This document shows, piece by piece, positions 1 through 64,000 of a DNA stretch of 64,000 nucleotides. Source of the stretch: Chitinophaga pinensis (lineage in GTDB: Bacteria > Bacteroidota > Bacteroidia > UKL13-3); assembly GCA_945860865.1 (NCBI GenBank), contig CAMARW010000001.1:62001-126000 (forward strand), in the 5' to 3' direction. Numbering within the stretch: position 1 is the first letter of the stretch; every line of letters starts with the position of its first letter. The notes under the pieces were generated by a model. It saw only the letters and a list, made by a program, of their open reading frames with translations, did not search any database and was not told the origin of the DNA. A program made the position numbers and the translations under genes.

Positions 1-1
1 T

Positions 2-1423
2 ATAAGTATAAAAGATCCATCACAAATAATCATTTCTCCTTTTTTAGAAAACAAACCTTTAATTGATGCCAATGGCAAGCAGATAAATATTTCTTTTTTA
101 AAAAGTAAACCGGAACAAAACTTAACTTACACCATTAATTTTGCAAATTCTATTACTGATGTAAATGAAGGAAACATGATTAATAACTTTTCTTATGTAT
201 TCTCTACAGGTAATTTCATAGATTCTAACTATGTAACTGGAAACATAATAAATGCAGAAACAAGCAAAGAAGAAACAGATGTTTTAGTAGCATTATACCC
301 TCATAACAAGTTTACTGATACCACCGTTTTTAAATTATACCCAGCATATTTTACTAAAACTAAAGAAAATGGTAGATTTACTATAGAGAACCTGCCACAA
401 GATAGCTTTATATTATTAGCATATAAAGATGCAAACGGTGATAATAAATATCAAGAAACAGAACAGTTAGCATTTACTAATACTATAATTAAACCAAGCA
501 TAGGCCTAGATTCTTTAAGCCTAATACTCTTTCAAAATCCACTTTATACCTCTAATAAATTATTAGACACGGTAGCAAAATACAAGCATACGTATCAATT
601 TGTTGTTTATAAACCCACTAATATTAAGATAAAACCCACCAAAACGCAAAAATATTACAGTAACATCCGTAAGGGTAAATTATCTATCGATACTATTCAA
701 CTATTTTTACCCAATAGTAATGATAGTATTTTGGAAGAATTTAAAATAACAACCCCTGATACAAGTTACCAAATTAGCTTAAAAACAAAGTTAAAAAGTA
801 AATATTTAACCCAATTAATAAATATAGAAGTACCAGAAAACCTATTAGATACTATAAAAATAAAAAGCACCATACCTATTGATAGTATTCCACTAACAAA
901 TATCTCTTTTTTATTAGATACACTGCCTATAAAACCTAGTTATTATAATCAAATTAGCAATTTTGAATGGCATTTATTTCATCCTTATATAGAAAATAAA
1001 GGTTATTCAATAGCTTTAAAAGACAGCGCGTTTATAGATGTTTTTAATAGGTTTAATCTAAAAAATAGTAATTCATTTACCAGTAAAAGTGCTAAAGATT
1101 ATGGTACCTTATTACTTAATTTAAAAGGAAATATTTTTAATAATAGTATTTTGCAGCTAATAGCAGTGGATGAAAATAATGAAACTATTATTAAAGAATG
1201 GAAATACAATATACCCAATGAAACTATAATTGATAATCTTAAACCAGGCCATTATCAATTAAAAATGATAATAGATACTAATAAAAATGGTATTTGGGAT
1301 ACTGGTAATTATGCTAAAAAAGAACAAGCAGAGCGCATTTATTACGATAAAACCATTATTACAATTAAAGCTTATTGGGATATTGAGCAAAGTATAAATT
1401 TAGAAAACATTATAAAATATTAA
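2..1423 (+). CDS. Ig-like (SbsA-type) surface lipoprotein, 5' end outside window
   Basis: The reading frame is open from base 2, so the gene enters from the left edge and its start and signal peptide are not visible; an internal ATG at 176 is not the likely start. The first visible part (ending near the FSYVFSTG stretch) resembles the C-terminal half of the Ig-like domain found in large Bacteroidetes surface lipoproteins, with the typical run of an extreme-value phrase, 'TYTINF', and 'FSTG'. A carboxypeptidase-regulatory-like beta-sandwich follows (GNIINAETSKEETDVLVALY, then GRFTIENLP and KDANGDNKYQ), and a second DTNKNGIWDTG stretch near the C-terminus suggests another small repeat. Function is unknown; family members are taken to be cell-surface structural or gliding-associated proteins. 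Family assignment is fairly sure, role is not. Confidence 0.72.
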   Translation: MSIKDPSQIIISPFLENKPLIDANGKQINISFLKSKPEQNLTYTINFANSITDVNEGNMINNFSYVFSTGNFIDSNYVTGNIINAETSKEETDVLVALYPHNKFTDTTVFKLYPAYFTKTKENGRFTIENLPQDSFILLAYKDANGDNKYQETEQLAFTNTIIKPSIGLDSLSLILFQNPLYTSNKLLDTVAKYKHTYQFVVYKPTNIKIKPTKTQKYYSNIRKGKLSIDTIQLFLPNSNDSILEEFKITTPDTSYQISLKTKLKSKYLTQLINIEVPENLLDTIKIKSTIPIDSIPLTNISFLLDTLPIKPSYYNQISNFEWHLFHPYIENKGYSIALKDSAFIDVFNRFNLKNSNSFTSKSAKDYGTLLLNLKGNIFNNSILQLIAVDENNETIIKEWKYNIPNETIIDNLKPGHYQLKMIIDTNKNGIWDTGNYAKKEQAERIYYDKTIITIKAYWDIEQSINLENIIKY

Positions 1424-1869
1424 TTATCAATATATTATACTAAAATAAAAACTGCAACAAATTCATAAAACTGTTAATAAAGCAGTTAATAAGTGTGTAA
1501 ATCGATGTAGGTAACTTTTAGGCAATGTCGCATTGTGAACAAACCTATACTTAGTGCGACTTTATACACTTTTGTTAAACAAATAAACGCAATATAAATA
1601 TCCCCAAAGTTGTGTGAATGTATAAACTAACATGTATGGATAAATTATGTAAACAACTGTATTTAAATATAATAATCTGTTATCAAAATGTTAAGTAATA
1701 TTCATAACTTAAAAATCAATAGTTTTAAAAATACGTTCTCCACCCTATTCACATCTCTATAAAAAGAATAGATATAAAAGTATATTAAAGAAGAATACAT
1801 AATGTGGGTTGAAAACTTTTGGAAGGAAGGGGTAGGAACAATTACCTTTGGTTCAGAAATAAAAAGGAA
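1424..1869. other. 446-bp AT-rich intergenic region with DnaA-box-like words
   Basis: No reading frame or RNA gene is visible here. The stretch contains three 9-mers that each differ by one base from the DnaA-box pattern TTATNCACA: TTATACACT at 1562-1570 (+), the complement of TATGGATAA at 1635-1643 (-), and CTATTCACA at 1745-1753 (+). It separates two genes of the same orientation, so it must also hold the pheS promoter, which I could not place with confidence. An origin role is only a weak possibility, because neither neighbour is a usual origin-linked gene. Confidence 0.35.
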
Positions 1870-2892
1870 ATGAAAAAGCAATTAGAGGAATTGAAAACAC
1901 AGATTGAATTGTTTGAAATTAAACAATCGGAACAGGTAGAAAATTTCCGATTAAAATTTTTATCCAAAAAAGGAACACTCAATCAATTATTTGAAGAATT
2001 TAAAACCATTCCTTCCGAAATGAAAAAGGAAGTAGGTGCTTTATTAAACCAAGTTAAGCAAAAAGCGCAGCAAAAATGGGAAGAATCTCAGGTTCAATTT
2101 GAATCAAATAAAATTACTAATAATACAAATCAAATAGACCTAACACTCCCAGCAGATAAGGAGTTTAATGGATCGCGACATCCTTTAAAAGTTATCGAAA
2201 ATGAAATCATAGACATTTTTAAAAACCTCGGATTTGTGTATGCTGAAGGTCCAGAAATTGAAGATGATTGGCACAATTTCTCTGCTTTAAATTTTCCGCC
2301 AAATCACCCAGCAAGAGATATGCAAGACACGTTTTTTATAAGCGAAGATATTGCCCTTAGAACGCATACATCTTCTGTTCAAGTGCGTTTAATGGAAAAT
2401 CAGAAACCGCCAATTAGAGCTATTATGCCAGGCAGGGTATATAGAAATGAAGCTATTTCGGCTCGAGCCAATTGTTTTTTTCACCAAATTGAGGGTATTT
2501 ATATCGACGAAAAAGTAAGTTTTGCAGATTTAAAACAAACACTTTATCATTTTATTCAATCACTTTTTGGAGAAGATGTGCAGCTTAGATTTAGACCAAG
2601 TTTTTTTCCTTTTACAGAACCTAGCGCCGAAATGGATATAAGTTGTATGCTGTGCAAGGGAAAAGGTTGTAATGTTTGTAAACATACAGGTTGGTTAGAA
2701 ATTTTAGGTTGTGGAATGATTGATCCAAATGTGTTGCAAGCAAGTGGAATAGATCCAGAAAAGTATAGTGGTTTTGCTTTTGGTATGGGCATTGAACGTA
2801 TTGCTATGCTCAAATTTGAAGTAAAAGATTTGAGAACTTACTTTACAAATGATACACGGTTTTTAAGTCAGTTTGAAAGTTTAGGAAATTAG
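1870..2892 (+). CDS. pheS: Phenylalanine--tRNA ligase alpha subunit
   Basis: Cytoplasmic class II aminoacyl-tRNA synthetase subunit that charges tRNA-Phe together with PheT. The 340-residue product has the N-terminal coiled-coil arm (residues 1-90), then the catalytic domain with the GSRHPL motif, YAEGPE, the RTHTSSVQ stretch, and the C-terminal cysteine knuckle CMLC-x3-GCNVC followed by the LGCGMIDP and GMGIERI signatures. I chose ATG 1870, preceded by AAAGGAA, instead of the in-frame ATG at 1819: it gives the usual family N-terminus and length, while the upstream 17 codons look like leader sequence. pheT is not adjacent. Confidence 0.95.
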   Translation: MKKQLEELKTQIELFEIKQSEQVENFRLKFLSKKGTLNQLFEEFKTIPSEMKKEVGALLNQVKQKAQQKWEESQVQFESNKITNNTNQIDLTLPADKEFNGSRHPLKVIENEIIDIFKNLGFVYAEGPEIEDDWHNFSALNFPPNHPARDMQDTFFISEDIALRTHTSSVQVRLMENQKPPIRAIMPGRVYRNEAISARANCFFHQIEGIYIDEKVSFADLKQTLYHFIQSLFGEDVQLRFRPSFFPFTEPSAEMDISCMLCKGKGCNVCKHTGWLEILGCGMIDPNVLQASGIDPEKYSGFAFGMGIERIAMLKFEVKDLRTYFTNDTRFLSQFESLGN

Positions 2893-2897
2893 TTTTA

Positions 2898-2905
2898 TAC
2901 CTTTG
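2898..2905 (+). promoter_or_regulatory. Probable promoter -7 box for the deoxyhypusine-synthase-like gene
   Basis: TACCTTTG fits the Bacteroidetes -7 consensus TAnnTTTG, 34 bp before the next ATG. A TTG lies 22 bp upstream inside the end of pheS, slightly wider than the ideal 19-21 bp spacing, so this is a moderate call. Confidence 0.4.
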
Positions 2906-2938
2906 TGGGTGCTTATAAATACTTAAAATAATAAAAAA

Positions 2939-3913
2939 ATGAATAAAGGTCCTATTTCTCAGTTTATTGAGACACATTACAGGCATTTTAATGCGGCAGC
3001 ATTGGTTGATGCTGCTAAAGGATATGAAACCCATTTAACCGAGGGTGGTAAAATGATGGTAACATTGGCAGGTGCAATGAGTACCGCAGAGTTGGGTAAA
3101 TCTTTGGCAGAAATGATTAGGCAAGGTAAGGTTGATATTATTTCTTGCACAGGTGCAAACCTAGAAGAAGATATTATGAATTTAGTGGCACACTCGCACT
3201 ACAAGCGTGTTCCAAATTACCGCGATTTATCTCCACAAGATGAATGGGATTTATTAGAAAACCATTATAACCGTGTTACCGATACTTGTATTCCTGAGGA
3301 AGAAGCCTTTAGAAGGTTACAGAAACATATTTATAAAATTTGGAAAGATGCAGATACGGCTGGAGAAAGATTTTTTCCGCATGAGTATATGTACAAAATT
3401 TTAAATAGCGGAGAGTTGGCTCAGTATTATGAGATTGACCCTAAAAACTCATGGATGTTAGCAGCAGCGGAGCGTAATTTACCTATTGTGGTTCCGGGTT
3501 GGGAAGATTCTACTATGGGAAATATTTTTACTTCTTATGTAATTAAGAATGAAATAAAAGCTAGTACCATGAAATCGGGTATTGAATACATGGCTTGGTT
3601 GGCAGATTGGTATGTAAAAAATTCGGAGGGAAAAGGAATTGGCTTTTTTCAAATTGGCGGTGGTATTGCCGGCGATTTTCCTATTTGCGTAGTGCCAATG
3701 CTTTACCAAGATATGGAGATGGAAGAAATTCCGTTTTGGAGTTATTTCTGTCAGATTAGCGATTCTACTACTTCTTATGGTTCGTATAGTGGGGCAGTGC
3801 CGAATGAAAAAATAACTTGGGGAAAATTAGATATTCATACACCTAAGTTTATTGTAGAAAGCGATGCTACCATTGTAGCTCCCTTAATGTTTGCCTGGAT
3901 ATTAGGCTGGTAA
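2939..3913 (+). CDS. Deoxyhypusine synthase family protein
   Basis: NAD-dependent enzyme of the deoxyhypusine synthase family (324 residues). The C-terminus carries the family motif around the catalytic lysine: SYSGAVPNEKITWGK, with Lys296 in the position of the SWGK lysine that forms the imine intermediate in eukaryotic/archaeal enzymes. The NAD-fold glycine stretch FFQIGGGIAGDFP is present. Bacteria lack the eIF5A substrate, so it is unlikely to make deoxyhypusine. Known bacterial relatives are associated with homospermidine or other polyamine chemistry, which makes an aminobutyl transfer from spermidine to a small acceptor the best guess. The gene stands alone between pheS and a strong terminator. 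Confidence 0.85.
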   Translation: MNKGPISQFIETHYRHFNAAALVDAAKGYETHLTEGGKMMVTLAGAMSTAELGKSLAEMIRQGKVDIISCTGANLEEDIMNLVAHSHYKRVPNYRDLSPQDEWDLLENHYNRVTDTCIPEEEAFRRLQKHIYKIWKDADTAGERFFPHEYMYKILNSGELAQYYEIDPKNSWMLAAAERNLPIVVPGWEDSTMGNIFTSYVIKNEIKASTMKSGIEYMAWLADWYVKNSEGKGIGFFQIGGGIAGDFPICVVPMLYQDMEMEEIPFWSYFCQISDSTTSYGSYSGAVPNEKITWGKLDIHTPKFIVESDATIVAPLMFAWILGW

Positions 3914-3954
3914 TTAGTTTATCTATTATAAATTTCTAGTAAAAAAATTTTTCG

Positions 3955-3978
3955 GCCCGCCTAGCGGGCTTTTTTTTT
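3955..3978 (+). terminator. Intrinsic terminator after the deoxyhypusine-synthase-like gene
   Basis: A perfect GCCCGC / GCGGGC stem with a three-base CTA loop is followed by nine T. It sits between two convergent genes. On the other strand the stem is followed by CCG and then a run of A and T, so it may also act, less efficiently, for the minus-strand operon that ends at 3985. Confidence 0.9.
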
Positions 3979-3984
3979 GCGCTT

Positions 3985-5136
3985 TTAATCTTTTAACCAA
4001 TCAATTTTAGCAGACCCATAAAAAAATAGGGTTCCCAAAACTAATGCGAAAAGGTAGCCATAGGGTAATCCAAAAGCAAGTATACCTGTTAAAAGAGCTA
4101 TTGTAAAGCTTTTTTTGTCTGAACCCACATCAATTATCAACTGCATGAGAGAAAGGCCCTCAAAAAGCAAAATTACGCCCAATACAGGCAAAGGAAACAA
4201 TTGTATGATGCTGTTAAAACCGTTTCCAAAGAATAAACCTAAAACCAGGTACATAATACCATAAATAACAACGGATCCTCCAGTTCTTCCGCCAAAGGCA
4301 TAATGACCTACTAAGCCGCCTGCACCATGGCAAACCGGAATTCCACCCAGAAAAGGCGCTAATAGGTTCATACCGGCATAAGAAAAGCCTAATTTGGTTA
4401 CGGTAATATCTGTACGTTCTGGAAAATAATCTTTGCAACTTTGTTGCGTAGCTAAAATAGAATTGCCCAGAGAAAGTGGAATTTGCGGCAAACTAAGCAA
4501 CAGAAATCCTTGTACAATATGCGTTAAACTTGGGACGCCAATTGGAGGCCAATTAACGCCTATTAACCGCGTAAAATCTGTGATGTGTAGTTTAAATAAA
4601 AAGGCATAAAGAAGGCCAATAAAAATAACAATAATTGCCGCTGGAAAACGCTTGTTTTTGATAAAGAACAACACAATTATAAAAGACAGTGTTGCTAATA
4701 AATAACCAGCAAAATCACTTTTTAGAATATATTCTTTGAGTGCCAAAGAACAAAGTGAAAGCCCTAACCCAAACTGAATACCGCGCACCACTGATTTAGG
4801 TATAAACGTGCTGAGCTTTTGTAATAAACCTGTAACACTCAAAAAAAACATACATACACCAATAGCTAAACCCGCTCCAAGCAATATATCACCACCAATT
4901 TTTTGGGCAATAACGAGTGTTGCCATGGCTTTAAGTGGTTGAACGGGCATGGGCATTCTATAAACTAAACCCGTAATAATTTGCAACAATCCAAAAACAA
5001 TTAAAACACCTGGAGCATGCAAACCTGTAGCCAAAATGAGGGCTACTAATAGCGGAAAATCTGTGCCAATATCGCCAAAAGCACCAGCCAATTCACTTCT
5101 ATTAAAGGTAATTTTTGGATGTATTATTTTTCCCAA
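3985..5136 (-). CDS. MOT1-family sulfate/molybdate-type transporter
   Basis: Polytopic inner-membrane protein of 383 residues with about 10-11 hydrophobic segments. The N-terminal ELAGAFGDIGTDFPLL and the MPMPVQPLKAMA stretches match the conserved FGDxGTxxP and P-x-QP-x-K motifs of the MOT1/SulP-like molybdate transporter family, and GGIPVCHGAGGLVGHYAFG is the second conserved block. Predicted to take up molybdate or sulfate; the exact oxyanion cannot be told. The start is a TTG codon; no closer ATG fits the conserved N-terminus. It is the last gene of a minus-strand operon (11 bp after the Dcu gene). Confidence 0.82.
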   Translation of the reverse strand: MGKIIHPKITFNRSELAGAFGDIGTDFPLLVALILATGLHAPGVLIVFGLLQIITGLVYRMPMPVQPLKAMATLVIAQKIGGDILLGAGLAIGVCMFFLSVTGLLQKLSTFIPKSVVRGIQFGLGLSLCSLALKEYILKSDFAGYLLATLSFIIVLFFIKNKRFPAAIIVIFIGLLYAFLFKLHITDFTRLIGVNWPPIGVPSLTHIVQGFLLLSLPQIPLSLGNSILATQQSCKDYFPERTDITVTKLGFSYAGMNLLAPFLGGIPVCHGAGGLVGHYAFGGRTGGSVVIYGIMYLVLGLFFGNGFNSIIQLFPLPVLGVILLFEGLSLMQLIIDVGSDKKSFTIALLTGILAFGLPYGYLFALVLGTLFFYGSAKIDWLKD

Positions 5137-5147
5137 ATCTATTCAAA

Positions 5148-6464
5148 TTAAGGCGTTGCATAAAAATAATTACCAATGAAATAGGCTACTATCATACTCA
5201 CAAAAGTGAGTGTAATACCAGGTAAAATAAAGCTGTGGTTTATTAAAAACTTTCCTACTTTGGTGGTTCCGGTTTTATCAAAGTTAATGGCCGCCACCAA
5301 GGTTGGATAACTAGGAATTACAAAATCTCCATTTACAGCTGGGAACATAGCAATGAGGTTTACAGGTAAAATGCCTAATTGCAAACCCAGTGGCATAATG
5401 GCCTTAACGGTTGCGGTTTGACTAAACAACAGGGCGGCCATTATAAATACGGCGAGGGCAAAAAGCCATGGGTATGCGCCAACAATGGGCTGTAGGCTAT
5501 CTGTTAAAAATTGGGTATGTGCGTTTATAAAAGTATTGCTCATCCATACTACGCCAAATATACTAACAATGGCTTCGGTACCTGTTTTAAAAATACTGCA
5601 TGAAGCAATATCTGTTGCTTTTATTTTTACGAAAGCCACGTTTAATAGCACTACACTTAACATAATCAATTGGATAGATTCTACCATACTGGTTCTACGC
5701 CACTGAGGATTTATGCCAAAAAGAATAACGGCAAACACACCACTTAAGAATAAAAATACAGACAACTTAGCTTGCCAAGTATGTGTTTGCTTACTTTGGT
5801 TTGTAGGCTCTCCATCTGTGTTTGCTTTAAATGCTGGATCTTTCATTTTAGACAAAAAAATCGGGTCTTTATCTAGGTTTACACCAATAAAACTAGCTAC
5901 AATGGAGCCAGCAAATATACCCACTATGCTAGCCGGTAGCACTATACTTACAATTTGAACAATGCCTAATTGATTGCCAGGTACCAAGCTAATTTCTGAA
6001 TACATGGCTATTGTGGCGGCTGTAATGGGACTGGCAGTAATGCCAAAATTGGCTGCTACCACTGCAATGCTTAAAGGTCTTTCTGGCCTAATTCTTTTTT
6101 TGGCCGCCACTTCTGCAATAATTGGTAATAAGGAATAACAAATATGCGCGGTTCCGGCTAAAAGCGTAAAAGTAAAAGTTACAAGCGGCGCAATGAAGGT
6201 GATGGATGCTGGATTTTTTCTAATAATTTTTTCTGCTAAACTCACTAAATAGGCTAATCCTCCGGCCGCCTGTAAAGAAGCTGCTGCACTTATTACGCAC
6301 AAAATAATAAGCATTACATCTATGGGTGCCTTACCCAAAGGCAAATTAAATACATACACATAAATAAGCGTTCCAAGCGCACCCATAAATCCCAATCCAA
6401 CGCCTTTTAGGCGGGCGCCAATTAGAATGAGCACAAGTAAAATGAGGAGTTGTAGCCAGAACAT
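5148..6464 (-). CDS. Anaerobic C4-dicarboxylate transporter, DcuA/DcuB family
   Basis: Inner-membrane carrier of 438 residues and about 10-12 membrane spans. Diagnostic stretches include AASLQAAGGLAYLV, TFTFTLLAGTAHICYS, the AANFGITASPITAAT block and SQTATVKAIMPLGL, all typical of Dcu fumarate/succinate or aspartate exchangers. It lies 11 bp downstream of pyrF and 11 bp upstream of the MOT1-type gene, so all three are probably co-transcribed. Whether it works as an aspartate/fumarate antiporter (DcuA-like) or mainly a fumarate/succinate exchanger cannot be read from the sequence. Confidence 0.88.
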   Translation of the reverse strand: MFWLQLLILLVLILIGARLKGVGLGFMGALGTLIYVYVFNLPLGKAPIDVMLIILCVISAAASLQAAGGLAYLVSLAEKIIRKNPASITFIAPLVTFTFTLLAGTAHICYSLLPIIAEVAAKKRIRPERPLSIAVVAANFGITASPITAATIAMYSEISLVPGNQLGIVQIVSIVLPASIVGIFAGSIVASFIGVNLDKDPIFLSKMKDPAFKANTDGEPTNQSKQTHTWQAKLSVFLFLSGVFAVILFGINPQWRRTSMVESIQLIMLSVVLLNVAFVKIKATDIASCSIFKTGTEAIVSIFGVVWMSNTFINAHTQFLTDSLQPIVGAYPWLFALAVFIMAALLFSQTATVKAIMPLGLQLGILPVNLIAMFPAVNGDFVIPSYPTLVAAINFDKTGTTKVGKFLINHSFILPGITLTFVSMIVAYFIGNYFYATP

Positions 6465-6475
6465 ATGCCCGGCAA

Positions 6476-7282
6476 TTAAGCCATTAGTTCGGCCATTTGC
6501 AACTGCAAGCTTTGGGCCTCTGCGGCGGCGGCCTCTGCAAAATCTTTCTCTTTGCTTGCGTATATAATGCTTCTACTGGCGTTTATAAGTAAACCAATAT
6601 CGGCATTTTTACCGTATTTAAAAACCTCTTCTAAACTGCCGCCTTGCGCCCCAACGCCGGGTACAAGCAAAAAATGATGGGGCGCATGTTTGCGTATAAT
6701 TTCAAATTCTTTGGGTTTAGTTGCGCCCACCACAAACATTAAATTTTGGTCTGAACCAAGGCTACAGGTATTTTGAATTACCCTTTCGTATAAAAACTGA
6801 TCACCTACTTTTTGCTGCTCATAATCTGCACTGCCCATATTAGAAGTAAGCGCTAGTACTATCCCCCATTTGCCCGGGTAGGCAAAAAAAGGCTGAATAG
6901 AATCGTTGCCCATGTATGGCGCCAAGGTAATGGCATCTGCGCCCAATGTATCAAAGAACGCTTTAGCATATTGATCACTTGTATTGCCAATATCGCCGCG
7001 TTTAGCATCGGCAATTGCCAAGCAATCTTTGGGCATATAATCAAATGTTTTTTGCATGCTTTCCCAGCCTTTGGCGCCTGTTGCTTCAAAAAAAGCCGAG
7101 TTAACCTTGTACGAAACACAAAAGGGCTCTGTGGCATCTATAATGGCCTTGTTAAATGCGAAAATAGGATCTGGTTCTGCTAGCAAATGTCTAGGAATTT
7201 TCGTAATATCTGGATCTAAGCCAACACAAAGAAAGGACTGTTTTTGCTTAATCTGGGCAAGAAGTTTACTGCGTAAGTACAT
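6476..7282 (-). CDS. pyrF: Orotidine 5'-phosphate decarboxylase
   Basis: Converts OMP to UMP, the last step of de novo pyrimidine synthesis. The 268-residue protein belongs to the longer subtype: CVGLDPD at residues 19-25, the catalytic D92-x-K94-x-x-D97 in ADAKRGDIGN, LAPYMGNDSIQPF, and the phosphate-binding VPGVGAQGG and NASRSIIYA loops. ATG start at 7282. It follows the beta-barrel gene with one base between them, and the Dcu transporter gene follows it. Confidence 0.95.
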   Translation of the reverse strand: MYLRSKLLAQIKQKQSFLCVGLDPDITKIPRHLLAEPDPIFAFNKAIIDATEPFCVSYKVNSAFFEATGAKGWESMQKTFDYMPKDCLAIADAKRGDIGNTSDQYAKAFFDTLGADAITLAPYMGNDSIQPFFAYPGKWGIVLALTSNMGSADYEQQKVGDQFLYERVIQNTCSLGSDQNLMFVVGATKPKEFEIIRKHAPHHFLLVPGVGAQGGSLEEVFKYGKNADIGLLINASRSIIYASKEKDFAEAAAAEAQSLQLQMAELMA

Positions 7283-7283
7283 G

Positions 7284-7952
7284 TTAAAATATGATGTTTA
7301 ATTCGAAGGCAAAGTTATGCAGCTTCTCATTATTATTTAGTGGTTTTGCATTTTCTGGCCAAGGATAGCCCAAATTGATATCTCGCAGACCATATTTGGC
7401 CGCAAACTGTAAGGCAAAATAATCTAATTGGTATTGGTAGGCTAGGGCGGGCATCCAATCATTTTTATCTAGCGAAGGTGATTGCCTGGTTGGAAAAGAT
7501 TTAGAATCAACATACATGGCGGCACTTATTTGGTGCGCGTATTGAATACCTGCACCTATTTTGTGCTTACTATTTCGCCTAAGTTGTTTCATTAAATAGA
7601 GTGGTGCATCTATGTAAAGCAGCCTAAGTGATTTTATACCCCCTGCATCAGATTTGTAGTTAGAACCCCTAAAAGAAATTTGAACTTCTTGCTGCAAAGA
7701 CCACCCTTTTTTGAGGTTTATTCTGCCATAAGCCCCACCCAAAAGCCCAAAAGATGGTCGTGCATTGGGTATCGCGTTGCCAGCTAAACCGGTTAGTTGC
7801 AAACCCATTTTAATGCCCAACCTCGATTTTTCATCAAAAGAAGGCTTAGCCCAAAAGATCATATCATAATCTTCGTCTGTGCTATCTGATTGCCCAAAGG
7901 CCGTTGCACAAGGGAAAAGAAATAAAATGAAAAAGTATTTAAGAATCCGCAT
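7284..7952 (-). CDS. Secreted outer-membrane beta-barrel protein (PorT-like)
   Basis: 222 residues beginning with a clear signal peptide (MRILKYFFILFLFPCATAFGQ) and followed by alternating, aromatic-ended strands ending in NFAFELNIIF, as expected of a small outer membrane beta-barrel. It resembles the PorT/outer-membrane-beta-barrel family loosely; no specific role can be assigned. It is the first gene of a four-gene operon with pyrF, and its ATG lies exactly 4 nt behind a -7 box, which predicts a leaderless mRNA. Confidence 0.7.
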   Translation of the reverse strand: MRILKYFFILFLFPCATAFGQSDSTDEDYDMIFWAKPSFDEKSRLGIKMGLQLTGLAGNAIPNARPSFGLLGGAYGRINLKKGWSLQQEVQISFRGSNYKSDAGGIKSLRLLYIDAPLYLMKQLRRNSKHKIGAGIQYAHQISAAMYVDSKSFPTRQSPSLDKNDWMPALAYQYQLDYFALQFAAKYGLRDINLGYPWPENAKPLNNNEKLHNFAFELNIIF

Positions 7953-7956
7953 GATA

Positions 7957-7964
7957 CAAAACTA
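7957..7964 (-). promoter_or_regulatory. -7 promoter box, predicted leaderless start of the pyrF operon
   Basis: On the minus strand TAGTTTTG (consensus TAnnTTTG) is followed by TATC and then the ATG. With the usual distance the first transcribed base would be the A of the ATG. The upstream TTG is 24 bp away, so the -33 part is less convincing than in the other cases. Confidence 0.45.
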
Positions 7965-8023
7965 TACTAATGTGGCATTAAAACGCCCCAACTAAAGCAA
8001 ATATTTTCTTAAAGTTTTGCTAA

Positions 8024-8827
8024 TTATTTAAAGGCATACCTAAATCGTTTTACATCGTAGCCCACAAAATACCCTACAGCGCCACCACTTATATTGGTTG
8101 GTAAGTTGGCAGGTGGTACTTGGAAAGGACCAGGAATATTGGGATTTTGACTGCCGTATGCTGCTAAAAAATCTCTCATTTTAATATCAATAGACCTAAA
8201 TGTAGCAAAGTAAATATCGCCCGTGTTGAACCTAGCGAAAGGGATTTCGAAACTATAGGGCCTATTTGCTGGTGTAATTTCATTATTAAAAACAATGGTA
8301 TTTCCGGGTATAGAATCTTTTTGTACAATGGTGTCAAAATAACCTTGTATGAAGGCTGTATAGCGCGGTATAGGCCTACTATCAAAAGCGGCATAACTTA
8401 ACGAATAACCAGCTTGAAGTGGCCCGCTGGCTTCTTTCCAAATTTGGAAAAAACTATCTACCCTAAACATAGGGTACAAAATGGTTTCACCCGTATATAA
8501 TTTGTTTTCGTAGTTTATGCTAATTTGATAAACTGAATCTGTTTTACCCACAAAGCCAGTCGCCGGTTTATACTTTTGCAAACTGGGTACATAAATAAAA
8601 GGAACGCCATTTACAGTAACATCAGCTGTTTGCACTATAGGTACAGCCTCAGATTGGTAATAATTGGTACTTAATGTAAGCCTTACAAATGAGCTATCCA
8701 TTTCTGTAGTAACTTCTCCTTCAACAACCAATATGGGCTTAGCATTTGGCATTTCTATTTCAATTAATTCTTTGCATCCAGAAAGCAATAAGACGGAAGC
8801 AAACAAACTGATAAATATTTTTTTCAT
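8024..8827 (-). CDS. DUF4249 lipoprotein, partner of the TonB receptor
   Basis: Predicted outer-membrane-anchored lipoprotein: MKKIFISLFASVLLLSGCKE is a lipoprotein signal with the lipobox cysteine after LLSG. The body (KPILVVEGEVTT, SVYQISINYENKLYTGETILYP, VGYFVGYDVKRFRYAF) is typical of the DUF4249 family, whose genes regularly follow a TonB-dependent receptor gene, as here. It probably assists capture of the receptor's unknown substrate. I place the start at ATG 8827 because of the signal sequence; an in-frame ATG at 8845 overlaps the receptor's stop codon (TAATG) and could also be used. Confidence 0.85.
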   Translation of the reverse strand: MKKIFISLFASVLLLSGCKELIEIEMPNAKPILVVEGEVTTEMDSSFVRLTLSTNYYQSEAVPIVQTADVTVNGVPFIYVPSLQKYKPATGFVGKTDSVYQISINYENKLYTGETILYPMFRVDSFFQIWKEASGPLQAGYSLSYAAFDSRPIPRYTAFIQGYFDTIVQKDSIPGNTIVFNNEITPANRPYSFEIPFARFNTGDIYFATFRSIDIKMRDFLAAYGSQNPNIPGPFQVPPANLPTNISGGAVGYFVGYDVKRFRYAFK

Positions 8828-8844
8828 GTGGATTGGGTTCAGCA

Positions 8845-11223
8845 TTAAAATTTAAAATTGTAGGTAACAGAAGGCACAAAAGTAAATAAGTACCATTTGT
8901 ATATTACAGGCACATTATCAAGTGTATCGTAGCTTAGGGTAAAAGCATTTTTTCGTCCGTACAGGTTATAAAGTGAAAACACCCAATCGCTTTCATTTTT
9001 GTATATTTTACCCGGTTTTTTCTTTCTGGATAGGGTTAGCGATATATCTGCTCGGTGATAAGCAGGGAACCTAGCATTGTTTCTGGCACCGTAAAAGATG
9101 GAGGGTTGGGTGTTACCAAACAACTGATATTTTTGGGTTGCTTGGGTAAAAGCCTCTCCGGTAGCATAAATAAAGTTTCCAGAAACACTTACCCGTTCAG
9201 TTATTTGTTGGTTTAAAACGAAGGTTAAATAATGGGTTCTATCAAACCTAAAATCATACCACTCTTTGTTGTTTACATTGTTGGCTTGGCGCTCGCTTTT
9301 AGAAATGGTATAACCAATCCAACCTGTTGTGTTACCCGTTTGTTTGCGCACAAAAAGCTCTAATCCATAGGCCCTTCCTTGGCCCGCAACAATTTGTCCT
9401 TCAATGGCCTCATTAAACTGAATATCTGCACCGTCTCTGAGCTCCAGGGTATTGCTCATTTTTTTGTAATATACCTCAGCAGAAAACTCAATCGTATTCT
9501 CCCTAAAATTTTTAAAATAACCCAATGCTACTTGATCGGCCATTTGGGGCTTTATATAGTTATCAGTGGGTGTCCAAAATTCTTGTCCGGTAGAAGCAGT
9601 TATATTTTGAATAAGGTGCATGTATTGAAACATACGGTTGTAAGAAGCTTTAATAGAACTACTTGAGTTCAATAAATAACTCAAATTAAGTCTGGGTTCA
9701 AACCCAAAATTGGTATTATATATTTCCCCACTTTGGTAGTTGGTGTAGGGGTTGTTGGGGTCTATTTTACTTTCCTTTACAAATCCATTTTCCAAGAAAG
9801 TTGGGTTTCCATTTACGTAATTTATGCTTCGGCCTGAACCAACATTAGAGAATACAGAAATACGTGCACCATATTCTGTGCTAAACCTGCTACCAAATTT
9901 ATAAGAATGGGTAGCGTAAAAATCTTGTTGTATGGCTCGTTTTTTTGGTAAAACATCGGTGGCAAAAAATGAATTACTGGTAATAGGATCAATCCTACCT
10001 GGTAAGAAAACGAAATTGTTTAGTTTTAGTCCGAATTTAAAATTGCTTTTAGTCGATACAAAATAGCTGGCATCTACTTTGAGATTTAAATCGTCTATGT
10101 AATTGCTTCTTCTAAAGTTTAGGTTATCGCTGATGTTAATATCAAAATTATAGGAGTACCTGCTGTAAACCAAACTGGTATTTACAAAAAACTTGCTGTT
10201 AACAACGTGATTCCAGCGCAGGGTGCCGGTACTATTGCCCCAACCAAATCCGGCAAAACCAGAGAAACCCAGCACATCTCGGCCGAAGTAACCAGATAAA
10301 TAGAGTTTATTTTTATCGTTTAGCGTATAATTTAACTTCAGATTTAAATCGCCAAAATAGGCCTTAACGCCATCTAATTGGGAAGAAACTGGGAAGAACA
10401 CATCGAAATAACTTCTTCTGCCAGATATTAAAAAAGACGATTTATCTTTAATAATAGGTGCTTCTATGGTAAGGCGCGAAGAAAGCACGCCAATTCCGCC
10501 CGAAACACCCAATTTTTTGCTGTTTCCATCTTTCATGTGTACATCTAATACACTGGCAAGTCGGCCGCCAAATTGAGCAGGAATTCCGCCTTTATAAATT
10601 TCAAAATCTTTGATAGCATCGCCGTTAAACGTAGAGAAAAAGCCTAAAACATGAGAGGGATTATAAACTACGGCTTCATCTAATTGCACCAGGTTATGGT
10701 CTATGTTTCCGCCGCGTACAATAAAATTGGTACTTCCATCGCCAGCTGCCTGCACGCCGGGTAATAGCTGAATGGCTTTGATGATATCTACTTCACCCAA
10801 AAGAATTGGGATTTTCTTTACCTGCTTCACATCTATTTTAACCACGCTCATTTTATTTTGGGTAACATTATCGCTGTTCACCCTATCCGATTTAATAAGC
10901 ACCTCTTTGAGTTGTTTTTTAGATTCGCTTAGTTCAATGTTTAAGCTTAGGTTCTTGCTCAGGTTAATGGTTTTCTTTTGCACATCGAAGCCAATATAAG
11001 AAAACTCAACTTCGTAGGTACCAGCGGGCAAAGTAAGCGAGTAAAATCCGTAAGCATTGGTTGCGGTACCTGTTTTTAAATCTGGCACAGCAATGCTACC
11101 GCCAATGAGCTCTTCTCCATTTTTAGCATCGGTTAGTTTTCCGCTAAGGGTAAATTTTTGTTGTGCGCATAAAAAATTGTTTAAAATTAATGAGAACGCA
11201 AGTAGAACTGAAATTTTTTTCAC
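8845..11223 (-). CDS. TonB-dependent receptor with CarboxypepD_reg-like domain
   Basis: Outer membrane active transporter of about 792 residues. Order: signal peptide ending at FLCAQ, carboxypeptidase-regulatory-like domain (TLSGKLTDAKNGEELIGG through SYIGFDVQKK), plug domain (LGEVDIIKAIQLLPGVQA, TNFIVRGGNIDHNLVQLD, FGGRLASVLDV) and a 22-strand-type barrel ending in VTYNFKF. I use the GTG at 11223, which gives a normal M-K-K-I signal peptide; a second GTG at 11250 would add nine unusual residues. Substrate unknown; the DUF4249 gene downstream is the only context clue. Confidence 0.88.
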   Translation of the reverse strand: MKKISVLLAFSLILNNFLCAQQKFTLSGKLTDAKNGEELIGGSIAVPDLKTGTATNAYGFYSLTLPAGTYEVEFSYIGFDVQKKTINLSKNLSLNIELSESKKQLKEVLIKSDRVNSDNVTQNKMSVVKIDVKQVKKIPILLGEVDIIKAIQLLPGVQAAGDGSTNFIVRGGNIDHNLVQLDEAVVYNPSHVLGFFSTFNGDAIKDFEIYKGGIPAQFGGRLASVLDVHMKDGNSKKLGVSGGIGVLSSRLTIEAPIIKDKSSFLISGRRSYFDVFFPVSSQLDGVKAYFGDLNLKLNYTLNDKNKLYLSGYFGRDVLGFSGFAGFGWGNSTGTLRWNHVVNSKFFVNTSLVYSRYSYNFDINISDNLNFRRSNYIDDLNLKVDASYFVSTKSNFKFGLKLNNFVFLPGRIDPITSNSFFATDVLPKKRAIQQDFYATHSYKFGSRFSTEYGARISVFSNVGSGRSINYVNGNPTFLENGFVKESKIDPNNPYTNYQSGEIYNTNFGFEPRLNLSYLLNSSSSIKASYNRMFQYMHLIQNITASTGQEFWTPTDNYIKPQMADQVALGYFKNFRENTIEFSAEVYYKKMSNTLELRDGADIQFNEAIEGQIVAGQGRAYGLELFVRKQTGNTTGWIGYTISKSERQANNVNNKEWYDFRFDRTHYLTFVLNQQITERVSVSGNFIYATGEAFTQATQKYQLFGNTQPSIFYGARNNARFPAYHRADISLTLSRKKKPGKIYKNESDWVFSLYNLYGRKNAFTLSYDTLDNVPVIYKWYLFTFVPSVTYNFKF

Positions 11224-11320
11224 AGGGTAAAATTGAATTAATAAGTGCACGAATTTAAGCTGTAATAGTGTGACTTATAAATTTAACTACAAAAAAATAA
11301 AATTGTTTGAAAAGGGGGAT

Positions 11321-13021
11321 TTAATTAGTCTTTGTTTGGTTAAGCAAACTATGTTTTTTACCAAACGAAAAATAGATAAGCAAACCAAAAACCAGCCAAA
11401 TTCCAAAGCCCACCCAATTGCTTAAACCAAGCTCTGTCATGAGGTAAAAGTTACTACACAAACCTAAAACGGGTATGAGTGAATAATTGCGTAAATAGCT
11501 AAAAACGGCCATTCCTATTGATAAAATCAAGAACGAAAGCAGCGGTAGTTGTTGAAAGAAATGGTTAAATTGAAAAAACGCTAAAAATGCTTCTGTTTGG
11601 AAAAAGGCAAGCGAGGCAATACCCAATACAAAAATAAAGGGAACATAATATTTACCGTTTATATAAGGTACTCTAAAGCCGGTGTGGTATTCGCTGTTAT
11701 GGCTTTCCATTCTAATTACACCCGCATTTACCAGAATAAAAGCAAACAAGGTGCCTATGCTAGATAGGTCTGTAACCTCTTTTAGGTTCATAAATAGAGC
11801 GGGTATGGCCACTAAAATTCCGGTTATAATGGTAGCAAACCAAGGTGTTTTGTATTTGGGATGAATAGCACTAAATTTTTTAGGTAGCAATCCGTCTCTG
11901 CTCATGCTCATCCAAATTCTGGGCTGTCCGTTTTGAAAAACGAGCAATACGCTAGCCATGGCTATAACAGCCGAAACGGCCACAATGCCATGCATCCAAG
12001 GCAGGTTTACTTTTTCAAAAACAAAGGCTAATGGATCGCCTACGCCCAGTTCTTTATAGCTTACCATGCCGGTTAAAATAAGGGCAATAGCTATGTATAA
12101 AACGGTGCAAATTATGAGCGAAGCAATCATGCTGCGAGGTAAATCTTTGCGGGGGTTTTTGCATTCTTCTGCGGTGGTTGCCAGTGCATCAAAGCCAATA
12201 TAGGCAAAAAACACTGAGGATACACCTTTTAAAATACCGCTTAAACCGTTTGGGGCAAACGGACTCCAATTATTTGGATTTACATAAAAGGCGCCCACTA
12301 CAATAACCATTACCACCACTAACAACTTTATGCCAACCATAATATTTGAGGCATTTTTAGTTTCTTTAACACCCCTATAAATAAGTATGGTAATGGCCAC
12401 AACTACTGCTAGTGCAGGTAAATCTAAAATTATTTTAAATCCCATTAAGCTGGGTGCATTTAGCCAAGCGTTATAAGCTTCTTGCTGAATTGAACTGAGT
12501 GCAGCACCATTTTGCAAAAGTTGGGTTGCCTCTGTAAAACCTCTTTGTGCGGAAAGGTAATCCATTCCATAATATTCGGGAATTATCCAGCCTAAGCCAG
12601 CCATAAGGCCTGTAAAATAATCGCTCCAACTAATGGCCACAACAATGTTCCCAATAGCATATTCTACAATTAGCGCCCAACCAATAATCCAGGCAATAAC
12701 TTCCCCAAAAGCGGCATAAGCGTATGTATATGCACTTCCACTGATGGGAATAACCGAAGCAAATTCTGCGTAGGCCATGGCAGAGAACCCGCAAGCGATG
12801 GCTGTAAATATAAATAGCGTAACTACTGCTGGTCCGCCATTAAAACTAGCATTGCCAATGGTACTAAAAATGCCTGCACCTATAATGGCTGCAATGCCCA
12901 TAGCAGTAAGGTCTCTAAAGCCTAGGGTTTTGCTTAATTGGTGCCCATTATCTTCAGCCTGTTTGTGTTCGGCTAAAATGCGGGTTATGGTTTTTCTGCG
13001 GAATATGTTGTTTAAAGACAA
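11321..13021 (-). CDS. APC-family amino acid permease
   Basis: Inner-membrane transporter of 566 residues with about 12-14 membrane spans. The GFRDLTAMGIAAIIGAGIFSTIG block is the TM1 motif of the amino acid-polyamine-organocation family, and FFAYIGFDALATTAEECKNP plus the P-R-x-L-P-R motif are typical of the cationic amino acid transporter branch. An insert of about 45 residues (YYGMDYLSAQRG and following) between spans 3 and 4 is seen in related proteins of this phylum. The start is a TTG; there is no ATG until residue 41, well inside the first span. A good promoter lies just upstream. Confidence 0.85.
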   Translation of the reverse strand: MSLNNIFRRKTITRILAEHKQAEDNGHQLSKTLGFRDLTAMGIAAIIGAGIFSTIGNASFNGGPAVVTLFIFTAIACGFSAMAYAEFASVIPISGSAYTYAYAAFGEVIAWIIGWALIVEYAIGNIVVAISWSDYFTGLMAGLGWIIPEYYGMDYLSAQRGFTEATQLLQNGAALSSIQQEAYNAWLNAPSLMGFKIILDLPALAVVVAITILIYRGVKETKNASNIMVGIKLLVVVMVIVVGAFYVNPNNWSPFAPNGLSGILKGVSSVFFAYIGFDALATTAEECKNPRKDLPRSMIASLIICTVLYIAIALILTGMVSYKELGVGDPLAFVFEKVNLPWMHGIVAVSAVIAMASVLLVFQNGQPRIWMSMSRDGLLPKKFSAIHPKYKTPWFATIITGILVAIPALFMNLKEVTDLSSIGTLFAFILVNAGVIRMESHNSEYHTGFRVPYINGKYYVPFIFVLGIASLAFFQTEAFLAFFQFNHFFQQLPLLSFLILSIGMAVFSYLRNYSLIPVLGLCSNFYLMTELGLSNWVGFGIWLVFGLLIYFSFGKKHSLLNQTKTN

Positions 13022-13037
13022 GGCAATTGCGTTTGTT

Positions 13038-13045
13038 CAAACCTA
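13038..13045 (-). promoter_or_regulatory. Promoter of the amino acid permease gene
   Basis: Minus-strand TAGGTTTG matches TAnnTTTG, and a TTG (complement at 13066-13068) lies 20 bp upstream, the ideal spacing. The predicted transcript starts about 12-15 nt before the TTG start codon, which supports that start. Confidence 0.6.
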
Positions 13046-13076
13046 AGGTATGAGAATTAAATATGCAAGAGCTAAA

Positions 13077-13643
13077 CTAAACATGCGTTTCTATGTAATC
13101 TATTAATGCGTGTATGCATTTGATGTGAATTTCTTGCGCTCTATCTGCGTATGGGCTGTGTGGAGCTCTAATTTCAATATCGCAGAGGCTGGCCATTTGG
13201 CCACCATCTTTGCCGCTTAGGGCCACAATTTTCATTCCTTTTTGGCGGGCGGTTTCCATGGCTTTAATAACATTTTTGCTATTGCCGCTTGTAGAGATTG
13301 CCAACAAAACATCACCTGCATTGCCTAGTGCCTCTAAGTAGCGACTAAACACAAAATCGTAACCATAATCGTTACCAACACAGGCAATATGACTGGCATC
13401 GCTGATAGAAATGGCCGGTATGGCTTTTCTATCATGGCGGTATTTGCCTGTGAGTTCTTCGGCAAAATGCATGGCATCGCACATGCTACCACCGTTACCG
13501 CAGCTAATTATTTTATGTCCGTTTTTTACGGCCTCTACCATTAATTTTCCGGCATTTTCTATGGCCAAAAAATTGGTTTCATTGTTTATAAATTGTGCAA
13601 GTACATCTTGCGCTTCTCTAAAATGAGATTGAATAGTACTCAT
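13077..13643 (-). CDS. gmhA: D-sedoheptulose-7-phosphate isomerase
   Basis: Cytoplasmic SIS-domain isomerase that makes D-glycero-D-manno-heptose 7-phosphate, the first step towards lipopolysaccharide heptose. Conserved stretches are [24 protein letters not shown] (written here in parts: [18 protein letters not shown]), [29 protein letters not shown], and the C-terminal [12 protein letters not shown] with the catalytic histidine. The chosen ATG at 13643 starts 4 bp after the dsbD stop and gives 188 residues, the family's normal length; ATGs further upstream lie inside dsbD. Confidence 0.93.
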
Positions 13644-13647
13644 GTTA

Positions 13648-15762
13648 TTATTGGGCATTTTGGGCGGTAAAATTTTGTTTTCCGGCATCTAAAAATTTCA
13701 CAAAGTTTGCCACTTTTAAATCGTAGGCTTTTGGTTCGGCCAATACTTTTTCGTTGGCGTCTATAAGCACATAATAGGGTTGCGCATTGGCTTTGTATCT
13801 GCTAATTTGTAAATCTGCATTTTGCTTGCCAATGGTTTTCTTTTCTTTACCATCATAGGTGCTGGTATACCATTCGTTGGCGGGCAACTCTGTTTTATCG
13901 TCAACGTATAATGCTAGCACTACATAATCGTTGTGCAGGCGATTTAATACCTCGGTATCAGACCATACATTGGCTTCCATTTCGCGGCAGTTTACGCAAC
14001 CATGGCCTGTAAAATCTATAAAGATGGGTTTGTTTACTTTCTTAGCGTAGGCTAAGGCTTGTTTGTAATCGAAAAAGCCATTTAACTCATGCGGCAAATG
14101 AAACAAGTTATTGAACCTCACTTCGCCCAAATCGCTTTTTGATTGTGTGTGGTTTTGGTTCGAACCGCCCTTTGATTTGCTTAAATCAAAATCTAGGGTT
14201 TCTTGTGGAGGCAGATAGCCCGATAAAGCTTTAAGCGGTGCACCAAATAAGCCGGGTAATAAGTATAAAACAAAGGTAAAAGTAGTAATGGCAAGCACCA
14301 AGCGCGGCACGCTTAGGTAAGGAATATCGCTATCGTGACTAAACTTTAATTTGCCCAATAAGTACATGCCTAATAAGAAGAAAATAACTATCCAAATGCC
14401 AATATATACTTCGCGGTCTAACAATCCCCAGTGGTAGGTTTGGTCTGGAATAGATAAAAATTTGAAGGCAAAAGCCAATTCTAAAAACCCTAACACTACT
14501 TTTACAGAGTTGAGCCAACCGCCAGATTTTGGCAGGTTTTGAATCCATGATGGGAAAATGGCAAACAAGGTAAAAGGTGCTGCCAAGCCAGCGCCAAATG
14601 CGGCCATACCCAATAGGGGTTTCACAAAATTTCCGCCTACTGCTTCAATTAATAAAGAACCCACTATGGGTCCGGTGCAGCTAAACGAAACCAAAACAAG
14701 GGTAAAAGCCATAAAGAAAATGCCCATAAAATTACCCATACTGCTTTTAGAATCTACCGAGTTTACAAATTTGTGTGGTAACGTAATTTCGAACATTCCC
14801 AAGAATGAAGCGGCAAAAACGATAAAAATAACAAAGAACAAAACATTAGGCACCCAGTGTGTGCTGAGCCAATTTCCAAAATCTGCACCTAAACCGAAGA
14901 AGGCAAAAACCAATCCTAAAGAAGCGTAAATACCTACAATGCTTAATCCAAATCCGAATGCACGTTTAAGCGCGAGGGAGCGGGTTTCGCTGCGTTTGGT
15001 AAAGAAAGTAACTGTCATGGGGAGCATAGGAAACACGCAAGGTGTAATAACAGCAACTAAGCCACCTAAGAAGGCAAATATTAAGAAAGCTAACATACCT
15101 TCTTGTTTACCCCCCGAAACATCGCCGCCGTAATCTACTGAAGCGCTGGCTGCGCTATCGGCTGTATAAATGCTCGCCTCTGGTTTTACAGGCACTTCTG
15201 CTGGGGCAGGCACATTTTCTGGCGCTGCAGGTTCTGTCTTTTCTGGCTGAACCGAGGCTGCGTTTTCTTTAGATGCGCCTAACACCTTAAATTTGTTTGA
15301 GAAATCAAAATCGGTATCAAAAAGCACGCACATACCAGTAATTTGAGAGCAAATTTGATATTCAACATTGAGTTTTATTTGCGGCTTGGCTTGTAAAATT
15401 TTTACTTTTTGCCTAAACTCTGCTACTCCTTCGAAGGTAGAAACTTCGCCTCCAAAAACATCATCAAAATGTTTGTGACTGCCTACTGGCTTTACCTTTC
15501 CTACAAGCTGGTAACTTGGGTGTTTGGCAAATTCAAAATGGGCTACCACCGGACCCACATCTTCGCTAAAATCGGAAGAATACATGTACCAATCTTTTTG
15601 GATTTTGGTACGTATAATGAGTTCTATTTCATCACCTATTTTTACTTCTGCTTGGCTGGTTTTGCTTTCCCAGCTGGGTTTTTGTTGTATTTGTGCCCAG
15701 CCTAGTAAAGGATATAAACCCAGTAAAATAAAGAGTGCAGCGGTATTTTTTATAGTATGCAT
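13648..15762 (-). CDS. dsbD: Thiol:disulfide interchange protein DsbD
   Basis: Inner-membrane electron carrier that moves reducing power from cytoplasmic thioredoxin to the periplasm. Order in the 704 residues: signal peptide (ends GWAQ), N-terminal immunoglobulin-like periplasmic domain (to about 190), a proline/alanine-rich linker, eight membrane spans with the conserved [16 protein letters not shown] and [11 protein letters not shown] cysteine segments, and a C-terminal thioredoxin domain with GHGCVNC near residue 590. It is adjacent to gmhA, probably only by chance co-transcription. Probable substrates are cytochrome c maturation factors and periplasmic thiol proteins. Confidence 0.92.
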
Positions 15763-15915
15763 AGTTTAATTTTAAAAGCACTAAACGATTACATTTAGGG
15801 CTTTAGCCTTAATAAGTTGTTAAAATTCTTAAGTTGCGAATTTAGGGTTTGCTTAGGATAAAGCAAGTAACTCTGGTTACGGAAGGATTTTTTGGTGCTT
15901 GGTTGATTGTTTTTT

Positions 15916-15944
15916 GTCCATAGTCCATGGACCATAGACCATAG
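15916..15944. repeat. Heptamer tandem array around a CCATGG palindrome
   Basis: Four head-to-tail heptamers of the form [AT]CCAT[AG]G (TCCATAG, TCCATGG, ACCATAG, ACCATAG) form an imperfect palindrome centred on CCATGG and flanked on both sides by TTTTTTG. It lies in the 230-bp gap between dsbD and the decayed ppk2 gene. Function unknown. Confidence 0.5.
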
Positions 15945-15995
15945 TTTTTTGTCAATTAGGACCTTTAGGACGGTTTGTCTGAACTTTAAACCTAT

Positions 15996-16711
15996 TTAGA
16001 TTTCTTTTTTTGCGAGTAAATCTTTGTACATGTCGATGTCTTTTTTGATGTCATCGTTTAGCGGGGGTTCCTTAATATCTGTGAGCTTAACCAGTTGTTG
16101 GTATAAAATTTTGGCTACTAGTAATCGAGCCATATTTTTGTCATCGGCGGGTATAATATACCAGGGTGCTTCTTTGGTGTGGGTTTTATTGATGGCTTCT
16201 TCGTAGCAATTCATGTAATCATCCCAGCGTTTTCTTTGTACCAAATCGCCTAGCGAAAACTTCCAATTATGACTTTCCTTTTCTAACCTACGTAGCAGCC
16301 TTTTCCTTTGTTCTTCTTTGCTTAAGTTTAAAAAGAATTTAAAAACAAGTGTTCCGTTTTGGTGGATATGGCTTTTGAAATTATTTATTTGGGTGAACCT
16401 ATTCTCCCAAAATTCTTGTGAAATATCAGATTCGCTTGTTATGTTTGGCAAATTCTCGTTTAGAATATAGCTAGGATTTACGCGTGTTACCAGCACATTC
16501 TCGTAATGACTTCTATTAAAAACCGCAAATTTTCCGCGTTCGGGCAGTGTCCATTCCCTGCAAACAGACTAAAATTGCATATTTATTATGCGCGTACATG
16601 GTGTCTTGAATGGCACTTAATTTTTCGCTTATCTGCTGTAATTCCTCTTTTATTGCTGCCTTACTAAGGTTGGTGCTTATGTGTGTTTCTGCTGCTGTTT
16701 ATATTTTTCAT
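15996..16711 (-). pseudogene. Decayed polyphosphate kinase 2 family gene
   Basis: The C-terminal 167 codons (16496-15996) are intact and clearly PPK2: FNRSHYENVLVTRVNP, LSKEEQRKRLLRRLEKE, NWKF, APWYIIPADDK. Upstream the frame continues to ERGKFAVFNRSHY, but directly before that the sequence jumps to another frame that encodes SEKLSAIQDTMYAHNKYAIL and VCLQGMDTA. The Walker A GKDS and about 40 following residues are missing; the junction lies at a short CTGCC that could belong to either side. The N-terminus is also broken: ATG 16711 gives only MKNINSSRNTHKHQP before a stop. Family proteins are about 270-300 residues and need Walker A to bind nucleotide, so the gene should be inactive. Confidence 0.85.
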
Positions 16712-16716
16712 TTTTT

Positions 16717-16730
16717 CGGTTCGAACCAAT
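16717..16730 (-). promoter_or_regulatory. Palindromic leader motif before the ppk2 remnant
   Basis: Minus strand reads ATTGGTTCGAACCG, containing the 10-bp palindrome GGTTCGAACC, 6 nt before the ATG. Nearly the same word precedes the nucleotidyltransferase gene (20254-20267), and a variant precedes the Fe-S operon (28950-28965). Confidence 0.4.
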
Positions 16731-16926
16731 TTTTTAATACTAGCAAGGTAGTTAAATGTTTGAATATAGGTTGGTGAGGTAATTTTTTAATAAATATGCC
16801 ATATTTGGTCTGGTATCTAGTTACCAGCAACATGCTATTTTGAATATAAATCTATACAACTCTGTTTTATTGTGGGCAAAGCTATATGGGTAAACAAGCG
16901 TTAAAGCCTACTTTTGTTTAATTATC

Positions 16927-18378
16927 ATGAGAAAACTGCTTATTATATTTTCTATATTGTTTAGTAGCCTGCAAGTTTTGGCTCAAACAGATTCTGTTGT
17001 TGTAGTAACAAAAATGACAGTGGTTCAATACATTAATCAATATAGCGCTTTTGCTGTAGACGAGATGTACAGAAGTAAAATTCCGGCTTCTATTACTTTG
17101 GCTCAGGGTATATTGGAGAGCGGTAATGGCAATAGTAGACTGGCTAGAGAGGCCAACAACCATTTTGGTATTAAGTGTAAAAATACTTGGACGGGCAAAA
17201 CAATGTATGAAGATGATGATGCACCGCAGGAATGTTTTAGAAAGTATGATGCTGCCATTGACAGTTACCGGGATCATTCTAATTTTCTTATGAAAAATAC
17301 CCGTTATGCCTTTTTGTTTGATTTGGAGCCTACCGATTATAAATCATGGGCGCATGGGTTAAAAAAAGCGGGTTACGCTACCAATCCGCAATATGCAGAT
17401 TTATTAATTACTTTTATTGAACGTCATAAGTTAGATAGATTTGATGGCACTAAATTGAGCGAGGAAGAAGACAGAGAGCTAAAAGAAGAAAAGGCTGAGA
17501 TTGTAAAGAGTTATGGTAAAGAGTTTGAAAATAATGGTGTACCAGCTATTAGGGCTAAAAAGGGTGAAAGTTTTGCCCAAATTGCTTTAGATTATGATAT
17601 CAAAGTATACCAACTCTATCGCTTTAATGATTTAACCAAAGAAATTAATTGCAAAGAGGGTGATACCATTTACCTAAAGGCCAAAAAAACCAAAACAGAT
17701 TCTTTGTACCATACTGTTGCTGTTGGTCAAACCCTATTTTGGATCAGCCAGAGATATGCTATTAGGTTAGATAAATTGTTGGAGAGAAATTTATTAAAGG
17801 ATGGTCAGGAGCCTGCTGCTGGCGAACAAATATACTTGAGAAACAAACGGGATATTGCCCCCAAATTATTTGCTCCTGTTTCGTATGAAGTGGTTATTGC
17901 CCCGCCAGTTAAACAAGACTCTGTATTAATTGATACTTTGTATAACCAAAAAGTGTATGACAACGTTAAGGTTAATATTGAAACCCAAAAGCCTGTTGAA
18001 ACTGATGTAATAGATAGTTTGCATGAATTTAAAGAAAATTTGAGCTTCTTTCATACCGTTCAAGCGGGAGAAACCTTATATAGCATTGGTAAAAAATACA
18101 GCGTAAGGGTAGATGCTATTCAATATATAAACTTATTGGATGGTCAAAGCATTGCAGTAGGACAGCGATTAATTATTAATCCAGCTATTACTAGTGCAGA
18201 TACCAAAGACCCACAATCTACTCCGGGTTTGCATATAGTTAGGCAAGGTGAAACGCTGTTTTCTATAGCCAAGCAATACGGACTAAAAACGGGTGATATT
18301 ATGGCAACAAACGACCTAAGTACCGACCAAGTTGTTATTGGTCAAAAATTAGTGATTGTAAAACCTGTACAGAAATAG
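16927..18378 (+). CDS. Secreted glucosaminidase with LysM repeats
   Basis: Peptidoglycan hydrolase acting in the periplasm or at the cell surface. The 483 residues start with a signal peptide (ends VLAQ), followed by an N-acetylglucosaminidase domain of the FlgJ/mannosyl-glycoprotein endo-beta-N-acetylglucosaminidase type (residues 35-175: ITLAQGILESGNGNS, ANNHFGIKC, GTKL). Four LysM-like repeats follow at about 205-255, 263-310, 375-425 and 435-480; the last two have the clear TVQAGETLYSIGKKY / IVRQGETLFSIAKQY signature, the first two are more diverged. It probably cleaves the glycan during growth or division. TACTTTTG at 16909-16916 may be its -7 box. Confidence 0.88.
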   Translation: MRKLLIIFSILFSSLQVLAQTDSVVVVTKMTVVQYINQYSAFAVDEMYRSKIPASITLAQGILESGNGNSRLAREANNHFGIKCKNTWTGKTMYEDDDAPQECFRKYDAAIDSYRDHSNFLMKNTRYAFLFDLEPTDYKSWAHGLKKAGYATNPQYADLLITFIERHKLDRFDGTKLSEEEDRELKEEKAEIVKSYGKEFENNGVPAIRAKKGESFAQIALDYDIKVYQLYRFNDLTKEINCKEGDTIYLKAKKTKTDSLYHTVAVGQTLFWISQRYAIRLDKLLERNLLKDGQEPAAGEQIYLRNKRDIAPKLFAPVSYEVVIAPPVKQDSVLIDTLYNQKVYDNVKVNIETQKPVETDVIDSLHEFKENLSFFHTVQAGETLYSIGKKYSVRVDAIQYINLLDGQSIAVGQRLIINPAITSADTKDPQSTPGLHIVRQGETLFSIAKQYGLKTGDIMATNDLSTDQVVIGQKLVIVKPVQK

Positions 18379-18471
18379 TTTTTTGGTTTAAGGCTAATGC
18401 AACTGTTTTTGGTTTTTTTACATCAATTAATTTTGTAAACTTGTAAATACTTTTGGTTTAGCTTAAAAGAA

Positions 18472-18479
18472 TAAATTTG
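18472..18479 (+). promoter_or_regulatory. Possible -7 box before the T9SS cargo gene
   Basis: TAAATTTG matches TAnnTTTG and ends 7 nt before the ATG at 18487, so the leader would be only a few bases. The -33 element is not well placed (nearest TTG 16 bp upstream). Confidence 0.35.
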
Positions 18480-18486
18480 AAATAGA

Positions 18487-19173
18487 ATGAAAAAATTAGT
18501 ACTTATCTGTAGCGTATTGTTTTTGGGAGTTAGCGTGCAGGCACAATTAAGATTTGGCTTTTCTAATCCTTTGTCGATTGATAATTGGAATGTGAACGAT
18601 CCAGATGCAGGCGTTGAATTGGTAGTATGGACACCCAACAATGACACCCTTAGGTTTCAAGTTGGAGCGGATATATCAGCCACTGATGGCAATGCAAGAA
18701 ACGGAATTGAATACAATTTTCAGCCAAGAAAATGGTTGTTTCAGCCAGGTACTAACATATACGATACATCCAACAAAGAGCTATTAAGTTACAATTTTAC
18801 GCCTAATACTACCTTTTTTGGGGAGAAAGACTTTTATATAATTCTCTCTAATTATGTGGGTATTGTAGAATCTCAATTAATGTATCAAAGAAATATGATG
18901 CGTGTAATTATTGATTATGATGGAACCAATGTGGGTATAAAGCGCTTAGAAATGAATACTTACCGTTTGTTTCCGCTGCCTGCTAGCAATGTGTTAAACA
19001 TTGAAGGAGCCAACCCTAGTTCATTTAAAATAGTTGATTTGTCGGGCAGAGAAGCACTAAATGGTTTGGTTTATAATAACAGCATAGAAATTAGTAGCCT
19101 TCAAAATGGCTTGTATGTTTTGTATGCGGAAACAGACAATGGCCTTATTGTACAGAAGTTTTCTAAACACTAG
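18487..19173 (+). CDS. T9SS type A sorting-domain protein with Calx-beta-like region
   Basis: 228 residues: signal peptide ending VSVQAQ, a central region (residues 30-150) whose pattern GNARNGIEYNF...W.F.PGTN...GEKDFYIILSN resembles a Calx-beta domain, and a Por-type C-terminal signal (YRLFPLPASNVLNIEG, FKIVDLSGREAL, LQNGLYVLYAETDNGLIVQKFSKH). Such proteins cross the outer membrane by the type IX secretion system and end at the cell surface. What it binds is unknown. A strong terminator follows. Confidence 0.8.
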   Translation: MKKLVLICSVLFLGVSVQAQLRFGFSNPLSIDNWNVNDPDAGVELVVWTPNNDTLRFQVGADISATDGNARNGIEYNFQPRKWLFQPGTNIYDTSNKELLSYNFTPNTTFFGEKDFYIILSNYVGIVESQLMYQRNMMRVIIDYDGTNVGIKRLEMNTYRLFPLPASNVLNIEGANPSSFKIVDLSGREALNGLVYNNSIEISSLQNGLYVLYAETDNGLIVQKFSKH

Positions 19174-19201
19174 TAAACACTAGTTTTACGGCAGATACTT
19201 A

Positions 19202-19233
19202 ACACCGATAGTTTAAACTATCGGTGTTTTTTT
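19202..19233. terminator. Bidirectional intrinsic terminator
   Basis: A perfect 26-base palindrome (ACACCGATAGTTT and its complement) is followed by seven T on the plus strand and preceded by AA on the other. It lies between convergent genes and probably serves the plus-strand gene mainly. Confidence 0.85.
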
Positions 19234-19242
19234 ATGTAAAGT

Positions 19243-20235
19243 TTACCCAAAATTTATTTCGGTGCTATCACCAATATTTAGGCTCTGGCTCATGCCTTTT
19301 AATAAAGCATCATTACCTATTAGTGAGCGATGTAAAATGGCAAATTCTATTTGTGCGTAGGGGCCAATGATGGAATCGTAAATAGTTGCATAATTGAGGA
19401 TTGCATTTTCGCCAATAGAAACATTAGGTCCAATGATAGAGTTTGAAATTTTGCAGCCTTCTCCTATAAAAACGGGCGGAATAATGATAGTGTTTTCAAA
19501 TACGTACTGGGCGGTGTTATAATTTAGCTTTTTTAGCAGTAAGGAATTTGTTTCAAGCAGTACTTCTTTTTTACCACAATCAAACCAATTAGAAACACCA
19601 AAAGTAAAGAATTCTTTTCCCTTATCTATCATTTGCATGATGGCATCTGTAAGGGTAAATTCGCCATGTGTTTTAAGGTTTTGAGCCAAGTTATTATCTA
19701 AGAAACTGAGCAATAACTGACTATCTTTTATTTTATAAACGCCCACCAAAGCCATATTGCTTTTAGGTATAGTGGGTTTTTCTATTACCCTTAAAATTTT
19801 ACCCTCTTTGTCTATCTCTGCTACCCCAAAAAGCCGGGGGTCTTCTACTTTTTTCACGCCTAAGTAGTTTCCTTCTTGTTTGCAAATTTCTTTTAAATTT
19901 CCTTCAATAATGGTATCGCCAAAAACAATCAAGATTTCTTCATCTGCTAAAATGCAAGATTTGGCAAGCCAAATGGCATGTCCAACGCCCTTGCCAGTGG
20001 TTTGAATAACAAATTGTGCGTTTATATCTGGGTAGTTTTGTAAAATATATTGTTCAATTTTATCGCCTAAATAGCCAATCACAAAAACAAAATCCTTAAT
20101 TCCTGCTTCTATTAGGTTTTCGGTAATATGAGCTAATATGGGTTTACCTGCAATGGGAATGAGTGCTTTGGGTTGCGTATGGGTATGCGGTCTAAGTCGT
20201 GTTCCTATTCCGGCCACAGGAATAATTGCTTTCAT
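19243..20235 (-). CDS. Sugar-1-phosphate nucleotidyltransferase with left-handed beta-helix tail
   Basis: Cytoplasmic enzyme that joins a nucleoside triphosphate and a sugar-1-phosphate, in the RmlA/GlmU-like family. MKAIIPVAGIGTRLRPHT is the nucleotide-binding loop, PKALIPIAGKPIL follows, then VFGDTIIEG and GEFTLTDAI. The C-terminal third has hexapeptide repeats (PVFIGEGCKISNSIIGPNVSIGENA) that form a left-handed beta-helix. The nucleotide and sugar cannot be told; relatives are often annotated as dTDP-glucose or mannose-1-P enzymes. Start at ATG 20235, where the family N-terminus begins. Confidence 0.85.
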   Translation of the reverse strand: MKAIIPVAGIGTRLRPHTHTQPKALIPIAGKPILAHITENLIEAGIKDFVFVIGYLGDKIEQYILQNYPDINAQFVIQTTGKGVGHAIWLAKSCILADEEILIVFGDTIIEGNLKEICKQEGNYLGVKKVEDPRLFGVAEIDKEGKILRVIEKPTIPKSNMALVGVYKIKDSQLLLSFLDNNLAQNLKTHGEFTLTDAIMQMIDKGKEFFTFGVSNWFDCGKKEVLLETNSLLLKKLNYNTAQYVFENTIIIPPVFIGEGCKISNSIIGPNVSIGENAILNYATIYDSIIGPYAQIEFAILHRSLIGNDALLKGMSQSLNIGDSTEINFG

Positions 20236-20253
20236 TATTTTTTTTATTTGTTT

Positions 20254-20267
20254 CGATTTGAACCAAT
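20254..20267 (-). promoter_or_regulatory. Leader motif, second copy
   Basis: Minus strand reads ATTGGTTCAAATCG, two mismatches from the copy at 16717-16730, and starts just after the predicted transcription start. It lies 19 nt before the ATG. Confidence 0.4.
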
Positions 20268-20277
20268 TTTTGAAGTA

Positions 20278-20285
20278 CAAAAATA
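20278..20285 (-). promoter_or_regulatory. Promoter of the nucleotidyltransferase gene
   Basis: Minus-strand TATTTTTG fits TAnnTTTG, and a TTG (complement at 20307-20309) lies 21 bp upstream. The predicted leader is about 38 nt and carries the motif at 20254-20267. Confidence 0.55.
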
Positions 20286-20346
20286 ATCTATTTTATTAGT
20301 TACTTTCAAAATACTATTTTGCACAGCATTCTTAAAAAAAAGCAAC

Positions 20347-21618
20347 ATGATAAGAGACATTGAAATATTTCATTTAATTGAGCAAGAATTGCAAAGGCAA
20401 GAGCATGGTTTAGAGCTAATTGCTTCAGAAAATTTTGTAAGTAAACAAGTAATGGAGGCCATGGGTTCTGTATTAACAAATAAATATGCAGAGGGATTAC
20501 CAGGCAAGCGTTATTATGGTGGATGTGAGATTGTTGATGTAGTAGAAAATTTAGCTATTAATCGTTTAAAGCAGTTGTTTGGTGCCGCGTGGGCTAATGT
20601 GCAGCCTCATAGCGGGGCGCAAGCAAATGCAGCGGTTATGTTGGGTTGTTTAAATCCGGGTGATAAAATTCTTGGATTTGATTTATCTCATGGTGGGCAT
20701 TTAACCCATGGTTCTTCAGTAAATTTTTCAGGCAAATTATATAGCCCAAGCTTTTATGGTGTAGAGCCAGAAACGGGTTTAATAGATTGGGATAAGGTTG
20801 AAGTTATTGCCAAGCGCGAAAGGCCGAAAATGCTTATTTGCGGCGCATCTGCCTACAGCAGAGATTGGGATTATGTGCGTTTGAGAAAAATTGCCGATGA
20901 AGTAGGTGCAATATTGTTAGCAGATATTTCTCACCCTGCTGGTTTAATTGCGGGTAAGCTACTTAATGATCCTATTCCATATTGTGATATTGTAACCTCT
21001 ACTACGCACAAAACATTAAGGGGTCCGCGCGGTGGAATTATTATGATGGGGAAAGATTTTGAAAACCCATGGGGATTAAAAACGCCTAAGGGGGAAATAA
21101 AGATGATGAGCGCTATTTTAGATGGCGCTGTTTTTCCGGGTACACAAGGCGGGCCTTTAGAACATGTAATTGCATCTAAAGCGGTAGGTTTTGGTGAGGC
21201 TTTAACGCCTGCTTTTGCCAGCTATATTAAGCAAGTTAAACTTAATGCGGATGCGATGGCAAAAGCTTTTGTTGATCTGGATTATAAAATCATAAGTGGT
21301 GGTACAGATAATCATTTGATGTTAATTGATTTAAGGAATAAAAACATCAGTGGTAAAGCTGCTGAGAATGCCCTGATTAAAGCTGATATTACCATCAATA
21401 AAAATATGGTTCCATTTGATGATAAATCACCTTTTGTTACCTCAGGAATTAGAATTGGAACACCTGCCATAACAACCAGAAACTTATTTGAATCAGATAT
21501 GGCCACAGTGGTTTCATTTATTGATAAAGTATTAATGAATGCTGATAATGAAAGTGTTATTTTAGAGGTTAAAAAGCAGGTTAACCAAATGATGGAAGGT
21601 TTTCCTTTGTACAAATAG
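20347..21618 (+). CDS. glyA: Serine hydroxymethyltransferase
   Basis: PLP enzyme that interconverts serine and glycine and loads tetrahydrofolate with a one-carbon unit. The 423-residue sequence shows [13 protein letters not shown], the [18 protein letters not shown] block, [11 protein letters not shown] and the PLP-binding [15 protein letters not shown] with Lys222 as the Schiff-base lysine; the ending with [14 protein letters not shown] is normal. Starts at ATG 20347 close to the family N-terminus. It appears to be a single-gene unit. Confidence 0.97.
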
Positions 21619-21722
21619 TAGTTATCTGTTTTTGGCATTTCCTTTGGCTTATTATATTTAGCATTCCGTGTAAACCCTCAAATAAATATTTGTAGTTCGC
21701 ACGTAATCAGCTAAATATAATT

Positions 21723-22109
21723 ATGAATACACAACAACTCGCGCTTCAATCTGAGAATGGCAGCCCATTTTGGGAAATTAAAATATTGCTGGTGGAAACC
21801 AGTCGTTCTGTTATTAGGTTGGTTGAAAAAGTTTTTGAAGAAACTACAACAGGATACTTTCTCCATAAGATAGATAATATACACGATTTAAATTTTGAAT
21901 TAGAGTATAAAAAACCGGATGTTATTATAAGCGGTAGAAACATGCATGTGTTTAGAGGAACAGATGTTTTAAATAAAGTTCAGTTATTAGCCCCAGAAAT
22001 TCCAGTTATTATTTTAGTTACAGATTTTAATGCCATTGAAAATACGGACTTAGTTAATCAAGGGGCCTATGATATTATTTATCATTCTGAACTCAATAGG
22101 CTCCCCTAA
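21723..22109 (+). CDS. Degenerate response-regulator receiver-like protein
   Basis: Small 128-residue protein that aligns with the N-terminal receiver domain of Bacteroidetes hybrid sensor proteins, but key residues are changed. The acidic pair is E25-T26 (ILLVETSRSV in place of ILLVEDSRSV), the phospho-accepting Asp position is Gly71 in VIISGRNMHVFRG, and the switch lysine near the end is His121 (YDIIYHSELNRLP). Such a domain should not be phosphorylated. The ending LNRLP is where a PAS/kinase part normally begins, so it may be a remnant of a longer gene or a phosphorylation-independent partner protein. It lies before an ECF-sigma operon without obvious coupling. Confidence 0.65.
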   Translation: MNTQQLALQSENGSPFWEIKILLVETSRSVIRLVEKVFEETTTGYFLHKIDNIHDLNFELEYKKPDVIISGRNMHVFRGTDVLNKVQLLAPEIPVIILVTDFNAIENTDLVNQGAYDIIYHSELNRLP

Positions 22110-22224
22110 ACAAAGAAGTTAATTTTTTGTTTCAAGCCGGGATATTGCGTCAGGCATAGGTTTATTGCCAATTGTTTTGCAAGGGATTAAACCTTTTGCT
22201 TAAACTTGTATCTTAAAGCTATTA

Positions 22225-22785
22225 ATGAACTTAGGCTCAGAAGACATAATGTGGATACAACAGTTTAAAGAGGGAAATCAAAAGCAAATTGTTTTTGGTA
22301 AGCTGTTGCATAAATATTCGCGTAAGGTTTATTGGCAGGTTAGGCGTATTGTGATAGACCATGATGATGCGGATGATGTGGTTCAGAATACCTTTATTAA
22401 AGTTTGGGAAAAACTCGATCAATTTAGAGAAGATAGTTTGTTTTATACCTGGCTTTACCGCATTGCTACCAATGAGGCTTTGGCCTTTTTGCAGAGGAAA
22501 AAAAGCACACTCAATATTCCTTTGGAAACATTGCAGGCTCAGCTCTCTGAGCAATTGGTAACTGATACTTATTTTAATGGTAATAAGGCTGCTTTGTTAT
22601 TAGAACAAGCCGTTTTAAGTTTGCCTGAAAAACAGCGTTTGGTATTTAATATGAAATATTTTGAGCATTTAAAATATGAAGAAATATCACTTATTTTAGA
22701 AACCAGTGTGGGTGCGTTAAAAGCATCCTACTTCCATGCAGTAAAAAAAATTGAAGTAATTATGCGTGCTAGTTTAAACAATTGA
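22225..22785 (+). CDS. ECF-type RNA polymerase sigma factor
   Basis: 186-residue extracytoplasmic-function sigma factor. Region 2 spans about residues 20-95 (FGKLLHKYSRKVYWQVRRIV, DADDVVQNTFIKVWEKLDQF, FYTWLYRIATNEALAFLQRKK); region 4 spans about 125-180 (LPEKQRLVFNMKYFEHLKYEEISLIL written in part, LETSVGALKASYFHAVKKIE). It is the first gene of a three-gene operon with a single-span membrane protein, likely its anti-sigma factor, and a Spy-like periplasmic protein. The ORF stop overlaps the region just before the next gene. Confidence 0.92.
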   Translation: MNLGSEDIMWIQQFKEGNQKQIVFGKLLHKYSRKVYWQVRRIVIDHDDADDVVQNTFIKVWEKLDQFREDSLFYTWLYRIATNEALAFLQRKKSTLNIPLETLQAQLSEQLVTDTYFNGNKAALLLEQAVLSLPEKQRLVFNMKYFEHLKYEEISLILETSVGALKASYFHAVKKIEVIMRASLNN

Positions 22786-22808
22786 ACTATAATAGAATCT
22801 TAAATAAT

Positions 22809-23231
22809 ATGGATGAAGAAACAAAAAGATTGGAGGAGTATTTAAAAGGTATGGGAAGCAAAGGGAGCTACGAGGTGCCTAATGCCTACTTTAATGCCTT
22901 GGAGGCAAATATATTAAATCGGTTGCCCCAACATACCTACTCGCAAAAAGCTAAAATTCTCCCTCTCCATTGGTTTTCTGCGGCGGCTATTTTGTTGCTT
23001 TGCCTCAGTGTAATTTTTACTTACATGCAAAAGAAAGAAAAGACAGGTCATCGATTAATAGATAACGAGTTTGTATTAGATCAATTGGGAAGAACAGAGT
23101 TAAATGCAGATTTACTTTGCGAAGCAGGATGGTGCTTAGAATTGGAACAATTGCCTTTTATGGGAGATTCTACTTTACGTGTAGATGATTGGTATTTTAT
23201 GGAATCAGATTTACTCATAGACGAATTATAA
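22809..23231 (+). CDS. Putative anti-sigma membrane protein
   Basis: 140 residues from ATG 22809 (an in-frame TTG at 22782 overlaps the sigma gene's stop but is less likely). A cytoplasmic N-terminal part of about 50 residues (MDEETKRLEEYLKGMG) precedes a single membrane span at about 53-73 (LHWFSAAAILLLCLSVIF), and an acidic periplasmic C-terminal part with two cysteines (DLLCEAGWCLELEQL) follows. It has no clear zinc anti-sigma motif. Position directly after an ECF sigma gene and before a Spy-like gene makes an anti-sigma or sigma-sensing role likely. Confidence 0.65.
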   Translation: MDEETKRLEEYLKGMGSKGSYEVPNAYFNALEANILNRLPQHTYSQKAKILPLHWFSAAAILLLCLSVIFTYMQKKEKTGHRLIDNEFVLDQLGRTELNADLLCEAGWCLELEQLPFMGDSTLRVDDWYFMESDLLIDEL

Positions 23232-23246
23232 TAAGGAGATAGTATA

Positions 23247-23690
23247 ATGAAAATGCGAATTAATTTAATTTTGATTTTGTTTGTTTTTGTCCAAGCTGCC
23301 TGGGCACAACGCGGTGGCCCTTACAAAGATAAGGTAGATGCATTGAAGGTTGGTTTTATTACTAAAAAGCTTGATTTAACCGCTGGGGAGGCGCAAAAAT
23401 TTTGGCCTGTATACAATAAATACCATGAGTTGCTAGAAAAAAATAGAAGTGGCATGAAAGAAATTTTGGGCGAACAATTGGGTAATTTGGATAACATGAC
23501 AAGTGCCGAGGCAGATAAAGCCTTATTAGAAATGCAGGCAATGCGCAGCCAAGAATTGGAGGTTTTAAAACTTTATACCCTAGAGTTTAAAAAGATTTTG
23601 CCTACTCAAAAAGTAGTAAAATTATTTATTGCCGAACAAGAGTTTAAACGCGAACTATTGCGCCAACTTAAAGAGCAGCGCAGAAGATAA
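23247..23690 (+). CDS. Spy/CpxP-like periplasmic protein of the ECF-sigma operon
   Basis: 147 residues with a signal peptide ending AAWAQ and a helical body rich in charged residues. The pattern KKLDLTAGEAQKFWPVYNKYHELLEKNR matches the LTxxQ-type helix of Spy/heavy-metal-resistance proteins. Relatives placed behind ECF sigma genes in Flavobacteria are annotated as sensors of the sigma factor. It probably senses envelope stress or acts as a periplasmic chaperone. It starts 15 bp after the membrane protein gene. Confidence 0.7.
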   Translation: MKMRINLILILFVFVQAAWAQRGGPYKDKVDALKVGFITKKLDLTAGEAQKFWPVYNKYHELLEKNRSGMKEILGEQLGNLDNMTSAEADKALLEMQAMRSQELEVLKLYTLEFKKILPTQKVVKLFIAEQEFKRELLRQLKEQRRR

Positions 23691-23739
23691 AGCTTACAAA
23701 TGTCAGCTTTATTAATTTGACTGCCACTTTTAGGGGGTC

Positions 23740-23747
23740 TATATTTG
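23740..23747 (+). promoter_or_regulatory. -7 promoter box, predicted leaderless start of the CoA-transferase-family gene
   Basis: TATATTTG matches TAnnTTTG exactly and a TTG (23717-23719) lies 20 bp upstream. The -7 box is followed by four bases and then the ATG at 23752, which places the predicted transcription start on the A of the ATG. Confidence 0.6.
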
Positions 23748-23751
23748 CGGT

Positions 23752-25032
23752 ATGATGAAGCAAACGAAGTATGTAAGTGCAGTAGAGGCCGTTAAGCATA
23801 TTCATTCTAATACACGTGTTTTTATCCATGGAAGTGCGGCAACCCCGCTTACTTTGGTTCAGGCCATGGTGGATAGAAAAAGTGAATTGCGTAATGTGGA
23901 GTTAACCAGCATAAGTACTTTAGGTTACGATTTAAACAGCCCTGATTTATTGGGCCATTTTTACATTAACTCTTTGTTTGTTTCGGAGTCTGTAAGGCAA
24001 GCGGTAAACTCTAATAGGGGAGATTATATACCGGTTTTTTTGAGTGAAATTCCTAAGTTGTTTAGTACAGATATTTTGCCATTAGATGTGGCTATTTTAC
24101 ATGTTTCGCCGCCAGATAAACATGGTTATGTGAGTTTGGGAACTTCTGTAGATGTGGCGCGTGCTGCAGCATACAATGCTAAATTAGTTATTGCGCAAAT
24201 TAATCCTAATATGCCACGTACGCATGGAGATGGATTTATTCCACTATCATTAATAGATTATGCAGTTGAGGTTAATGATGCATTACCAGAGGTTTCTTAT
24301 GCTAATGGAGTTGATAACGTTTGTGCACAAATTGGGAAAAATGTTGCTGCTTTGGTAGAGGATGGAGCTACGCTTCAATTAGGTATTGGTACTATTCCAG
24401 ATAGTGTATTAAAGAACTTACACGGGCATAAAAATTTGGGTTTACATACAGAGATGTTTTCTGATGGGGCCATTGATTTAATAAAAAACGGCGTTATAAA
24501 TAATAGTCAGAAAAAGGTTGTAAACGGTTATTGTGTTGCAGGTTTTTTGGTTGGTACCAGGAAATTGTACGATTTTGTAGATGACAATCCCATTGTAAAA
24601 AGCTTAGATATTAGCTATGTAAACGACCCTCGCATATTGAGTTTAAACCCCAAAGTTACAGCTATAAATAGTGCCATTGAAATAGATATTACAGGCCAAG
24701 TTTGTGCAGATTCTATTGGAATGTTTCAGTATTCTGGTATTGGCGGACAAATGGATTTTATTAGAGGTGCTGCATTGTCTGAAGGAGGAAGGCCAATTAT
24801 TGCCCTTCCTTCTAGAACAGGAAAGGGTATTTCTAGAATTACTCCAGTTCTAAAACAAGGTGCGGGTGTTGTTACCACGCGCGGTCATATACACTGGGTT
24901 GTTACAGAATATGGCGCTGTTAACTTGTACGGTAAAAATATGGAACAAAGAGCAGAATTGTTAACAAAAATTGCTCATCCAAATGATAGAGAGATGTTAG
25001 AAAAGGCTACTTTTGAGCGGTTTTTAAAGTAA
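23752..25032 (+). CDS. Acetyl-CoA hydrolase/transferase family enzyme
   Basis: Cytoplasmic class I CoA-transferase family member of 426 residues. FIHGSAATPLTLVQAM near the N-terminus, HVSPPDKHGYVSLG in the middle, GIGTIPDSVL and the LGLHTEMFSDGAIDL block with the predicted catalytic Glu234 are diagnostic of acetyl-CoA hydrolase, 4-hydroxybutyrate or succinyl-CoA:acetate CoA-transferases. A conserved C-terminal VVTTRGHIHWVVTEYGAVNLYGK region completes the fold. The acyl group is not evident. It is likely a monocistronic gene, and its ATG at 23752 is set by the leaderless promoter (a second ATG follows at 23755). Confidence 0.88.
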   Translation: MMKQTKYVSAVEAVKHIHSNTRVFIHGSAATPLTLVQAMVDRKSELRNVELTSISTLGYDLNSPDLLGHFYINSLFVSESVRQAVNSNRGDYIPVFLSEIPKLFSTDILPLDVAILHVSPPDKHGYVSLGTSVDVARAAAYNAKLVIAQINPNMPRTHGDGFIPLSLIDYAVEVNDALPEVSYANGVDNVCAQIGKNVAALVEDGATLQLGIGTIPDSVLKNLHGHKNLGLHTEMFSDGAIDLIKNGVINNSQKKVVNGYCVAGFLVGTRKLYDFVDDNPIVKSLDISYVNDPRILSLNPKVTAINSAIEIDITGQVCADSIGMFQYSGIGGQMDFIRGAALSEGGRPIIALPSRTGKGISRITPVLKQGAGVVTTRGHIHWVVTEYGAVNLYGKNMEQRAELLTKIAHPNDREMLEKATFERFLK

Positions 25033-25113
25033 GCAAACACCTTCCTGTTTTGTTTATGAATTAGGGTTTGTTTTGCGGCATAATTAAACACGTTTTAATA
25101 TATTTTGCGTAGA

Positions 25114-25710
25114 ATGTTTCAAGAAATACAATCTTATAAAATGAAGGATGCCTCCTTAACTTTTGATCCTAATTATATGGATAGTAAACAGGCTGATTAT
25201 TATTACGAGCATTTATTACAGCAAGTAAAATGGGAACAATACCACATTAAAATGTTTGGAAAAACATTGCCTCAGCCTAGGTTAACAGCTTGGTATGGGG
25301 AAAACGGTGCAGCGTATGCTTATTCGGGTATTGAGTTAATGCCATTACCCTTTACAGCTGAATTACTATTGCTAAAAAACAGCATAGAAGCCTATACTAA
25401 GCAGGAGTTTAATAGTGTTTTACTCAATTTATATCGAAACCAACAAGACAGTATGGGTTGGCATAGTGATGATGAAAAAGAGCTAGGCGATTTTCCTTTT
25501 ATTGCGTCTTTAAGTTTGGGTTCGAGTAGAAATTTTCAATTAAAACATAAAACAGATAAATTTCTAAAGGGAAAAATTGAACTAAATCATGGCAGTTTGC
25601 TTTGCATGGGCGGTTCCATGCAATCTTTTTGGCAGCATGCTATACCTAAAAGTAGCATAGCTTGTGGCCCAAGAATAAATTTAACTTTCAGACAAATAAA
25701 AAAAGCGTAG
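25114..25710 (+). CDS. AlkB-like 2-oxoglutarate/Fe(II) dioxygenase
   Basis: Cytoplasmic nucleic-acid demethylase family protein of 198 residues. Metal ligands H117 and D119 are in MGWHSDDE, the distal histidine H175 is in FWQHAIP, and the 2-oxoglutarate-binding arginines are in GPRINLTFR (R187, R193). PRLTAWYGE and NSVLLNLYRN match the ALKBH2/3-like branch that repairs methylated DNA or RNA. The preferred start is ATG 25114; a TTG three codons upstream gives no known residues. Likely single gene, convergent with the XRE regulator. Confidence 0.9.
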   Translation: MFQEIQSYKMKDASLTFDPNYMDSKQADYYYEHLLQQVKWEQYHIKMFGKTLPQPRLTAWYGENGAAYAYSGIELMPLPFTAELLLLKNSIEAYTKQEFNSVLLNLYRNQQDSMGWHSDDEKELGDFPFIASLSLGSSRNFQLKHKTDKFLKGKIELNHGSLLCMGGSMQSFWQHAIPKSSIACGPRINLTFRQIKKA

Positions 25711-26085
25711 TTATTTCTTCTTAATTACTGTCTGATTCTCTAATAATTTAATTTGTGATTTGAGAGACTGTATGGTTTCTTTTTGGGATAGGCAAAGGTC
25801 TTGGTATAACAATAACTCTGATTTTAATCTACCGTGCTCTATTTGCAAGCTTGCTAAATTATCAGCCTGATAATTTTTATCATTCTGTTCGTTTGCCTCG
25901 TTTTCGAGCGTTTCTATATCAATATTTAATACCTCACAAATTTTTTTGATGGTATAGTAATTGCCTTGCCCTGTTTGTTCGATATTGCTTACAAGCGGCC
26001 TAGTTTTGTCAATTTTATCGGCTAATTGCTCTTGTGTTAGTCCACTGCCAATTCTTGCAAGTTTTATTTTTAAACCTTTATGCAT
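25711..26085 (-). CDS. XRE-family transcriptional regulator with coiled coil
   Basis: 124 residues: a helix-turn-helix domain at residues 1-65 (GLTQEQLADKIDKTRPLVSNIEQ) and a C-terminal part predicted as a coiled coil (LQIEHGRLKSELLLYQDLCLSQKE). It is the only regulator near the divergent unknown gene at 26223, and the 137-bp gap between them may hold an operator. It ends one base from the AlkB-like gene on the other strand. Confidence 0.82.
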   Translation of the reverse strand: MHKGLKIKLARIGSGLTQEQLADKIDKTRPLVSNIEQTGQGNYYTIKKICEVLNIDIETLENEANEQNDKNYQADNLASLQIEHGRLKSELLLYQDLCLSQKETIQSLKSQIKLLENQTVIKKK

Positions 26086-26222
26086 TTACTCGCAAGATTT
26101 GCTAATTTTCAATTACATAGCGATATTAATAATACCATAAAGATATTTTTATTGTCTAAATGTAAGTTTTGTCTTGATTTTGATAACTTTGAAAAGTTTA
26201 GAATTTATAAAATAGCTTTAAA

Positions 26223-26738
26223 ATGGTTCAATTATTTATGATAACCTTAACATCTTTAGACAAAAAGGATGAATTAGATCGCTTAACTGAAGTATTGCAA
26301 AAAGCTTATTTTGGCATACAAACACTCACTAGTGGTTTTCAAAATAATTTCCTACAATTATTGAGATTTTCTTCAATAAATGAAGCATTAGATGGATCAA
26401 TAGAGGACCAGTTTTTAGGTGCTGTAGACGAAGTATTAAAAAATAAATCTTTGGTGTTTGTTTCTTTAAAAAACATGGATAATGCCTCTTTGGCTAAAAT
26501 TGGACTTGCAGGCGATGCCCTTAAATTAAAGCTAAGCTTACTAAACTTAAAATTACTACGCTTAGAAAAGGAATTTAACGATTACTCAGTTATAATAGAG
26601 GCGATAGATTTAATGGAGTTAATAACAGATTTACTGGCAATTTTAACTAAGTTAGTTAATTTGTTACCACATGTTTATCCATTAATAGATATTTTACAAA
26701 TTATTCAATCTTTATTGAAAGAGATTTCGAGGGTATAA
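26223..26738 (+). CDS. Unknown helical protein, divergent from an XRE regulator
   Basis: 171 residues, nearly all predicted alpha-helix, rich in leucine, isoleucine and acidic residues, with no signal peptide. The C-terminal third is strongly hydrophobic (SVIIEAIDLMELITDLLAIL, LVNLLPHVYPLIDILQIIQ) and could be a pair of membrane-associated or amphipathic helices. I recognise no family. Its divergent arrangement with an XRE gene suggests regulation by it. Confidence 0.6.
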   Translation: MVQLFMITLTSLDKKDELDRLTEVLQKAYFGIQTLTSGFQNNFLQLLRFSSINEALDGSIEDQFLGAVDEVLKNKSLVFVSLKNMDNASLAKIGLAGDALKLKLSLLNLKLLRLEKEFNDYSVIIEAIDLMELITDLLAILTKLVNLLPHVYPLIDILQIIQSLLKEISRV

Positions 26739-26766
26739 TTTAAACTTTTGGGTTTACCATCAGTAT

Positions 26767-27555
26767 TTACAATTCCATAGCACTCGCAACTAATTCTGCG
26801 ATGTCTTTTACCTCTATGGCTTGTTCTTGGTTATGGTGTTTTACGCCGTCTCTGAGCATGGTCATGCAGAATGGGCAAGCTGCGGCAACTACCGCTGGGT
26901 TTGCTTCTAACATATCGTCTGCCCTTTCAATATTTACCTCTTTTTTCCCATTTTCTGCTTCTTTAAACATTTGTGCACCGCCGGCTCCACAGCATAAACC
27001 ATTGGCTTTACTGCGTTTCATTTCTACTAATGCGGCATCCAGTTTCTCAATAATTTCTCTAGGCGCTTCATAAATATCATTGGCTCTACCTAGGTAACAG
27101 CTATCGTGGTAAGTAATTCGTTGACCTTTAAAAGCGCCGCCTTCTATACTAATTTTGCCGCTTTGAAGTAGTTGGTTAATAAGAGTTGTATGGTGCAATA
27201 CTTCAAAGTTTCCACCTAACTCTGGATATTCGTTTTTGAGGGTATTAAAGCAATGCGGACAAGCGGTTACAATTTTTTTAACCTCGTAAGCTTGTAAAGT
27301 GGCAATGTTTTGCATGGCTAGCATTTGAAACAAAAACTCGTTTCCGGCACGTTTGGCGGGGTCTCCGGTGCAGGCTTCTTCAGAACCTAAGATAGCAAAT
27401 TTTAAGTTGGCGGCATGTAAAATTTTGGCTACTGCCTTGGTAATTTTTTGAGCGCGCTCGTCGAAACTACCTGCACAACCTACCCAAAATAATATATCTG
27501 CTTGTTCTCCTGCTGCCATCATATCGGCCATGGTACGTACTCTAAATTCGCTCAT
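26767..27555 (-). CDS. Fe-S oxidoreductase subunit with two cysteine-rich (CCG) domains
   Basis: 262-residue cytoplasmic protein with two CCG-type cysteine-rich domains of the heterodisulfide reductase D/GlpC type. The first has FWVGCAGSFDERAQ and VTACPHCFNTLKNEYP; the second has TYHDSCYLGR, LCCGAGGAQMF and AACPFCMTML. These cysteines bind [4Fe-4S] clusters in known relatives. It follows the membrane Fe-S protein gene by 44 bp and the pair probably forms a membrane-bound complex that passes electrons between a soluble carrier and the quinone pool. The physiological donor is unknown. Confidence 0.85.
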   Translation of the reverse strand: MSEFRVRTMADMMAAGEQADILFWVGCAGSFDERAQKITKAVAKILHAANLKFAILGSEEACTGDPAKRAGNEFLFQMLAMQNIATLQAYEVKKIVTACPHCFNTLKNEYPELGGNFEVLHHTTLINQLLQSGKISIEGGAFKGQRITYHDSCYLGRANDIYEAPREIIEKLDAALVEMKRSKANGLCCGAGGAQMFKEAENGKKEVNIERADDMLEANPAVVAAACPFCMTMLRDGVKHHNQEQAIEVKDIAELVASAMEL

Positions 27556-27599
27556 TGTAAAGTCTTTTAAATTTTCTAAAATGTATTGCTTTAGATTTA

Positions 27600-28919
27600 T
27601 TAGCTATTTAATTCTTGGGTCCAGTTGGCTCTATCCATTGGACTAAATTGCCAAGGTGCTTGGTTATTTTCCATGTTGCTAAACATGCTATTGATAGATG
27701 CTGGGGCTGCGCTTTCTTCCATTACTTTATAGCGGCGCATTTCAACAATAATCTCCATTGGGTTGATATTTATTGGGCAAGCTTCCACGCAGGCATTGCA
27801 AGTATTGCAGGCCCAAAGTTCTTCTTCTGAGATATAACTATGTAGGGTTTTATTATCTGCCACAAAAGTTCCGCTGTTGGCATCTATATTTTTACCAACT
27901 TCTTCTAACCTATCGCGGGTATCCATCATAATTTTGCGAGGGGAAAGGAGTTTACCCGTTTGGTTTTGCGGACAACTACTGGTGCATCTGCCACATTCTG
28001 TGCAGCTGTATGCATCCATAAGATTTTTCCAAGTAAGGTCTGTTACGTCTTTTACCCCAAAACTGGTTGGTGCTTGGTATCCCTCTGGTGCGGTGGCGCT
28101 GGGGTCTAGCATAAGTTTTACCTCTTGCGTAACACTAGCCATGTTGTTTAACTCGCCTTTGGCTTTTAGGTTAGAATAATAGGTGTTTGGGAAAGCTAAA
28201 ATAACATGAAAATGCTTGCTAAATGGCAGGTAATTCATAAAAAGAAAAATACCAATAATGTGAAACCACCATGCAGCTTTTTCAATTAAAATAAGCATGC
28301 TATCGCTAAGATTAAGTCCTTCAAAAATAGGAACAACTAGCCAAGAACTGATAGGAAATGATCCAGCAAGATGGTAATGATCTGCACCACGAGATTGTAA
28401 AATTTGGTCTGCCGCATTCATTTTTAGCAAGGCTGCCATTAATATAATTTCTACAAACAAAATAGTGGCGGCATCTTGGTTGGCAAAACCTTTTAGTTCT
28501 GGACTTTGAAACCGCGCTAGTTTTAAAATATACCTTCTGCTTAAGAAAAAGATACAGGCAACCAGAACACCAAAGGCTAATATTTCAAAAAAGCCTATAG
28601 CGGCATCATAAATTCCACCCAAAAAAGAAAGTGCTCTATGTGTACCAAAAATCCCATCAATTAAAATCTCTAATACTTCAATATTTATGAGGATAAATCC
28701 TGCGTAAACAATAAAATGCAATATAAATGGTATTGGCCTAGCAGCCATTTTGGTTTGGCCAAAGGCTACCTTTAGCATGGTTTTCCAGCGCAGGGCTTTA
28801 TTATCGCTAAGGTCTATGTCTCTGCCCAACAGAATATTTCGCCTTATTTTTCCTAAGTTTTTGATAAAGAAATAGCCAGCAACAGTGCTTAAGGCAATAA
28901 AAAGTATTTGTGCTATCAT
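27600..28919 (-). CDS. Membrane 4Fe-4S protein, heterodisulfide-reductase-like
   Basis: 439 residues with about six membrane spans (first near residue 3, last near residue 240) and then two [4Fe-4S] ferredoxin motifs, CTECGRCTSSCPQ and CNTCNACVEACPI. This is the arrangement of nitrate-reductase-gamma-like membrane subunits fused to a ferredoxin domain, found beside CCG-domain proteins. It probably exchanges electrons with menaquinone. Leader carries a variant of the repeated GGTTCGAACC motif. Start ATG 28919. Confidence 0.82.
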   Translation of the reverse strand: MIAQILFIALSTVAGYFFIKNLGKIRRNILLGRDIDLSDNKALRWKTMLKVAFGQTKMAARPIPFILHFIVYAGFILINIEVLEILIDGIFGTHRALSFLGGIYDAAIGFFEILAFGVLVACIFFLSRRYILKLARFQSPELKGFANQDAATILFVEIILMAALLKMNAADQILQSRGADHYHLAGSFPISSWLVVPIFEGLNLSDSMLILIEKAAWWFHIIGIFLFMNYLPFSKHFHVILAFPNTYYSNLKAKGELNNMASVTQEVKLMLDPSATAPEGYQAPTSFGVKDVTDLTWKNLMDAYSCTECGRCTSSCPQNQTGKLLSPRKIMMDTRDRLEEVGKNIDANSGTFVADNKTLHSYISEEELWACNTCNACVEACPININPMEIIVEMRRYKVMEESAAPASINSMFSNMENNQAPWQFSPMDRANWTQELNS

Positions 28920-28949
28920 ATATTTTTCTCTTGTACAATATTAAGTTTT

Positions 28950-28965
28950 TGGCTCGAACCAAAAC
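28950..28965 (-). promoter_or_regulatory. Leader motif, third (variant) copy
   Basis: Minus strand reads GTTTTGGTTCGAGCCA, about 31 nt before the ATG of the Fe-S operon. It keeps the TTGGTTCG core of the other two copies but has a G in place of one A in the palindrome. Confidence 0.35.
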
Positions 28966-29089
28966 AATAATTGTTAAAAATATTACACTTATAGAAAAAT
29001 TGTGTTTAATAATGGATTTATCTCCTGCAAAAGAATTTTAAAAACAAACATCGTGCATGCATTATAATTTTGCAAATGCATAGGCAACC

Positions 29090-31885
29090 TTACTTTCCAA
29101 CAGATTTAAACTTCCTAATGTTGTAGGTAAACGTGAGCATATAATATCGATTCAAAACGTTTGAACGAGTATCTTCTATATAGGTTTCTGTTACGGTTCT
29201 GTTAATATTGTTGTTTTGGTTCATCAGGTCGAATACCGACAATTTTACTTCTGCCATGCGTTTCATAAACTTATAGGCTACACCCGCATTCCATAGGAAA
29301 AAGCTTTGGTTAAAATCGCTGCCCAATCCAGCAAAGTTGGTATAGTTTATATCTGATTGGATTACCCAAGAGGTAGTAGGCATTATATTTACCTTTAGGT
29401 TACTTGTGTTTATAAAGAAATTATTATTCTGTGAAGCAAAAACGGTATTGGTAACTAGATTTATATTGCTGGTATGACTCAATGTAAAATCTACCTGTTC
29501 GCTTATATTACTTCCTATAACAATACCTGAATTAATATTAAATGTATTCGCAAAATTTTGCAATTGATTTACCAAGCCCGGCACTTTGGTGTAGTTTACT
29601 CCTAAGTTTAGATTTACATTACTTTTGATCGCTTTAATGGGCATGCCATAGGTTAAAAAACTGCGGGCATTAATGTTGCCACTAAGATTAACCGGACGAG
29701 CAATTTGGGCGCCTCTGCCCAACAAAACACCGTTTTCTAGCACAGAATCGCGGGTGGCGGTAAATGTGCTATTGGCAATATAATCGTCGGTAAAAGTAAC
29801 CATTGCAAACACAAAAAAGCTTTGAGAATTATGCCAATTATTGCTACCATAACGGGTTAATAAGGTTTGTGAAAACTCTTGTTTTAAGTTGGGGTTACCT
29901 GCAGATAACATTACAGGATTGGTGTTGTCTATTACATTTTGTAATTGAGTTACGCTGGGATTATTGGTATTGGTTCGGTAAAAAAACCTAAAAGTTTTGG
30001 CATTACTAAAGTTGTAGGTAAAGTTTGCATTGGGCAATAGGTTTTGAAAACGCTTTTCAAAATTTTTCGTTTCCGGAAAACTTTGCAAACTTGCAATAGT
30101 TAAATATTGCTGGGTAACGCCTAAGTTTAATTTCCATTTTGCCTTGTTAATATTAATACTCACATTGGCTCTGTGGGTTATAATGGTATTATCAAAGTTA
30201 TTACTTAGTAAGGTATCTATTCTAGAATATTCTCTATTTGAGGTATCAAACCTATTGGTGGCTCGTTCTGCCAAATTATGGTTAATAATGGGGTTATAAC
30301 TTAATTGTAGCTGGGTACTATCTGTTAAATTTTCTGTAAATGTTAAATTGGCATTGTAGTTATTGCTATTGCTATAACTAAGGCTTTGCTGACGAATAAT
30401 GTTGTTGTTATACCTATTTGCAGAGTCTATTGCTAAGATTTCAGAAAATTGTTTGGTATCACTGTTTCTTCTATTTATATCATGTATTACATTTAAACTA
30501 ATGGTTCGTCCGGGCTTTTCAAATTTGTATCTGTACAATAAATTATTACTTACGTTAAAGCCTGTATTTAAAGGTGTTTTGGCGGTTAAATTTCTATTTA
30601 ATAAAGTGTCGTTAACTGTATTTTCTGCTAACTGATTGCTGCTGTTTTCGTTGCTCTGAAAGCTTATCTTGGGGGTATAAATAATGGCATGTGATGAATC
30701 AAAAGCATGCTCTAATCGTAAGTTAAACCTGTTGTTATAATTATTTGTTTCGCTGCCAGTGCTGTCTCTATAAAACTGCTTTGTTTCTTGATCAATTAAG
30801 TATATTCTGTTCGATAGCTGATTGGTAATAGTGCTACTATTATTAAAAAAATAACTACCACTCACATTGGTTTTAGCGCCCCATTTATCGGCATAATTTA
30901 AACCAATAGATTGCGTAGTACTTACCCCGTTTTGTTGCCCTATCATAAAATCGCTCATAGCCCCACCCATACCACCACCTCTTGGTCCACGCCCACCCAT
31001 GGGCATTCTGCTACTACCTGCAGAGCCACCAAATAAATCTTGCATCGAAAAATTTTGCTGGTTAATGTTATTAGATAATCCCAAAACAGTAATTCTTCTA
31101 TCACCCTTAAAAAAGTTCATATTAGCTCCAGCTTGATACCTATCATTGGTTCCATACCCGGCATATACTTTCCCAAAAGTTCCGTTATTTTTACCTGTTT
31201 TGGTAGTAATATTCATGGTTTTATCTGTATTACCATCATTAAAACCGGTAAACTGTGCCTGGTCGCCAGCGCGATTAAATATTTGCACTTTATCTATTAT
31301 TTCGGCCGGTAAATTTTTAAGAGCCATATTGGCGTCATCACCAAAAAACTCTTTGCCATCTACCAATATTTTCTTTACATCTTCACCTTGTGCTTTTACT
31401 GTTCCATTTTCTATGGTAATACCCGGCATTTTCTTCACCAAATCTTCTGCCGTAGCATCTTGGTTTACTTTGTATGCACCCGCATTAATACTGGTAGTAT
31501 CGCCTTTTTGTTCAACCCTAATCTGGCTGCCTTCAATCTTTATTTCTTCCAAAGAATTGATATTTTTTTCTAAAACTACCGCTCCCATAAATCGGTCTGA
31601 CCCAATAATTACTTGTTGGGTTTTAGTTTTTAAACCCACATAGGTAAAGGTGATTTGATAGGTATCTGCTGCTAATTTATTTATTCGAAAAAGGCCTTTC
31701 CCATCACTAGCAGTACCTCCAATTGTTTTGCCCTCTTTTTTTAGTGTTATACTAGCGCCAATAACGGGTTGTATGGTTTCTTTTTCTAATACTTTTCCTG
31801 AAAGTTGAAAGTTTTGACTAGAACTAATGAAAGGTATAACTAAAAATAAGGTAAAGACAGAAGAATATATCGTTTTCAAATTCAT
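29090..31885 (-). CDS. Outer membrane beta-barrel family receptor (TonB-receptor-like)
   Basis: About 931-residue outer membrane protein of the OMP_b-brl family. Order: signal peptide (ends FISSSQ), carboxypeptidase-regulatory-like domain (LSGKVLEKETIQPVIGAS through YVGLKTKTQ), a plug-like domain with EDLVKKMPGITIENGTVK and VDGKEFFGDDANMALKNLP, and a long barrel ending in MLTFTYNIRKFKSVGK. A glycine/methionine-rich loop (SAGSSRMPMGGRGPRGGGMGG) lies near residue 300. Ligand unknown; relatives occur in several copies per genome. ATG 31885 is chosen for its signal sequence, the ATG 15 bp upstream being less natural. Confidence 0.85.
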   Translation of the reverse strand: MNLKTIYSSVFTLFLVIPFISSSQNFQLSGKVLEKETIQPVIGASITLKKEGKTIGGTASDGKGLFRINKLAADTYQITFTYVGLKTKTQQVIIGSDRFMGAVVLEKNINSLEEIKIEGSQIRVEQKGDTTSINAGAYKVNQDATAEDLVKKMPGITIENGTVKAQGEDVKKILVDGKEFFGDDANMALKNLPAEIIDKVQIFNRAGDQAQFTGFNDGNTDKTMNITTKTGKNNGTFGKVYAGYGTNDRYQAGANMNFFKGDRRITVLGLSNNINQQNFSMQDLFGGSAGSSRMPMGGRGPRGGGMGGAMSDFMIGQQNGVSTTQSIGLNYADKWGAKTNVSGSYFFNNSSTITNQLSNRIYLIDQETKQFYRDSTGSETNNYNNRFNLRLEHAFDSSHAIIYTPKISFQSNENSSNQLAENTVNDTLLNRNLTAKTPLNTGFNVSNNLLYRYKFEKPGRTISLNVIHDINRRNSDTKQFSEILAIDSANRYNNNIIRQQSLSYSNSNNYNANLTFTENLTDSTQLQLSYNPIINHNLAERATNRFDTSNREYSRIDTLLSNNFDNTIITHRANVSININKAKWKLNLGVTQQYLTIASLQSFPETKNFEKRFQNLLPNANFTYNFSNAKTFRFFYRTNTNNPSVTQLQNVIDNTNPVMLSAGNPNLKQEFSQTLLTRYGSNNWHNSQSFFVFAMVTFTDDYIANSTFTATRDSVLENGVLLGRGAQIARPVNLSGNINARSFLTYGMPIKAIKSNVNLNLGVNYTKVPGLVNQLQNFANTFNINSGIVIGSNISEQVDFTLSHTSNINLVTNTVFASQNNNFFINTSNLKVNIMPTTSWVIQSDINYTNFAGLGSDFNQSFFLWNAGVAYKFMKRMAEVKLSVFDLMNQNNNINRTVTETYIEDTRSNVLNRYYMLTFTYNIRKFKSVGK

Positions 31886-31982
31886 ATAAATAAATAGCAT
31901 TCAAAGGTGCGAATTGTTTCGATGATTTCTATACAAAAAGGTTTAAGCATGAAATTCTCCCTTGCATTTCAAAAAACTTCTC

Positions 31983-31990
31983 TAAGTTTG
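31983..31990 (+). promoter_or_regulatory. -7 promoter box upstream of the TPP riboswitch
   Basis: TAAGTTTG matches TAnnTTTG; a TTG at 31962-31964 lies 18 bp upstream. The predicted start is a few bases before the riboswitch. Confidence 0.55.
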
Positions 31991-31995
31991 CAATG

Positions 31996-32085
31996 TCTTT
32001 AGGGGTGCCTACTTTGTGAAAACAAAGTAAGCTGAGATCAAACCCTCGGAACCTGAACAGGATAATGCCTGCGAAGGAAAAAGAA
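31996..32085 (+). promoter_or_regulatory. TPP (THI-box) riboswitch
   Basis: The conserved thiamin pyrophosphate aptamer is recognisable by eye: TAGGGGTGCC at the start, a variable hairpin (TACTTTG / CAAAGTA), GCTGAGATCA, ACCCTCGGAACCTGAACAGG, GATAATGCCTGCGAAGGAA and a closing AAAGA. It precedes a TonB receptor gene and an intrinsic terminator, so thiamin pyrophosphate should shut off expression. Confidence 0.93.
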
Positions 32086-32173
32086 AGCTACTTTGGTTAT
32101 ACAGCGCTGTCTCTTCTGGAGGGCTATAGTAGTACATTTTTAGGTGTATGCCTTTCCGGGTAAATAAATTGAT

Positions 32174-32201
32174 CAACAAGCCACCTCTGCTTGTTGTTTT
32201 T
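32174..32201 (+). terminator. Riboswitch-controlled intrinsic terminator
   Basis: A perfect stem CAACAAGC / GCTTGTTG with a seven-base loop is followed by TTTTTG, ending 22 bp before the receptor's ATG. It is the likely expression platform of the TPP riboswitch, with transcription termination favoured when ligand is bound. Confidence 0.8.
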
Positions 32202-32222
32202 GTTTAACATTATCCGAAAAAA

Positions 32223-34433
32223 ATGAAAAAACAGTTTTTAATTATTTCCTTATTGGCTTCTTTGCCAGGTTTACTGTGGGCTCAAGCCGACACTACTTTT
32301 AAAAGCCAAAATCTGCCAGACATTGTGGTGATTGCCATTCAGGCCAAGCAAAAAACACCTGTTACTTTTACAATGCTCGATAAAAAGCGTATTCAACAAT
32401 TGTATTATGGTGCAGATATACCCACGCTTTTGCAAGTTACGCCTTCGGTAAACGCCTACAGCGATAATGGAACTGGCATTGGTTATAGTTTCTTTCGCCT
32501 CCGTGGTATGGATCAAACCCGTATCAACACCACCATAAATGGCATACCAGTAAACGATCCCGAAAACCAAGGGGTATTCTTTAATAACTTTGCCGATTTA
32601 GCTAGTAGCGCCGAGCAAATTCAAGTGCAACGTGGTATTGGTACATCCACCAATGGCACTTCTGCTTTTGGTGGTAGCGTTAACATCCAAACCAAATATT
32701 TATCTGCCAAACCAAGCGCACAGGTTTCTTTAGGCATAGGCTCTTTTGGTTCAAGCCGAGTTACAGCCGAAGTGCAAACCGGATTAATAGATAAACACTG
32801 GATGTTTTATGGAAGAATTGGCCAGGTTAAAACCAATGGGTTCAGGCAAAATTCGGGCGCGCAGGTACAATCGTATCATTTTAGTTTGGGTTATGTAAAA
32901 AACAAGTCGGTACTCAAATTTAATTTCTTTGGCGGCAACGCACAAAGTCAGCTGGCATACCTAGGATTAAACAAAGAAACCTTTAACCAAAATCCAGTTG
33001 CCAATACTTTTACCCACGGCGAAACCGATGCTTTCAACCAATACTTTAACCAAATACAATACAGCTACGATTTGGGTCGCGGTCAAACCCTAAGCGCATC
33101 TGCCTATTTAGTAAATGGTGCGGCACCTAAGTTTCAGTTTTTGGCCGAAGGTTGGTATACCTTCGATGCCTTAAATATGGCCGATACAACATACCATGTT
33201 AATGCATTTGGAGATACAACTTTTAGTCCTGGAAATGTGATGACCTCTTACCGTTTAAAACAACAGTTTATGGGCGCTTTTGCCAATTACCAGCTTACAC
33301 GTGGTAAATTAGATTTTGTAACGGGTATCCATGTAAATCAGTTTCAGTCGGATCATTTTATGGAAGTAAATTGGGCAAATACTATACCTGCAGCTTTTAA
33401 ACAAAACCATCAAGTTTATTTTAACACGGGCTTTAAAAACGAGGCCAGTGTTTTTGCCAAAGTAAATTATGCTTTCACAAATAAACTATCTGTTTTCTCT
33501 GATGTGCAAGTTAGACAAACCAGCTTTAAATACAGAGGCAGAGACATGGAGTTTAGAAAAGAATTTGGCAAAGTAGAAGACATGCAGTGGTTATTCGTTA
33601 ACCCTAGAGCGGGCGCTAGGTTTGGCCTTAACCGATTTGTTTCTTTTTATGCTATGGCGGGTATGAGCATGCGTGAGCCAACGCGTTTTGATTACTTGCA
33701 AGATGATTTTGCCCCACGTGATATTAAGCAAAATGAAATTAAACCTGAGCAGGTAGTAAATGTAGAATTTGGAACCGAATTGAGTGGATTTGTAAATGGT
33801 AAAATTAACGTTTATGCCATGGAGTTTCAGAACCAAATTGTGGGCACAGGTGCCTTAAATAATTTTGGATATCCTATAACAGGAAATGTAGGCAGAAGTT
33901 ATCGCCGTGGATTAGAAATTGACCTCAGAAAACAAGTAACAAGTTTTTTGAATATTTGGATTAGCTCTGCATTAAGTAGCAATAAAATTGAGCAATTTAC
34001 GCAAACCTATACAGATGAAATTGCCGGCACACCAATCACCCAAAACTATTTAAACAAAGACCTAGCTTTTAGTCCGAACCAAATTCACAATATTGGCCTA
34101 GAAAGCGCTGTTTGGAAAAAACGAATTAACGCAGGTTTATCTTTTAGGCATGTGGCTATGCAATATTTAGATAATACGAGCAACAAAGATTTATCGCTGC
34201 CATCGTTTAATGTATTAGATTTTCAGCTTGGTTTAAATCCAACATCATTCAGATTAAAAGGTTTGCCACAAATTTCCTTGCGCGTAAACAATATTTTAGA
34301 TGCTAAGTTCGCGCCATCTGGCAGTTTGGGTGGATTTAACACCATAAGTAGTGAAGGTATTAGAGGTCAAATTCCATTGTTTTTGCCTAATGCAGGGATT
34401 AATTATTTTTGTACCGCCACCTGGATATTTTAG
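32223..34433 (+). CDS. Riboswitch-controlled TonB-dependent receptor, probably for thiamin
   Basis: 736-residue outer membrane receptor. Signal peptide ends LLWAQA; the plug domain shows DIPTLLQVTPSVNAYSD, FFRLRGMDQTRINTTINGIP, VPNDPENQ-type loop, and RGIGTSTNGTSAFGGSVNIQ; the barrel ends in NYFCTATWIF. It has no carboxypeptidase-like N-terminal extension. The TPP riboswitch in front of it implies that it imports thiamin, a thiamin phosphate or a precursor; TPP-regulated receptors of this type are known in Bacteroides. No periplasmic thiamin transporter gene follows in the window. Confidence 0.88.
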   Translation: MKKQFLIISLLASLPGLLWAQADTTFKSQNLPDIVVIAIQAKQKTPVTFTMLDKKRIQQLYYGADIPTLLQVTPSVNAYSDNGTGIGYSFFRLRGMDQTRINTTINGIPVNDPENQGVFFNNFADLASSAEQIQVQRGIGTSTNGTSAFGGSVNIQTKYLSAKPSAQVSLGIGSFGSSRVTAEVQTGLIDKHWMFYGRIGQVKTNGFRQNSGAQVQSYHFSLGYVKNKSVLKFNFFGGNAQSQLAYLGLNKETFNQNPVANTFTHGETDAFNQYFNQIQYSYDLGRGQTLSASAYLVNGAAPKFQFLAEGWYTFDALNMADTTYHVNAFGDTTFSPGNVMTSYRLKQQFMGAFANYQLTRGKLDFVTGIHVNQFQSDHFMEVNWANTIPAAFKQNHQVYFNTGFKNEASVFAKVNYAFTNKLSVFSDVQVRQTSFKYRGRDMEFRKEFGKVEDMQWLFVNPRAGARFGLNRFVSFYAMAGMSMREPTRFDYLQDDFAPRDIKQNEIKPEQVVNVEFGTELSGFVNGKINVYAMEFQNQIVGTGALNNFGYPITGNVGRSYRRGLEIDLRKQVTSFLNIWISSALSSNKIEQFTQTYTDEIAGTPITQNYLNKDLAFSPNQIHNIGLESAVWKKRINAGLSFRHVAMQYLDNTSNKDLSLPSFNVLDFQLGLNPTSFRLKGLPQISLRVNNILDAKFAPSGSLGGFNTISSEGIRGQIPLFLPNAGINYFCTATWIF

Positions 34434-34445
34434 ATTTACGCTTTT

Positions 34446-34473
34446 GTAGAGATGCACGGCTGTGCATCTCTAC
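34446..34473. repeat. Perfect 12-bp inverted repeat (REP-like)
   Basis: GTAGAGATGCAC, a GGCT loop, and GTGCATCTCTAC form a perfect hairpin 12 nt after the receptor's stop codon. It is followed by TTCGAAAAC and not by a T-run, so it is not a typical terminator. Similar GTAGAGAYGCAC palindromes are widespread in some bacterial genomes as short repeats; that is from memory and could not be checked. Confidence 0.55.
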
Positions 34474-34653
34474 TTCGAAAACAAAAACATCATTTATAAT
34501 TTCACCAGTTAACTAATTTGACTGGCAAATGAGCGATTTTAGGTGTTTTTCCAGGAAAGTTATAAAACAGTAAAAATTAATTTAATAGCGCCATAACTGC
34601 TATTTACGCATATTATTAGTCCTTTGCCTTTCTGGTTTTTATGCACAAAATGC

Positions 34654-34671
34654 TTGAACTAGCAAGTTCAA
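34654..34671. promoter_or_regulatory. Dyad repeat upstream of the carB promoter
   Basis: Perfect 7-bp arms TTGAACT / AGTTCAA separated by AGCA, directly before the -33 TTG of the carB promoter. It may be an operator. Confidence 0.4.
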
Positions 34672-34672
34672 C

Positions 34673-34704
34673 TTGTAAGATAGGTGTAAATGCACCTACA
34701 TTTG
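34673..34704 (+). promoter_or_regulatory. carB promoter with an internal dyad
   Basis: TTG at 34673-34675 and TACATTTG at 34697-34704 are separated by 21 bp, fitting the Bacteroidetes promoter. Between and overlapping the two elements lies TAGGTGTAAATGCACCTA (34681-34698) with perfect TAGGTG/CACCTA arms, an arrangement suited to repression. Predicted leader about 25 nt. Confidence 0.55.
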
Positions 34705-34733
34705 CTTAATTTATACTAACAAAAAACAATCCC

Positions 34734-37553
34734 ATGCCAAAAGACAGTAGCATACATTCGGTTCTTATTATTGGAAGCGGTCCCATCGTAATTGGACAGG
34801 CCTGCGAATTTGATTATAGCGGCAGCCAAGCCGCTCGCTCGCTTAAAGAAGAGGGAATTAAGGTAATCTTAATTAACAGTAATCCTGCTACCATCATGAC
34901 CGACCCTGTTACAGCCGATCATGTGTATTTGTTGCCCCTGGTGCCAGAATCTATTGAACAAATATTAACTGAACACCAAATTGATGCTGTTTTGCCAACC
35001 ATGGGAGGTCAAACGGCTTTAAATTTGGCAATTGAGTGCGATGAAAGAGGTATTTGGAAAAAGTATAATGTGCGCATGATTGGTGTTGATATTGCCGCCA
35101 TTGATACTACAGAAAACAGAGAAAAGTTTCGCCAAAAGATGATTGATATTGGCGTACCTGTTGCTGATTCTAAAGTGGCTAATTCGTTTTTAGAAGGAAA
35201 AGAAATTGCCCAGAGAATAGGTTTTCCTTTAGTAATTAGACCTTCATATACCTTAGGAGGAACTGGGGGGGGATTTGTTTGGGTGAAAGAAGAATTAGAT
35301 GCTGCCTTGCAACGCGGTTTATCTGCCTCGCCAACGCATGAAGTATTGGTAGAAAAGGCTGTATTTGGCTGGAAAGAATATGAGCTAGAATTGTTGCGTG
35401 ATCAAAATGATAGTGTAGCCATTATTTGTACCATTGAGAATTTTGACCCTATGGGTATTCATACAGGAGACTCAATTACTGTTGCCCCTGCCATGACGCT
35501 AAGTGATACTGTTTTTCAACGTATGCGTACCATGGCTATTCACATGATGCGCTCCATAGGCAATTTTGCAGGGGGCTGTAATGTGCAGTTTGCCGTTAAC
35601 CCTGCAGATGAAGCCATTATTTCTGTAGAGATTAATCCGCGTGTTTCGCGCTCTTCTGCCTTGGCTAGTAAAGCCACTGGTTATCCCATTGCAAAAATTG
35701 CGGCGAAATTAGCTATAGGATATTATTTAGATGAGTTAAAAAATCCAGTAACCAAAACTACTTCCGCCTACTTTGAACCCGCTATAGATTATGTAATTGT
35801 AAAGATTCCACGTTGGAATTTTGATAAATTTAAAGGCTCTAACAAAACTTTAGGACTTCAAATGAAATCTGTTGGGGAGGTAATGGGAATTGGAAGAACC
35901 TTTATTGAAGCCCTTCAAAAGGCAACCCAAAGTTTAGAAATAAAACGCAATGGCTTGGGCGCAGATGGTTTTCAACAAAGAAATTTAGAAGACATTGTAG
36001 AAAAATTAAAGAATCCAAGTTGGGATAGGTTGTTTGCAGTAAAAGATGCATTAAGTCTTGGGATGCCTGTTTCTTCGGTAGAAAAAATTACCCGCATAGA
36101 CCGTTGGTTCCTTACCCAAATTAACGATATGGTGCGTTTAGAAAGCGATACCAAACGTTTTAACTTGGCTACTTTGCCAAAAGAAATTATGGTTGAGTTA
36201 AAGCAAAAAGGATATAGCGATATTCAAATTGCCTACCTCTTAGGCGGCGATACCACAGAAGACCAAGTTTGGGATTTGCGAAAATCTATGGGTATTCACC
36301 GAATCTATAAAATGGTAGATACTTGTGCGGCCGAGTTTCCATCTCCAACCAATTATTTCTATTCTAGCTTCGATGGCGAAAATGAAAGTATTCCTAGCAA
36401 TCGCAAAAAAGTTGTCGTGTTAGGTTCTGGTCCGAACCGAATTGGACAAGGAATAGAATTTGACTATAGTTGTGTGCATGGTCTTTTAGCGGCAAAAGAA
36501 TCTGGTTTTGAAGCTATTATGATTAACTGTAACCCAGAAACAGTGAGTACAGATTTTGATATGGCCGATAAATTATACTTTGAGCCTGTATTCTGGGAAG
36601 CATTGAGAGAGATTGTAGAACTAGAAAAACCAGTAGGTGTTATTGTGCAGTTGGGCGGACAAACAGCGTTAAAGTTGGCCAGAAAGTTGGAGGCAATGGG
36701 CGTTAAAATTATTGGAACTAGTTTTGCCAATATGGATATTTCTGAAGACCGCGGTAGCTTCTCAGATTTGTTGAAAGAATTGAATATTCCTTATCCAGAT
36801 TATGGCGTTGCAGAAGATGCAGAAGAAGCCATTGTGGTAGCAAATAAAGTTGGATACCCAGTATTGGTTAGACCAAGTTATGTTTTGGGCGGTCAAGGAA
36901 TGAAGATTGTAATAAACGATGAAGATCTTGAACAAGCGGTAATAGATTTATTGGGTGATTTACCGGGCAACCGAGTGCTAATAGACCATTTCTTGGATAG
37001 GGCAGAAGAAGCAGAAATCGACTTAATCTGTGATGGAGAAGACGCCCATGTAATTGGAATGATGGAGCATATAGAGCCTGCAGGTATTCATAGCGGTGAT
37101 AGTAGTGCTGTATTGCCACCATTTAGCTTAAGCCAACAGGTACAAGACACCATGGAGAAATATGCTAGAAACTTGGCCATAAAAATGAATATCTCTGGCT
37201 TATTAAATATTCAATTTGCCATTAAAAATGAAAAGGTATATGTAATTGAAGCCAACCCAAGGGCCAGTAGAACAGTGCCTTTTATTGCCAAAGCCTACCA
37301 AATTCCATACATTAACATTGCAACTAAAATAATGTTAGGTGTAAACAAACTTAGCGATTTTACTTTTGAACGGAAACTAGTTGGTTATGCGATTAAAGAA
37401 CCAATATTTTCATTTGAGAAGTTTCCAGATGTAAATAAAGAGCTAGGACCAGAAATGAAATCTACAGGCGAAGCAATTAGGTTTATCAAAGATTTACAAG
37501 ACCCAGAATTTAGAAGGTTATACAAAGAGAAGAGCATGTATTTGAGCAGGTAA
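34734..37553 (+). CDS. carB: Carbamoyl-phosphate synthase large subunit (short form)
   Basis: Makes carbamoyl phosphate for pyrimidine and arginine synthesis. The 939 residues hold two homologous ATP-grasp halves, each with a preceding nucleotide-fold domain: SVLIIGSGPIVIGQACEFDYSGSQA (written in part) at the start and VVLGSGPNRIGQGIEFDYS around residue 560, plus RPSYTLGGTGGGF and RPSYVLGGQGMK. The enzyme ends shortly after the second half, so the roughly 130-residue C-terminal allosteric (MGS-like) domain of the E. coli protein is absent; short forms are usual in this phylum. carA is not adjacent. Confidence 0.95.
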   Translation: MPKDSSIHSVLIIGSGPIVIGQACEFDYSGSQAARSLKEEGIKVILINSNPATIMTDPVTADHVYLLPLVPESIEQILTEHQIDAVLPTMGGQTALNLAIECDERGIWKKYNVRMIGVDIAAIDTTENREKFRQKMIDIGVPVADSKVANSFLEGKEIAQRIGFPLVIRPSYTLGGTGGGFVWVKEELDAALQRGLSASPTHEVLVEKAVFGWKEYELELLRDQNDSVAIICTIENFDPMGIHTGDSITVAPAMTLSDTVFQRMRTMAIHMMRSIGNFAGGCNVQFAVNPADEAIISVEINPRVSRSSALASKATGYPIAKIAAKLAIGYYLDELKNPVTKTTSAYFEPAIDYVIVKIPRWNFDKFKGSNKTLGLQMKSVGEVMGIGRTFIEALQKATQSLEIKRNGLGADGFQQRNLEDIVEKLKNPSWDRLFAVKDALSLGMPVSSVEKITRIDRWFLTQINDMVRLESDTKRFNLATLPKEIMVELKQKGYSDIQIAYLLGGDTTEDQVWDLRKSMGIHRIYKMVDTCAAEFPSPTNYFYSSFDGENESIPSNRKKVVVLGSGPNRIGQGIEFDYSCVHGLLAAKESGFEAIMINCNPETVSTDFDMADKLYFEPVFWEALREIVELEKPVGVIVQLGGQTALKLARKLEAMGVKIIGTSFANMDISEDRGSFSDLLKELNIPYPDYGVAEDAEEAIVVANKVGYPVLVRPSYVLGGQGMKIVINDEDLEQAVIDLLGDLPGNRVLIDHFLDRAEEAEIDLICDGEDAHVIGMMEHIEPAGIHSGDSSAVLPPFSLSQQVQDTMEKYARNLAIKMNISGLLNIQFAIKNEKVYVIEANPRASRTVPFIAKAYQIPYINIATKIMLGVNKLSDFTFERKLVGYAIKEPIFSFEKFPDVNKELGPEMKSTGEAIRFIKDLQDPEFRRLYKEKSMYLSR

Positions 37554-37560
37554 ATTTTAC

Positions 37561-38079
37561 CTATTCAAATAAATGTTTTGGCTCGGGCACTTTAAAAACT
37601 AGTTTGTTAGTGCCAAAGAAGTTTAGAAATATATTAATGAAAATGGCTAAAATATTGGAGACTAATGGGCCATTTTCATTTAAATAAACTGCTAATTGAG
37701 TAAACTCTAAGTTTTGTGCTATAGTAGCAAAATAGCTATTGGGGTGCAGAAAATGATCCATTACAAAATTTACCAGCAAGTAAACAACAAAGGTAACGGC
37801 ATAAACCAACACGTATTTTAGTAAATATTTTTCGTCTTCGTCTGTTTGATCTATGTAGGTCCAAAATTTGTTTAATGTAAAACCTACAAAAAATCCCATG
37901 ATATAGCCTATGGCCTTTGATAGCAAGTTTAATGCGGGGTATTGCAAAGATATTATCCAAAATACGCCTAAACTTACACCTGCACTGGTGGCTCCAACGA
38001 TGCCAAATTTTAAAAATTTGCGCATAGTTGGATATTGCCTTAGCCACATCCTAAACTTTTGTATTTGGTTAAGTACCAT
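37561..38079 (-). CDS. GtrA-family membrane protein
   Basis: 172 residues with four predicted membrane spans (about 25-45, 55-75, 90-110, 145-165). FLKFGIVGATSAGVSLGVFW and the GYIMGFFVGFTLNKFWTY pattern are characteristic of the GtrA family, members of which are linked to export or flipping of polyprenyl-linked sugars for cell-surface polysaccharide. Stands alone between carB and radC. Confidence 0.8.
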   Translation of the reverse strand: MVLNQIQKFRMWLRQYPTMRKFLKFGIVGATSAGVSLGVFWIISLQYPALNLLSKAIGYIMGFFVGFTLNKFWTYIDQTDEDEKYLLKYVLVYAVTFVVYLLVNFVMDHFLHPNSYFATIAQNLEFTQLAVYLNENGPLVSNILAIFINIFLNFFGTNKLVFKVPEPKHLFE

Positions 38080-38105
38080 AAAGCTTCGAAAATAAATGAT
38101 TTATG

Positions 38106-38816
38106 TTAATTAATTACAAGTCCGTGGTCTGCAAAGCTAAAATAGCTCTTTAAACCAATGATTATGTGATCGCTGATGCTAATATCCAAAAATCGGGCGC
38201 CTTCGCGTAATTTTTTTGTTATATCGATGTCTTGCTGACTAGGTTGTAGGTTTCCCGAAGGGTGATTATGGCAGAGTATTATGCTACTGGCAAGTTGTTC
38301 AAGTGCAAGTTTAAAAATTACTTTGGGATCAACTACAGTGCCGGCAACTCCGCCTATACTTACGCGCTTTTTTCCTAATACAATATTGTTTCTATTGAGT
38401 AATAGGATCCAAAATTCTTCATGACGATAATCTTCCATAAATGGCTCAAAGTATTGGTAGGCATCTTTACTGCAAGTAATTTTAGTAATTTTTCTGGCGT
38501 CTTCATCTCGTTTTCTTCTGCCAAGTTCAAGGGCGGCATTTAAAATAATAGCTTTTGCACTACCAATTCCATGTATGCTGGTGAGCTCTGCCAGCGACAT
38601 TCTGCTGAGTTCAGTTAGGTTTTGGTTAGCATTATTAAACAATTCATGCCCTAGTTGCAGGGCTGACGACTTTTTATTGCCACTGCCAATAAGTATAGCA
38701 AGCAATTCTGCTGCACTTAGGGCAGCAGCACCTTGGGAAAGCATTTTTTCCCGTGGCCTATCATCTTCAGCTAATTGTTTAATGCCAAGGGGTTGGGTAG
38801 AATTTATATGTTCCAT
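38106..38816 (-). CDS. radC: RadC-like JAB-domain protein
   Basis: 236-residue cytoplasmic protein of the UPF0758/RadC family. An N-terminal helix-hairpin-helix region (SLAELTSIHGIGSAKAI, residues 75-95) is followed by an MPN/JAMM metal-binding domain with H183-N-H185-P-S-G and D196 (CHNHPSGNLQPSQQD). DNA repair was once proposed for RadC but is not established. Its ATG is placed exactly 4 nt after a -7 box, predicting a leaderless transcript. Confidence 0.92.
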   Translation of the reverse strand: MEHINSTQPLGIKQLAEDDRPREKMLSQGAAALSAAELLAILIGSGNKKSSALQLGHELFNNANQNLTELSRMSLAELTSIHGIGSAKAIILNAALELGRRKRDEDARKITKITCSKDAYQYFEPFMEDYRHEEFWILLLNRNNIVLGKKRVSIGGVAGTVVDPKVIFKLALEQLASSIILCHNHPSGNLQPSQQDIDITKKLREGARFLDISISDHIIIGLKSYFSFADHGLVIN

Positions 38817-38820
38817 TTTT

Positions 38821-38828
38821 CAAATTTA
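38821..38828 (-). promoter_or_regulatory. -7 promoter box, predicted leaderless radC start
   Basis: Minus-strand TAAATTTG is followed by AAAA and the ATG at 38816. A TTG (complement at 38849-38851) lies 20 bp upstream, the ideal spacing. The predicted first base is the A of the ATG. Confidence 0.65.
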
Positions 38829-38888
38829 ATCTGCCCATTTAATAGAAGCAAGGAGTTAAGCAAACGAAATCTAGTAAATAGGATAAAC

Positions 38889-38919
38889 AAAAAAAGCCAC
38901 CCTGTTTGGGCGGCTTTTT
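38889..38919 (-). terminator. rpsT intrinsic terminator
   Basis: On the minus strand GCCGCCC / GGGTGGC forms a 7-bp stem (one G-U pair) with an AAACA loop and is followed by a run of seven T. It lies just after rpsT. Confidence 0.85.
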
Positions 38920-38937
38920 CAATATAAAAATAAATGA

Positions 38938-39258
38938 TTATTTCTTTTTAGTAGTTTTTTTAACAGCAGCTTTAGGAGCAGCTTTCTTTTTCACTTCTAC
39001 AACTGTACCCACTTTTGCAACAACTTTTGCCAATTTAGATTTTTGGTTAGCTGCTTTGTTCTTGTGAATAATGCTGCGTTTTGCCAACTTATCTAACATT
39101 GAGCTTACTTCTTTAAGTAAAGTTTCTGCTTCACTTTTAACAGTACTTTCGCGTAAGCGTTTAGCTAAAGTACGTGTAGTTTTAGCTTGGTAACGGTTAC
39201 GTAAACGCTTTGTAGCGCTATTTCTGATTCTTTTTTTTGCTGAACTATGGTTTGCCAT
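38938..39258 (-). CDS. rpsT: 30S ribosomal protein S20
   Basis: Small basic 16S-rRNA-binding protein. MANHSSAKKRIRNSATKRLRNR is the standard N-terminus, and SEAETLLKEVSSMLDKLAKR and HKNKAANQKSKLA are conserved helices. At 106 residues it is longer than the usual 85-88 because of a lysine/alanine-rich C-terminal tail (KKKAAPKAAVKKTTKKK). Monocistronic with its own terminator. Confidence 0.96.
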   Translation of the reverse strand: MANHSSAKKRIRNSATKRLRNRYQAKTTRTLAKRLRESTVKSEAETLLKEVSSMLDKLAKRSIIHKNKAANQKSKLAKVVAKVGTVVEVKKKAAPKAAVKKTTKKK

Positions 39259-39360
39259 TTTCTAATACTTTTCTTTTTCAATACCCTCTTATACTGTATT
39301 AAAGGGAGGGCAAATATAGGCCTTTCTAAATAAAATCAAAAGCCCAAATAAAATTTATCC

Positions 39361-39687
39361 TCAAACTGAGAAACTTTCTCCGCAACTACATGTGCGTGAG
39401 GCGTTTGGATTGTTGAAAGTAAATCCTTTTCCATTTAAGCCATCTGTGAAGTCTAACTCTGTTCCAAACAGATAAAGCACTGAACGTTTGTCTGTTACAA
39501 GCTTAACTTCGTTGTCATTAAAAATTTCGTCTCCGGTTTTAGATTGGTTGTCGAAGTCTAATTTATAAGATAATCCGGAGCAACCTCCGCTTTCTACGCC
39601 TATTCTTAAAAAGTAAGAATCATCATATTTTTGTTCGCCCATCAATTGAGCTATTCTATTTTTTGCTTTTTCGCTAACGGTGATCAT
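39361..39687 (-). CDS. A-type iron-sulfur carrier protein (IscA/ErpA family)
   Basis: 108-residue Fe-S cluster carrier. The three conserved cysteines are C36 in ESGGCSGLSY and C100, C102 in RTCSCGESF; the phenylalanine- and glycine-rich NPNASRTCSCG ending is typical. It donates clusters to apo-proteins such as the many Fe-S proteins in this window. It cannot be decided whether it is ErpA- or SufA-like from sequence alone. Alone between rpsT and the dehydrogenase gene. Confidence 0.92.
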   Translation of the reverse strand: MITVSEKAKNRIAQLMGEQKYDDSYFLRIGVESGGCSGLSYKLDFDNQSKTGDEIFNDNEVKLVTDKRSVLYLFGTELDFTDGLNGKGFTFNNPNASRTCSCGESFSV

Positions 39688-39710
39688 AATTTTTTACCTT
39701 AATGGGTATG

Positions 39711-39718
39711 CAAAAATA
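39711..39718 (-). promoter_or_regulatory. Promoter of the A-type Fe-S carrier gene
   Basis: Minus-strand TATTTTTG fits TAnnTTTG, with a TTG (complement at 39740-39742) 21 bp upstream. The predicted leader is about 20 nt. Confidence 0.5.
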
Positions 39719-39787
39719 AGGCTTTATTTATAAGCAATGCAAAAGGCTAAATTGTTTTGTTTAATTTTGACACATTAACAGGAATAT

Positions 39788-40636
39788 ATGAACGCTATAA
39801 AAACAATCGCTATTGCTGGCGCTGGAACCATGGGAAGCGGTATTGCCCAGGTAACGGCTAGTGCTGGTTTTAACACCATTTTGTTTGATATTAATGAGGT
39901 AATGCTTCAAAAAGCACAAGTAAGTATCCAAAATTCTTTAGATTTTTTATGCAATAAAGGGAAAATTACTGCTCAAGAGCAAGGAGAAACCTTAGCAAGA
40001 ATTACCTATATCCACCAAATTGCCGAGCTAAAAGCCGATTTAATAATTGAGGCTATCATAGAAAACTTGGAAATTAAACACCAATTTTTCCAGCAAGTAG
40101 CAGAAATTAATGGCAAAGATTGCATACTCGCCAGCAATACTTCTTCTATTCCTATTACACAAATTGCCGCTAAAGTGCCCAATCCTGAAAGATTTTTAGG
40201 CATACATTTTTTTAATCCTGCCCCAATCATGAAATTGGTGGAAATTATCAGTGGTGTTCAAACCAACCCCAACATTGCCAATACTTGTAAAGAATTAATT
40301 GCATCTATGGGCAAAACATGCGTAATGGCTAAAGATGCTCCTGGCTTTATTGTGAACAGAGTAGCCCGCCATTTTTATGTAGAAGGCTTAAAAGTGCTAG
40401 AAGAACAGGTAGCTGATTTTGAAACCATAGATGCCCTTTTGGAAAGTTCTGGCTTTAAAATGGGTCCATTTAAATTAATGGATTTGATAGGCGTAGACAC
40501 TAATTTTTCTGTAACCAGCAGCATGTATAAGCTTTTTCACCAAGATGGAAAGTTTAGGCCAAGCCGCATTCAGCAGCAATTGGTAGATGCCGGACAGCAT
40601 GGTAAAAAAACCAAAAAAGGCTTTTATGCATATTGA
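39788..40636 (+). CDS. 3-hydroxyacyl-CoA (3-hydroxybutyryl-CoA) dehydrogenase
   Basis: 282-residue NAD(P)-dependent dehydrogenase. Rossmann loop GAGTMGSGIAQ at residues 11-21, the adenine-binding DLIIEAI, the SNTSSIPIT catalytic serine region, and LGIHFFNPAPIMKLVEII with the catalytic histidine, then ARHFYVEGLKVLEEQ and KKTKKGFYAY at the end. Length fits the stand-alone 3-hydroxybutyryl-CoA dehydrogenase type (butyrate/PHB or fatty-acid metabolism). The GNAT gene overlaps its last 11 bases. Confidence 0.9.
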   Translation: MNAIKTIAIAGAGTMGSGIAQVTASAGFNTILFDINEVMLQKAQVSIQNSLDFLCNKGKITAQEQGETLARITYIHQIAELKADLIIEAIIENLEIKHQFFQQVAEINGKDCILASNTSSIPITQIAAKVPNPERFLGIHFFNPAPIMKLVEIISGVQTNPNIANTCKELIASMGKTCVMAKDAPGFIVNRVARHFYVEGLKVLEEQVADFETIDALLESSGFKMGPFKLMDLIGVDTNFSVTSSMYKLFHQDGKFRPSRIQQQLVDAGQHGKKTKKGFYAY

Positions 40637-41135
40637 TAAAAGTAAGCTGCAAATAAAACTGGCCCAAGCGGTAGATGTGCCAGCTATTACAGAAATATAC
40701 AACGAAGCCATTATCAACGGAACAGCCACTTTTGATACAGAATTAAAAACTATAGCTAATCGCCATATCTGGCTGAACCAACACCAAGGCAAGTACCCAG
40801 TTTGGGTTGCTTATTTGGATGAAAAAATGCTTGCTTGGGCATCGCTCACTCAATATAGTGATAGAGCTGCTTACGAAGGCACAGCCGAAGTTTCGGTTTA
40901 TGTGCACCACCAACACAGAGGCACAGGGGTAGGTACTATTATCTTCGAACATTTGGTTCAGCAAGCCAAAATACTTGAGCTACATTGCTTGTTGGCCAGA
41001 ATTACTGAAGGCAATGATACTAGCATACGTTTGCACCAAAAATATGGTTTTACAACCGTGGGCGTAATGCGCCAAGTAGGGTCTAAGTTTGGCAGGTATT
41101 TAGATGTTACCTTAATGCAGAAGGTTTTTGAGTAG
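40626..41135 (+). CDS. GNAT N-acetyltransferase, phosphinothricin-acetyltransferase-like
   Basis: 169 residues. KLAQAVDVPAITEIYNEAIINGTATFDTE is the usual start of the Pat/phosphinothricin N-acetyltransferase branch, with acetyl-CoA binding at VYVHHQHRGTGVGTIIFEHL and LHQKYGFTTVGVMRQVGSKFGRYLDV. The natural substrate is probably an amino acid or analogue. ATG 40626 overlaps the dehydrogenase gene's end, a coupled arrangement; a longer frame starting at 40587 would lie entirely in the neighbour. Confidence 0.85.
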   Translation: MHIDKSKLQIKLAQAVDVPAITEIYNEAIINGTATFDTELKTIANRHIWLNQHQGKYPVWVAYLDEKMLAWASLTQYSDRAAYEGTAEVSVYVHHQHRGTGVGTIIFEHLVQQAKILELHCLLARITEGNDTSIRLHQKYGFTTVGVMRQVGSKFGRYLDVTLMQKVFE

Positions 41136-41235
41136 GTGTATTATTTTAAGAAAGGATAAAGCCATTCAAAACCAAAAAAGTTGATACTTACACCCTTTAT
41201 ACCTTACTTTGTTGTATCATAAAATTGTTAATACC

Positions 41236-41739
41236 ATGAAACATATTAATTGGGTTTATTTGTTTGTCTTTACTTTTATGATGGGTGTGGCCTGTAAGAA
41301 AGACAAAAGGCAAATTACCAACCAAGATTTTTTTCCGGCGGTAAACGTAGATTTTTATATTAATTTAGATTTACCGTTATACTCAGATTTAAGCTTTCCC
41401 AATAATTTTGTTTACGAGCCTGCGCAAGGATACAGGCAAAGAGGCGTAATTGTTTATAATACTGGCTTCAGTGGTCCAGATCAATACGTGGCTTTTGATA
41501 GATCTTGCCCTTTTAAGGTAGATAGTTCTTGCAGTTTTGTGAGCATGGATAGCTCCAATTTATACTATCGTTGTGGGCAATATACAGGTGTAAGAGGCAG
41601 CTTTGTGCCTTGTTGTAATGCTAAGTTTTTTGCCAGCAATGGGGGTCAGGCTGAGGGCCCAGCCGACCGACCATTACGACAATATTTTGTTACCATTAAT
41701 GGCAGAATGTTGCACATTACCAATGTGCCTACCTTTTAA
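41236..41739 (+). CDS. Rieske-fold-like lipoprotein without histidine ligands
   Basis: 167 residues with a lipoprotein signal (MKHINWVYLFVFTFMMGVACKK). The C-terminal 100 residues keep the layout of Bacteroidetes Rieske-like lipoproteins (VAFDRSCPF, YRCGQYTG, FFASNGGQAEGPADRPLRQYFVTINGRMLHI) but I do not see the C-x-H and C-x2-H ligand pairs needed to bind a [2Fe-2S] cluster: CPFK, SSCS and CCNAK occur in those positions. It probably lost the cluster; extra cysteines may form disulfides. It overlaps the 3' end of cphA on the other strand by four bases. Confidence 0.6.
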   Translation: MKHINWVYLFVFTFMMGVACKKDKRQITNQDFFPAVNVDFYINLDLPLYSDLSFPNNFVYEPAQGYRQRGVIVYNTGFSGPDQYVAFDRSCPFKVDSSCSFVSMDSSNLYYRCGQYTGVRGSFVPCCNAKFFASNGGQAEGPADRPLRQYFVTINGRMLHITNVPTF

Positions 41740-44369
41740 TATTGGCCAAATTCCATTTCGCCGGCATCGTCCATTTCTTTTAATTTTAAGATTTGATCCA
41801 AAGCTGCCGGAACCACATCACTGCAGATAGTTATGAAGCTATTTTTGCTGGCATTTTTAATGGCAAAATCAATGGCTTCTGTTTCTTTTTTAATGATAGT
41901 AACTTTTTTATTAGGGTCTATTTCTGCAATGCCGGTTGTCATTAAATCTATGATTTCTTGCTCTGTTTTTCCCCTTAAATTTTTGTCTTGTCTAATAATA
42001 ATTTCATCAAACATTTGTGCGGCTAACCTGCCCAAGGCAATGGTGTCTTCATCTCTTCTATCGCCAACACCTGCAATAATACCCACGTGTTTGGCATCTA
42101 TTTTTTGGAGCATTTCTGCAATGGCTTGGAAACCGGCTGCATTGTGCGCATAATCTACCATTACTTCAAAGTTTTTGAACCTAAAAATATTCATTCTGCC
42201 GGGGGTTTGTGCCGGACCTGGAATAAAAGTTTGCAGGGCAATGCGCATGTCTTCTATTTTAAAGTTGCGTAAAAAACCGGCTAAAAGCGTTGGTAAAACA
42301 TTTTGAATATTGTAGGTAGCTCTTCCACCAAAAGTAAGCGGAATATTAACGGCTTTTTCAACACGAATTTTCCAGGTTCCTTTGCAAATGGTAACAAATC
42401 CGTTTTCAAAAATAGCGGCTAATCCACCCGTTTTCATATGGGCTTGAACCAAAGGATTATTTTCATCCATGGTAAAATAGGCTACCTTACATTTTAGTCC
42501 GCTTGCCATGGCTGCGGTGTGTTTGTTATCTGCGTTTAAAATGGCATAGCCATTAGGCAAAACACTGTTTGGCACTACGGCTTTAACACGTGCTAATTGT
42601 TCTATGGTATCAATATCTTGCAAACCCAAATGGTCTTCTGCAATATTGGTTACAATGGCCATATCACAATTATGAAAACCCAGGCCAGAGCGCAAAATTC
42701 CACCGCGAGCGCATTCTAACACGGCAAAATCTACGGTTGGGTCTTTTAATACAAACTCTGCACTAACAGGTCCAGTGCAATCGCCTCGCATCATCAATTG
42801 ATTTTGAATATAAACGCCATCTGTGGTGGTATAGCCAACTTTATAGCCCATGGTTTTTACCATGTGTGCCATTAAACGCGTGGTGGTAGTTTTACCATTG
42901 GTACCTGTAACGGCAATAATGGGTATGCGTGCGCTTGACCCCAAAGGATAAAGCATATCTATTACGGGTTCTGCCACATTTCTAGGTAAACCATCTGCAG
43001 GGTCTATGTGCATTCTAAAACCAGGAGCAGCATTTACTTCAAGCACTGCACCGCCGTTTTCTGTAATGGGTACGCTTAAACTTTCGGCCATAATATCTAT
43101 GCCACAAATATCTAAACCAATAATACGGGCAATGCGTTCGCACATAAAGATATTATCGGGGTGCACAAAATCTGTTACGTCGGTAGCCGTTCCACCGGTG
43201 CTTAAATTAGCGGTTGGTTTCAGCCATAATTCTTTGCCAGCTGGCAAAATACTTTCAAGGCTTAGTTCATTTTGAGTAAGAATATCTAGCGTAAACTCAT
43301 CTACCTTTATGCTCGTTAAAGTTTTTTCATGTCCGTAGCCACGGCGAGGGTCTTTGTTGGTAATATCTATGAGTTCTTGTATGGTATGCACTCCATCTCC
43401 CATCACAGCGGCTGGCTTGCGAATGGCAGCGGCAACAAACTTGTAATTTACAACCAGAACCCGGTGGTCGAGGCCTGTTATAAAACGTTCTACAATTACA
43501 GCGCGACCATATTTTTTGGCAGCTTCCATTCCTTTAAGGGCATCTTCCCAATTGCTAATATTGGTAGTTGCACCTTTACCGTGGTTGCCATCTACAGGTT
43601 TGGTAACAAGTGGGTATTTTACACTTTCAACGGCTGCTATTAAGCCTTCTTCGGTATAAATAATTCTACCTTTAGGCACAGGAATTTCTGCAGCTTCAAG
43701 GAGGTTTTTTGTTTCTTCTTTATTGCAGGCAATATCTACGGCAATGCTACCCGTTGTACTAGCAATAGTAGCTCTTATGCGGCGTTGGTTTACCCCATAG
43801 CCAAGCTGAACCAAAGAGTGTTTATTTAAGCGAATATAAGGGATTCCCCTAGCCACAGCTTCGTCTACAATACAGCCTGTGCTGGGGCCTAGTCGCTCAT
43901 CTTCTCTCATCTCTCTGAGATTTTGAATGTCTTCTGCTAAGTCGTATGGTTCGCCAGCAATAAGCGCTTCTGCAATTTTTACCGAGGCCTTGGCAGTGTA
44001 TATACCGGCTTTTTCTTCCATGTAGCTAAATACCACATTATAGATACCATATTTTCCTGTGGTTCTGGTTCTACCAAAGCCACATTCCATGCCGGCTAAT
44101 GTTTGCAATTCAAGGGCAATATGTTCTATTACATGACCCATCCAAGTGCCGTCTTTTACCCTACTAAAAAATCCGCCTGGAGCACCTACAGAGCACCTAT
44201 GCGAAAACATAGTAGGAAAAAGCGCTTCTAAACGCTCTCCAAAACCTGCTATTTTGTTAGTTGGAAATTCTTCCATCTCCTCCAAATCTAGGCGCATTTG
44301 CACTAATTTATGCCTGCGTACGCTCCAATAATTTGGGCCACGCATTACTTTAATATCTAGGATTTTCAT
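41736..44369 (-). CDS. cphA: Cyanophycin synthetase
   Basis: ATP-dependent enzyme that builds cyanophycin, a poly-aspartate backbone with arginine side chains, used as a nitrogen store. The 877 residues have the family's N-terminal domain (MKILDIKVMRGPNYWS, MGHVIEHIALELQ), an ATP-grasp domain at about 220-470 (VTKPVDGNHGKGAT, ERFITGLDHRVLVVN, LEVNAAPGFRMH) and a Mur-ligase-like domain with VTGTNGKTTTTRLMAHM near 490, NCDMAIVTNIAEDHLG and DYAHNAAGF. Length is standard for the CphA1 type. The cyanophycinase gene lies about 2.5 kb away on the other strand. Confidence 0.97.
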   Translation of the reverse strand: MKILDIKVMRGPNYWSVRRHKLVQMRLDLEEMEEFPTNKIAGFGERLEALFPTMFSHRCSVGAPGGFFSRVKDGTWMGHVIEHIALELQTLAGMECGFGRTRTTGKYGIYNVVFSYMEEKAGIYTAKASVKIAEALIAGEPYDLAEDIQNLREMREDERLGPSTGCIVDEAVARGIPYIRLNKHSLVQLGYGVNQRRIRATIASTTGSIAVDIACNKEETKNLLEAAEIPVPKGRIIYTEEGLIAAVESVKYPLVTKPVDGNHGKGATTNISNWEDALKGMEAAKKYGRAVIVERFITGLDHRVLVVNYKFVAAAIRKPAAVMGDGVHTIQELIDITNKDPRRGYGHEKTLTSIKVDEFTLDILTQNELSLESILPAGKELWLKPTANLSTGGTATDVTDFVHPDNIFMCERIARIIGLDICGIDIMAESLSVPITENGGAVLEVNAAPGFRMHIDPADGLPRNVAEPVIDMLYPLGSSARIPIIAVTGTNGKTTTTRLMAHMVKTMGYKVGYTTTDGVYIQNQLMMRGDCTGPVSAEFVLKDPTVDFAVLECARGGILRSGLGFHNCDMAIVTNIAEDHLGLQDIDTIEQLARVKAVVPNSVLPNGYAILNADNKHTAAMASGLKCKVAYFTMDENNPLVQAHMKTGGLAAIFENGFVTICKGTWKIRVEKAVNIPLTFGGRATYNIQNVLPTLLAGFLRNFKIEDMRIALQTFIPGPAQTPGRMNIFRFKNFEVMVDYAHNAAGFQAIAEMLQKIDAKHVGIIAGVGDRRDEDTIALGRLAAQMFDEIIIRQDKNLRGKTEQEIIDLMTTGIAEIDPNKKVTIIKKETEAIDFAIKNASKNSFITICSDVVPAALDQILKLKEMDDAGEMEFGQY

Positions 44370-44432
44370 TTTGTAGGATTGGTAATTTCATCACAATATA
44401 CTGAAGCAATTTATATTTCAAAATTTAGGCAT

Positions 44433-44466
44433 AAAAAAAGCAACTATTTTTGAAATAGCTGCTTTT
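44433..44466 (-). terminator. Intrinsic terminator after the DUF4190-type gene
   Basis: On the minus strand AAAGCAGCTATTT / AAATAGTTGCTTT form a stem (one G-U pair) with a CAA loop and a T-run follows. It separates the small membrane-protein gene from cphA. Confidence 0.75.
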
Positions 44467-44486
44467 AATTTATAAGTTTAGATTGG

Positions 44487-44981
44487 TTAAGCTGCTGCAA
44501 CTGCAAGTAGCACTCCAAGTAATAGAAATATGATTAAAACTTCTAGAATCCCTAAAATTAAGCCAGCTATCGCAAAACCTTTTCCTTTTTGTCCGTTCGA
44601 AGTTTTCTTTAATCCAATAATACTTAACACTATTGCTGCAATACCAAAAAGAATTGGTAAAACAAGAAGTCCAACCACACCAAAGGCAAAGCCTAAAATG
44701 GAGAAAATATCCCAATCTCCGTTTGCCTTTTTTAGGTATTTGTTTAAAAGGCCTGTAATTCTTTGTTTAATTGTTTTCTCTTTACTTACAATTTGTGGTT
44801 CAGTTGGCGTAAAATCCTTCTCAACAGCGGATACTTGAGTTGAATTTATCTCCTCTTTAATAATTTGTGCTTTTTGTTCTTTTTTACCTTCATTTTTTAC
44901 AGGAAATGATGCATAAGCATTACCTCCAAAGAATAAAAAGGCAGCTAAGATGTAAACGAATAGTTTGTTGGTGTTTTTCAT
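44487..44981 (-). CDS. DUF4190-type small membrane protein
   Basis: 164 residues from ATG 44981: signal peptide ending AYAS, a charged linker of about 55 residues, then two or three closely spaced hydrophobic segments (ILGFAFGVVGLLVLPILFGIAAIVLSIIGLKK in two parts, FAIAGLILGILEVLIIFLLLGVLLAVAAA in two parts) with the GLKK...GKGFAIAGLILG pattern of DUF4190 domains. Function unknown. Its product resembles that of the gene at 46074, whose C-terminal half has the same pattern. Confidence 0.7.
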   Translation of the reverse strand: MKNTNKLFVYILAAFLFFGGNAYASFPVKNEGKKEQKAQIIKEEINSTQVSAVEKDFTPTEPQIVSKEKTIKQRITGLLNKYLKKANGDWDIFSILGFAFGVVGLLVLPILFGIAAIVLSIIGLKKTSNGQKGKGFAIAGLILGILEVLIIFLLLGVLLAVAAA

Positions 44982-45030
44982 GGATAATATTGTTAATTTG
45001 TTTGTCAAACAATAATACGAAAGACCGGCA

Positions 45031-46017
45031 ATGAAATTAATTTTAAGCATACTATTTTTTTTTGTTTTCATTCAAAATTCTAACAGTCAGCAGTCTAAAG
45101 ATTATGAAATGGTAGGCACACTGCAATTGGCTACCCAAGAAATTATTAGTTTCAAGTTAAAATTTAAAGCATTACCCAATGGCTTGATAGAAGGAACAAG
45201 CTTAACAGATATTTTTGGTTCAGACCAAACGGCCACTAAAATTAAAGGAAACATTGATTGGAAAAAGCAGCAGCTGTCTTTTTACGAAACAGAAAATATT
45301 AGCACTAAATCTGTGGCAGAAAATAGTTCATTTTGTTATTTGCATGTGAGCAATGCTCAAATAAAAATGCTGAAGGGTAAAATGGTTATTCAGGGCAATT
45401 TTAAAGGTAAATATAGCAATGGAGCAAGTTGTACCAATGGCAAATTATATTTAATTGGTTCAGATTATATTAATGAGTTGATTAAAAAGCAGCATGCTAT
45501 GAGTAAGGAAGATTCTCCGAAAAAAGAGCTACAACAGCAAACTGATTTAGTAACAAAAGGGGATGATTTTACTGAATTGGCGCAAAAGCAATTGGAATCT
45601 AATTATTTAAAAGATGAAGATTCACTGAATAAAATACCACAAAAAAACACAGATAAAACAAGCAAATTGGCTGATAATTTATTGCGAAGCTATGAGGAAC
45701 TAGCTATTGAATGGAAGAGCACAGAAATTATTATAGAAGTTTGGGATTCTAGGCAGCAAGATGGCGATGAAATTGCCATATATGTGGATGAAAGAAAGGT
45801 GATAGATAGATTTGTAATTAAAAAAGAAAAGCAAACTTTGGTTATTCCTTTTCCAAATAAAACGGAAGTAATTATTAAAATTTATGGTTTGAGTGAAGGC
45901 AAGTATAGGCCGTGTACGGCTAACCTAACGATGAGAGACAACGAAAACGTAACTGATGTAATTGCCATTATGAAAAAGGGAGAAAATGTAATTGTAAAGC
46001 TAAAAAGAGAAAACTAA
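45031..46017 (+). CDS. Secreted protein of unknown function in the cyanophycin region
   Basis: 328 residues with a signal peptide (MKLILSILFFFVFIQNSNSQ). The N-terminal 140 residues look like a beta-rich domain (YEMVGTLQLATQEIISFKLKFK). A charged middle linker follows (160-220), and the last 100 residues contain IEVWDSRQQDGDEIAIYVDER, which recalls the xDxxxxDGDxVxVxxN C-terminal domain of several Bacteroidetes periplasmic proteins. No function can be proposed. It is divergent from the DUF4190 gene; the two share a short promoter region. Confidence 0.6.
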   Translation: MKLILSILFFFVFIQNSNSQQSKDYEMVGTLQLATQEIISFKLKFKALPNGLIEGTSLTDIFGSDQTATKIKGNIDWKKQQLSFYETENISTKSVAENSSFCYLHVSNAQIKMLKGKMVIQGNFKGKYSNGASCTNGKLYLIGSDYINELIKKQHAMSKEDSPKKELQQQTDLVTKGDDFTELAQKQLESNYLKDEDSLNKIPQKNTDKTSKLADNLLRSYEELAIEWKSTEIIIEVWDSRQQDGDEIAIYVDERKVIDRFVIKKEKQTLVIPFPNKTEVIIKIYGLSEGKYRPCTANLTMRDNENVTDVIAIMKKGENVIVKLKREN

Positions 46018-46073
46018 ATGATGGGTTTATTGAAAAGGATAAAATTTTTGTAAAATAATTTTATCTTAGTGTT

Positions 46074-46742
46074 ATGCAAAAGCTACGTTTACTCGCACTA
46101 TTGGCCATCAGTGCCATTTTTCTTTTACCTGCTTGCACCTTCCAAAAGCGTGTGCATAACCGCGGGTTTCACATAGACTGGAGCGCTAGAACCAATAAAG
46201 AAGTTTCCAAAACGCAGGCTAAACAAAAACAGGGCGCTGGAGATAAGCTTGAGGTAAAAGGAGAAATAGCGGCCAAAGATTCGCTGCTTGCCCTAAGCAA
46301 AGAGCCCTTATGGGCCGAACCTGTTCAGGAGGTTTTAGCTGGTGGCAATGAGCAAGAAAACAGAATTGTGCAGGTTCCCATTGTAAATATTTTTCAAAAA
46401 GAGTTTAAAGCTAAAACGGAACAGTTTAAATTAATGGCTAAACCGCTCAACAAAAAGCAAGAAAAAGACTTAGATATTATAAGTATAATTGGTTTAATGC
46501 TGGGTGTTATGAGCATGGCCAGTGTAGTTTTGTTATTTATTGCTGATTTTGAGTTGTTAATTTTGTTCTCCATTTTAGGGGCTATTTTGGCTATAGTATT
46601 AAGTGCTATTTCTTTAAAGCGAATAAAAAATAATCCAGAAAAGTGGATGGGTAAAGGCATTGCCCTGGCCGGAATTTTTGTGGGCTCAATCACCATTTTG
46701 TTTTGGGTTTTCTTAATGGTTTTATTTTTATTATTTTTTTAA
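46074..46742 (+). CDS. Lipoprotein with DUF4190-type C-terminus
   Basis: 222 residues. The N-terminus MQKLRLLALLAISAIFLLPAC is a lipoprotein signal and is followed by TFQKRVHNRGFHIDW, a stretch common in Bacteroidetes small lipoproteins. After a charged linker the C-terminal half carries two hydrophobic blocks (LDIISIIGLMLGVMSMASVVL, GKGIALAGIFVGSITILFWV) with a LKRIKNNPEKW spacer, like the DUF4190 gene upstream. Role unknown. Confidence 0.6.
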   Translation: MQKLRLLALLAISAIFLLPACTFQKRVHNRGFHIDWSARTNKEVSKTQAKQKQGAGDKLEVKGEIAAKDSLLALSKEPLWAEPVQEVLAGGNEQENRIVQVPIVNIFQKEFKAKTEQFKLMAKPLNKKQEKDLDIISIIGLMLGVMSMASVVLLFIADFELLILFSILGAILAIVLSAISLKRIKNNPEKWMGKGIALAGIFVGSITILFWVFLMVLFLLFF

Positions 46743-46875
46743 TAGCTTACTACTACAAGTTATTACCCAAAGCTAAAGATGGTAAACAAGGCTTGATGCT
46801 GCACAATAAAACCAATAAAATTTGCCTAATTTATAGCTAAACTTATCTTCGCAGCCCATTAAATCAAATTAAATA

Positions 46876-47733
46876 TTGGAAAAGCTAAAAGGAAAACTCA
46901 TTTCTATTGGAGGAGCAGAGGATAAAGGAACCGACTTGGAGCATGGTTTTGTGCAAAGAAATCGTTTAAATTTTTTTGAATTAGGTATTTTAAAACGGAT
47001 TGTGAATGAGGTAGGGGGAACAGAAAAACGTATTGAAGTTATTACCACTGCTTCTTCTATTCCTGATGAAGTTGGTGAGAATTATTTAGATGCATTTGGG
47101 AAAATAGGTTGTAATAACATTGGCGTATTATCTATTAGAAACAGACAAGAGGCAGCCAACCAAGAATATATTGATAGAATTAAAGCCTGTGATGGCGTTA
47201 TGTTTAGTGGAGGCGATCAACTGCGTTTAACCTCTATTTTTGGTGGCACAGAAATTTATCAAATTTTGCACGACAGGCTCAATAATGAGAGCACTTTTGT
47301 AATTGCAGGAACTAGTGCAGGTGCCATGGCCATGAGCAATACCATGATTTACCAAGGAAAGAGCGATTTGGCTCATTTAAAAGGTGAGGTAAAAATTACT
47401 ACGGGTTTAGCTTTTGTGGCCAATGTAATCATCGATTCACATTTTGATAAGCGTGGCAGGTTTAACCGTTTGGCTCAAGCCGTAGCAAGCAACCCACAAT
47501 GCATTGGAATAGGACTAGGAGAAGACACAGGCGTTGTAATTACGCACGATAACCAACTAGAGGTAGTAGGTAGCGGAGCGGTTGTAATTGTAGATGGCAG
47601 AGATATTCAGCATTCTAATATTACCGATATTTCTGAAGGTTCTCCTATTTCTATTGAAGGACTTAAGGTAAACATTTTGGTAAAAGGAAATGGATATCTG
47701 CTCAAAGAACGCCGCTTTCAAGAGCGCGTTTAA
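46876..47733 (+). CDS. cphB: Cyanophycinase
   Basis: Serine exopeptidase that cuts cyanophycin to beta-Asp-Arg dipeptides. In 285 residues it has KLISIGGAEDKG, the RIEVITTASSIPDEVG block, FSGGDQLRLTS, the nucleophile motif AGTSAGAM (Ser147), and DSHFDKRGRFNRL and GIGLGEDTGVV typical of the family. It starts with TTG at 46876; no ATG fits. No signal peptide, so it acts in the cytoplasm where the polymer is stored, like CphB. Confidence 0.95.
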   Translation: MEKLKGKLISIGGAEDKGTDLEHGFVQRNRLNFFELGILKRIVNEVGGTEKRIEVITTASSIPDEVGENYLDAFGKIGCNNIGVLSIRNRQEAANQEYIDRIKACDGVMFSGGDQLRLTSIFGGTEIYQILHDRLNNESTFVIAGTSAGAMAMSNTMIYQGKSDLAHLKGEVKITTGLAFVANVIIDSHFDKRGRFNRLAQAVASNPQCIGIGLGEDTGVVITHDNQLEVVGSGAVVIVDGRDIQHSNITDISEGSPISIEGLKVNILVKGNGYLLKERRFQERV

Positions 47734-47774
47734 TACTGTTTTTTTCGTATATTCGATTTCTTAATCAGATTATT

Positions 47775-47993
47775 ATGAGAAAAATAGGAATTCTTTTTAT
47801 GTTGGCCTCTTTGCAAGTAGATGCGATGGGAATTGCTGGAAAATCTGGCGATGAGTTATTATATCTCTATATCATTTTTATCGTACTTGCTCTTTCTTTT
47901 ATTGGTCTAGATTACCTCATAAAGTTTGCTAAGCAAAAATTTCAGCAATGGAAGTCATCCAAACAAATTCCACCAATGAATGAATTAAATTAG
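47775..47993 (+). CDS. Small membrane protein, unknown function
   Basis: 72 residues: MRKIGILFMLASLQVDAMGIAG looks like a signal or first span and a second span follows (ELLYLYIIFIVLALSFIGLDYLI), then a basic tail (KFAKQKFQQWKSSKQIPPMNELN). It follows cphB by 41 bp and could be co-transcribed. Its stop codon overlaps the stop of the convergent gene. Confidence 0.55.
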   Translation: MRKIGILFMLASLQVDAMGIAGKSGDELLYLYIIFIVLALSFIGLDYLIKFAKQKFQQWKSSKQIPPMNELN

Positions 47994-48583
47994 GCATGAA
48001 GCCAGTTTAATCGAGGAGAATTGGGTAGGTATTTTTTGGGCTGGTCGAACTTATGCAGTCTATGTTTTTCGATGGCATATTGGATTCTGTTTACCCAGGT
48101 CATTCCTGCAGAAGAATAATAGCCTTTATTAATTTCTAGTAACCAAATTTTATAGTCTTTATTGCCTTTTAAAAGGGCATAATAACTCTTCCTCTTAATG
48201 ATGGTGCAAAAGTGCCCAAACGAAGCTTCATCAGAGGTGTAACTCCTGAAAGCAGAAAAATAGTTGATTCCTTTTTTAGGCAGGTGGTTTGTTCCTTTGA
48301 CGCCAAAATGATTTTTTAAAACTAAACAATTTTGGCTGCCCCCATGTCCTGATTCAATTAATGCAATCCCCAAAATAATGCTTGCTGGTATTCCTGTTTT
48401 GTTTGAAAGACTCTGTGTAATGGGCGCATATTTTACTATATATGAGTTAGCCAAACTAGGGGTGGCAGCAATTTTTGATGGTTCTAGAGCACTAAGGCAA
48501 AGTGGAGCTATATATAAATTTGCCATGAGCCAGAACGGAAGCTGTTTCTGAGTTTTTCGGTATGTTGTTACGGGTAATCTCAA
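47990..48583 (-). CDS. Glucosaminidase-domain protein
   Basis: 197 residues ending in a mannosyl-glycoprotein endo-beta-N-acetylglucosaminidase-like domain (residues 55-180: YAPITQSLSNKTGIPASIIL, IALIESGHGGSQN, NHFGVKG, YYSSAGMTWVNRIQYAIEKH) similar to the larger LysM enzyme at 16927 but without LysM repeats. TTG at 48583 keeps a basic N-terminus before the hydrophobic stretch; the in-frame ATG at 48526 would lose it. Likely exported and acting on peptidoglycan. Confidence 0.72.
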   Translation of the reverse strand: MRLPVTTYRKTQKQLPFWLMANLYIAPLCLSALEPSKIAATPSLANSYIVKYAPITQSLSNKTGIPASIILGIALIESGHGGSQNCLVLKNHFGVKGTNHLPKKGINYFSAFRSYTSDEASFGHFCTIIKRKSYYALLKGNKDYKIWLLEINKGYYSSAGMTWVNRIQYAIEKHRLHKFDQPKKYLPNSPRLNWLHA

Positions 48584-48709
48584 TTTTGTAGGAAAATAGA
48601 ATTATTATTCGCCTGCAAAGGAAGATTAAAATAAGTTTAAAGCAATGCACACTCCATGCGCAACTGTCTTATAAAGTATTCAAAATGAATTTATTAGAAT
48701 TTTCTGAGT

Positions 48710-49648
48710 TTACTTGTAAATCGCAATTACAGGGCTTTCCCCTTCTTTTAAAGAAGCCCTGTACATGCCATCCGAATTAAAAGGAAGTTCGATATTTCCA
48801 TATTTATCGATGGCAATTAATCCGCCTTCTCCCCCAAATTTTACCAATTTGTCTTTTACAACATAGTTACAAGCAGCCTGCAAACTCAGGCCTTTGTATT
48901 CCATTAAGCAAGAAATATCATAAGCTACCACAGCGCGTATAAAATACTCTCCATGTCCGGTGCAAGATATGGCACAAGTATCGTTGTTGGCGTAGGTGCC
49001 TGCTCCAATAATGGGGGTATCGCCTACACGACCAAATTTTTTGTTTGTCATGCCGCCCGTGCTAGTGGCAGCGGCTAAATTTCCATGTTGGTCTAGTGCA
49101 ACTGCGCCTACCGTTCCAAACTTTTTTTCACCTTGCTCGCTTTTATCAGTATGATCCAACTGATAGGTATCGCTATCTTTTACATCTTGCCATTGTTTAA
49201 AGCGCTCTTCCGTGTAAAAATAAGCATTTGCTTCAAGGCTCAATTTATTTAGTTCGGCAAAAATTTCTGCTTCCTTACCACTTAAATAAACATGTCCAGA
49301 TTTTTCCATCACACACTTGGCCAAAGTAACGGGGTTTTTTACATGAGAAACGCCGCTTACGGCACCGGCATTTAGGTTTAATCCATACATAATGGAGGCA
49401 TCCATTTCATGTGTGCCCGTGTTTGTAAATACAGCTCCTTTGCCAGCATTAAATAGCGGAAAATCTTCTAAAGAAATCACTGCTGATTCAACTGCATCTA
49501 TGCTACTTCCACCTTTTTCTAAAATGTTAGAACCTTGCCTAATGGCCTCGTTTAAGGCAGTGCGATAAGCGAGTTCTTTTTGGGGTGTCATAAGCGCAGG
49601 TAAAATGGTACCTGCGCCACCGTGTATGGCTATCGAGAATTTTTTCAT
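48710..49648 (-). CDS. iaaA: Isoaspartyl peptidase / L-asparaginase
   Basis: N-terminal-nucleophile hydrolase that self-cleaves before a threonine and hydrolyses beta-aspartyl dipeptides and asparagine. 312 residues with IAIHGGAGTILPA at the N-terminus, FPLFNAGKGAVFT, DASIMYG and the autocleavage site FGTVGAVALD with Thr179 as nucleophile, followed by GVGDTPIIGAGTYAN-type loop. It is placed 13 bp after paaC on the same strand. Beta-Asp-Arg from cyanophycinase is a plausible substrate. Confidence 0.9.
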   Translation of the reverse strand: MKKFSIAIHGGAGTILPALMTPQKELAYRTALNEAIRQGSNILEKGGSSIDAVESAVISLEDFPLFNAGKGAVFTNTGTHEMDASIMYGLNLNAGAVSGVSHVKNPVTLAKCVMEKSGHVYLSGKEAEIFAELNKLSLEANAYFYTEERFKQWQDVKDSDTYQLDHTDKSEQGEKKFGTVGAVALDQHGNLAAATSTGGMTNKKFGRVGDTPIIGAGTYANNDTCAISCTGHGEYFIRAVVAYDISCLMEYKGLSLQAACNYVVKDKLVKFGGEGGLIAIDKYGNIELPFNSDGMYRASLKEGESPVIAIYK

Positions 49649-49661
49649 GGTATAATATGGC

Positions 49662-50417
49662 TTACCACTCTGCCGTTGGGTCGTACCTAAATACTTCGCT
49701 CATTTCTTCTACAAGCGGCCCCAAGTGTTCGGTGTGTAAGCCTTTGCGGCCGCCTAAAACAGGGTTCCAGGTATCGCTGCTAGGTATGCTTAATCCTGCT
49801 TTAAGTAATACAGCACTAATATTGCTAAGCCATTTATCTTGTAGGCTGTCTTCGCCAATAAAGATGTTTTCTGCTATTAAAATATCTTCATGTGTGCTGT
49901 GTTCAAACATACCTAGTGCATAGTTCCAAGCATGGTTGAGAGCGGCTTGCATTCTAGCATGACTTTCTGCATTGGCCGAACCCAATTTAGTTACCCAAGT
50001 ATTTGCATGAAAAACATGGTATTTTAACTCGCCTTTAACCTTGCGTGCTACTTTGGCTAGGGGCTCGTAGCTAGAATTGGCAAGTGCTTCAAAACGCAGC
50101 TGATCTGCATGATCGTATAAGAAATGACGTATTAAGCTAAAATCATATTCGCCATTGGGCAATTCTAATAATTGTGCATTGTGAAACTGATTGGCATTAC
50201 GGGTAAAGGCAACGGTATCGGGTTCTTGTTCTCCTAATTCGTGTAACAATACATACAATGCCTGCGATTGGCCAATTTTATCTTGTGCCATACTGCTAAA
50301 AGAAATATCTTCTTCTAAGATAGGTCCAAGACCCGTCCACTCACTATTTCTATGTCCAATAATAAGCAGGTCGTCGGCCATTTTATAGAGGAGTTCTTTA
50401 ATTGCTTCTGTGTTCAT
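49662..50417 (-). CDS. paaC: Phenylacetyl-CoA epoxidase structural subunit PaaC
   Basis: 251-residue ferritin-like subunit that binds and stabilises PaaA in the 1,2-phenylacetyl-CoA epoxidase. KMADDLLIIGHRNSEWTGLGPILEEDI is the usual start, followed by SQALYVLLHELGE, the RNANQFHN and DFSLIRHFLYDHADQLRFEAL helices and KGELKYHVFHANTWVTKLG. Metal ligands are absent, as in characterised PaaC. It is followed by iaaA and not by paaD. Confidence 0.93.
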   Translation of the reverse strand: MNTEAIKELLYKMADDLLIIGHRNSEWTGLGPILEEDISFSSMAQDKIGQSQALYVLLHELGEQEPDTVAFTRNANQFHNAQLLELPNGEYDFSLIRHFLYDHADQLRFEALANSSYEPLAKVARKVKGELKYHVFHANTWVTKLGSANAESHARMQAALNHAWNYALGMFEHSTHEDILIAENIFIGEDSLQDKWLSNISAVLLKAGLSIPSSDTWNPVLGGRKGLHTEHLGPLVEEMSEVFRYDPTAEW

Positions 50418-50428
50418 GTGTAAATAGA

Positions 50429-50794
50429 TTAAAGGCCTTTTTTGTATTTATTAATCTTGTCCATAACCTTGTATCCACCAGCTTCTCGGTATTGTTTTTC
50501 GGGCACTGTTTCAAAGATATCAGAATCATCGTACTCGGTAGTAAAAACATCGCTAGTTTTTACTACCCAAATATTTACGCTAAGCCCTCTTCTACCAAAC
50601 TGTTCTTTACCAAAAATAAGAGCCATTTCTGCGTTGGGGGCATGAACTATACCCACATGCATGTGTTGATCGCCACGGCGCTTTTGGTGAAACACTTCGT
50701 AGGTTTCCCATTGGTCTAGGTCTTTTAGTGGCTCAATGTTATTATCTGCTTCAATGGCAGCACGGTTTACGCGCGGGTCTAGTGAAATTATCAT
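50429..50794 (-). CDS. paaB: Phenylacetyl-CoA epoxidase subunit PaaB
   Basis: 121-residue small subunit of the phenylacetyl-CoA epoxidase complex. WETYEVFHQKRRGDQHMHVGIVHAP and the MALIFGKEQFGRRG stretch are the conserved core, and the ending with YREAGGYKVMDKINKYKKG is typical. It follows paaA by 13 bp. Confidence 0.93.
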   Translation of the reverse strand: MIISLDPRVNRAAIEADNNIEPLKDLDQWETYEVFHQKRRGDQHMHVGIVHAPNAEMALIFGKEQFGRRGLSVNIWVVKTSDVFTTEYDDSDIFETVPEKQYREAGGYKVMDKINKYKKGL

Positions 50795-50807
50795 GGTTTT
50801 TATTTAA

Positions 50808-51794
50808 TTAAGCCAAAGGTGCAATGTATTTAGACTCGGCTGTATTAAGGGCTTCTCTTACCCATCTGCCGCGTTCCTCTGCATTTCTTCTTACAGCCAA
50901 ACGTTCTGCGTTGCAAGGGCCACCGCCATTAATTACGCGCTTAAATTCTTCCCAATCTGGTTCGGTATAATCCCATTTGCCAGCATCATTTTTCTTTAAG
51001 TTTGGATCAGGTAAGGTTAAACCTAAATCCCAAATTTTGGGCACATACATGTTTAAAAACTGCTGACGCATATCGTCGTTGGTAGCCATTTTCACTTTCC
51101 AGCGCATCAATACTTCGGTATGGTTAGAGATTTTATCGCTAGGACCAAAGAAGTGCATAATTGGAGGCCACCAGCGGGTTAAGGCTGCCTGAACCAACTC
51201 ACGTTGTTTAGGCGTTCCAGTGGCAAGGGTTACTACATTGTCATGTCCGTATTTTAAGTGGAAAGATTCTTCTGTACAAATTCTATCTAAAGCCCGGCAG
51301 TATGGGCCATAACTACCTTTGGCATTGGCAACTTGGTTAATAATGGCACCAGCATCTATTAGCCAAGCAATAATACAGGCATCAGCCCAAGTATAGGCAG
51401 GGTAATTAAACACATTAGAGTATTTAGATTTGCCTGTAATTAAATCATTAATCATGGCTTCCCTGCTTTTGCCCAAGGTTTCTGCTGCACTATATAATAA
51501 TTGAGCATGGCCTACTTCATCTTGCACTTTGGCCATTAAAGCTAGCTTGCGTCTAAAACCAGGCGCGCGGGTAATCCAGGTTCCTTCTGGGAGGGCACCA
51601 ATAATTTCGCTATGGCCATGTTGTTCAATCATACGAATCAACTGTTTGCGATATTCTTTGGGCATCCAATCTTTTGGTTCAATTTTTTCGCCACGTGCAA
51701 TTCGTGCTTCAAATTCAGCCAATTTTTGTGGGTCTTCTCCTGCCAACATCATAGCAGCTTTGTCGTTTGGATCAATGTAAGCGTTTCCGTACAT
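50808..51794 (-). CDS. paaA: Phenylacetyl-CoA epoxidase catalytic subunit PaaA
   Basis: 328-residue di-iron ferritin-like subunit that epoxidises phenylacetyl-CoA. [24 protein letters not shown] and [23 protein letters not shown] hold the glutamate/histidine di-iron ligand helix, and [16 protein letters not shown] the second. The C-terminal [19 protein letters not shown] is conserved. First structural gene of the operon, 33 bp after the TetR gene. paaD and paaE, needed for activity, are not in the window. Confidence 0.95.
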
Positions 51795-51827
51795 GTTATT
51801 TTATTTTTAATTTTTTAAATCCGTATT

Positions 51828-52439
51828 TTAAATTTTGTAATGCAAGTCTGTCACCCATTTTTTTCTTAATCCGCCAAGAACAAAATCACTTATTTTTTGT
51901 GCAATATCTTTGGCTTGCATATTGCCTTCAGCACTATACCACTCATTTATCCAATTTACACTGCTTAAGATACTTAAGACTGCAAATTTTTTGTCTACAG
52001 ATTCAAAAACATCTTCTTCCATTCCGTTTTCTACAATACGCGTAAATTCGTTTTCGTACTGGTTACGTAACAATAGAAAATCTTCTAGCGATTGGGCAGG
52101 TAAGCTTCTCCATTCACGCAAAAAAACAGCACTTTTATCTACATCTTCCGTTATAATTTCTACATGGTGTAAAATGGCTTTTCTGAGCTTTTCTTCTGCA
52201 TTAAAGTAAATGTCATTAACCTCTGCGATGGCATTTAAAAATTTAGCTGCCATACTAAAACAAATAATCTCTAAAATTTCTTCTTTATTTTTAATATGGT
52301 GGTATAAACTTGCTGCTTCTATATTGAGAGCCGTTGCTATATCACGCACAGAACTCGCAGCATATCCTTTTTGCTTAAACAAATGTGCAGCCGCAGCTAC
52401 AATATGTTCTTTACGGATATTTTTTGGGGAATCTGGCAT
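51828..52439 (-). CDS. TetR-family regulator of the phenylacetate operon
   Basis: 203 residues: N-terminal helix-turn-helix domain (RKEHIVAAAAHLFKQKGYAASSVRDIATALNIEAASLYHHIKNKEEIL in pieces) and an all-helical ligand-binding domain. Its gene is the first of the paaABC cluster and is preceded by its own promoter and a palindromic operator. By family habit it probably senses phenylacetyl-CoA or another acyl-CoA and derepresses the operon. Confidence 0.88.
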   Translation of the reverse strand: MPDSPKNIRKEHIVAAAAHLFKQKGYAASSVRDIATALNIEAASLYHHIKNKEEILEIICFSMAAKFLNAIAEVNDIYFNAEEKLRKAILHHVEIITEDVDKSAVFLREWRSLPAQSLEDFLLLRNQYENEFTRIVENGMEEDVFESVDKKFAVLSILSSVNWINEWYSAEGNMQAKDIAQKISDFVLGGLRKKWVTDLHYKI

Positions 52440-52445
52440 GTTTGT

Positions 52446-52459
52446 CTAACGGTTGTTAG
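52446..52459. promoter_or_regulatory. Palindromic operator of the TetR regulator
   Basis: CTAAC-GGTT-GTTAG has perfect 5-bp arms; the outer TG/CA (52443-52444 and 52461-52462) extends it to 7 of 8 base pairs. It lies between the -7 box and the start codon, where binding would block transcription. Overlaps the start of the predicted transcript. Confidence 0.65.
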
Positions 52460-52460
52460 G

Positions 52461-52468
52461 CAAAAGTA
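52461..52468 (-). promoter_or_regulatory. Promoter of the TetR/paa operon
   Basis: Minus-strand TACTTTTG matches TAnnTTTG, and a TTG (complement at 52488-52490) lies 19 bp upstream. The operator at 52446-52459 directly follows. Confidence 0.6.
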
Positions 52469-52559
52469 TTAATTACTTATTAGAAAGCAAATTAAATATT
52501 ATTTTTTTAAGTAAGGGGTTTAATTGAGGTTGCGATTTGCAATCTTTTCTAACTCATTT

Positions 52560-53495
52560 TTACAAATTGTTTTCGTCTGCTTTTTTGGGCGCCTCTATTG
52601 CAAGTTGTTTTTCAAATTTATTATGAATAATAAAAACCAGGAGTCCAAAAACAATGGCAGTAATAATGAGCAGGTTATTTATAATGCCACTGCTGGCAAA
52701 AGAGATTCTAATTAAAATGGTAGATATAATAAATCCCGAATTTCTTATAACCTTATGGAACTCATCTGTATGAAAAAAGGAGAATAAAAGCAAAATTACA
52801 TCAGCCATAATCAAAATATTAAAAAACTGCTCAAAGAATATATTATTGATATTTTTAAAGGAGATGGCCTCATCGCTGTTGTGGTTTGGCATAATACCTA
52901 GCAACCAGCTAAAAAAAGAATAAACTGCAATTACAAATAAAACCGGAACCAAACAGGTGGCCATGAGTTTTTTGGCATAAATAAATTTAGAAACGCTTTG
53001 GCGCTGTAATTTGTTGGTATCGTTTTTCCTATAAATTTTGTTTCGCTGTTTGTTAAACAGGTAAATAAGGTAAAACAAAATAAGGGAAGCAATTAAATCA
53101 TACGTAAACTGTAAATCGTTTTTAATGCTAAACCAATTAGCCGAGAGCGAAAGATCTGAAAGGTCTTTAAATAATCGCCTAATAACAATGAGGGTAATAA
53201 TTTCGTATTGCTTGGCGATATAAATTGAGGTTGATTGGGGTAGGTAGTAAATGAGTAGGTAAACTTCATAAACCAGAATAAACGAAAATGGCGTATAGAT
53301 AGCTGCAATTGGGTTTTTCAATAAATTCGAGGGCTCTGCTAAATAAATAATATTAAAGTGTACTAGGCCGATAATAATAAGATGAGTTATAAAGCTACCC
53401 AGCGCAATCCATAAAATAGCTTGTTCGCTTTTTTCTTTGGTTTTGGGTGAGAGTAGTTTGTTAAACAGCGCATCTAAAAAGCGTTTAAATTTCAT
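52560..53495 (-). CDS. Unknown multi-span membrane protein
   Basis: 311 residues with about seven hydrophobic segments (first at about 27-50, last at 265-290) and no recognisable signature. A basic, helical stretch KQYEIITLIVIRRLFKDLS and the IRNSGFIISTILIRISF segment resemble voltage-sensor-like charged spans only superficially. It is transcribed away from the sulfur cluster's end, separated from it by the terminator at 53561-53596. No function assigned. Confidence 0.6.
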   Translation of the reverse strand: MKFKRFLDALFNKLLSPKTKEKSEQAILWIALGSFITHLIIIGLVHFNIIYLAEPSNLLKNPIAAIYTPFSFILVYEVYLLIYYLPQSTSIYIAKQYEIITLIVIRRLFKDLSDLSLSANWFSIKNDLQFTYDLIASLILFYLIYLFNKQRNKIYRKNDTNKLQRQSVSKFIYAKKLMATCLVPVLFVIAVYSFFSWLLGIMPNHNSDEAISFKNINNIFFEQFFNILIMADVILLLFSFFHTDEFHKVIRNSGFIISTILIRISFASSGIINNLLIITAIVFGLLVFIIHNKFEKQLAIEAPKKADENNL

Positions 53496-53560
53496 TATTT
53501 GAGTATATTTAGCACGTTATATACTGACTATGACGTATATGCAGGCTATTTTGTTTTAAT

Positions 53561-53596
53561 AAAAAAACCGGCTTCGTTTATGAAACCGGTTTTTTA
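53561..53596 (-). terminator. Terminator of the sulfur operon
   Basis: AAAAAACCGG / CCGGTTTTTT arms with a 13-14-base loop form a hairpin with T-runs on either strand. It closes the seven-gene minus-strand unit that ends with the SoxB-like gene. Confidence 0.8.
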
Positions 53597-53622
53597 AAAC
53601 TATTAGATAGTTTTTAGTTTAT

Positions 53623-55347
53623 CTATTTAAACTCATAATTTACACCATAAACTTGAGTTAACAGGGTTTGTGGCGCATCTAAAACAATGGCAGACTGAGG
53701 TAAAACTGGACTAACTGGGGAGTTTTGTTTTAGGTAATCTTTCATAACCGAGTGAAGGGTGTGCGCTGTATTTTTAGCTTCTCTTACATTGCGCATTCTG
53801 CAGAGCATATCTGCTGGGTCGCCATCTCGCTCGCAAGCGCAAATGCTGTATTCTTTTTCAAGTTCTAGGGCTTTACCGCCAATTTCAATGCTTTGCACGC
53901 GTTTGCCCATTTCTTCAAAGGCTTTAAAAGTAACTTTCATGCCTTTAAATTTAATTACCCAACCACCAAAACGCTTTGAGGCATCTTTGGCAAATACATT
54001 GTTTAATTCTTTTTCTAGCCAATCGCTAATCTGTTTGCCGCTTACCTTACCTTTTCGCACGGTGCTATCTACGGGGAGCATATCAAATAAATAACCATTG
54101 GTTATTGGGATATTTCCGGTATGGTCTGGGGTGGTGCGTGGCGGACAAAATCTAAAGCCATTGCTTAGCACAATGTCTATGTCTTTCATTTGCCATTTAA
54201 GGGCATCAAGCACCATGGTATCAATGGTATTTTCTACTACAAAATAGCGATATAGTGGAACGGTGCTATAACCTATTACGTGGTAAATATCTTGGGCAAA
54301 TGGTTTTTCATTGGCTGCAATAAGTTCGTTGATGGCTTTATCGGCTTTTAGTTTGGCCGGACTAATTTCATCAAGCGCATATTTTACATCAATGATTTTG
54401 CCGTTACGTACGCTTAAATCTAACCTGCCTACAAAAGAGCCAAACGCGCCTGGTTCAACTACCTTAGCATATTTGCATTCTATGGGTACACGCACGCGCT
54501 CGTGGGTATCACCACCTAAAATGTAATCTACGCCCGCACATTCTGCTGAGTTGGCTAGGGCAATTTGCTGCGATAAACCTAAATGCGAGAGCACTATTAC
54601 AAAGGCACATTGTTCATGGTTGCGTAAAACATCTACGTAATGTGCAATATTTTCTTCTGGTTTGGTGTATATAATTCCTTTGCTATAATTAGGAGATTGC
54701 CTAATGGGAACCAATGGGTCTGTGTAACCCAAGAAGCCAATTTTTATTCCAGCTACCTGCCATATATAATAGGGATGAAAGATATGCTCACCTTTTTTAC
54801 CATCGCCTAAATCGTGGTACATATTGGCACAAACCTTTGGGGCATGGAGCGAACCAAGTAAGGTTTGCATGGCTTTTTTATAATAGATTACTTCCCAATT
54901 TCCAGGAAGGTATAAATCGTAACTGAGTTCATTTAAGATGGGCGCTATGGCTTTACCGGTAGTTTTTACAGAAAGCTCACTGCCTTGAAACATATCGCCT
55001 GTATCAACAAAAAAGGTATTCGGATTCTTCTTTCTTTGCTGCTTTATATAGGTAGCAAGGTGGGCGTAACCGCCTGTTTGGCGAAAAACTGATTGGCCGT
55101 TTTCCCAAAATAATTCATCATGTGGATGCACCTGGCAATGCACATCTGTAGATTGTAAAATAGATACTATTTGGGTTTTTTCTTTGCTGGATTTAACATC
55201 CGAACCAACAAACTCGGTTTCACTGGGCACAGCGGCCTCAGCTAATTCTCCTGCACCAAGAAGTAAGCCACTTCCAGCACTAAGTATGCCTAGTTTTTTA
55301 AGGAATCCTCTTCTGCTTTTTTCGTTTGCTAAGTTTTCTTGGTTCAT
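53623..55347 (-). CDS. soxB-like: SoxB-like thiosulfohydrolase/metallophosphatase, Tat-exported
   Basis: 574 residues of the 5'-nucleotidase/SoxB family. Twin-arginine signal SRRGFLKKLG at 11-20; metallophosphatase N-domain with STDVHCQVHPH (D68, H70), FVDTGDMFQGS (D115), PGNWEV (residues 149-153), VLSHLGLSQ and GGDTHERV; C-terminal 5-nucleotidase domain from about 340 to 540. The tryptophan in GNWE matches SoxB (usually GHWE) and not ordinary nucleotidases (GNHE). SoxB releases sulfate from a cysteine-S-sulfonate on SoxYZ in the periplasm. The carrier is not encoded here. Last gene of the sulfur operon. Confidence 0.78.
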   Translation of the reverse strand: MNQENLANEKSRRGFLKKLGILSAGSGLLLGAGELAEAAVPSETEFVGSDVKSSKEKTQIVSILQSTDVHCQVHPHDELFWENGQSVFRQTGGYAHLATYIKQQRKKNPNTFFVDTGDMFQGSELSVKTTGKAIAPILNELSYDLYLPGNWEVIYYKKAMQTLLGSLHAPKVCANMYHDLGDGKKGEHIFHPYYIWQVAGIKIGFLGYTDPLVPIRQSPNYSKGIIYTKPEENIAHYVDVLRNHEQCAFVIVLSHLGLSQQIALANSAECAGVDYILGGDTHERVRVPIECKYAKVVEPGAFGSFVGRLDLSVRNGKIIDVKYALDEISPAKLKADKAINELIAANEKPFAQDIYHVIGYSTVPLYRYFVVENTIDTMVLDALKWQMKDIDIVLSNGFRFCPPRTTPDHTGNIPITNGYLFDMLPVDSTVRKGKVSGKQISDWLEKELNNVFAKDASKRFGGWVIKFKGMKVTFKAFEEMGKRVQSIEIGGKALELEKEYSICACERDGDPADMLCRMRNVREAKNTAHTLHSVMKDYLKQNSPVSPVLPQSAIVLDAPQTLLTQVYGVNYEFK

Positions 55348-55366
55348 TGTTTTGCTAATTTAGTTT

Positions 55367-56785
55367 TTAAAAATGATAATTGAGCACAAGGTTGTATAAA
55401 GACATATTTACCTTATTAATGACGTTTCTGTTGTTTTCATAGGTATTACCCAAATTGCCTTTGTAAACGTACAAAAATTGTCCTTCTAATCCACTTAAAA
55501 AACCTTTGAAATTATATCTTACATCTACATTTCCCTGAAAATAGGAGGGCATAGCGTATTTATTATGAGCCACATTCATAATATCTGGGAGGTAATAATG
55601 ACCATAAGCCACTTCTATTTTTAAACCCTGCTTGGGCCAAACTTTATTGCTTACTAGGTTCATGGCATGCACGTCGGCAAAGCCCTCATTGCGTTCTCTG
55701 GCCATAAAGGTAAAGAAAGGATCGCGGCCCCATTCGCGTGGCATGAGGTATCTTCCATCTTTGGTTATGCGGTTATAGTTGGCAAATATTTGCCAGTTTT
55801 TATTTTCTTCTAAACCCAATCTAAAGCCAAATGTGCGGGCTAAATTTCCGCTTTTTACATAACTTAAGTTGGGATTTACATTACCACCATTACCTACAGC
55901 ATGTTGCTGTATGTATTGTGCGCCATAGAAAATACTTTTGTTTTGGTTCAGCCCAAATTGGCCAGTTAATTGGGCAAATGAGCTATTTATAACTTGGTCT
56001 ACGTGCTGATTTAAAACTTGCAATTTGGCTTTAAAAGGAAGTTGTAGGGTGGCGCTTGCGAGGTATATGGCGCTGCTATTTACGTTACCAGGATATTGCG
56101 ATTTTTTTCCATCTAGGCCTATGCCAGCAGGGAAAATCGACATTGACTCGCCAATACCATAATAATTTACAGTGCTGCGTGGCGATATGCCAAAAATATA
56201 AGCAGCTTCTAGTTTAAGGTGTTTTATTTCGTTTAGCTCAAGCAAGGCACCTTCTATCAATGTGGGGCGCATTCTGCCATCTTGTGGGTTTAAAAACGGA
56301 CTTCTTATATGTTGTTTACCCAATTTAACATGAGATGCTTTGAACGAATATTTGAGGTATAAATCTTCTAGCCGGTCCATATCTCGTTTGTTTTTTGGGT
56401 TGGTCATATCAAATTGGCCAATTTCGTATCGGCTACCTATACCCGTAGAGGCATCTGTTTTGGTAAAATCGGAGGAGGCAAGATTGTAGATAAAAAAGCC
56501 GCTAATGCCTATCTGAAAGCCTTTAAATTGGCCTGTTTCATATCCAATTCCCATACCAAAAGCATTGGCATAAAAATCTTTTAAATCACCTGCATTATCG
56601 GTAGCCATAAAATAATAACGTGCATGCCCATAAAACTCTCCATTTCTAAAAAAGGCTTGTAAGGTACTTGTGTCTTTTTTGTTTTTGCTGCGTTCTGTAT
56701 GGTGCAAGTATGGTTGTGCTACTTGTGCGGCCAGTTTTTGGCCTACGAGCAATCCAACAAATAATATAATAGCAAGTCTCTTCAC
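55367..56785 (-). CDS. Outer membrane porin, OprD-like
   Basis: 472 residues with signal peptide (ends KLAAQ) and a porin barrel. EFYGHARYYFMATDNAG at the N-terminus and the RYLMPREWGRDPFFTFMARERNEG loop resemble the OprD-family porins seen in epsilonproteobacteria and Bacteroidetes. It ends in LYNLVLNYHF. Position between the DsrE-like and SoxB-like genes, 3 and 19 bp apart, suggests entry of thiosulfate or similar anions. Confidence 0.75.
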   Translation of the reverse strand: MKRLAIILFVGLLVGQKLAAQVAQPYLHHTERSKNKKDTSTLQAFFRNGEFYGHARYYFMATDNAGDLKDFYANAFGMGIGYETGQFKGFQIGISGFFIYNLASSDFTKTDASTGIGSRYEIGQFDMTNPKNKRDMDRLEDLYLKYSFKASHVKLGKQHIRSPFLNPQDGRMRPTLIEGALLELNEIKHLKLEAAYIFGISPRSTVNYYGIGESMSIFPAGIGLDGKKSQYPGNVNSSAIYLASATLQLPFKAKLQVLNQHVDQVINSSFAQLTGQFGLNQNKSIFYGAQYIQQHAVGNGGNVNPNLSYVKSGNLARTFGFRLGLEENKNWQIFANYNRITKDGRYLMPREWGRDPFFTFMARERNEGFADVHAMNLVSNKVWPKQGLKIEVAYGHYYLPDIMNVAHNKYAMPSYFQGNVDVRYNFKGFLSGLEGQFLYVYKGNLGNTYENNRNVINKVNMSLYNLVLNYHF

Positions 56786-56788
56786 AGG

Positions 56789-57229
56789 TTAAAATCCAGC
56801 TTTAATATAGGTCCAACCTTGCTCTTGTTTTTCTACAATTTCGCCAATGCCCATTTTTACAAATTGCATATCGGGCAACATAGATTCTTTGGCTACTTTT
56901 CTTTCCTTGAGTGAGTTTTCGCAAACCACAAAAACAATTCCTTTTTCTTTGAGGGCATATATTTCGTCTTTAAAGCCAGTTTTTTCTGCACTTAAAAAAT
57001 CTATTCCGGGTCCATGGCAAACCACTTCTATTTTTACCGTTTCGCCCCAACCTTCTTTGAGGTTATTGAGTTGTTTTACCAAGCCCTTATGCACGGCTGC
57101 ATCGTTGGATGTAAGTTGCATAATAATTTGGTGTTTTTTCTTTTTGCCTGCCTTTTTTTGCGCCTGTGCAAAGGGCGCACTTAAGCCTACTAGAAGCAGG
57201 CTAAGTATAAATATTTTAAACGTTTTCAT
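56789..57229 (-). CDS. DsrE-family sulfur-carrier protein with signal peptide
   Basis: 146 residues: MKTFKIFILSLLLVGLSAPFAQAQ is a signal peptide, then a basic KKKAGKKKKH stretch, and a DsrE/F-like fold (IIMQLTSNDAAVHKGLVKQL, IEVVCHGPGIDFL with Cys71, GIVFVVCENSLKERKV with Cys103). Cys103 falls at the position of the persulfide-bearing cysteine of DsrE. Most DsrE proteins are cytoplasmic, so export is unusual; relatives with signal peptides lie beside sox/tsd genes. It may hold sulfane sulfur in the periplasm. Gap to neighbours is 3 bp on both sides. Confidence 0.78.
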   Translation of the reverse strand: MKTFKIFILSLLLVGLSAPFAQAQKKAGKKKKHQIIMQLTSNDAAVHKGLVKQLNNLKEGWGETVKIEVVCHGPGIDFLSAEKTGFKDEIYALKEKGIVFVVCENSLKERKVAKESMLPDMQFVKMGIGEIVEKQEQGWTYIKAGF

Positions 57230-57232
57230 TGT

Positions 57233-58231
57233 TTAAGTTGTTTTATTTTTTTTCATCTCGGCCCGCTTGGCTTTAATAGGTTTAAACGGACCAAGCTTAT
57301 GTTGTTTTTCTGAGAAACCATCGGCAAATGGTCCGAAAGGATGATCTATGGGTTTGCCAGCTATATTGGGCCAATCTTTGCTCAAATTTTTGCTAGGTCT
57401 GGCTTGTGTATTAACAAAAGCGGCCACGTCCCAAGCTTCTTCATCTGTAAGAATGGGGGCATTATGGCTAGCACCAAGCGGCATATTTGCTTTTACGTAC
57501 CCAGCAAACCTAGAAAGCCGGTATAAACCAGCGCCATCATTGTAACTATTTTTTCCCCAAAGTGGCGGAAAAGCATAACTTTTTTTGTCGCTACTAAGTA
57601 AACCTTCCCCATTGGCTTGGTGGCAACTTTGGCATTTGGATTCATAAACCACTTGGCCTTTTTCTGTGCTTGCTTCGCGGTCTAAAAAAGCCAATTCTAT
57701 TATGCCACTACCAACAGGTTTGTCTCCCTTAATTATGCCTGAACCTAGCCATTTAATATAACTTACAATGGCTATCATTTCTTTGCTTTGTGTATCTAAG
57801 GCTTGCCCGTTGAGGCTGCGTTCAAAGCAATCATTTACCCTTTTAGGAATGGTTTCTAATGAGCCAGAGCGTTCTCTAAATTTGGGATAGGTGCTGTAAA
57901 CGGCTGCATAATTATTTCCCCAGGCTTTAGTACCCGCTTCTAGGTGGCAATTTTGGCAATTCATGCCGTTGCTAATGGATTTAACACTTCCTTTTGGCCC
58001 CAAATACAAAGCAGTATTTTGAATGAGTTCTTTACCGTATAAAATCTCTGAGGCATTTGCTTCCTGATTTATTAAATTTTCCTCTGGAGCTTGCCATAAA
58101 TCAGTGGTATTATTTAGTTTATTTGCCTCAAGTTTTGGTTCAGCCAGTGGAGTATTTTTATACGTATTAAATACAGTTATGGCAACAGTTATTAATAGTG
58201 CAAGCACTAAAAAGATTTTTAAGTAACGCAT
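57233..58231 (-). CDS. tsdA-like: TsdA-like dihaem thiosulfate dehydrogenase
   Basis: 332-residue exported c-type cytochrome. An N-terminal membrane anchor or signal (MRYLKIFLVLALLITVAITV) is followed by two haem motifs: C92-QN-C95-H96 and C200-QS-C203-H204. Matches to TsdA are strong: YLGPKGSV, NCQNCHLEAGT, FRERSGSLETI, RVNDCFERS with the putative axial Cys135 of haem 1, FPPLWGKNSYNDGAGLYRL, ANMPLG with Met250 likely ligating haem 2, and GPFADGFSEKQHKLGPFKPI. TsdA oxidises thiosulfate to tetrathionate, and in some bacteria works in reverse. The residue before Met250 is Asn, as I recall for the Campylobacter enzyme, which favours either direction. Confidence 0.82.
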   Translation of the reverse strand: MRYLKIFLVLALLITVAITVFNTYKNTPLAEPKLEANKLNNTTDLWQAPEENLINQEANASEILYGKELIQNTALYLGPKGSVKSISNGMNCQNCHLEAGTKAWGNNYAAVYSTYPKFRERSGSLETIPKRVNDCFERSLNGQALDTQSKEMIAIVSYIKWLGSGIIKGDKPVGSGIIELAFLDREASTEKGQVVYESKCQSCHQANGEGLLSSDKKSYAFPPLWGKNSYNDGAGLYRLSRFAGYVKANMPLGASHNAPILTDEEAWDVAAFVNTQARPSKNLSKDWPNIAGKPIDHPFGPFADGFSEKQHKLGPFKPIKAKRAEMKKNKTT

Positions 58232-58252
58232 AAGTGAACTTTTTGAGTAATA

Positions 58253-58663
58253 TTAATGAGGTAATTTGGGCTTAAAATAGCCATATAACCAAGTGCCTAA
58301 AAGTGCGCTAGCAATAACTACCAGAATGGTTGTATAACCAGCGCCAACTAACGCGTAAAGTGGTCCCGGACAAGCGCCAGAAAGGGCCCAACCCATTCCA
58401 AAAATAGTTCCACCAATTATTTGTCCTTTGCTAAATTGTTTATCTACAATAAGAATTTCTTCTCCTTCGATAGATTTTACCTTAAACTTTTTAATGAGCC
58501 AAATAGATAACATGCCCACAGCAATGGCTGAACCAATGATACCATACATATGGAAACTTTGAAAGCGAAACATTTCTTGAATTCTGAACCAAGATACAGC
58601 TTCTGTTTTGGTAAGTACAGTTCCAAAAAGCACACCTATTAATAAGAATTTTATGTTTTTCAT
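58253..58663 (-). CDS. YeeE/YedE-type thiosulfate transporter, small half (DUF6691)
   Basis: 136 residues with four membrane spans; FGMGWALSGACPGPLYALVGAG holds Cys98, a conserved cysteine of the YeeE/YedE (TsuA) family. It is the C-terminal half of the transporter, made as a separate polypeptide. The N-terminal half is the gene 14 bp upstream. TsuA moves thiosulfate by relay between cysteines; the pair together has about 323 residues, close to a full-length TsuA. Confidence 0.8.
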   Translation of the reverse strand: MKNIKFLLIGVLFGTVLTKTEAVSWFRIQEMFRFQSFHMYGIIGSAIAVGMLSIWLIKKFKVKSIEGEEILIVDKQFSKGQIIGGTIFGMGWALSGACPGPLYALVGAGYTTILVVIASALLGTWLYGYFKPKLPH

Positions 58664-58677
58664 TTAGTATGCTTGGT

Positions 58678-59241
58678 TTATAATTGATAAATAAAAGGAG
58701 CTATGAAGTGGGTCATTAATAAGCCACCAATAAAGAAGAAAATAACTGCTACCAAAGAAGGCCATTGGAGGCTAGAAATACCCATAATGGCGTGACCAGA
58801 GGTGCAACCACCTGCATACCTTGAGCCAAAACCTATCATAATACCACCCAAAACCATAATGAGTATGCCTTTAATTGAAAACAAGGTTTGCCAGTTAAAA
58901 ATATCTGCCGGAATTAAACCTTCAAAAGATTGGATGCCCATGGCTTGAATATCTGCTATGGTAGCTTCAGAGATTTTAACGGCTTCGCCGTTGTTTAGCA
59001 ATACTCCGCCCACAAATCCGCCGAGGAAAATACCTGCAACAAAAAACAAGTTCCACATTTCAGATTTCCAATTGTACTTTAGAAAGGCAATATTAAAGGG
59101 AGCAACAGCAGCGCAGGTATGCCTTAGCGACGATGATATGCCCAACATCTTGTTTCCAAGAATGAGGAGTAATGGGATAGATATCCCAATAATAGGGCCA
59201 CTAACATACCAAGGCCAAGGTTCTTTTAATAATTCTAGCAT
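58678..59241 (-). CDS. YeeE/YedE-type thiosulfate transporter, large half
   Basis: 187 residues with five predicted membrane spans. RHTCAAVAPF (Cys43) and the RYAGGCTSGHAIMG motif (Cys146) are the signature of YeeE/YedE sulfur transporters. It begins one base after the Usp gene and is followed by the small half. Substrate thiosulfate by homology to TsuA. Confidence 0.84.
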   Translation of the reverse strand: MLELLKEPWPWYVSGPIIGISIPLLLILGNKMLGISSSLRHTCAAVAPFNIAFLKYNWKSEMWNLFFVAGIFLGGFVGGVLLNNGEAVKISEATIADIQAMGIQSFEGLIPADIFNWQTLFSIKGILIMVLGGIMIGFGSRYAGGCTSGHAIMGISSLQWPSLVAVIFFFIGGLLMTHFIAPFIYQL

Positions 59242-59242
59242 A

Positions 59243-60082
59243 TTATTTTTTTAATTTAAAAGTTAAGATTGGTTTGTAGGCATGGTTTACTAAATCAGCC
59301 GATACACAACCATTGATAAGTTTATTTAAGCCTGTTCTTTGCCAACTGCCTATGCATATAATATCAATGTTTTCTTTGGCTACATAACTTACAATACCAT
59401 CTTCTACATTTTCGTCGTTGTAAATTGCCATTTCTACATTATGTAAATCATTATTGTTAACAAAAGCGCTCATATTATTAAGCACTTTTCCATCGGCCAT
59501 AAAATCATTGGGTGTGTTAATGCGCAGCAAGTACAACTTGGCATTTAATGCTTTTTGCAAAGCCAGTGCCATAGCAACATCCGGTATATCATCTGTTTTA
59601 AAACTACTAGCAATTACTATAGATTTTACCTCCATATCTGATCTATCACACTTGAGTGTCATAACTGGGGCACTGCTATGCATCGCAATATATTCGCCGT
59701 GGGTATGATTAAACAATTCTGGTGCTCCAGAAACGGTGTGTGTGCCCATAATTATTAAATCTATACTATGGTTTTTGGCGTAGTTTAAAACACTTTCATT
59801 TACATGTCCAAATACGCAATCAGTTTTGGCTAAGGGCGCATATGTAGCTTGCCAGCTAGGCATTTTTTCTTGGGCGGCTTTCAGTTTTTCTTTGGGTATA
59901 CTGGTATCAAAATCGCCATCTTCAAAGAGGTTTCCATCTTCTGTGAGTAAGATGTGTGAGGGCAAATTAATAACGTGTAGAAAATGAATTTCTGCCTTTA
60001 AAAAGGACGCAATTTTTGCAGCCAAACTGCTGCCATAAGCAGAGGTATGACTAAAATCTGTGGGCACTAAAATTTTTTGCAT
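59243..60082 (-). CDS. Tandem universal stress protein
   Basis: 279 residues with two UspA-like domains (1-145 and 152-279). The first begins MQKILVPTDFSHTSAYGSSLAAKIAS and has IIMGTHTVSGAPELFNHTHGEYIAM, while the second has VKSIVIASSFKTDD and IICIGSWQRTGLNKLINGC. The ATP-binding Gx2Gx9G(S/T) loop is partial. First gene of the downstream seven-gene unit; its link to sulfur metabolism is only by position. Confidence 0.82.
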   Translation of the reverse strand: MQKILVPTDFSHTSAYGSSLAAKIASFLKAEIHFLHVINLPSHILLTEDGNLFEDGDFDTSIPKEKLKAAQEKMPSWQATYAPLAKTDCVFGHVNESVLNYAKNHSIDLIIMGTHTVSGAPELFNHTHGEYIAMHSSAPVMTLKCDRSDMEVKSIVIASSFKTDDIPDVAMALALQKALNAKLYLLRINTPNDFMADGKVLNNMSAFVNNNDLHNVEMAIYNDENVEDGIVSYVAKENIDIICIGSWQRTGLNKLINGCVSADLVNHAYKPILTFKLKK

Positions 60083-60097
60083 TAGCTGTAGTGTTAA

Positions 60098-60134
60098 TTT
60101 TCAACCTGATCTGATATAGACCAGGTTGAAAAAA
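60098..60134. repeat. Intercistronic inverted repeat after the CstB-like gene
   Basis: TTTTCAACCTGRTC arms with a 7-base centre form a stem of about 14 bp (one G-U on the minus strand) between the CstB-like gene and the Usp gene. There is no T-run on either strand after it, so it looks like an mRNA-processing or stability hairpin and not a terminator. Confidence 0.5.
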
Positions 60135-60137
60135 CGG

Positions 60138-61562
60138 TTATAATAAGGTTGAAGGACAAACGTATGCTGAAACTTGAAACTTTTCAGAATCTTTGATGGC
60201 TTTAAATCCGCCGTCTACATCTATTAAGTTATCATAACCTCTGGCTCTTAAGATAGAGGCAAAAATCATAGACCTATAACCGCCAGCACAATGTACAAAG
60301 TATGTTTTAGCTTTATCTATTTTTAACATGCTCTCGTTGATGTAATCAAGCGGTGCATTGGTAGCGTTAAGGATGTGTTCTGATTGATATTCGCTATTTT
60401 TTCTAACATCTAAGATATTTATGCTTGGGTCTGCGGTTTCTGCTGCGGCAAATTCTGCTACCGAAATAGACTTTATGGTATCTACTTCTTTGCCTGCTTT
60501 TTGCCAAGCTTCAAAACCACCTTCAATAAAACCTATAGCGTGATCGTAGCCAACGCGAGCCAAACGGGTAACAACTTCCATTTCTCTGCCTACTTCTGCT
60601 ACCAATAATATTTCTTGTTTAATATCTGGAATTAAGTTTCCAACCCAAGGAGCAAAACCACCATCAATACCAATGTTTATTGAATTTGGAATAAATCCTT
60701 TGGCAAAATCTTGGGGTTTACGTGTATCTAAAATTAAGGCACTTGTTTCGTTGGCTGCGGCTTCAAATCCATCTGGTGTTAGGGCGTGTGTGCCTCGCTC
60801 TAATACCTCTTCAATGCTATCGTATCCTTCAATGTTCATCATTACATTTTTAGGAAAATAAGCAGGTGGCGGCATTAAACCTGTAATAACTTCTTTGATA
60901 AACTCTTCTTTGCTCATGTTGGCACGCAAAGCATAGTTTGTTGCTTTTTGGTTGCCAAGTGTATCGAAGGTTTCTTTGCTCATGTTTTTTCCGCAGGCAG
61001 AACCTGCACCATGAGCAGGGTAAACAATTAAATCATCGTTTAACGGCATGATCTTGTTACGCAACGAATCAAATAAATAACCAGCCAGCATATCTTGGGT
61101 TAAATCTTCAACAACTTTTTGGGCTAAATCTGGTCTGCCCACATCGCCAATAAACAGGGTATCTCCAGTGAATATAGCAGTTTGTTTGCCGTTTTCATCT
61201 GTTAGCAAATAGCACGAGCTTTCTAGGGTATGACCGGGAGTGTGTAGTAATTTAAAAGTAATACTACCTACTTTAAATTCTTGTCCGTCTGCAGCAATAA
61301 GGGCATCAAAACCCATTTTCATTTCGGTTGGACCAAATACAATTTGTGCGCCTGTTTCTTTGGCTAAATCAACATGTCCGGATACAAAATCTGCGTGAAA
61401 ATGCGTTTCAAAAACGTACTTTATTTTTGCGCCACTGGCTGCTGCGCGTTCCATATATGGCGTAGTTTCACGCAATGGATCAATTACTACTGCTTCGCCA
61501 TTTGATTCTATGTAGTAGGCACCTTGTGCCAAACATCCTGTGTAAATTTGTTCTATTTTCAT
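60138..61562 (-). CDS. CstB-like persulfide dioxygenase with two rhodanese domains
   Basis: 474 residues. The N-terminal metallo-beta-lactamase domain has the persulfide-dioxygenase-type metal site: FETHFHADFVSGH (H54, H56, D58), HTPGHTLES (H111), FTGDTLFIGDVGRPD (D134) and YPAHGAG. A middle rhodanese-like domain (residues 265-360) has EVGRE in the active-site loop and no cysteine, and a C-terminal rhodanese (365-474) has FVHCAGGYRS with Cys425. This dioxygenase-pseudorhodanese-rhodanese order is that of CstB of Staphylococcus aureus, which turns low-molecular-weight persulfides into thiosulfate. Cytoplasmic. Confidence 0.86.
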   Translation of the reverse strand: MKIEQIYTGCLAQGAYYIESNGEAVVIDPLRETTPYMERAAASGAKIKYVFETHFHADFVSGHVDLAKETGAQIVFGPTEMKMGFDALIAADGQEFKVGSITFKLLHTPGHTLESSCYLLTDENGKQTAIFTGDTLFIGDVGRPDLAQKVVEDLTQDMLAGYLFDSLRNKIMPLNDDLIVYPAHGAGSACGKNMSKETFDTLGNQKATNYALRANMSKEEFIKEVITGLMPPPAYFPKNVMMNIEGYDSIEEVLERGTHALTPDGFEAAANETSALILDTRKPQDFAKGFIPNSINIGIDGGFAPWVGNLIPDIKQEILLVAEVGREMEVVTRLARVGYDHAIGFIEGGFEAWQKAGKEVDTIKSISVAEFAAAETADPSINILDVRKNSEYQSEHILNATNAPLDYINESMLKIDKAKTYFVHCAGGYRSMIFASILRARGYDNLIDVDGGFKAIKDSEKFQVSAYVCPSTLL

Positions 61563-61647
61563 TTTGTGAAATATTTAGTTAGTGTTAATTTTAATACAAT
61601 ATTCAAGGTTTAATTTTTAATCTTATGTTACATTTATTACACAAAGC

Positions 61648-62442
61648 CTATAAGAATAGTTCTTTAGCTATAATATATAATCCCATTACCAGTACAAACC
61701 AGCCAAATCCCTTTTTAAGTTTGGCGCCATCAATTTTTAGCGATAGATAATTGCCCAAGAAAATACCAGCAATGGCAATACTAGAAACAATGAGTAGTAG
61801 GTTCCAATTCATTTCAAAATGCCCCAAATCTCCAGTAAAACCAATGAGTGATTTGGCGGCAATAATGAGCAAAGAAGTACCCACTGCTTCTTTCATTGGC
61901 AAGCCCGTAAATAGCACAAGGGCAGGTATAATTAAAAATCCACCTCCCGCACCTACTAGTCCGGTAAGCATACCTACAATAGCTCCTTCTAATAATATCA
62001 TGGGGTAATTAAATTTTTGCGCAACATCTTTTTGGTTCGAACCAACTTTTTGATCTCTTATCATGCTAACAGAGGCAAACACCATGAGTACGGCAAAAAG
62101 CAGCATCATTAGTATACTTTTTGTTATCATTAGGCCACCCACTGTAAAAAGTTCTGTAGGTATGGCAGGCACTAAAAATTTTCTGGTAAGGTAAACAGCA
62201 ATAATAGAAGGGATGCCAAAAATGAGGGCTGTTTTTAAATTTACTAGGCCTTGTTTATATTTTGGATAGGCACCAACAAGTGCTGTTGAACCTACAATAA
62301 AAAGCGAATAGGCTGTAGCTTCTACGGCGTTTACGCCCAAAAGATAAACCAATACGGGTACTGTTAAGATAGAGCCGCCACCGCCAATTAAGCCCAATGA
62401 AATACCTATTAAGGCAGATGCTAAATAACCTATTATTTCCAT
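61648..62442 (-). CDS. TauE/SafE-family exporter
   Basis: 264 residues and about eight membrane spans. SALIGISLGLIGGGGSILTVPVLVYLLG and VGMLTGLVGAGGGFLIIPALVL, one in each half, are the two repeats typical of TauE/SafE anion exporters. A central cytoplasmic loop (SMIRDQKVGSNQKDV) lies between the two halves. In cst-type loci a TauE protein is thought to export sulfite or thiosulfate. It lies 73 bp after the Crp-family gene. Confidence 0.85.
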   Translation of the reverse strand: MEIIGYLASALIGISLGLIGGGGSILTVPVLVYLLGVNAVEATAYSLFIVGSTALVGAYPKYKQGLVNLKTALIFGIPSIIAVYLTRKFLVPAIPTELFTVGGLMITKSILMMLLFAVLMVFASVSMIRDQKVGSNQKDVAQKFNYPMILLEGAIVGMLTGLVGAGGGFLIIPALVLFTGLPMKEAVGTSLLIIAAKSLIGFTGDLGHFEMNWNLLLIVSSIAIAGIFLGNYLSLKIDGAKLKKGFGWFVLVMGLYIIAKELFL

Positions 62443-62494
62443 TTGTTTTTAAATTAATTTGAAACAAATGTACAAGGGTAGAAAATAGTAATGC

Positions 62495-62509
62495 GTTACA
62501 AATGTTACA
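62495..62509. promoter_or_regulatory. GTTACA direct repeat between Crp-family and TauE genes
   Basis: GTTACAAATGTTACA, two GTTACA words 9 bp apart, in the 73-bp gap between the regulator and the exporter gene. A related TGTTACATTTATTACACA (61626-61643) precedes the CstB-like gene. These may be regulator sites. Confidence 0.3.
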
Positions 62510-62515
62510 AAGTGT

Positions 62516-63151
62516 TTATTTGAGTAATTCTACTGCATTTCTATGTAGCTTCACTTTATTTTGGGTTTCCATTTGTTTTAAGAGCCTCGAAATAACTACC
62601 CGAGAGGAGTTTAAATCATTGGCTATTTGCTCGTGTGTAAGTGGAATGAGTTTGCTGCTGAAGGCGTTTTTTTGCTTAACTAAATAATACGATAATCGTT
62701 CGTCCATGCTATGAAAAGCAACGCTTCTGATAACATCCAGTAATTCTCTGAACCGCGATCTGTATGTTTCGAGCACAAAATAATACCACGACTTATTTTT
62801 AATCATCAATTCGTCCATTAAATCGATGGGTATTAAAATGGCTTCGGTATCTTCTATAACGGTGGCATCTAAATCGCTTCTTTTGTTTTTTTGTGCGCAA
62901 ACAAAACTCAGTGCGCAGGCTTGTCCGGGCTCCAGGTAATACATAAAAAATTCTTCGCCCTCATCACCTTCCGAAAGCAATTTCACCCTTCCTTTGGTAA
63001 TAAGCATGGTATATTTTAAAAACGCACCTTGTTGCATTATGGTTTCTCCCGATTTAAAACGCTGCATACGACCATTGGCAATGATTAAACTTTTTAATTC
63101 ATTGTCAAATTGTGGATAGTGAACGTCTAAGTTTTCCTTGATAGATTCCAT
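62516..63151 (-). CDS. Crp/Fnr-family transcriptional regulator
   Basis: 211 residues from ATG 63151 (MESIKENLDVHYPQFDNEL), chosen over longer in-frame starts because the cyclic-nucleotide-binding fold begins there. Residues 25-130 form a cNMP-like sensor domain (FKSGETIMQQGAFLKYTMLITKGRVKLL), with one cysteine at CALSFVCA, and the C-terminal helix-turn-helix (LTHEQIANDLNSSRVVISRLLKQME). Heads the sulfur cluster; relatives sense redox or sulfur compounds in some bacteria, though not all. Confidence 0.86.
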   Translation of the reverse strand: MESIKENLDVHYPQFDNELKSLIIANGRMQRFKSGETIMQQGAFLKYTMLITKGRVKLLSEGDEGEEFFMYYLEPGQACALSFVCAQKNKRSDLDATVIEDTEAILIPIDLMDELMIKNKSWYYFVLETYRSRFRELLDVIRSVAFHSMDERLSYYLVKQKNAFSSKLIPLTHEQIANDLNSSRVVISRLLKQMETQNKVKLHRNAVELLK

Positions 63152-63412
63152 ATAATGAATGCAAATTAGGCAATTTTTCATTATTATTAAGAAATTACAA
63201 GAAGAAGCTTTCGTTGGAATAGCTATTGTCAAAACTTATTTGCATTCCTAAAAATTAATCTGCAAGAAAAGCATGCCTTTAGGCCATATAATGGGTTAAA
63301 TTTGAAATGAAAACCCATCAAATAGGTTTTAACTATTTGTTAGAAAAAAAGTAAAATGAAATCACTTTACTAAAGAAAGATAGAACTTGAACAAGCTTTT
63401 TGGTTCAATAAA

Positions 63413-64000
63413 TTATTCTACTACCAATCTTATTACTTGCAATTGCGTTTCATTAGCAATGCGCAATAAATAGATGCCCGTTGGTAAGCCAGCAACGGTT
63501 AGGCTAGCGTTGTTTATATCTACCGACTTTTCTTGCAGCGTTTTTCCATTTAAATCTAATAAACTAACTGTGTAAACAGCATTGTCTATTATCTCAAAAT
63601 TTACTTGTTCTTTAGCAGGGTTAGGATAAACTGTTATGGGATTTAATGTGCTAAGCGTTTTCAGGCCTGTTCCCAACTTAATATTGGTTTTGTTAAATAT
63701 GATTACACCTGTGCTGGCTCCTCTAAAAGTTTCGAATACCAATTTATCTTCTCTGTTACTTACTGTTTTGGTGAAGTAACTCAATGAATCGTAAACCCTA
63801 AAATTGGGTTGACCCGGACCTGGATTTTCTTTCCAATCGGTGCCAATTCCAGTTAAATTGTTTGTGTAAACGCCTGGTTCAGCTTTGTCTGTTGCTACTC
63901 CTGCAACACGCGATGTTTGGGTGTTAGGATGCGATAAAACACCTGTGTTGGTTGAGAATATTGTTTGTCCGAATTGTGTGTAAAAAGCACCGTAGCGGGT
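63413..64000 (-). CDS. T9SS type A sorting-domain protein, 5' end outside window
   Basis: The frame is open on the minus strand from 64000 to the stop at 63413, so the gene extends beyond the right edge and the TTG at 63784 is not its start. Visible C-terminal part is about 195 residues: an unassigned domain (GVYTNNLTGIGTDWKENPGPG), then a Por-type sorting signal (TVYPNPAKEQVNFEI, VSLLDLNGKTLQEKSV, AGLPTGIYLLRI). Secreted through the outer membrane by T9SS. The gap from 63152 to 63412 shows no gene. Confidence 0.8.
   Translation of the reverse strand, partial: TRYGAFYTQFGQTIFSTNTGVLSHPNTQTSRVAGVATDKAEPGVYTNNLTGIGTDWKENPGPGQPNFRVYDSLSYFTKTVSNREDKLVFETFRGASTGVIIFNKTNIKLGTGLKTLSTLNPITVYPNPAKEQVNFEIIDNAVYTVSLLDLNGKTLQEKSVDINNASLTVAGLPTGIYLLRIANETQLQVIRLVVE

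What the first reader, a model, noticed from the sequence alone, without database searches (positions are those of the whole stretch)
56789..57229. Exported DsrE protein as a possible SoxYZ substitute
A DsrE-family protein with a clear signal peptide and Cys103 at the persulfide position sits 3 bp from both the TsdA-like and porin genes, in an operon with a SoxB-like hydrolase but no SoxYZ. It could carry the cysteine-bound sulfur that SoxB acts upon. This is inference; the chemistry is unproven.
Basis: inference. Interest (0 to 1): 0.62.

Follow-up and report, generated by a model that had tools for sequence, protein, structure and literature searches.

The report
Optional exported DsrE in thiosulfate operon
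A small exported sulfur-binding protein sits in a Bacteroidota operon that probably oxidises thiosulfate through tetrathionate without the usual SoxYZ carrier, but close relatives keep the same operon without it, so it looks like an optional helper rather than the missing carrier.

Summary
The gene is as described: a 146-aa DsrE-family protein with an export-type N-terminus, Cys103 at the persulfide position, and 3-bp gaps to the TsdA and porin genes. SoxY and SoxZ were not found in this genome (99.9% complete) nor in 65 related genomes with the SoxB-like hydrolase, while a control genome rang.

The "SoxYZ substitute" reading is only partly supported. DsrE is strongly linked to the SoxB-like/TsdA module, but the module occurs without it. 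In the window's family all 7 genomes with DsrE have the SoxB-like gene, yet 10 of 17 with the SoxB-like gene lack this DsrE, including same-genus relatives with the same TsdA-porin-SoxB order. A SoxYZ-free TsdA+SoxB pathway acting on tetrathionate is published (Erythrobacter flavus).

Best reading: a Bacteroidota TsdA/SoxB-like tetrathionate route in which DsrE is an accessory periplasmic sulfur relay. A bolder version remains open: DsrE3A of Metallosphaera cuprina takes thiosulfonate from tetrathionate onto its cysteines, so where this DsrE occurs its adduct could be a substrate of the SoxB-like enzyme. That enzyme is itself unusual (changed metal-ligand motif, invariant cysteines). No reaction was tested here.

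The parts
56789..57229 (-). DsrE-family protein, 146 aa, Sec-type export signal by eye, Cys71 and Cys103; proposed accessory periplasmic sulfur relay
57233..58231 (-). TsdA-like dihaem cytochrome c (thiosulfate dehydrogenase); CxxCH at 92 and 200; Cys135 in the DCFERSLNG block shared with TsdA 4wqc
   Evidence: (E 1.3e-47 to 4wqc)
55367..56785 (-). OprD-type outer-membrane porin, GTG start, 3 bp from DsrE
53623..55347 (-). SoxB-like metallohydrolase (SBL), SRRGFLK Tat-like N-terminus, GNWE motif, GDTH instead of GHTH, NGFRFC, Cys505 and Cys516
58253..58663 (-). half-size YeeE/YedE-type transporter (Sulf_transp; PmpA/PmpB-like half)
58678..59241 (-). half-size YeeE/YedE-type transporter, other half
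59243..60082 (-). tandem universal stress protein, in some related operons only
60138..61562 (-). metallo-beta-lactamase-fold, persulfide-dioxygenase-like protein with two rhodanese domains
61648..62442 (-). TauE/SafE-family exporter
62516..63232 (-). Crp/Fnr-family regulator at the head of the operon

Best explanation
The operon encodes a SoxYZ-free thiosulfate oxidation route. TsdA couples two thiosulfates to tetrathionate in the periplasm. The SoxB-like hydrolase (SBL) cuts sulfate off a terminal sulfonate, leaving sulfane sulfur. Sulfur crosses the inner membrane through the split YeeE transporter, the dioxygenase/rhodanese protein oxidises it to sulfite, and TauE exports the sulfite. The exported DsrE is an accessory: its Cys103 picks up sulfane sulfur or a thiosulfonate group in the periplasm and passes it on (to SBL, a rhodanese or YeeE), improving yield or preventing loss as elemental sulfur, but TsdA and SBL work without it. 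Shown here: gene content, SoxY and SoxZ not found, linkage, module occurring without DsrE, conserved residues. Inferred: every reaction and every sulfur hand-over.
For: In 395 class genomes, strong SBL in 53 and strong DsrE (over 100 bits) in 33: both in 26, SBL only in 27, DsrE only in 7, neither in 335 (Fisher p 7e-20, not corrected for relatedness); in 22 of the 26 the two lie within 3 kb. Own family: SBL in 17 of 64, DsrE in 7 of 64, all 7 inside the 17 (Fisher 3e-5). Same-genus G004, G008, G014 and G017 keep TsdA-porin-SBL without DsrE; in G004 TsdA ends with the same ten residues as in the window and runs straight into the porin. TsdA lies within the fetched flanks of SBL in 50 of 57 DsrE loci that have SBL and in 19 of the 27 DsrE-less SBL loci. 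SoxY not found in 53 of 53 SBL genomes nor in 13 further ones, SoxZ in 0 of 66; control G491 rings in each. SBL model's best PDB match is SoxB of the SoxB-SoxYZ complex 4uwq. Published precedent: in E. flavus, whose genome lacks most Sox genes, tsdA and soxB mutants lose sulfur formation, and a tsdA mutant still makes sulfur from added tetrathionate (PMC7608252: abstract, sections 15 and 16, passages; PMC9426585: passages). The first paper also reports tsdA+soxB in Bacteroidetes.
Against: No activity is known to me for any of these Bacteroidota proteins. SBL scores 250.8 bits against a SoxB cut-off of 550, has a changed metal-ligand motif and falls outside the SoxB branch, so its substrate may differ from that of E. 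flavus SoxB. SBL has no TsdA within the fetched flanks in 8 of 27 DsrE-less loci, two of them cut short by contig ends. Genomes lacking this DsrE may use another carrier: 9 of the 27 have some PF02635 protein, exported-looking in 6 (G155, G186, G207, G297, G321, G333), each on another contig than SBL; a divergent exported DsrE-like ORF lies beside SBL in L148-L150, and G001 has an exported-looking one elsewhere. Several genomes are incomplete (54 of 67 at least 90% complete). Dispensability is read from gene content, not from a mutant.
Confidence: 0.55

Rival explanations
1. DsrE is a true functional counterpart of SoxYZ where it occurs: tetrathionate from TsdA reacts with Cys103 to give DsrE-Cys-S-S-SO3, SBL removes sulfate from this adduct, and the persulfide left on DsrE is passed on.
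For: DsrE3A of Metallosphaera cuprina forms Cys-S-thiosulfonate with tetrathionate (PMC4175335, section 23). SoxYZ was treated with tetrathionate to give the thiosulfonate adduct in vitro (PMC5336275, passages). DsrE, TsdA and SBL are tightly linked. SBL keeps the Trp of the SoxB (G/S)HWE motif, and in the disulfide-linked SoxB-SoxYZ complex 4uwq that position aligns as Cys. SoxY and SoxZ not found.
Against: SBL without this DsrE is as common as with it in the class, and occurs in the same genus. No fixed SBL difference between DsrE+ and DsrE- rows of clade A (35 and 10 rows). Cys103 is also invariant in 14 loci with no SBL, TsdA, porin or YeeE match within the fetched flanks and in the PDB relatives 2pd2 and 1l1s, so it is a family feature. 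Two DsrE genes also follow an annotated soxB that has soxZ next to it in Methylosinus.
Confidence: 0.25
2. DsrE is a periplasmic scavenger or detoxifier of persulfide/polysulfide, unrelated to SBL catalysis and merely co-transcribed.
For: Solo exported-type DsrE loci exist (14 of 80, some on short contigs), as do class genomes with DsrE but no strong SBL (7 of 33; of these G354, G291 and G216 show no TsdA, porin or YeeE match nearby). A single rhodanese gene with an export-type N-terminus is a frequent neighbour (26 of 80 loci).
Against: In the own family DsrE was never found without SBL (0 of 47).
Confidence: 0.12
3. The SoxB-like gene is an ordinary 5'-nucleotidase, as annotated in relatives, and the cluster is not a thiosulfate pathway.
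For: Annotated as bifunctional metallophosphatase/5'-nucleotidase in Runella; the two Pfam domains are those of 5'-nucleotidases. SBL has no TsdA within the flanks in 8 of 27 DsrE-less loci.
Against: Trp stands at the His of the GNHD motif in 84 of 84 SBL rows, as in 5 of 5 SoxB rows; but 8 of 11 other hydrolase rows also have Trp there, so this alone does not separate them. TsdA adjoins in most loci. E. flavus SoxB carried the same annotation yet is needed for sulfur formation from thiosulfate (PMC7608252, section 16 and passages).
Confidence: 0.06

Closest known systems
TsdA-SoxB-SDO thiosulfate oxidation pathway of Erythrobacter flavus 21-3 (PMC7608252, PMC9426585)
   Same: TsdA, SoxB-type hydrolase annotated as 5'-nucleotidase, and a dioxygenase/rhodanese protein in one cluster; Sox complex absent; tsdA+soxB reported in Bacteroidetes by those authors
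   Different: The window adds an exported DsrE, split YeeE, porin and TauE; SBL is a separate lineage with its own Cys and metal-motif changes. Whether E. flavus SoxB is closer to SBL or to the HWEF group was not tested. DsrE does not occur in the main text of either paper
Sox system (SoxXA, SoxYZ, SoxB)
   Same: SoxB fold, Trp motif and Tat-like N-terminus; TsdA shares the SoxA/TsdA domain PF21342
   Different: SoxY and SoxZ not found; SBL below the SoxB equivalog cut-off; DsrE has no SoxY domain
DsrE3A/TusA of Metallosphaera cuprina (PMC4175335)
   Same: DsrE-family protein whose Cys can hold thiosulfonate from tetrathionate
   Different: [quoted passage not shown] no TusA was recognised among the ten operon proteins scanned, the genome was not searched for it
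DsrE-like proteins of solved structure MTH1491 (1l1s) and ST0148 (2pd2)
   Same: Same fold (TM-score by target 0.95 and 0.87), Cys at the same position (CSNT/CENS)
   Different: Described as protein of unknown function / conserved hypothetical; chains of 113 and 108 residues, without the window protein's N-terminal extension

Membership tests
DsrE/DsrF-like family (PF02635) | Profile match over the curated cut-off | tested here: met
   43.9 bits vs 22.7
DsrE/DsrF-like family (PF02635) | Fold | tested here: met
   AlphaFold2 pLDDT 93.7; best PDB matches 1l1s, 2pd2, DsrEFH chains further down
DsrE/DsrF-like family (PF02635) | Conserved persulfide-position Cys | tested here: met
   Cys103 in 86 of 86 sequences; its chemistry not testable here
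SoxYZ carrier | SoxY domain with carrier Cys on a C-terminal arm, paired with SoxZ | tested here: not met
   Only Pfam match is DsrE; Cys103 lies 43 residues before the end; no SoxY or SoxZ found. That SoxY bears a C-terminal GGCGG arm is recalled
SoxYZ carrier | Accompanies the SoxB-type hydrolase | tested here: not met
   In 26 of 53 SBL genomes of the class and 7 of 17 of the family
SoxYZ carrier | Forms Cys-thiosulfonate that SoxB hydrolyses | not testable with these tools
   Needs purified proteins
SoxB (TIGR04486 equivalog) | Score over the curated cut-off | tested here: not met
   250.8 bits vs 550
SoxB (TIGR04486 equivalog) | Trp at the His of the GNHD motif | tested here: met
   84 of 84 SBL rows, 5 of 5 SoxB rows, but also 8 of 11 other rows; catalytic role of the His recalled
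SoxB (TIGR04486 equivalog) | GHTH motif | tested here: not met
   Asp at the first His in 83 of 84 SBL rows; His in 5 of 5 SoxB and 11 of 11 other rows; metal-ligand role recalled
SoxB (TIGR04486 equivalog) | Groups with SoxB in a tree | tested here: not met
   SBL one clade (100/100) apart from 5 SoxB rows; long branches flagged
TsdA thiosulfate dehydrogenase | SoxA/TsdA and cytochrome c domains, two CxxCH, Cys in the DCFERSLNG block | tested here: met
TsdA-SoxB-SDO pathway | TsdA, SoxB-type hydrolase and dioxygenase together without SoxYZ | tested here: met
   the hydrolase is SoxB-like, not an equivalog
TsdA-SoxB-SDO pathway | Tetrathionate turned into sulfate and zero-valent sulfur | not testable with these tools
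   Needs cultures or enzymes

The most novel reading that the evidence does not exclude
A carrier-bound Sox-like cycle built from unrelated parts. TsdA supplies tetrathionate, the exported DsrE holds the thiosulfonate on Cys103 in place of SoxY, and a SoxB-like enzyme with its own invariant cysteines removes sulfate. In genomes that lack DsrE the enzyme's own thiols (Cys401, Cys505, Cys516) do the same job. This would mean protein-bound thiosulfate oxidation evolved twice.
Probability: 0.2. Interest if true: 0.75.

Novelty: new variant of a known kind. Interest (0 to 1): 0.5.

Why it matters
The SoxB-like gene is in 53 of 395 sampled genomes of the class and, with TsdA, DsrE and porin, on a Runella plasmid where it is annotated as a nucleotidase beside a DsrE-family protein. 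Thiosulfate oxidation in this heterotroph phylum may therefore be under-counted. The operon offers a natural experiment: sister genomes with and without DsrE around the same TsdA/SoxB-like pair. It makes testable whether a SoxB-type enzyme can work on free tetrathionate or needs a protein carrier.

Tried and rejected
Cys71 as a second active thiol of the carrier: rejected as a general feature, because it is in only 47 of 86 and the sample is biased towards it. DsrE required by SBL: rejected by genomes without it. Clade-A SBL residues that separate DsrE+ from DsrE- loci: none at 80% in both groups (35 and 10 rows). SoxYZ hidden elsewhere in the genome: not found; the first search had a silent control, so it was repeated with a control that rang. 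Natural fusion of DsrE: only the long DsrE frame of G151 was looked at; it is upstream read-through that overlaps SBL in another frame. Distances from the SBL cysteines to the metal site: no coordinates are given out. One search repeated, because the order holds the same 64 genomes.

Rows dropped before counts: G157 (142-aa fragment with two stops) and G335 (75-aa fragment) were not counted as SBL, nor hits of about 32% identity or less, 17 of 50 matching genomes under about 100 bits were not counted as strong DsrE; SBL rows with 450 or fewer aligned residues were left out; one search kept 80 of 183 loci; the tree used 14 clade-A and 14 clade-B loci plus 19 other rows; the alignments for structure used 46 of 53 SBL and 61 of 80 DsrE references besides the window. 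In one search four or five minus-strand loci were read in the wrong strand and were read again.

I lowered the best explanation from 0.57 to 0.55 and raised the nucleotidase rival from 0.04 to 0.06.

Full report
What is there. The ORF at 56789-57229 (-) encodes 146 aa with a Sec-type hydrophobic N-terminus and cysteines at 71 and 103. It matches Pfam DsrE over the cut-off. Its predicted structure (pLDDT 93.7) fits MTH1491 and ST0148 best and DsrEFH chains less well. Cys103 ends strand 99-103 and Cys71 ends strand 65-71. The gene is 3 bp from TsdA and 3 bp from the porin, whose start is GTG. The order along the - strand is Crp, TauE, dioxygenase/rhodanese, USP, YeeE half, YeeE half, TsdA, DsrE, OprD, SoxB-like.

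Is it more than chance? Yes. A scan of genomes with names gave 183 relatives, of which the best 80 were kept. Of these 80 loci, 50 have both TsdA and the SoxB-like hydrolase (SBL) within the flanks, 16 have some of the module and 14 have none; several flanks are cut by contig ends. Frequent other neighbours are a single rhodanese (26 loci), a thioredoxin-like protein (15 loci) and a flavoprotein resembling sulfide:quinone reductase (8 loci) (these names are mine, from sequence). In 395 genomes of the class, strong SBL and strong DsrE co-occur far beyond chance (26 both, 27 SBL only, 7 DsrE only) and lie within 3 kb in 22 of the 26; in the other four they are 11 to 31 kb apart or on different contigs.

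Is SoxYZ missing? SoxY was sought in the own genome with a silent control, then in 296 genomes of the phylum, where 35 ring. It was not found in 53 of 53 SBL genomes of the class sample while control G491 rings, nor in 13 further SBL genomes of the family with the same control. SoxZ was not found in any of these 66, with the control ringing. Some of the genomes are incomplete (54 of 67 are at least 90% complete); the own genome is 99.9% complete.

Is DsrE the substitute? The gene-content test says it is not needed. In the class 27 of 53 SBL genomes lack a strong match to it; two of these, G155 and G186, have weak ones. In the own family 10 of 17 lack it, while 0 of 47 genomes without SBL have it. 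G004, G008, G014 and G017, of the same genus, keep TsdA-OprD-SBL with no gene between TsdA and OprD. In G004 TsdA ends with the same ten residues as in the window, and its stop appears to overlap the porin start. In 7 of the 10 family genomes no DsrE domain was found at E up to 0.1 (G004, G014, G018, G030, G037, G060, G062). G008 and G001 have one of a cytoplasmic-looking kind, G001 also an exported-looking one on another contig than SBL, and G017 a match under the cut-off in a 952-aa frame.

Results against this. Among the 27 class genomes, 9 have some PF02635 protein; in 6 of them (G155, G186, G207, G297, G321, G333) at least one looks exported and in 3 (G008, G319, G367) it looks cytoplasmic; the exported-looking ones lie on other contigs than SBL. 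A divergent exported DsrE-like ORF sits beside SBL in L148, L149 and L150; its family was judged by eye. So another DsrE may stand in for it in some genomes, though none was visible in the seven listed above.

What is the SoxB-like protein? It is below the SoxB equivalog cut-off (250.8 of 550 bits), yet SoxB is its best relative of known structure by sequence and by model (pLDDT 86.6; best match 4uwq). All 84 SBL rows have Trp at the His of GNHD, as do 5 of 5 SoxB rows and 8 of 11 other hydrolase rows. Unlike both, 83 of 84 have Asp at the first His of GHTH. Cys505 and Cys516 are in 84 of 84 and Cys401 in 79 of 84, against 0 of 5 SoxB and 0 of 11 others. In a tree of 47 rows SBL is one clade (100/100), apart from SoxB, with long branches flagged. 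Its N-terminus SRRGFLK looks like a Tat signal. Whether these cysteines form a disulfide or act on sulfur is open. TsdA lies within the fetched flanks of SBL in 50 of 57 DsrE loci with SBL and in 19 of 27 DsrE-less loci; six of the eight exceptions have flanks of about 9 kb or more and their genomes were not searched for TsdA. The porin is in only 5 of these 27.

How it most likely works. Published work on Erythrobacter flavus, whose genome lacks most Sox genes, shows that TsdA makes tetrathionate and SoxB is needed to turn it into sulfate and zero-valent sulfur, with dioxygenases downstream (PMC7608252: abstract, sections 15 and 16 and passages read). A tsdA mutant still made sulfur from added tetrathionate (PMC9426585, passages). 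The window operon has parts of the same kinds. DsrE then has room for two roles: accepting sulfane sulfur after hydrolysis, or being loaded by tetrathionate before it. The second has a precedent: DsrE3A of Metallosphaera cuprina gains one thiosulfonate on each of two cysteines from tetrathionate and reacted with none of five other compounds tested (PMC4175335, section 23), and SoxYZ adducts are made with tetrathionate in vitro (PMC5336275, passages). Short YeeE proteins are proposed to act as a PmpA/PmpB pair (PMC11582611, passages). I put the accessory relay first because TsdA and SBL are found without DsrE, and keep the carrier reading as the main rival.

What is known. The pathway type is known, and tsdA+soxB are reported in Bacteroidetes (PMC7608252, passages). 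The exported DsrE within it was not found in print: searches paired DsrE or SoxB with TsdA, signal peptide, YeeE, OprD, tetrathionate or Bacteroidetes/Flavobacteriales terms, in an open-licence library only, and I opened only seven papers. DsrE has 0 occurrences in the main text of both E. flavus papers.

Verdict. Observation confirmed; interpretation partly supported; new variant of a known kind. Interest 0.5: the presence/absence pattern and the odd SoxB-like enzyme make an assumed carrier requirement directly testable, but nothing shows the DsrE-SoxB reaction.

Noticed in passing
window 53623-55347 (-): The SoxB-like protein has invariant Cys505 and Cys516 and near-invariant Cys401 beside the NGFR block, absent from the SoxB and other hydrolase rows compared: a possible built-in thiol or a disulfide.
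   Followed up: partly
L183 757-13190; L192 630-18697; L191 8015-18680: Runella slithyformis plasmid pRUNSL04 carries the module with DsrE. Pontibacter akesuensis Paks1 carries SBL, a DsrE and HWEF-type hydrolases; a Hymenobacter sp. NBH84 plasmid has porin and DsrE with an HWDF-type hydrolase instead of SBL. Transfer between Bacteroidota is likely.
   Followed up: partly
L189 3603-6642: Methylosinus trichosporium plasmid pOB3b1 has soxZ, soxB and then two exported-looking DsrE genes and a DUF302 gene: DsrE beside an annotated soxB with a SoxZ.
   Followed up: partly
L193 10342-19376; L188 2356-5591 and 32667-35776: A second group of hydrolases with an HWEF motif, annotated as 5'-nucleotidases, sits with sulfur genes (Novosphingobium) or pairs of c-type cytochromes (Bradyrhizobium) on plasmids; it may include the Erythrobacter flavus SoxB type (not tested).
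   Followed up: partly
L148 1533-2024; L149 10640-11092; L150 10606-11034: A divergent exported DsrE-like ORF with two Cys lies beside the SoxB-like gene where the usual DsrE is missing; family judged by eye.
   Followed up: no
L128, L129, L131 (SBL at about 9 kb): SBL of 67-69% identity next to a different c-type cytochrome and no TsdA within the fetched flanks: another pairing of the same hydrolase.
   Followed up: no
window 60138-61562 (-): The first rhodanese domain of the dioxygenase fusion seems to lack the active Cys while the second has HCAGGYRS, an arrangement I recall from CstB-type proteins.
   Followed up: no
window 49662-51794 (-): Three adjacent genes look to me like phenylacetyl-CoA epoxidase subunits, with a TetR-like regulator next to them; names recalled, not tested.
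   Followed up: no
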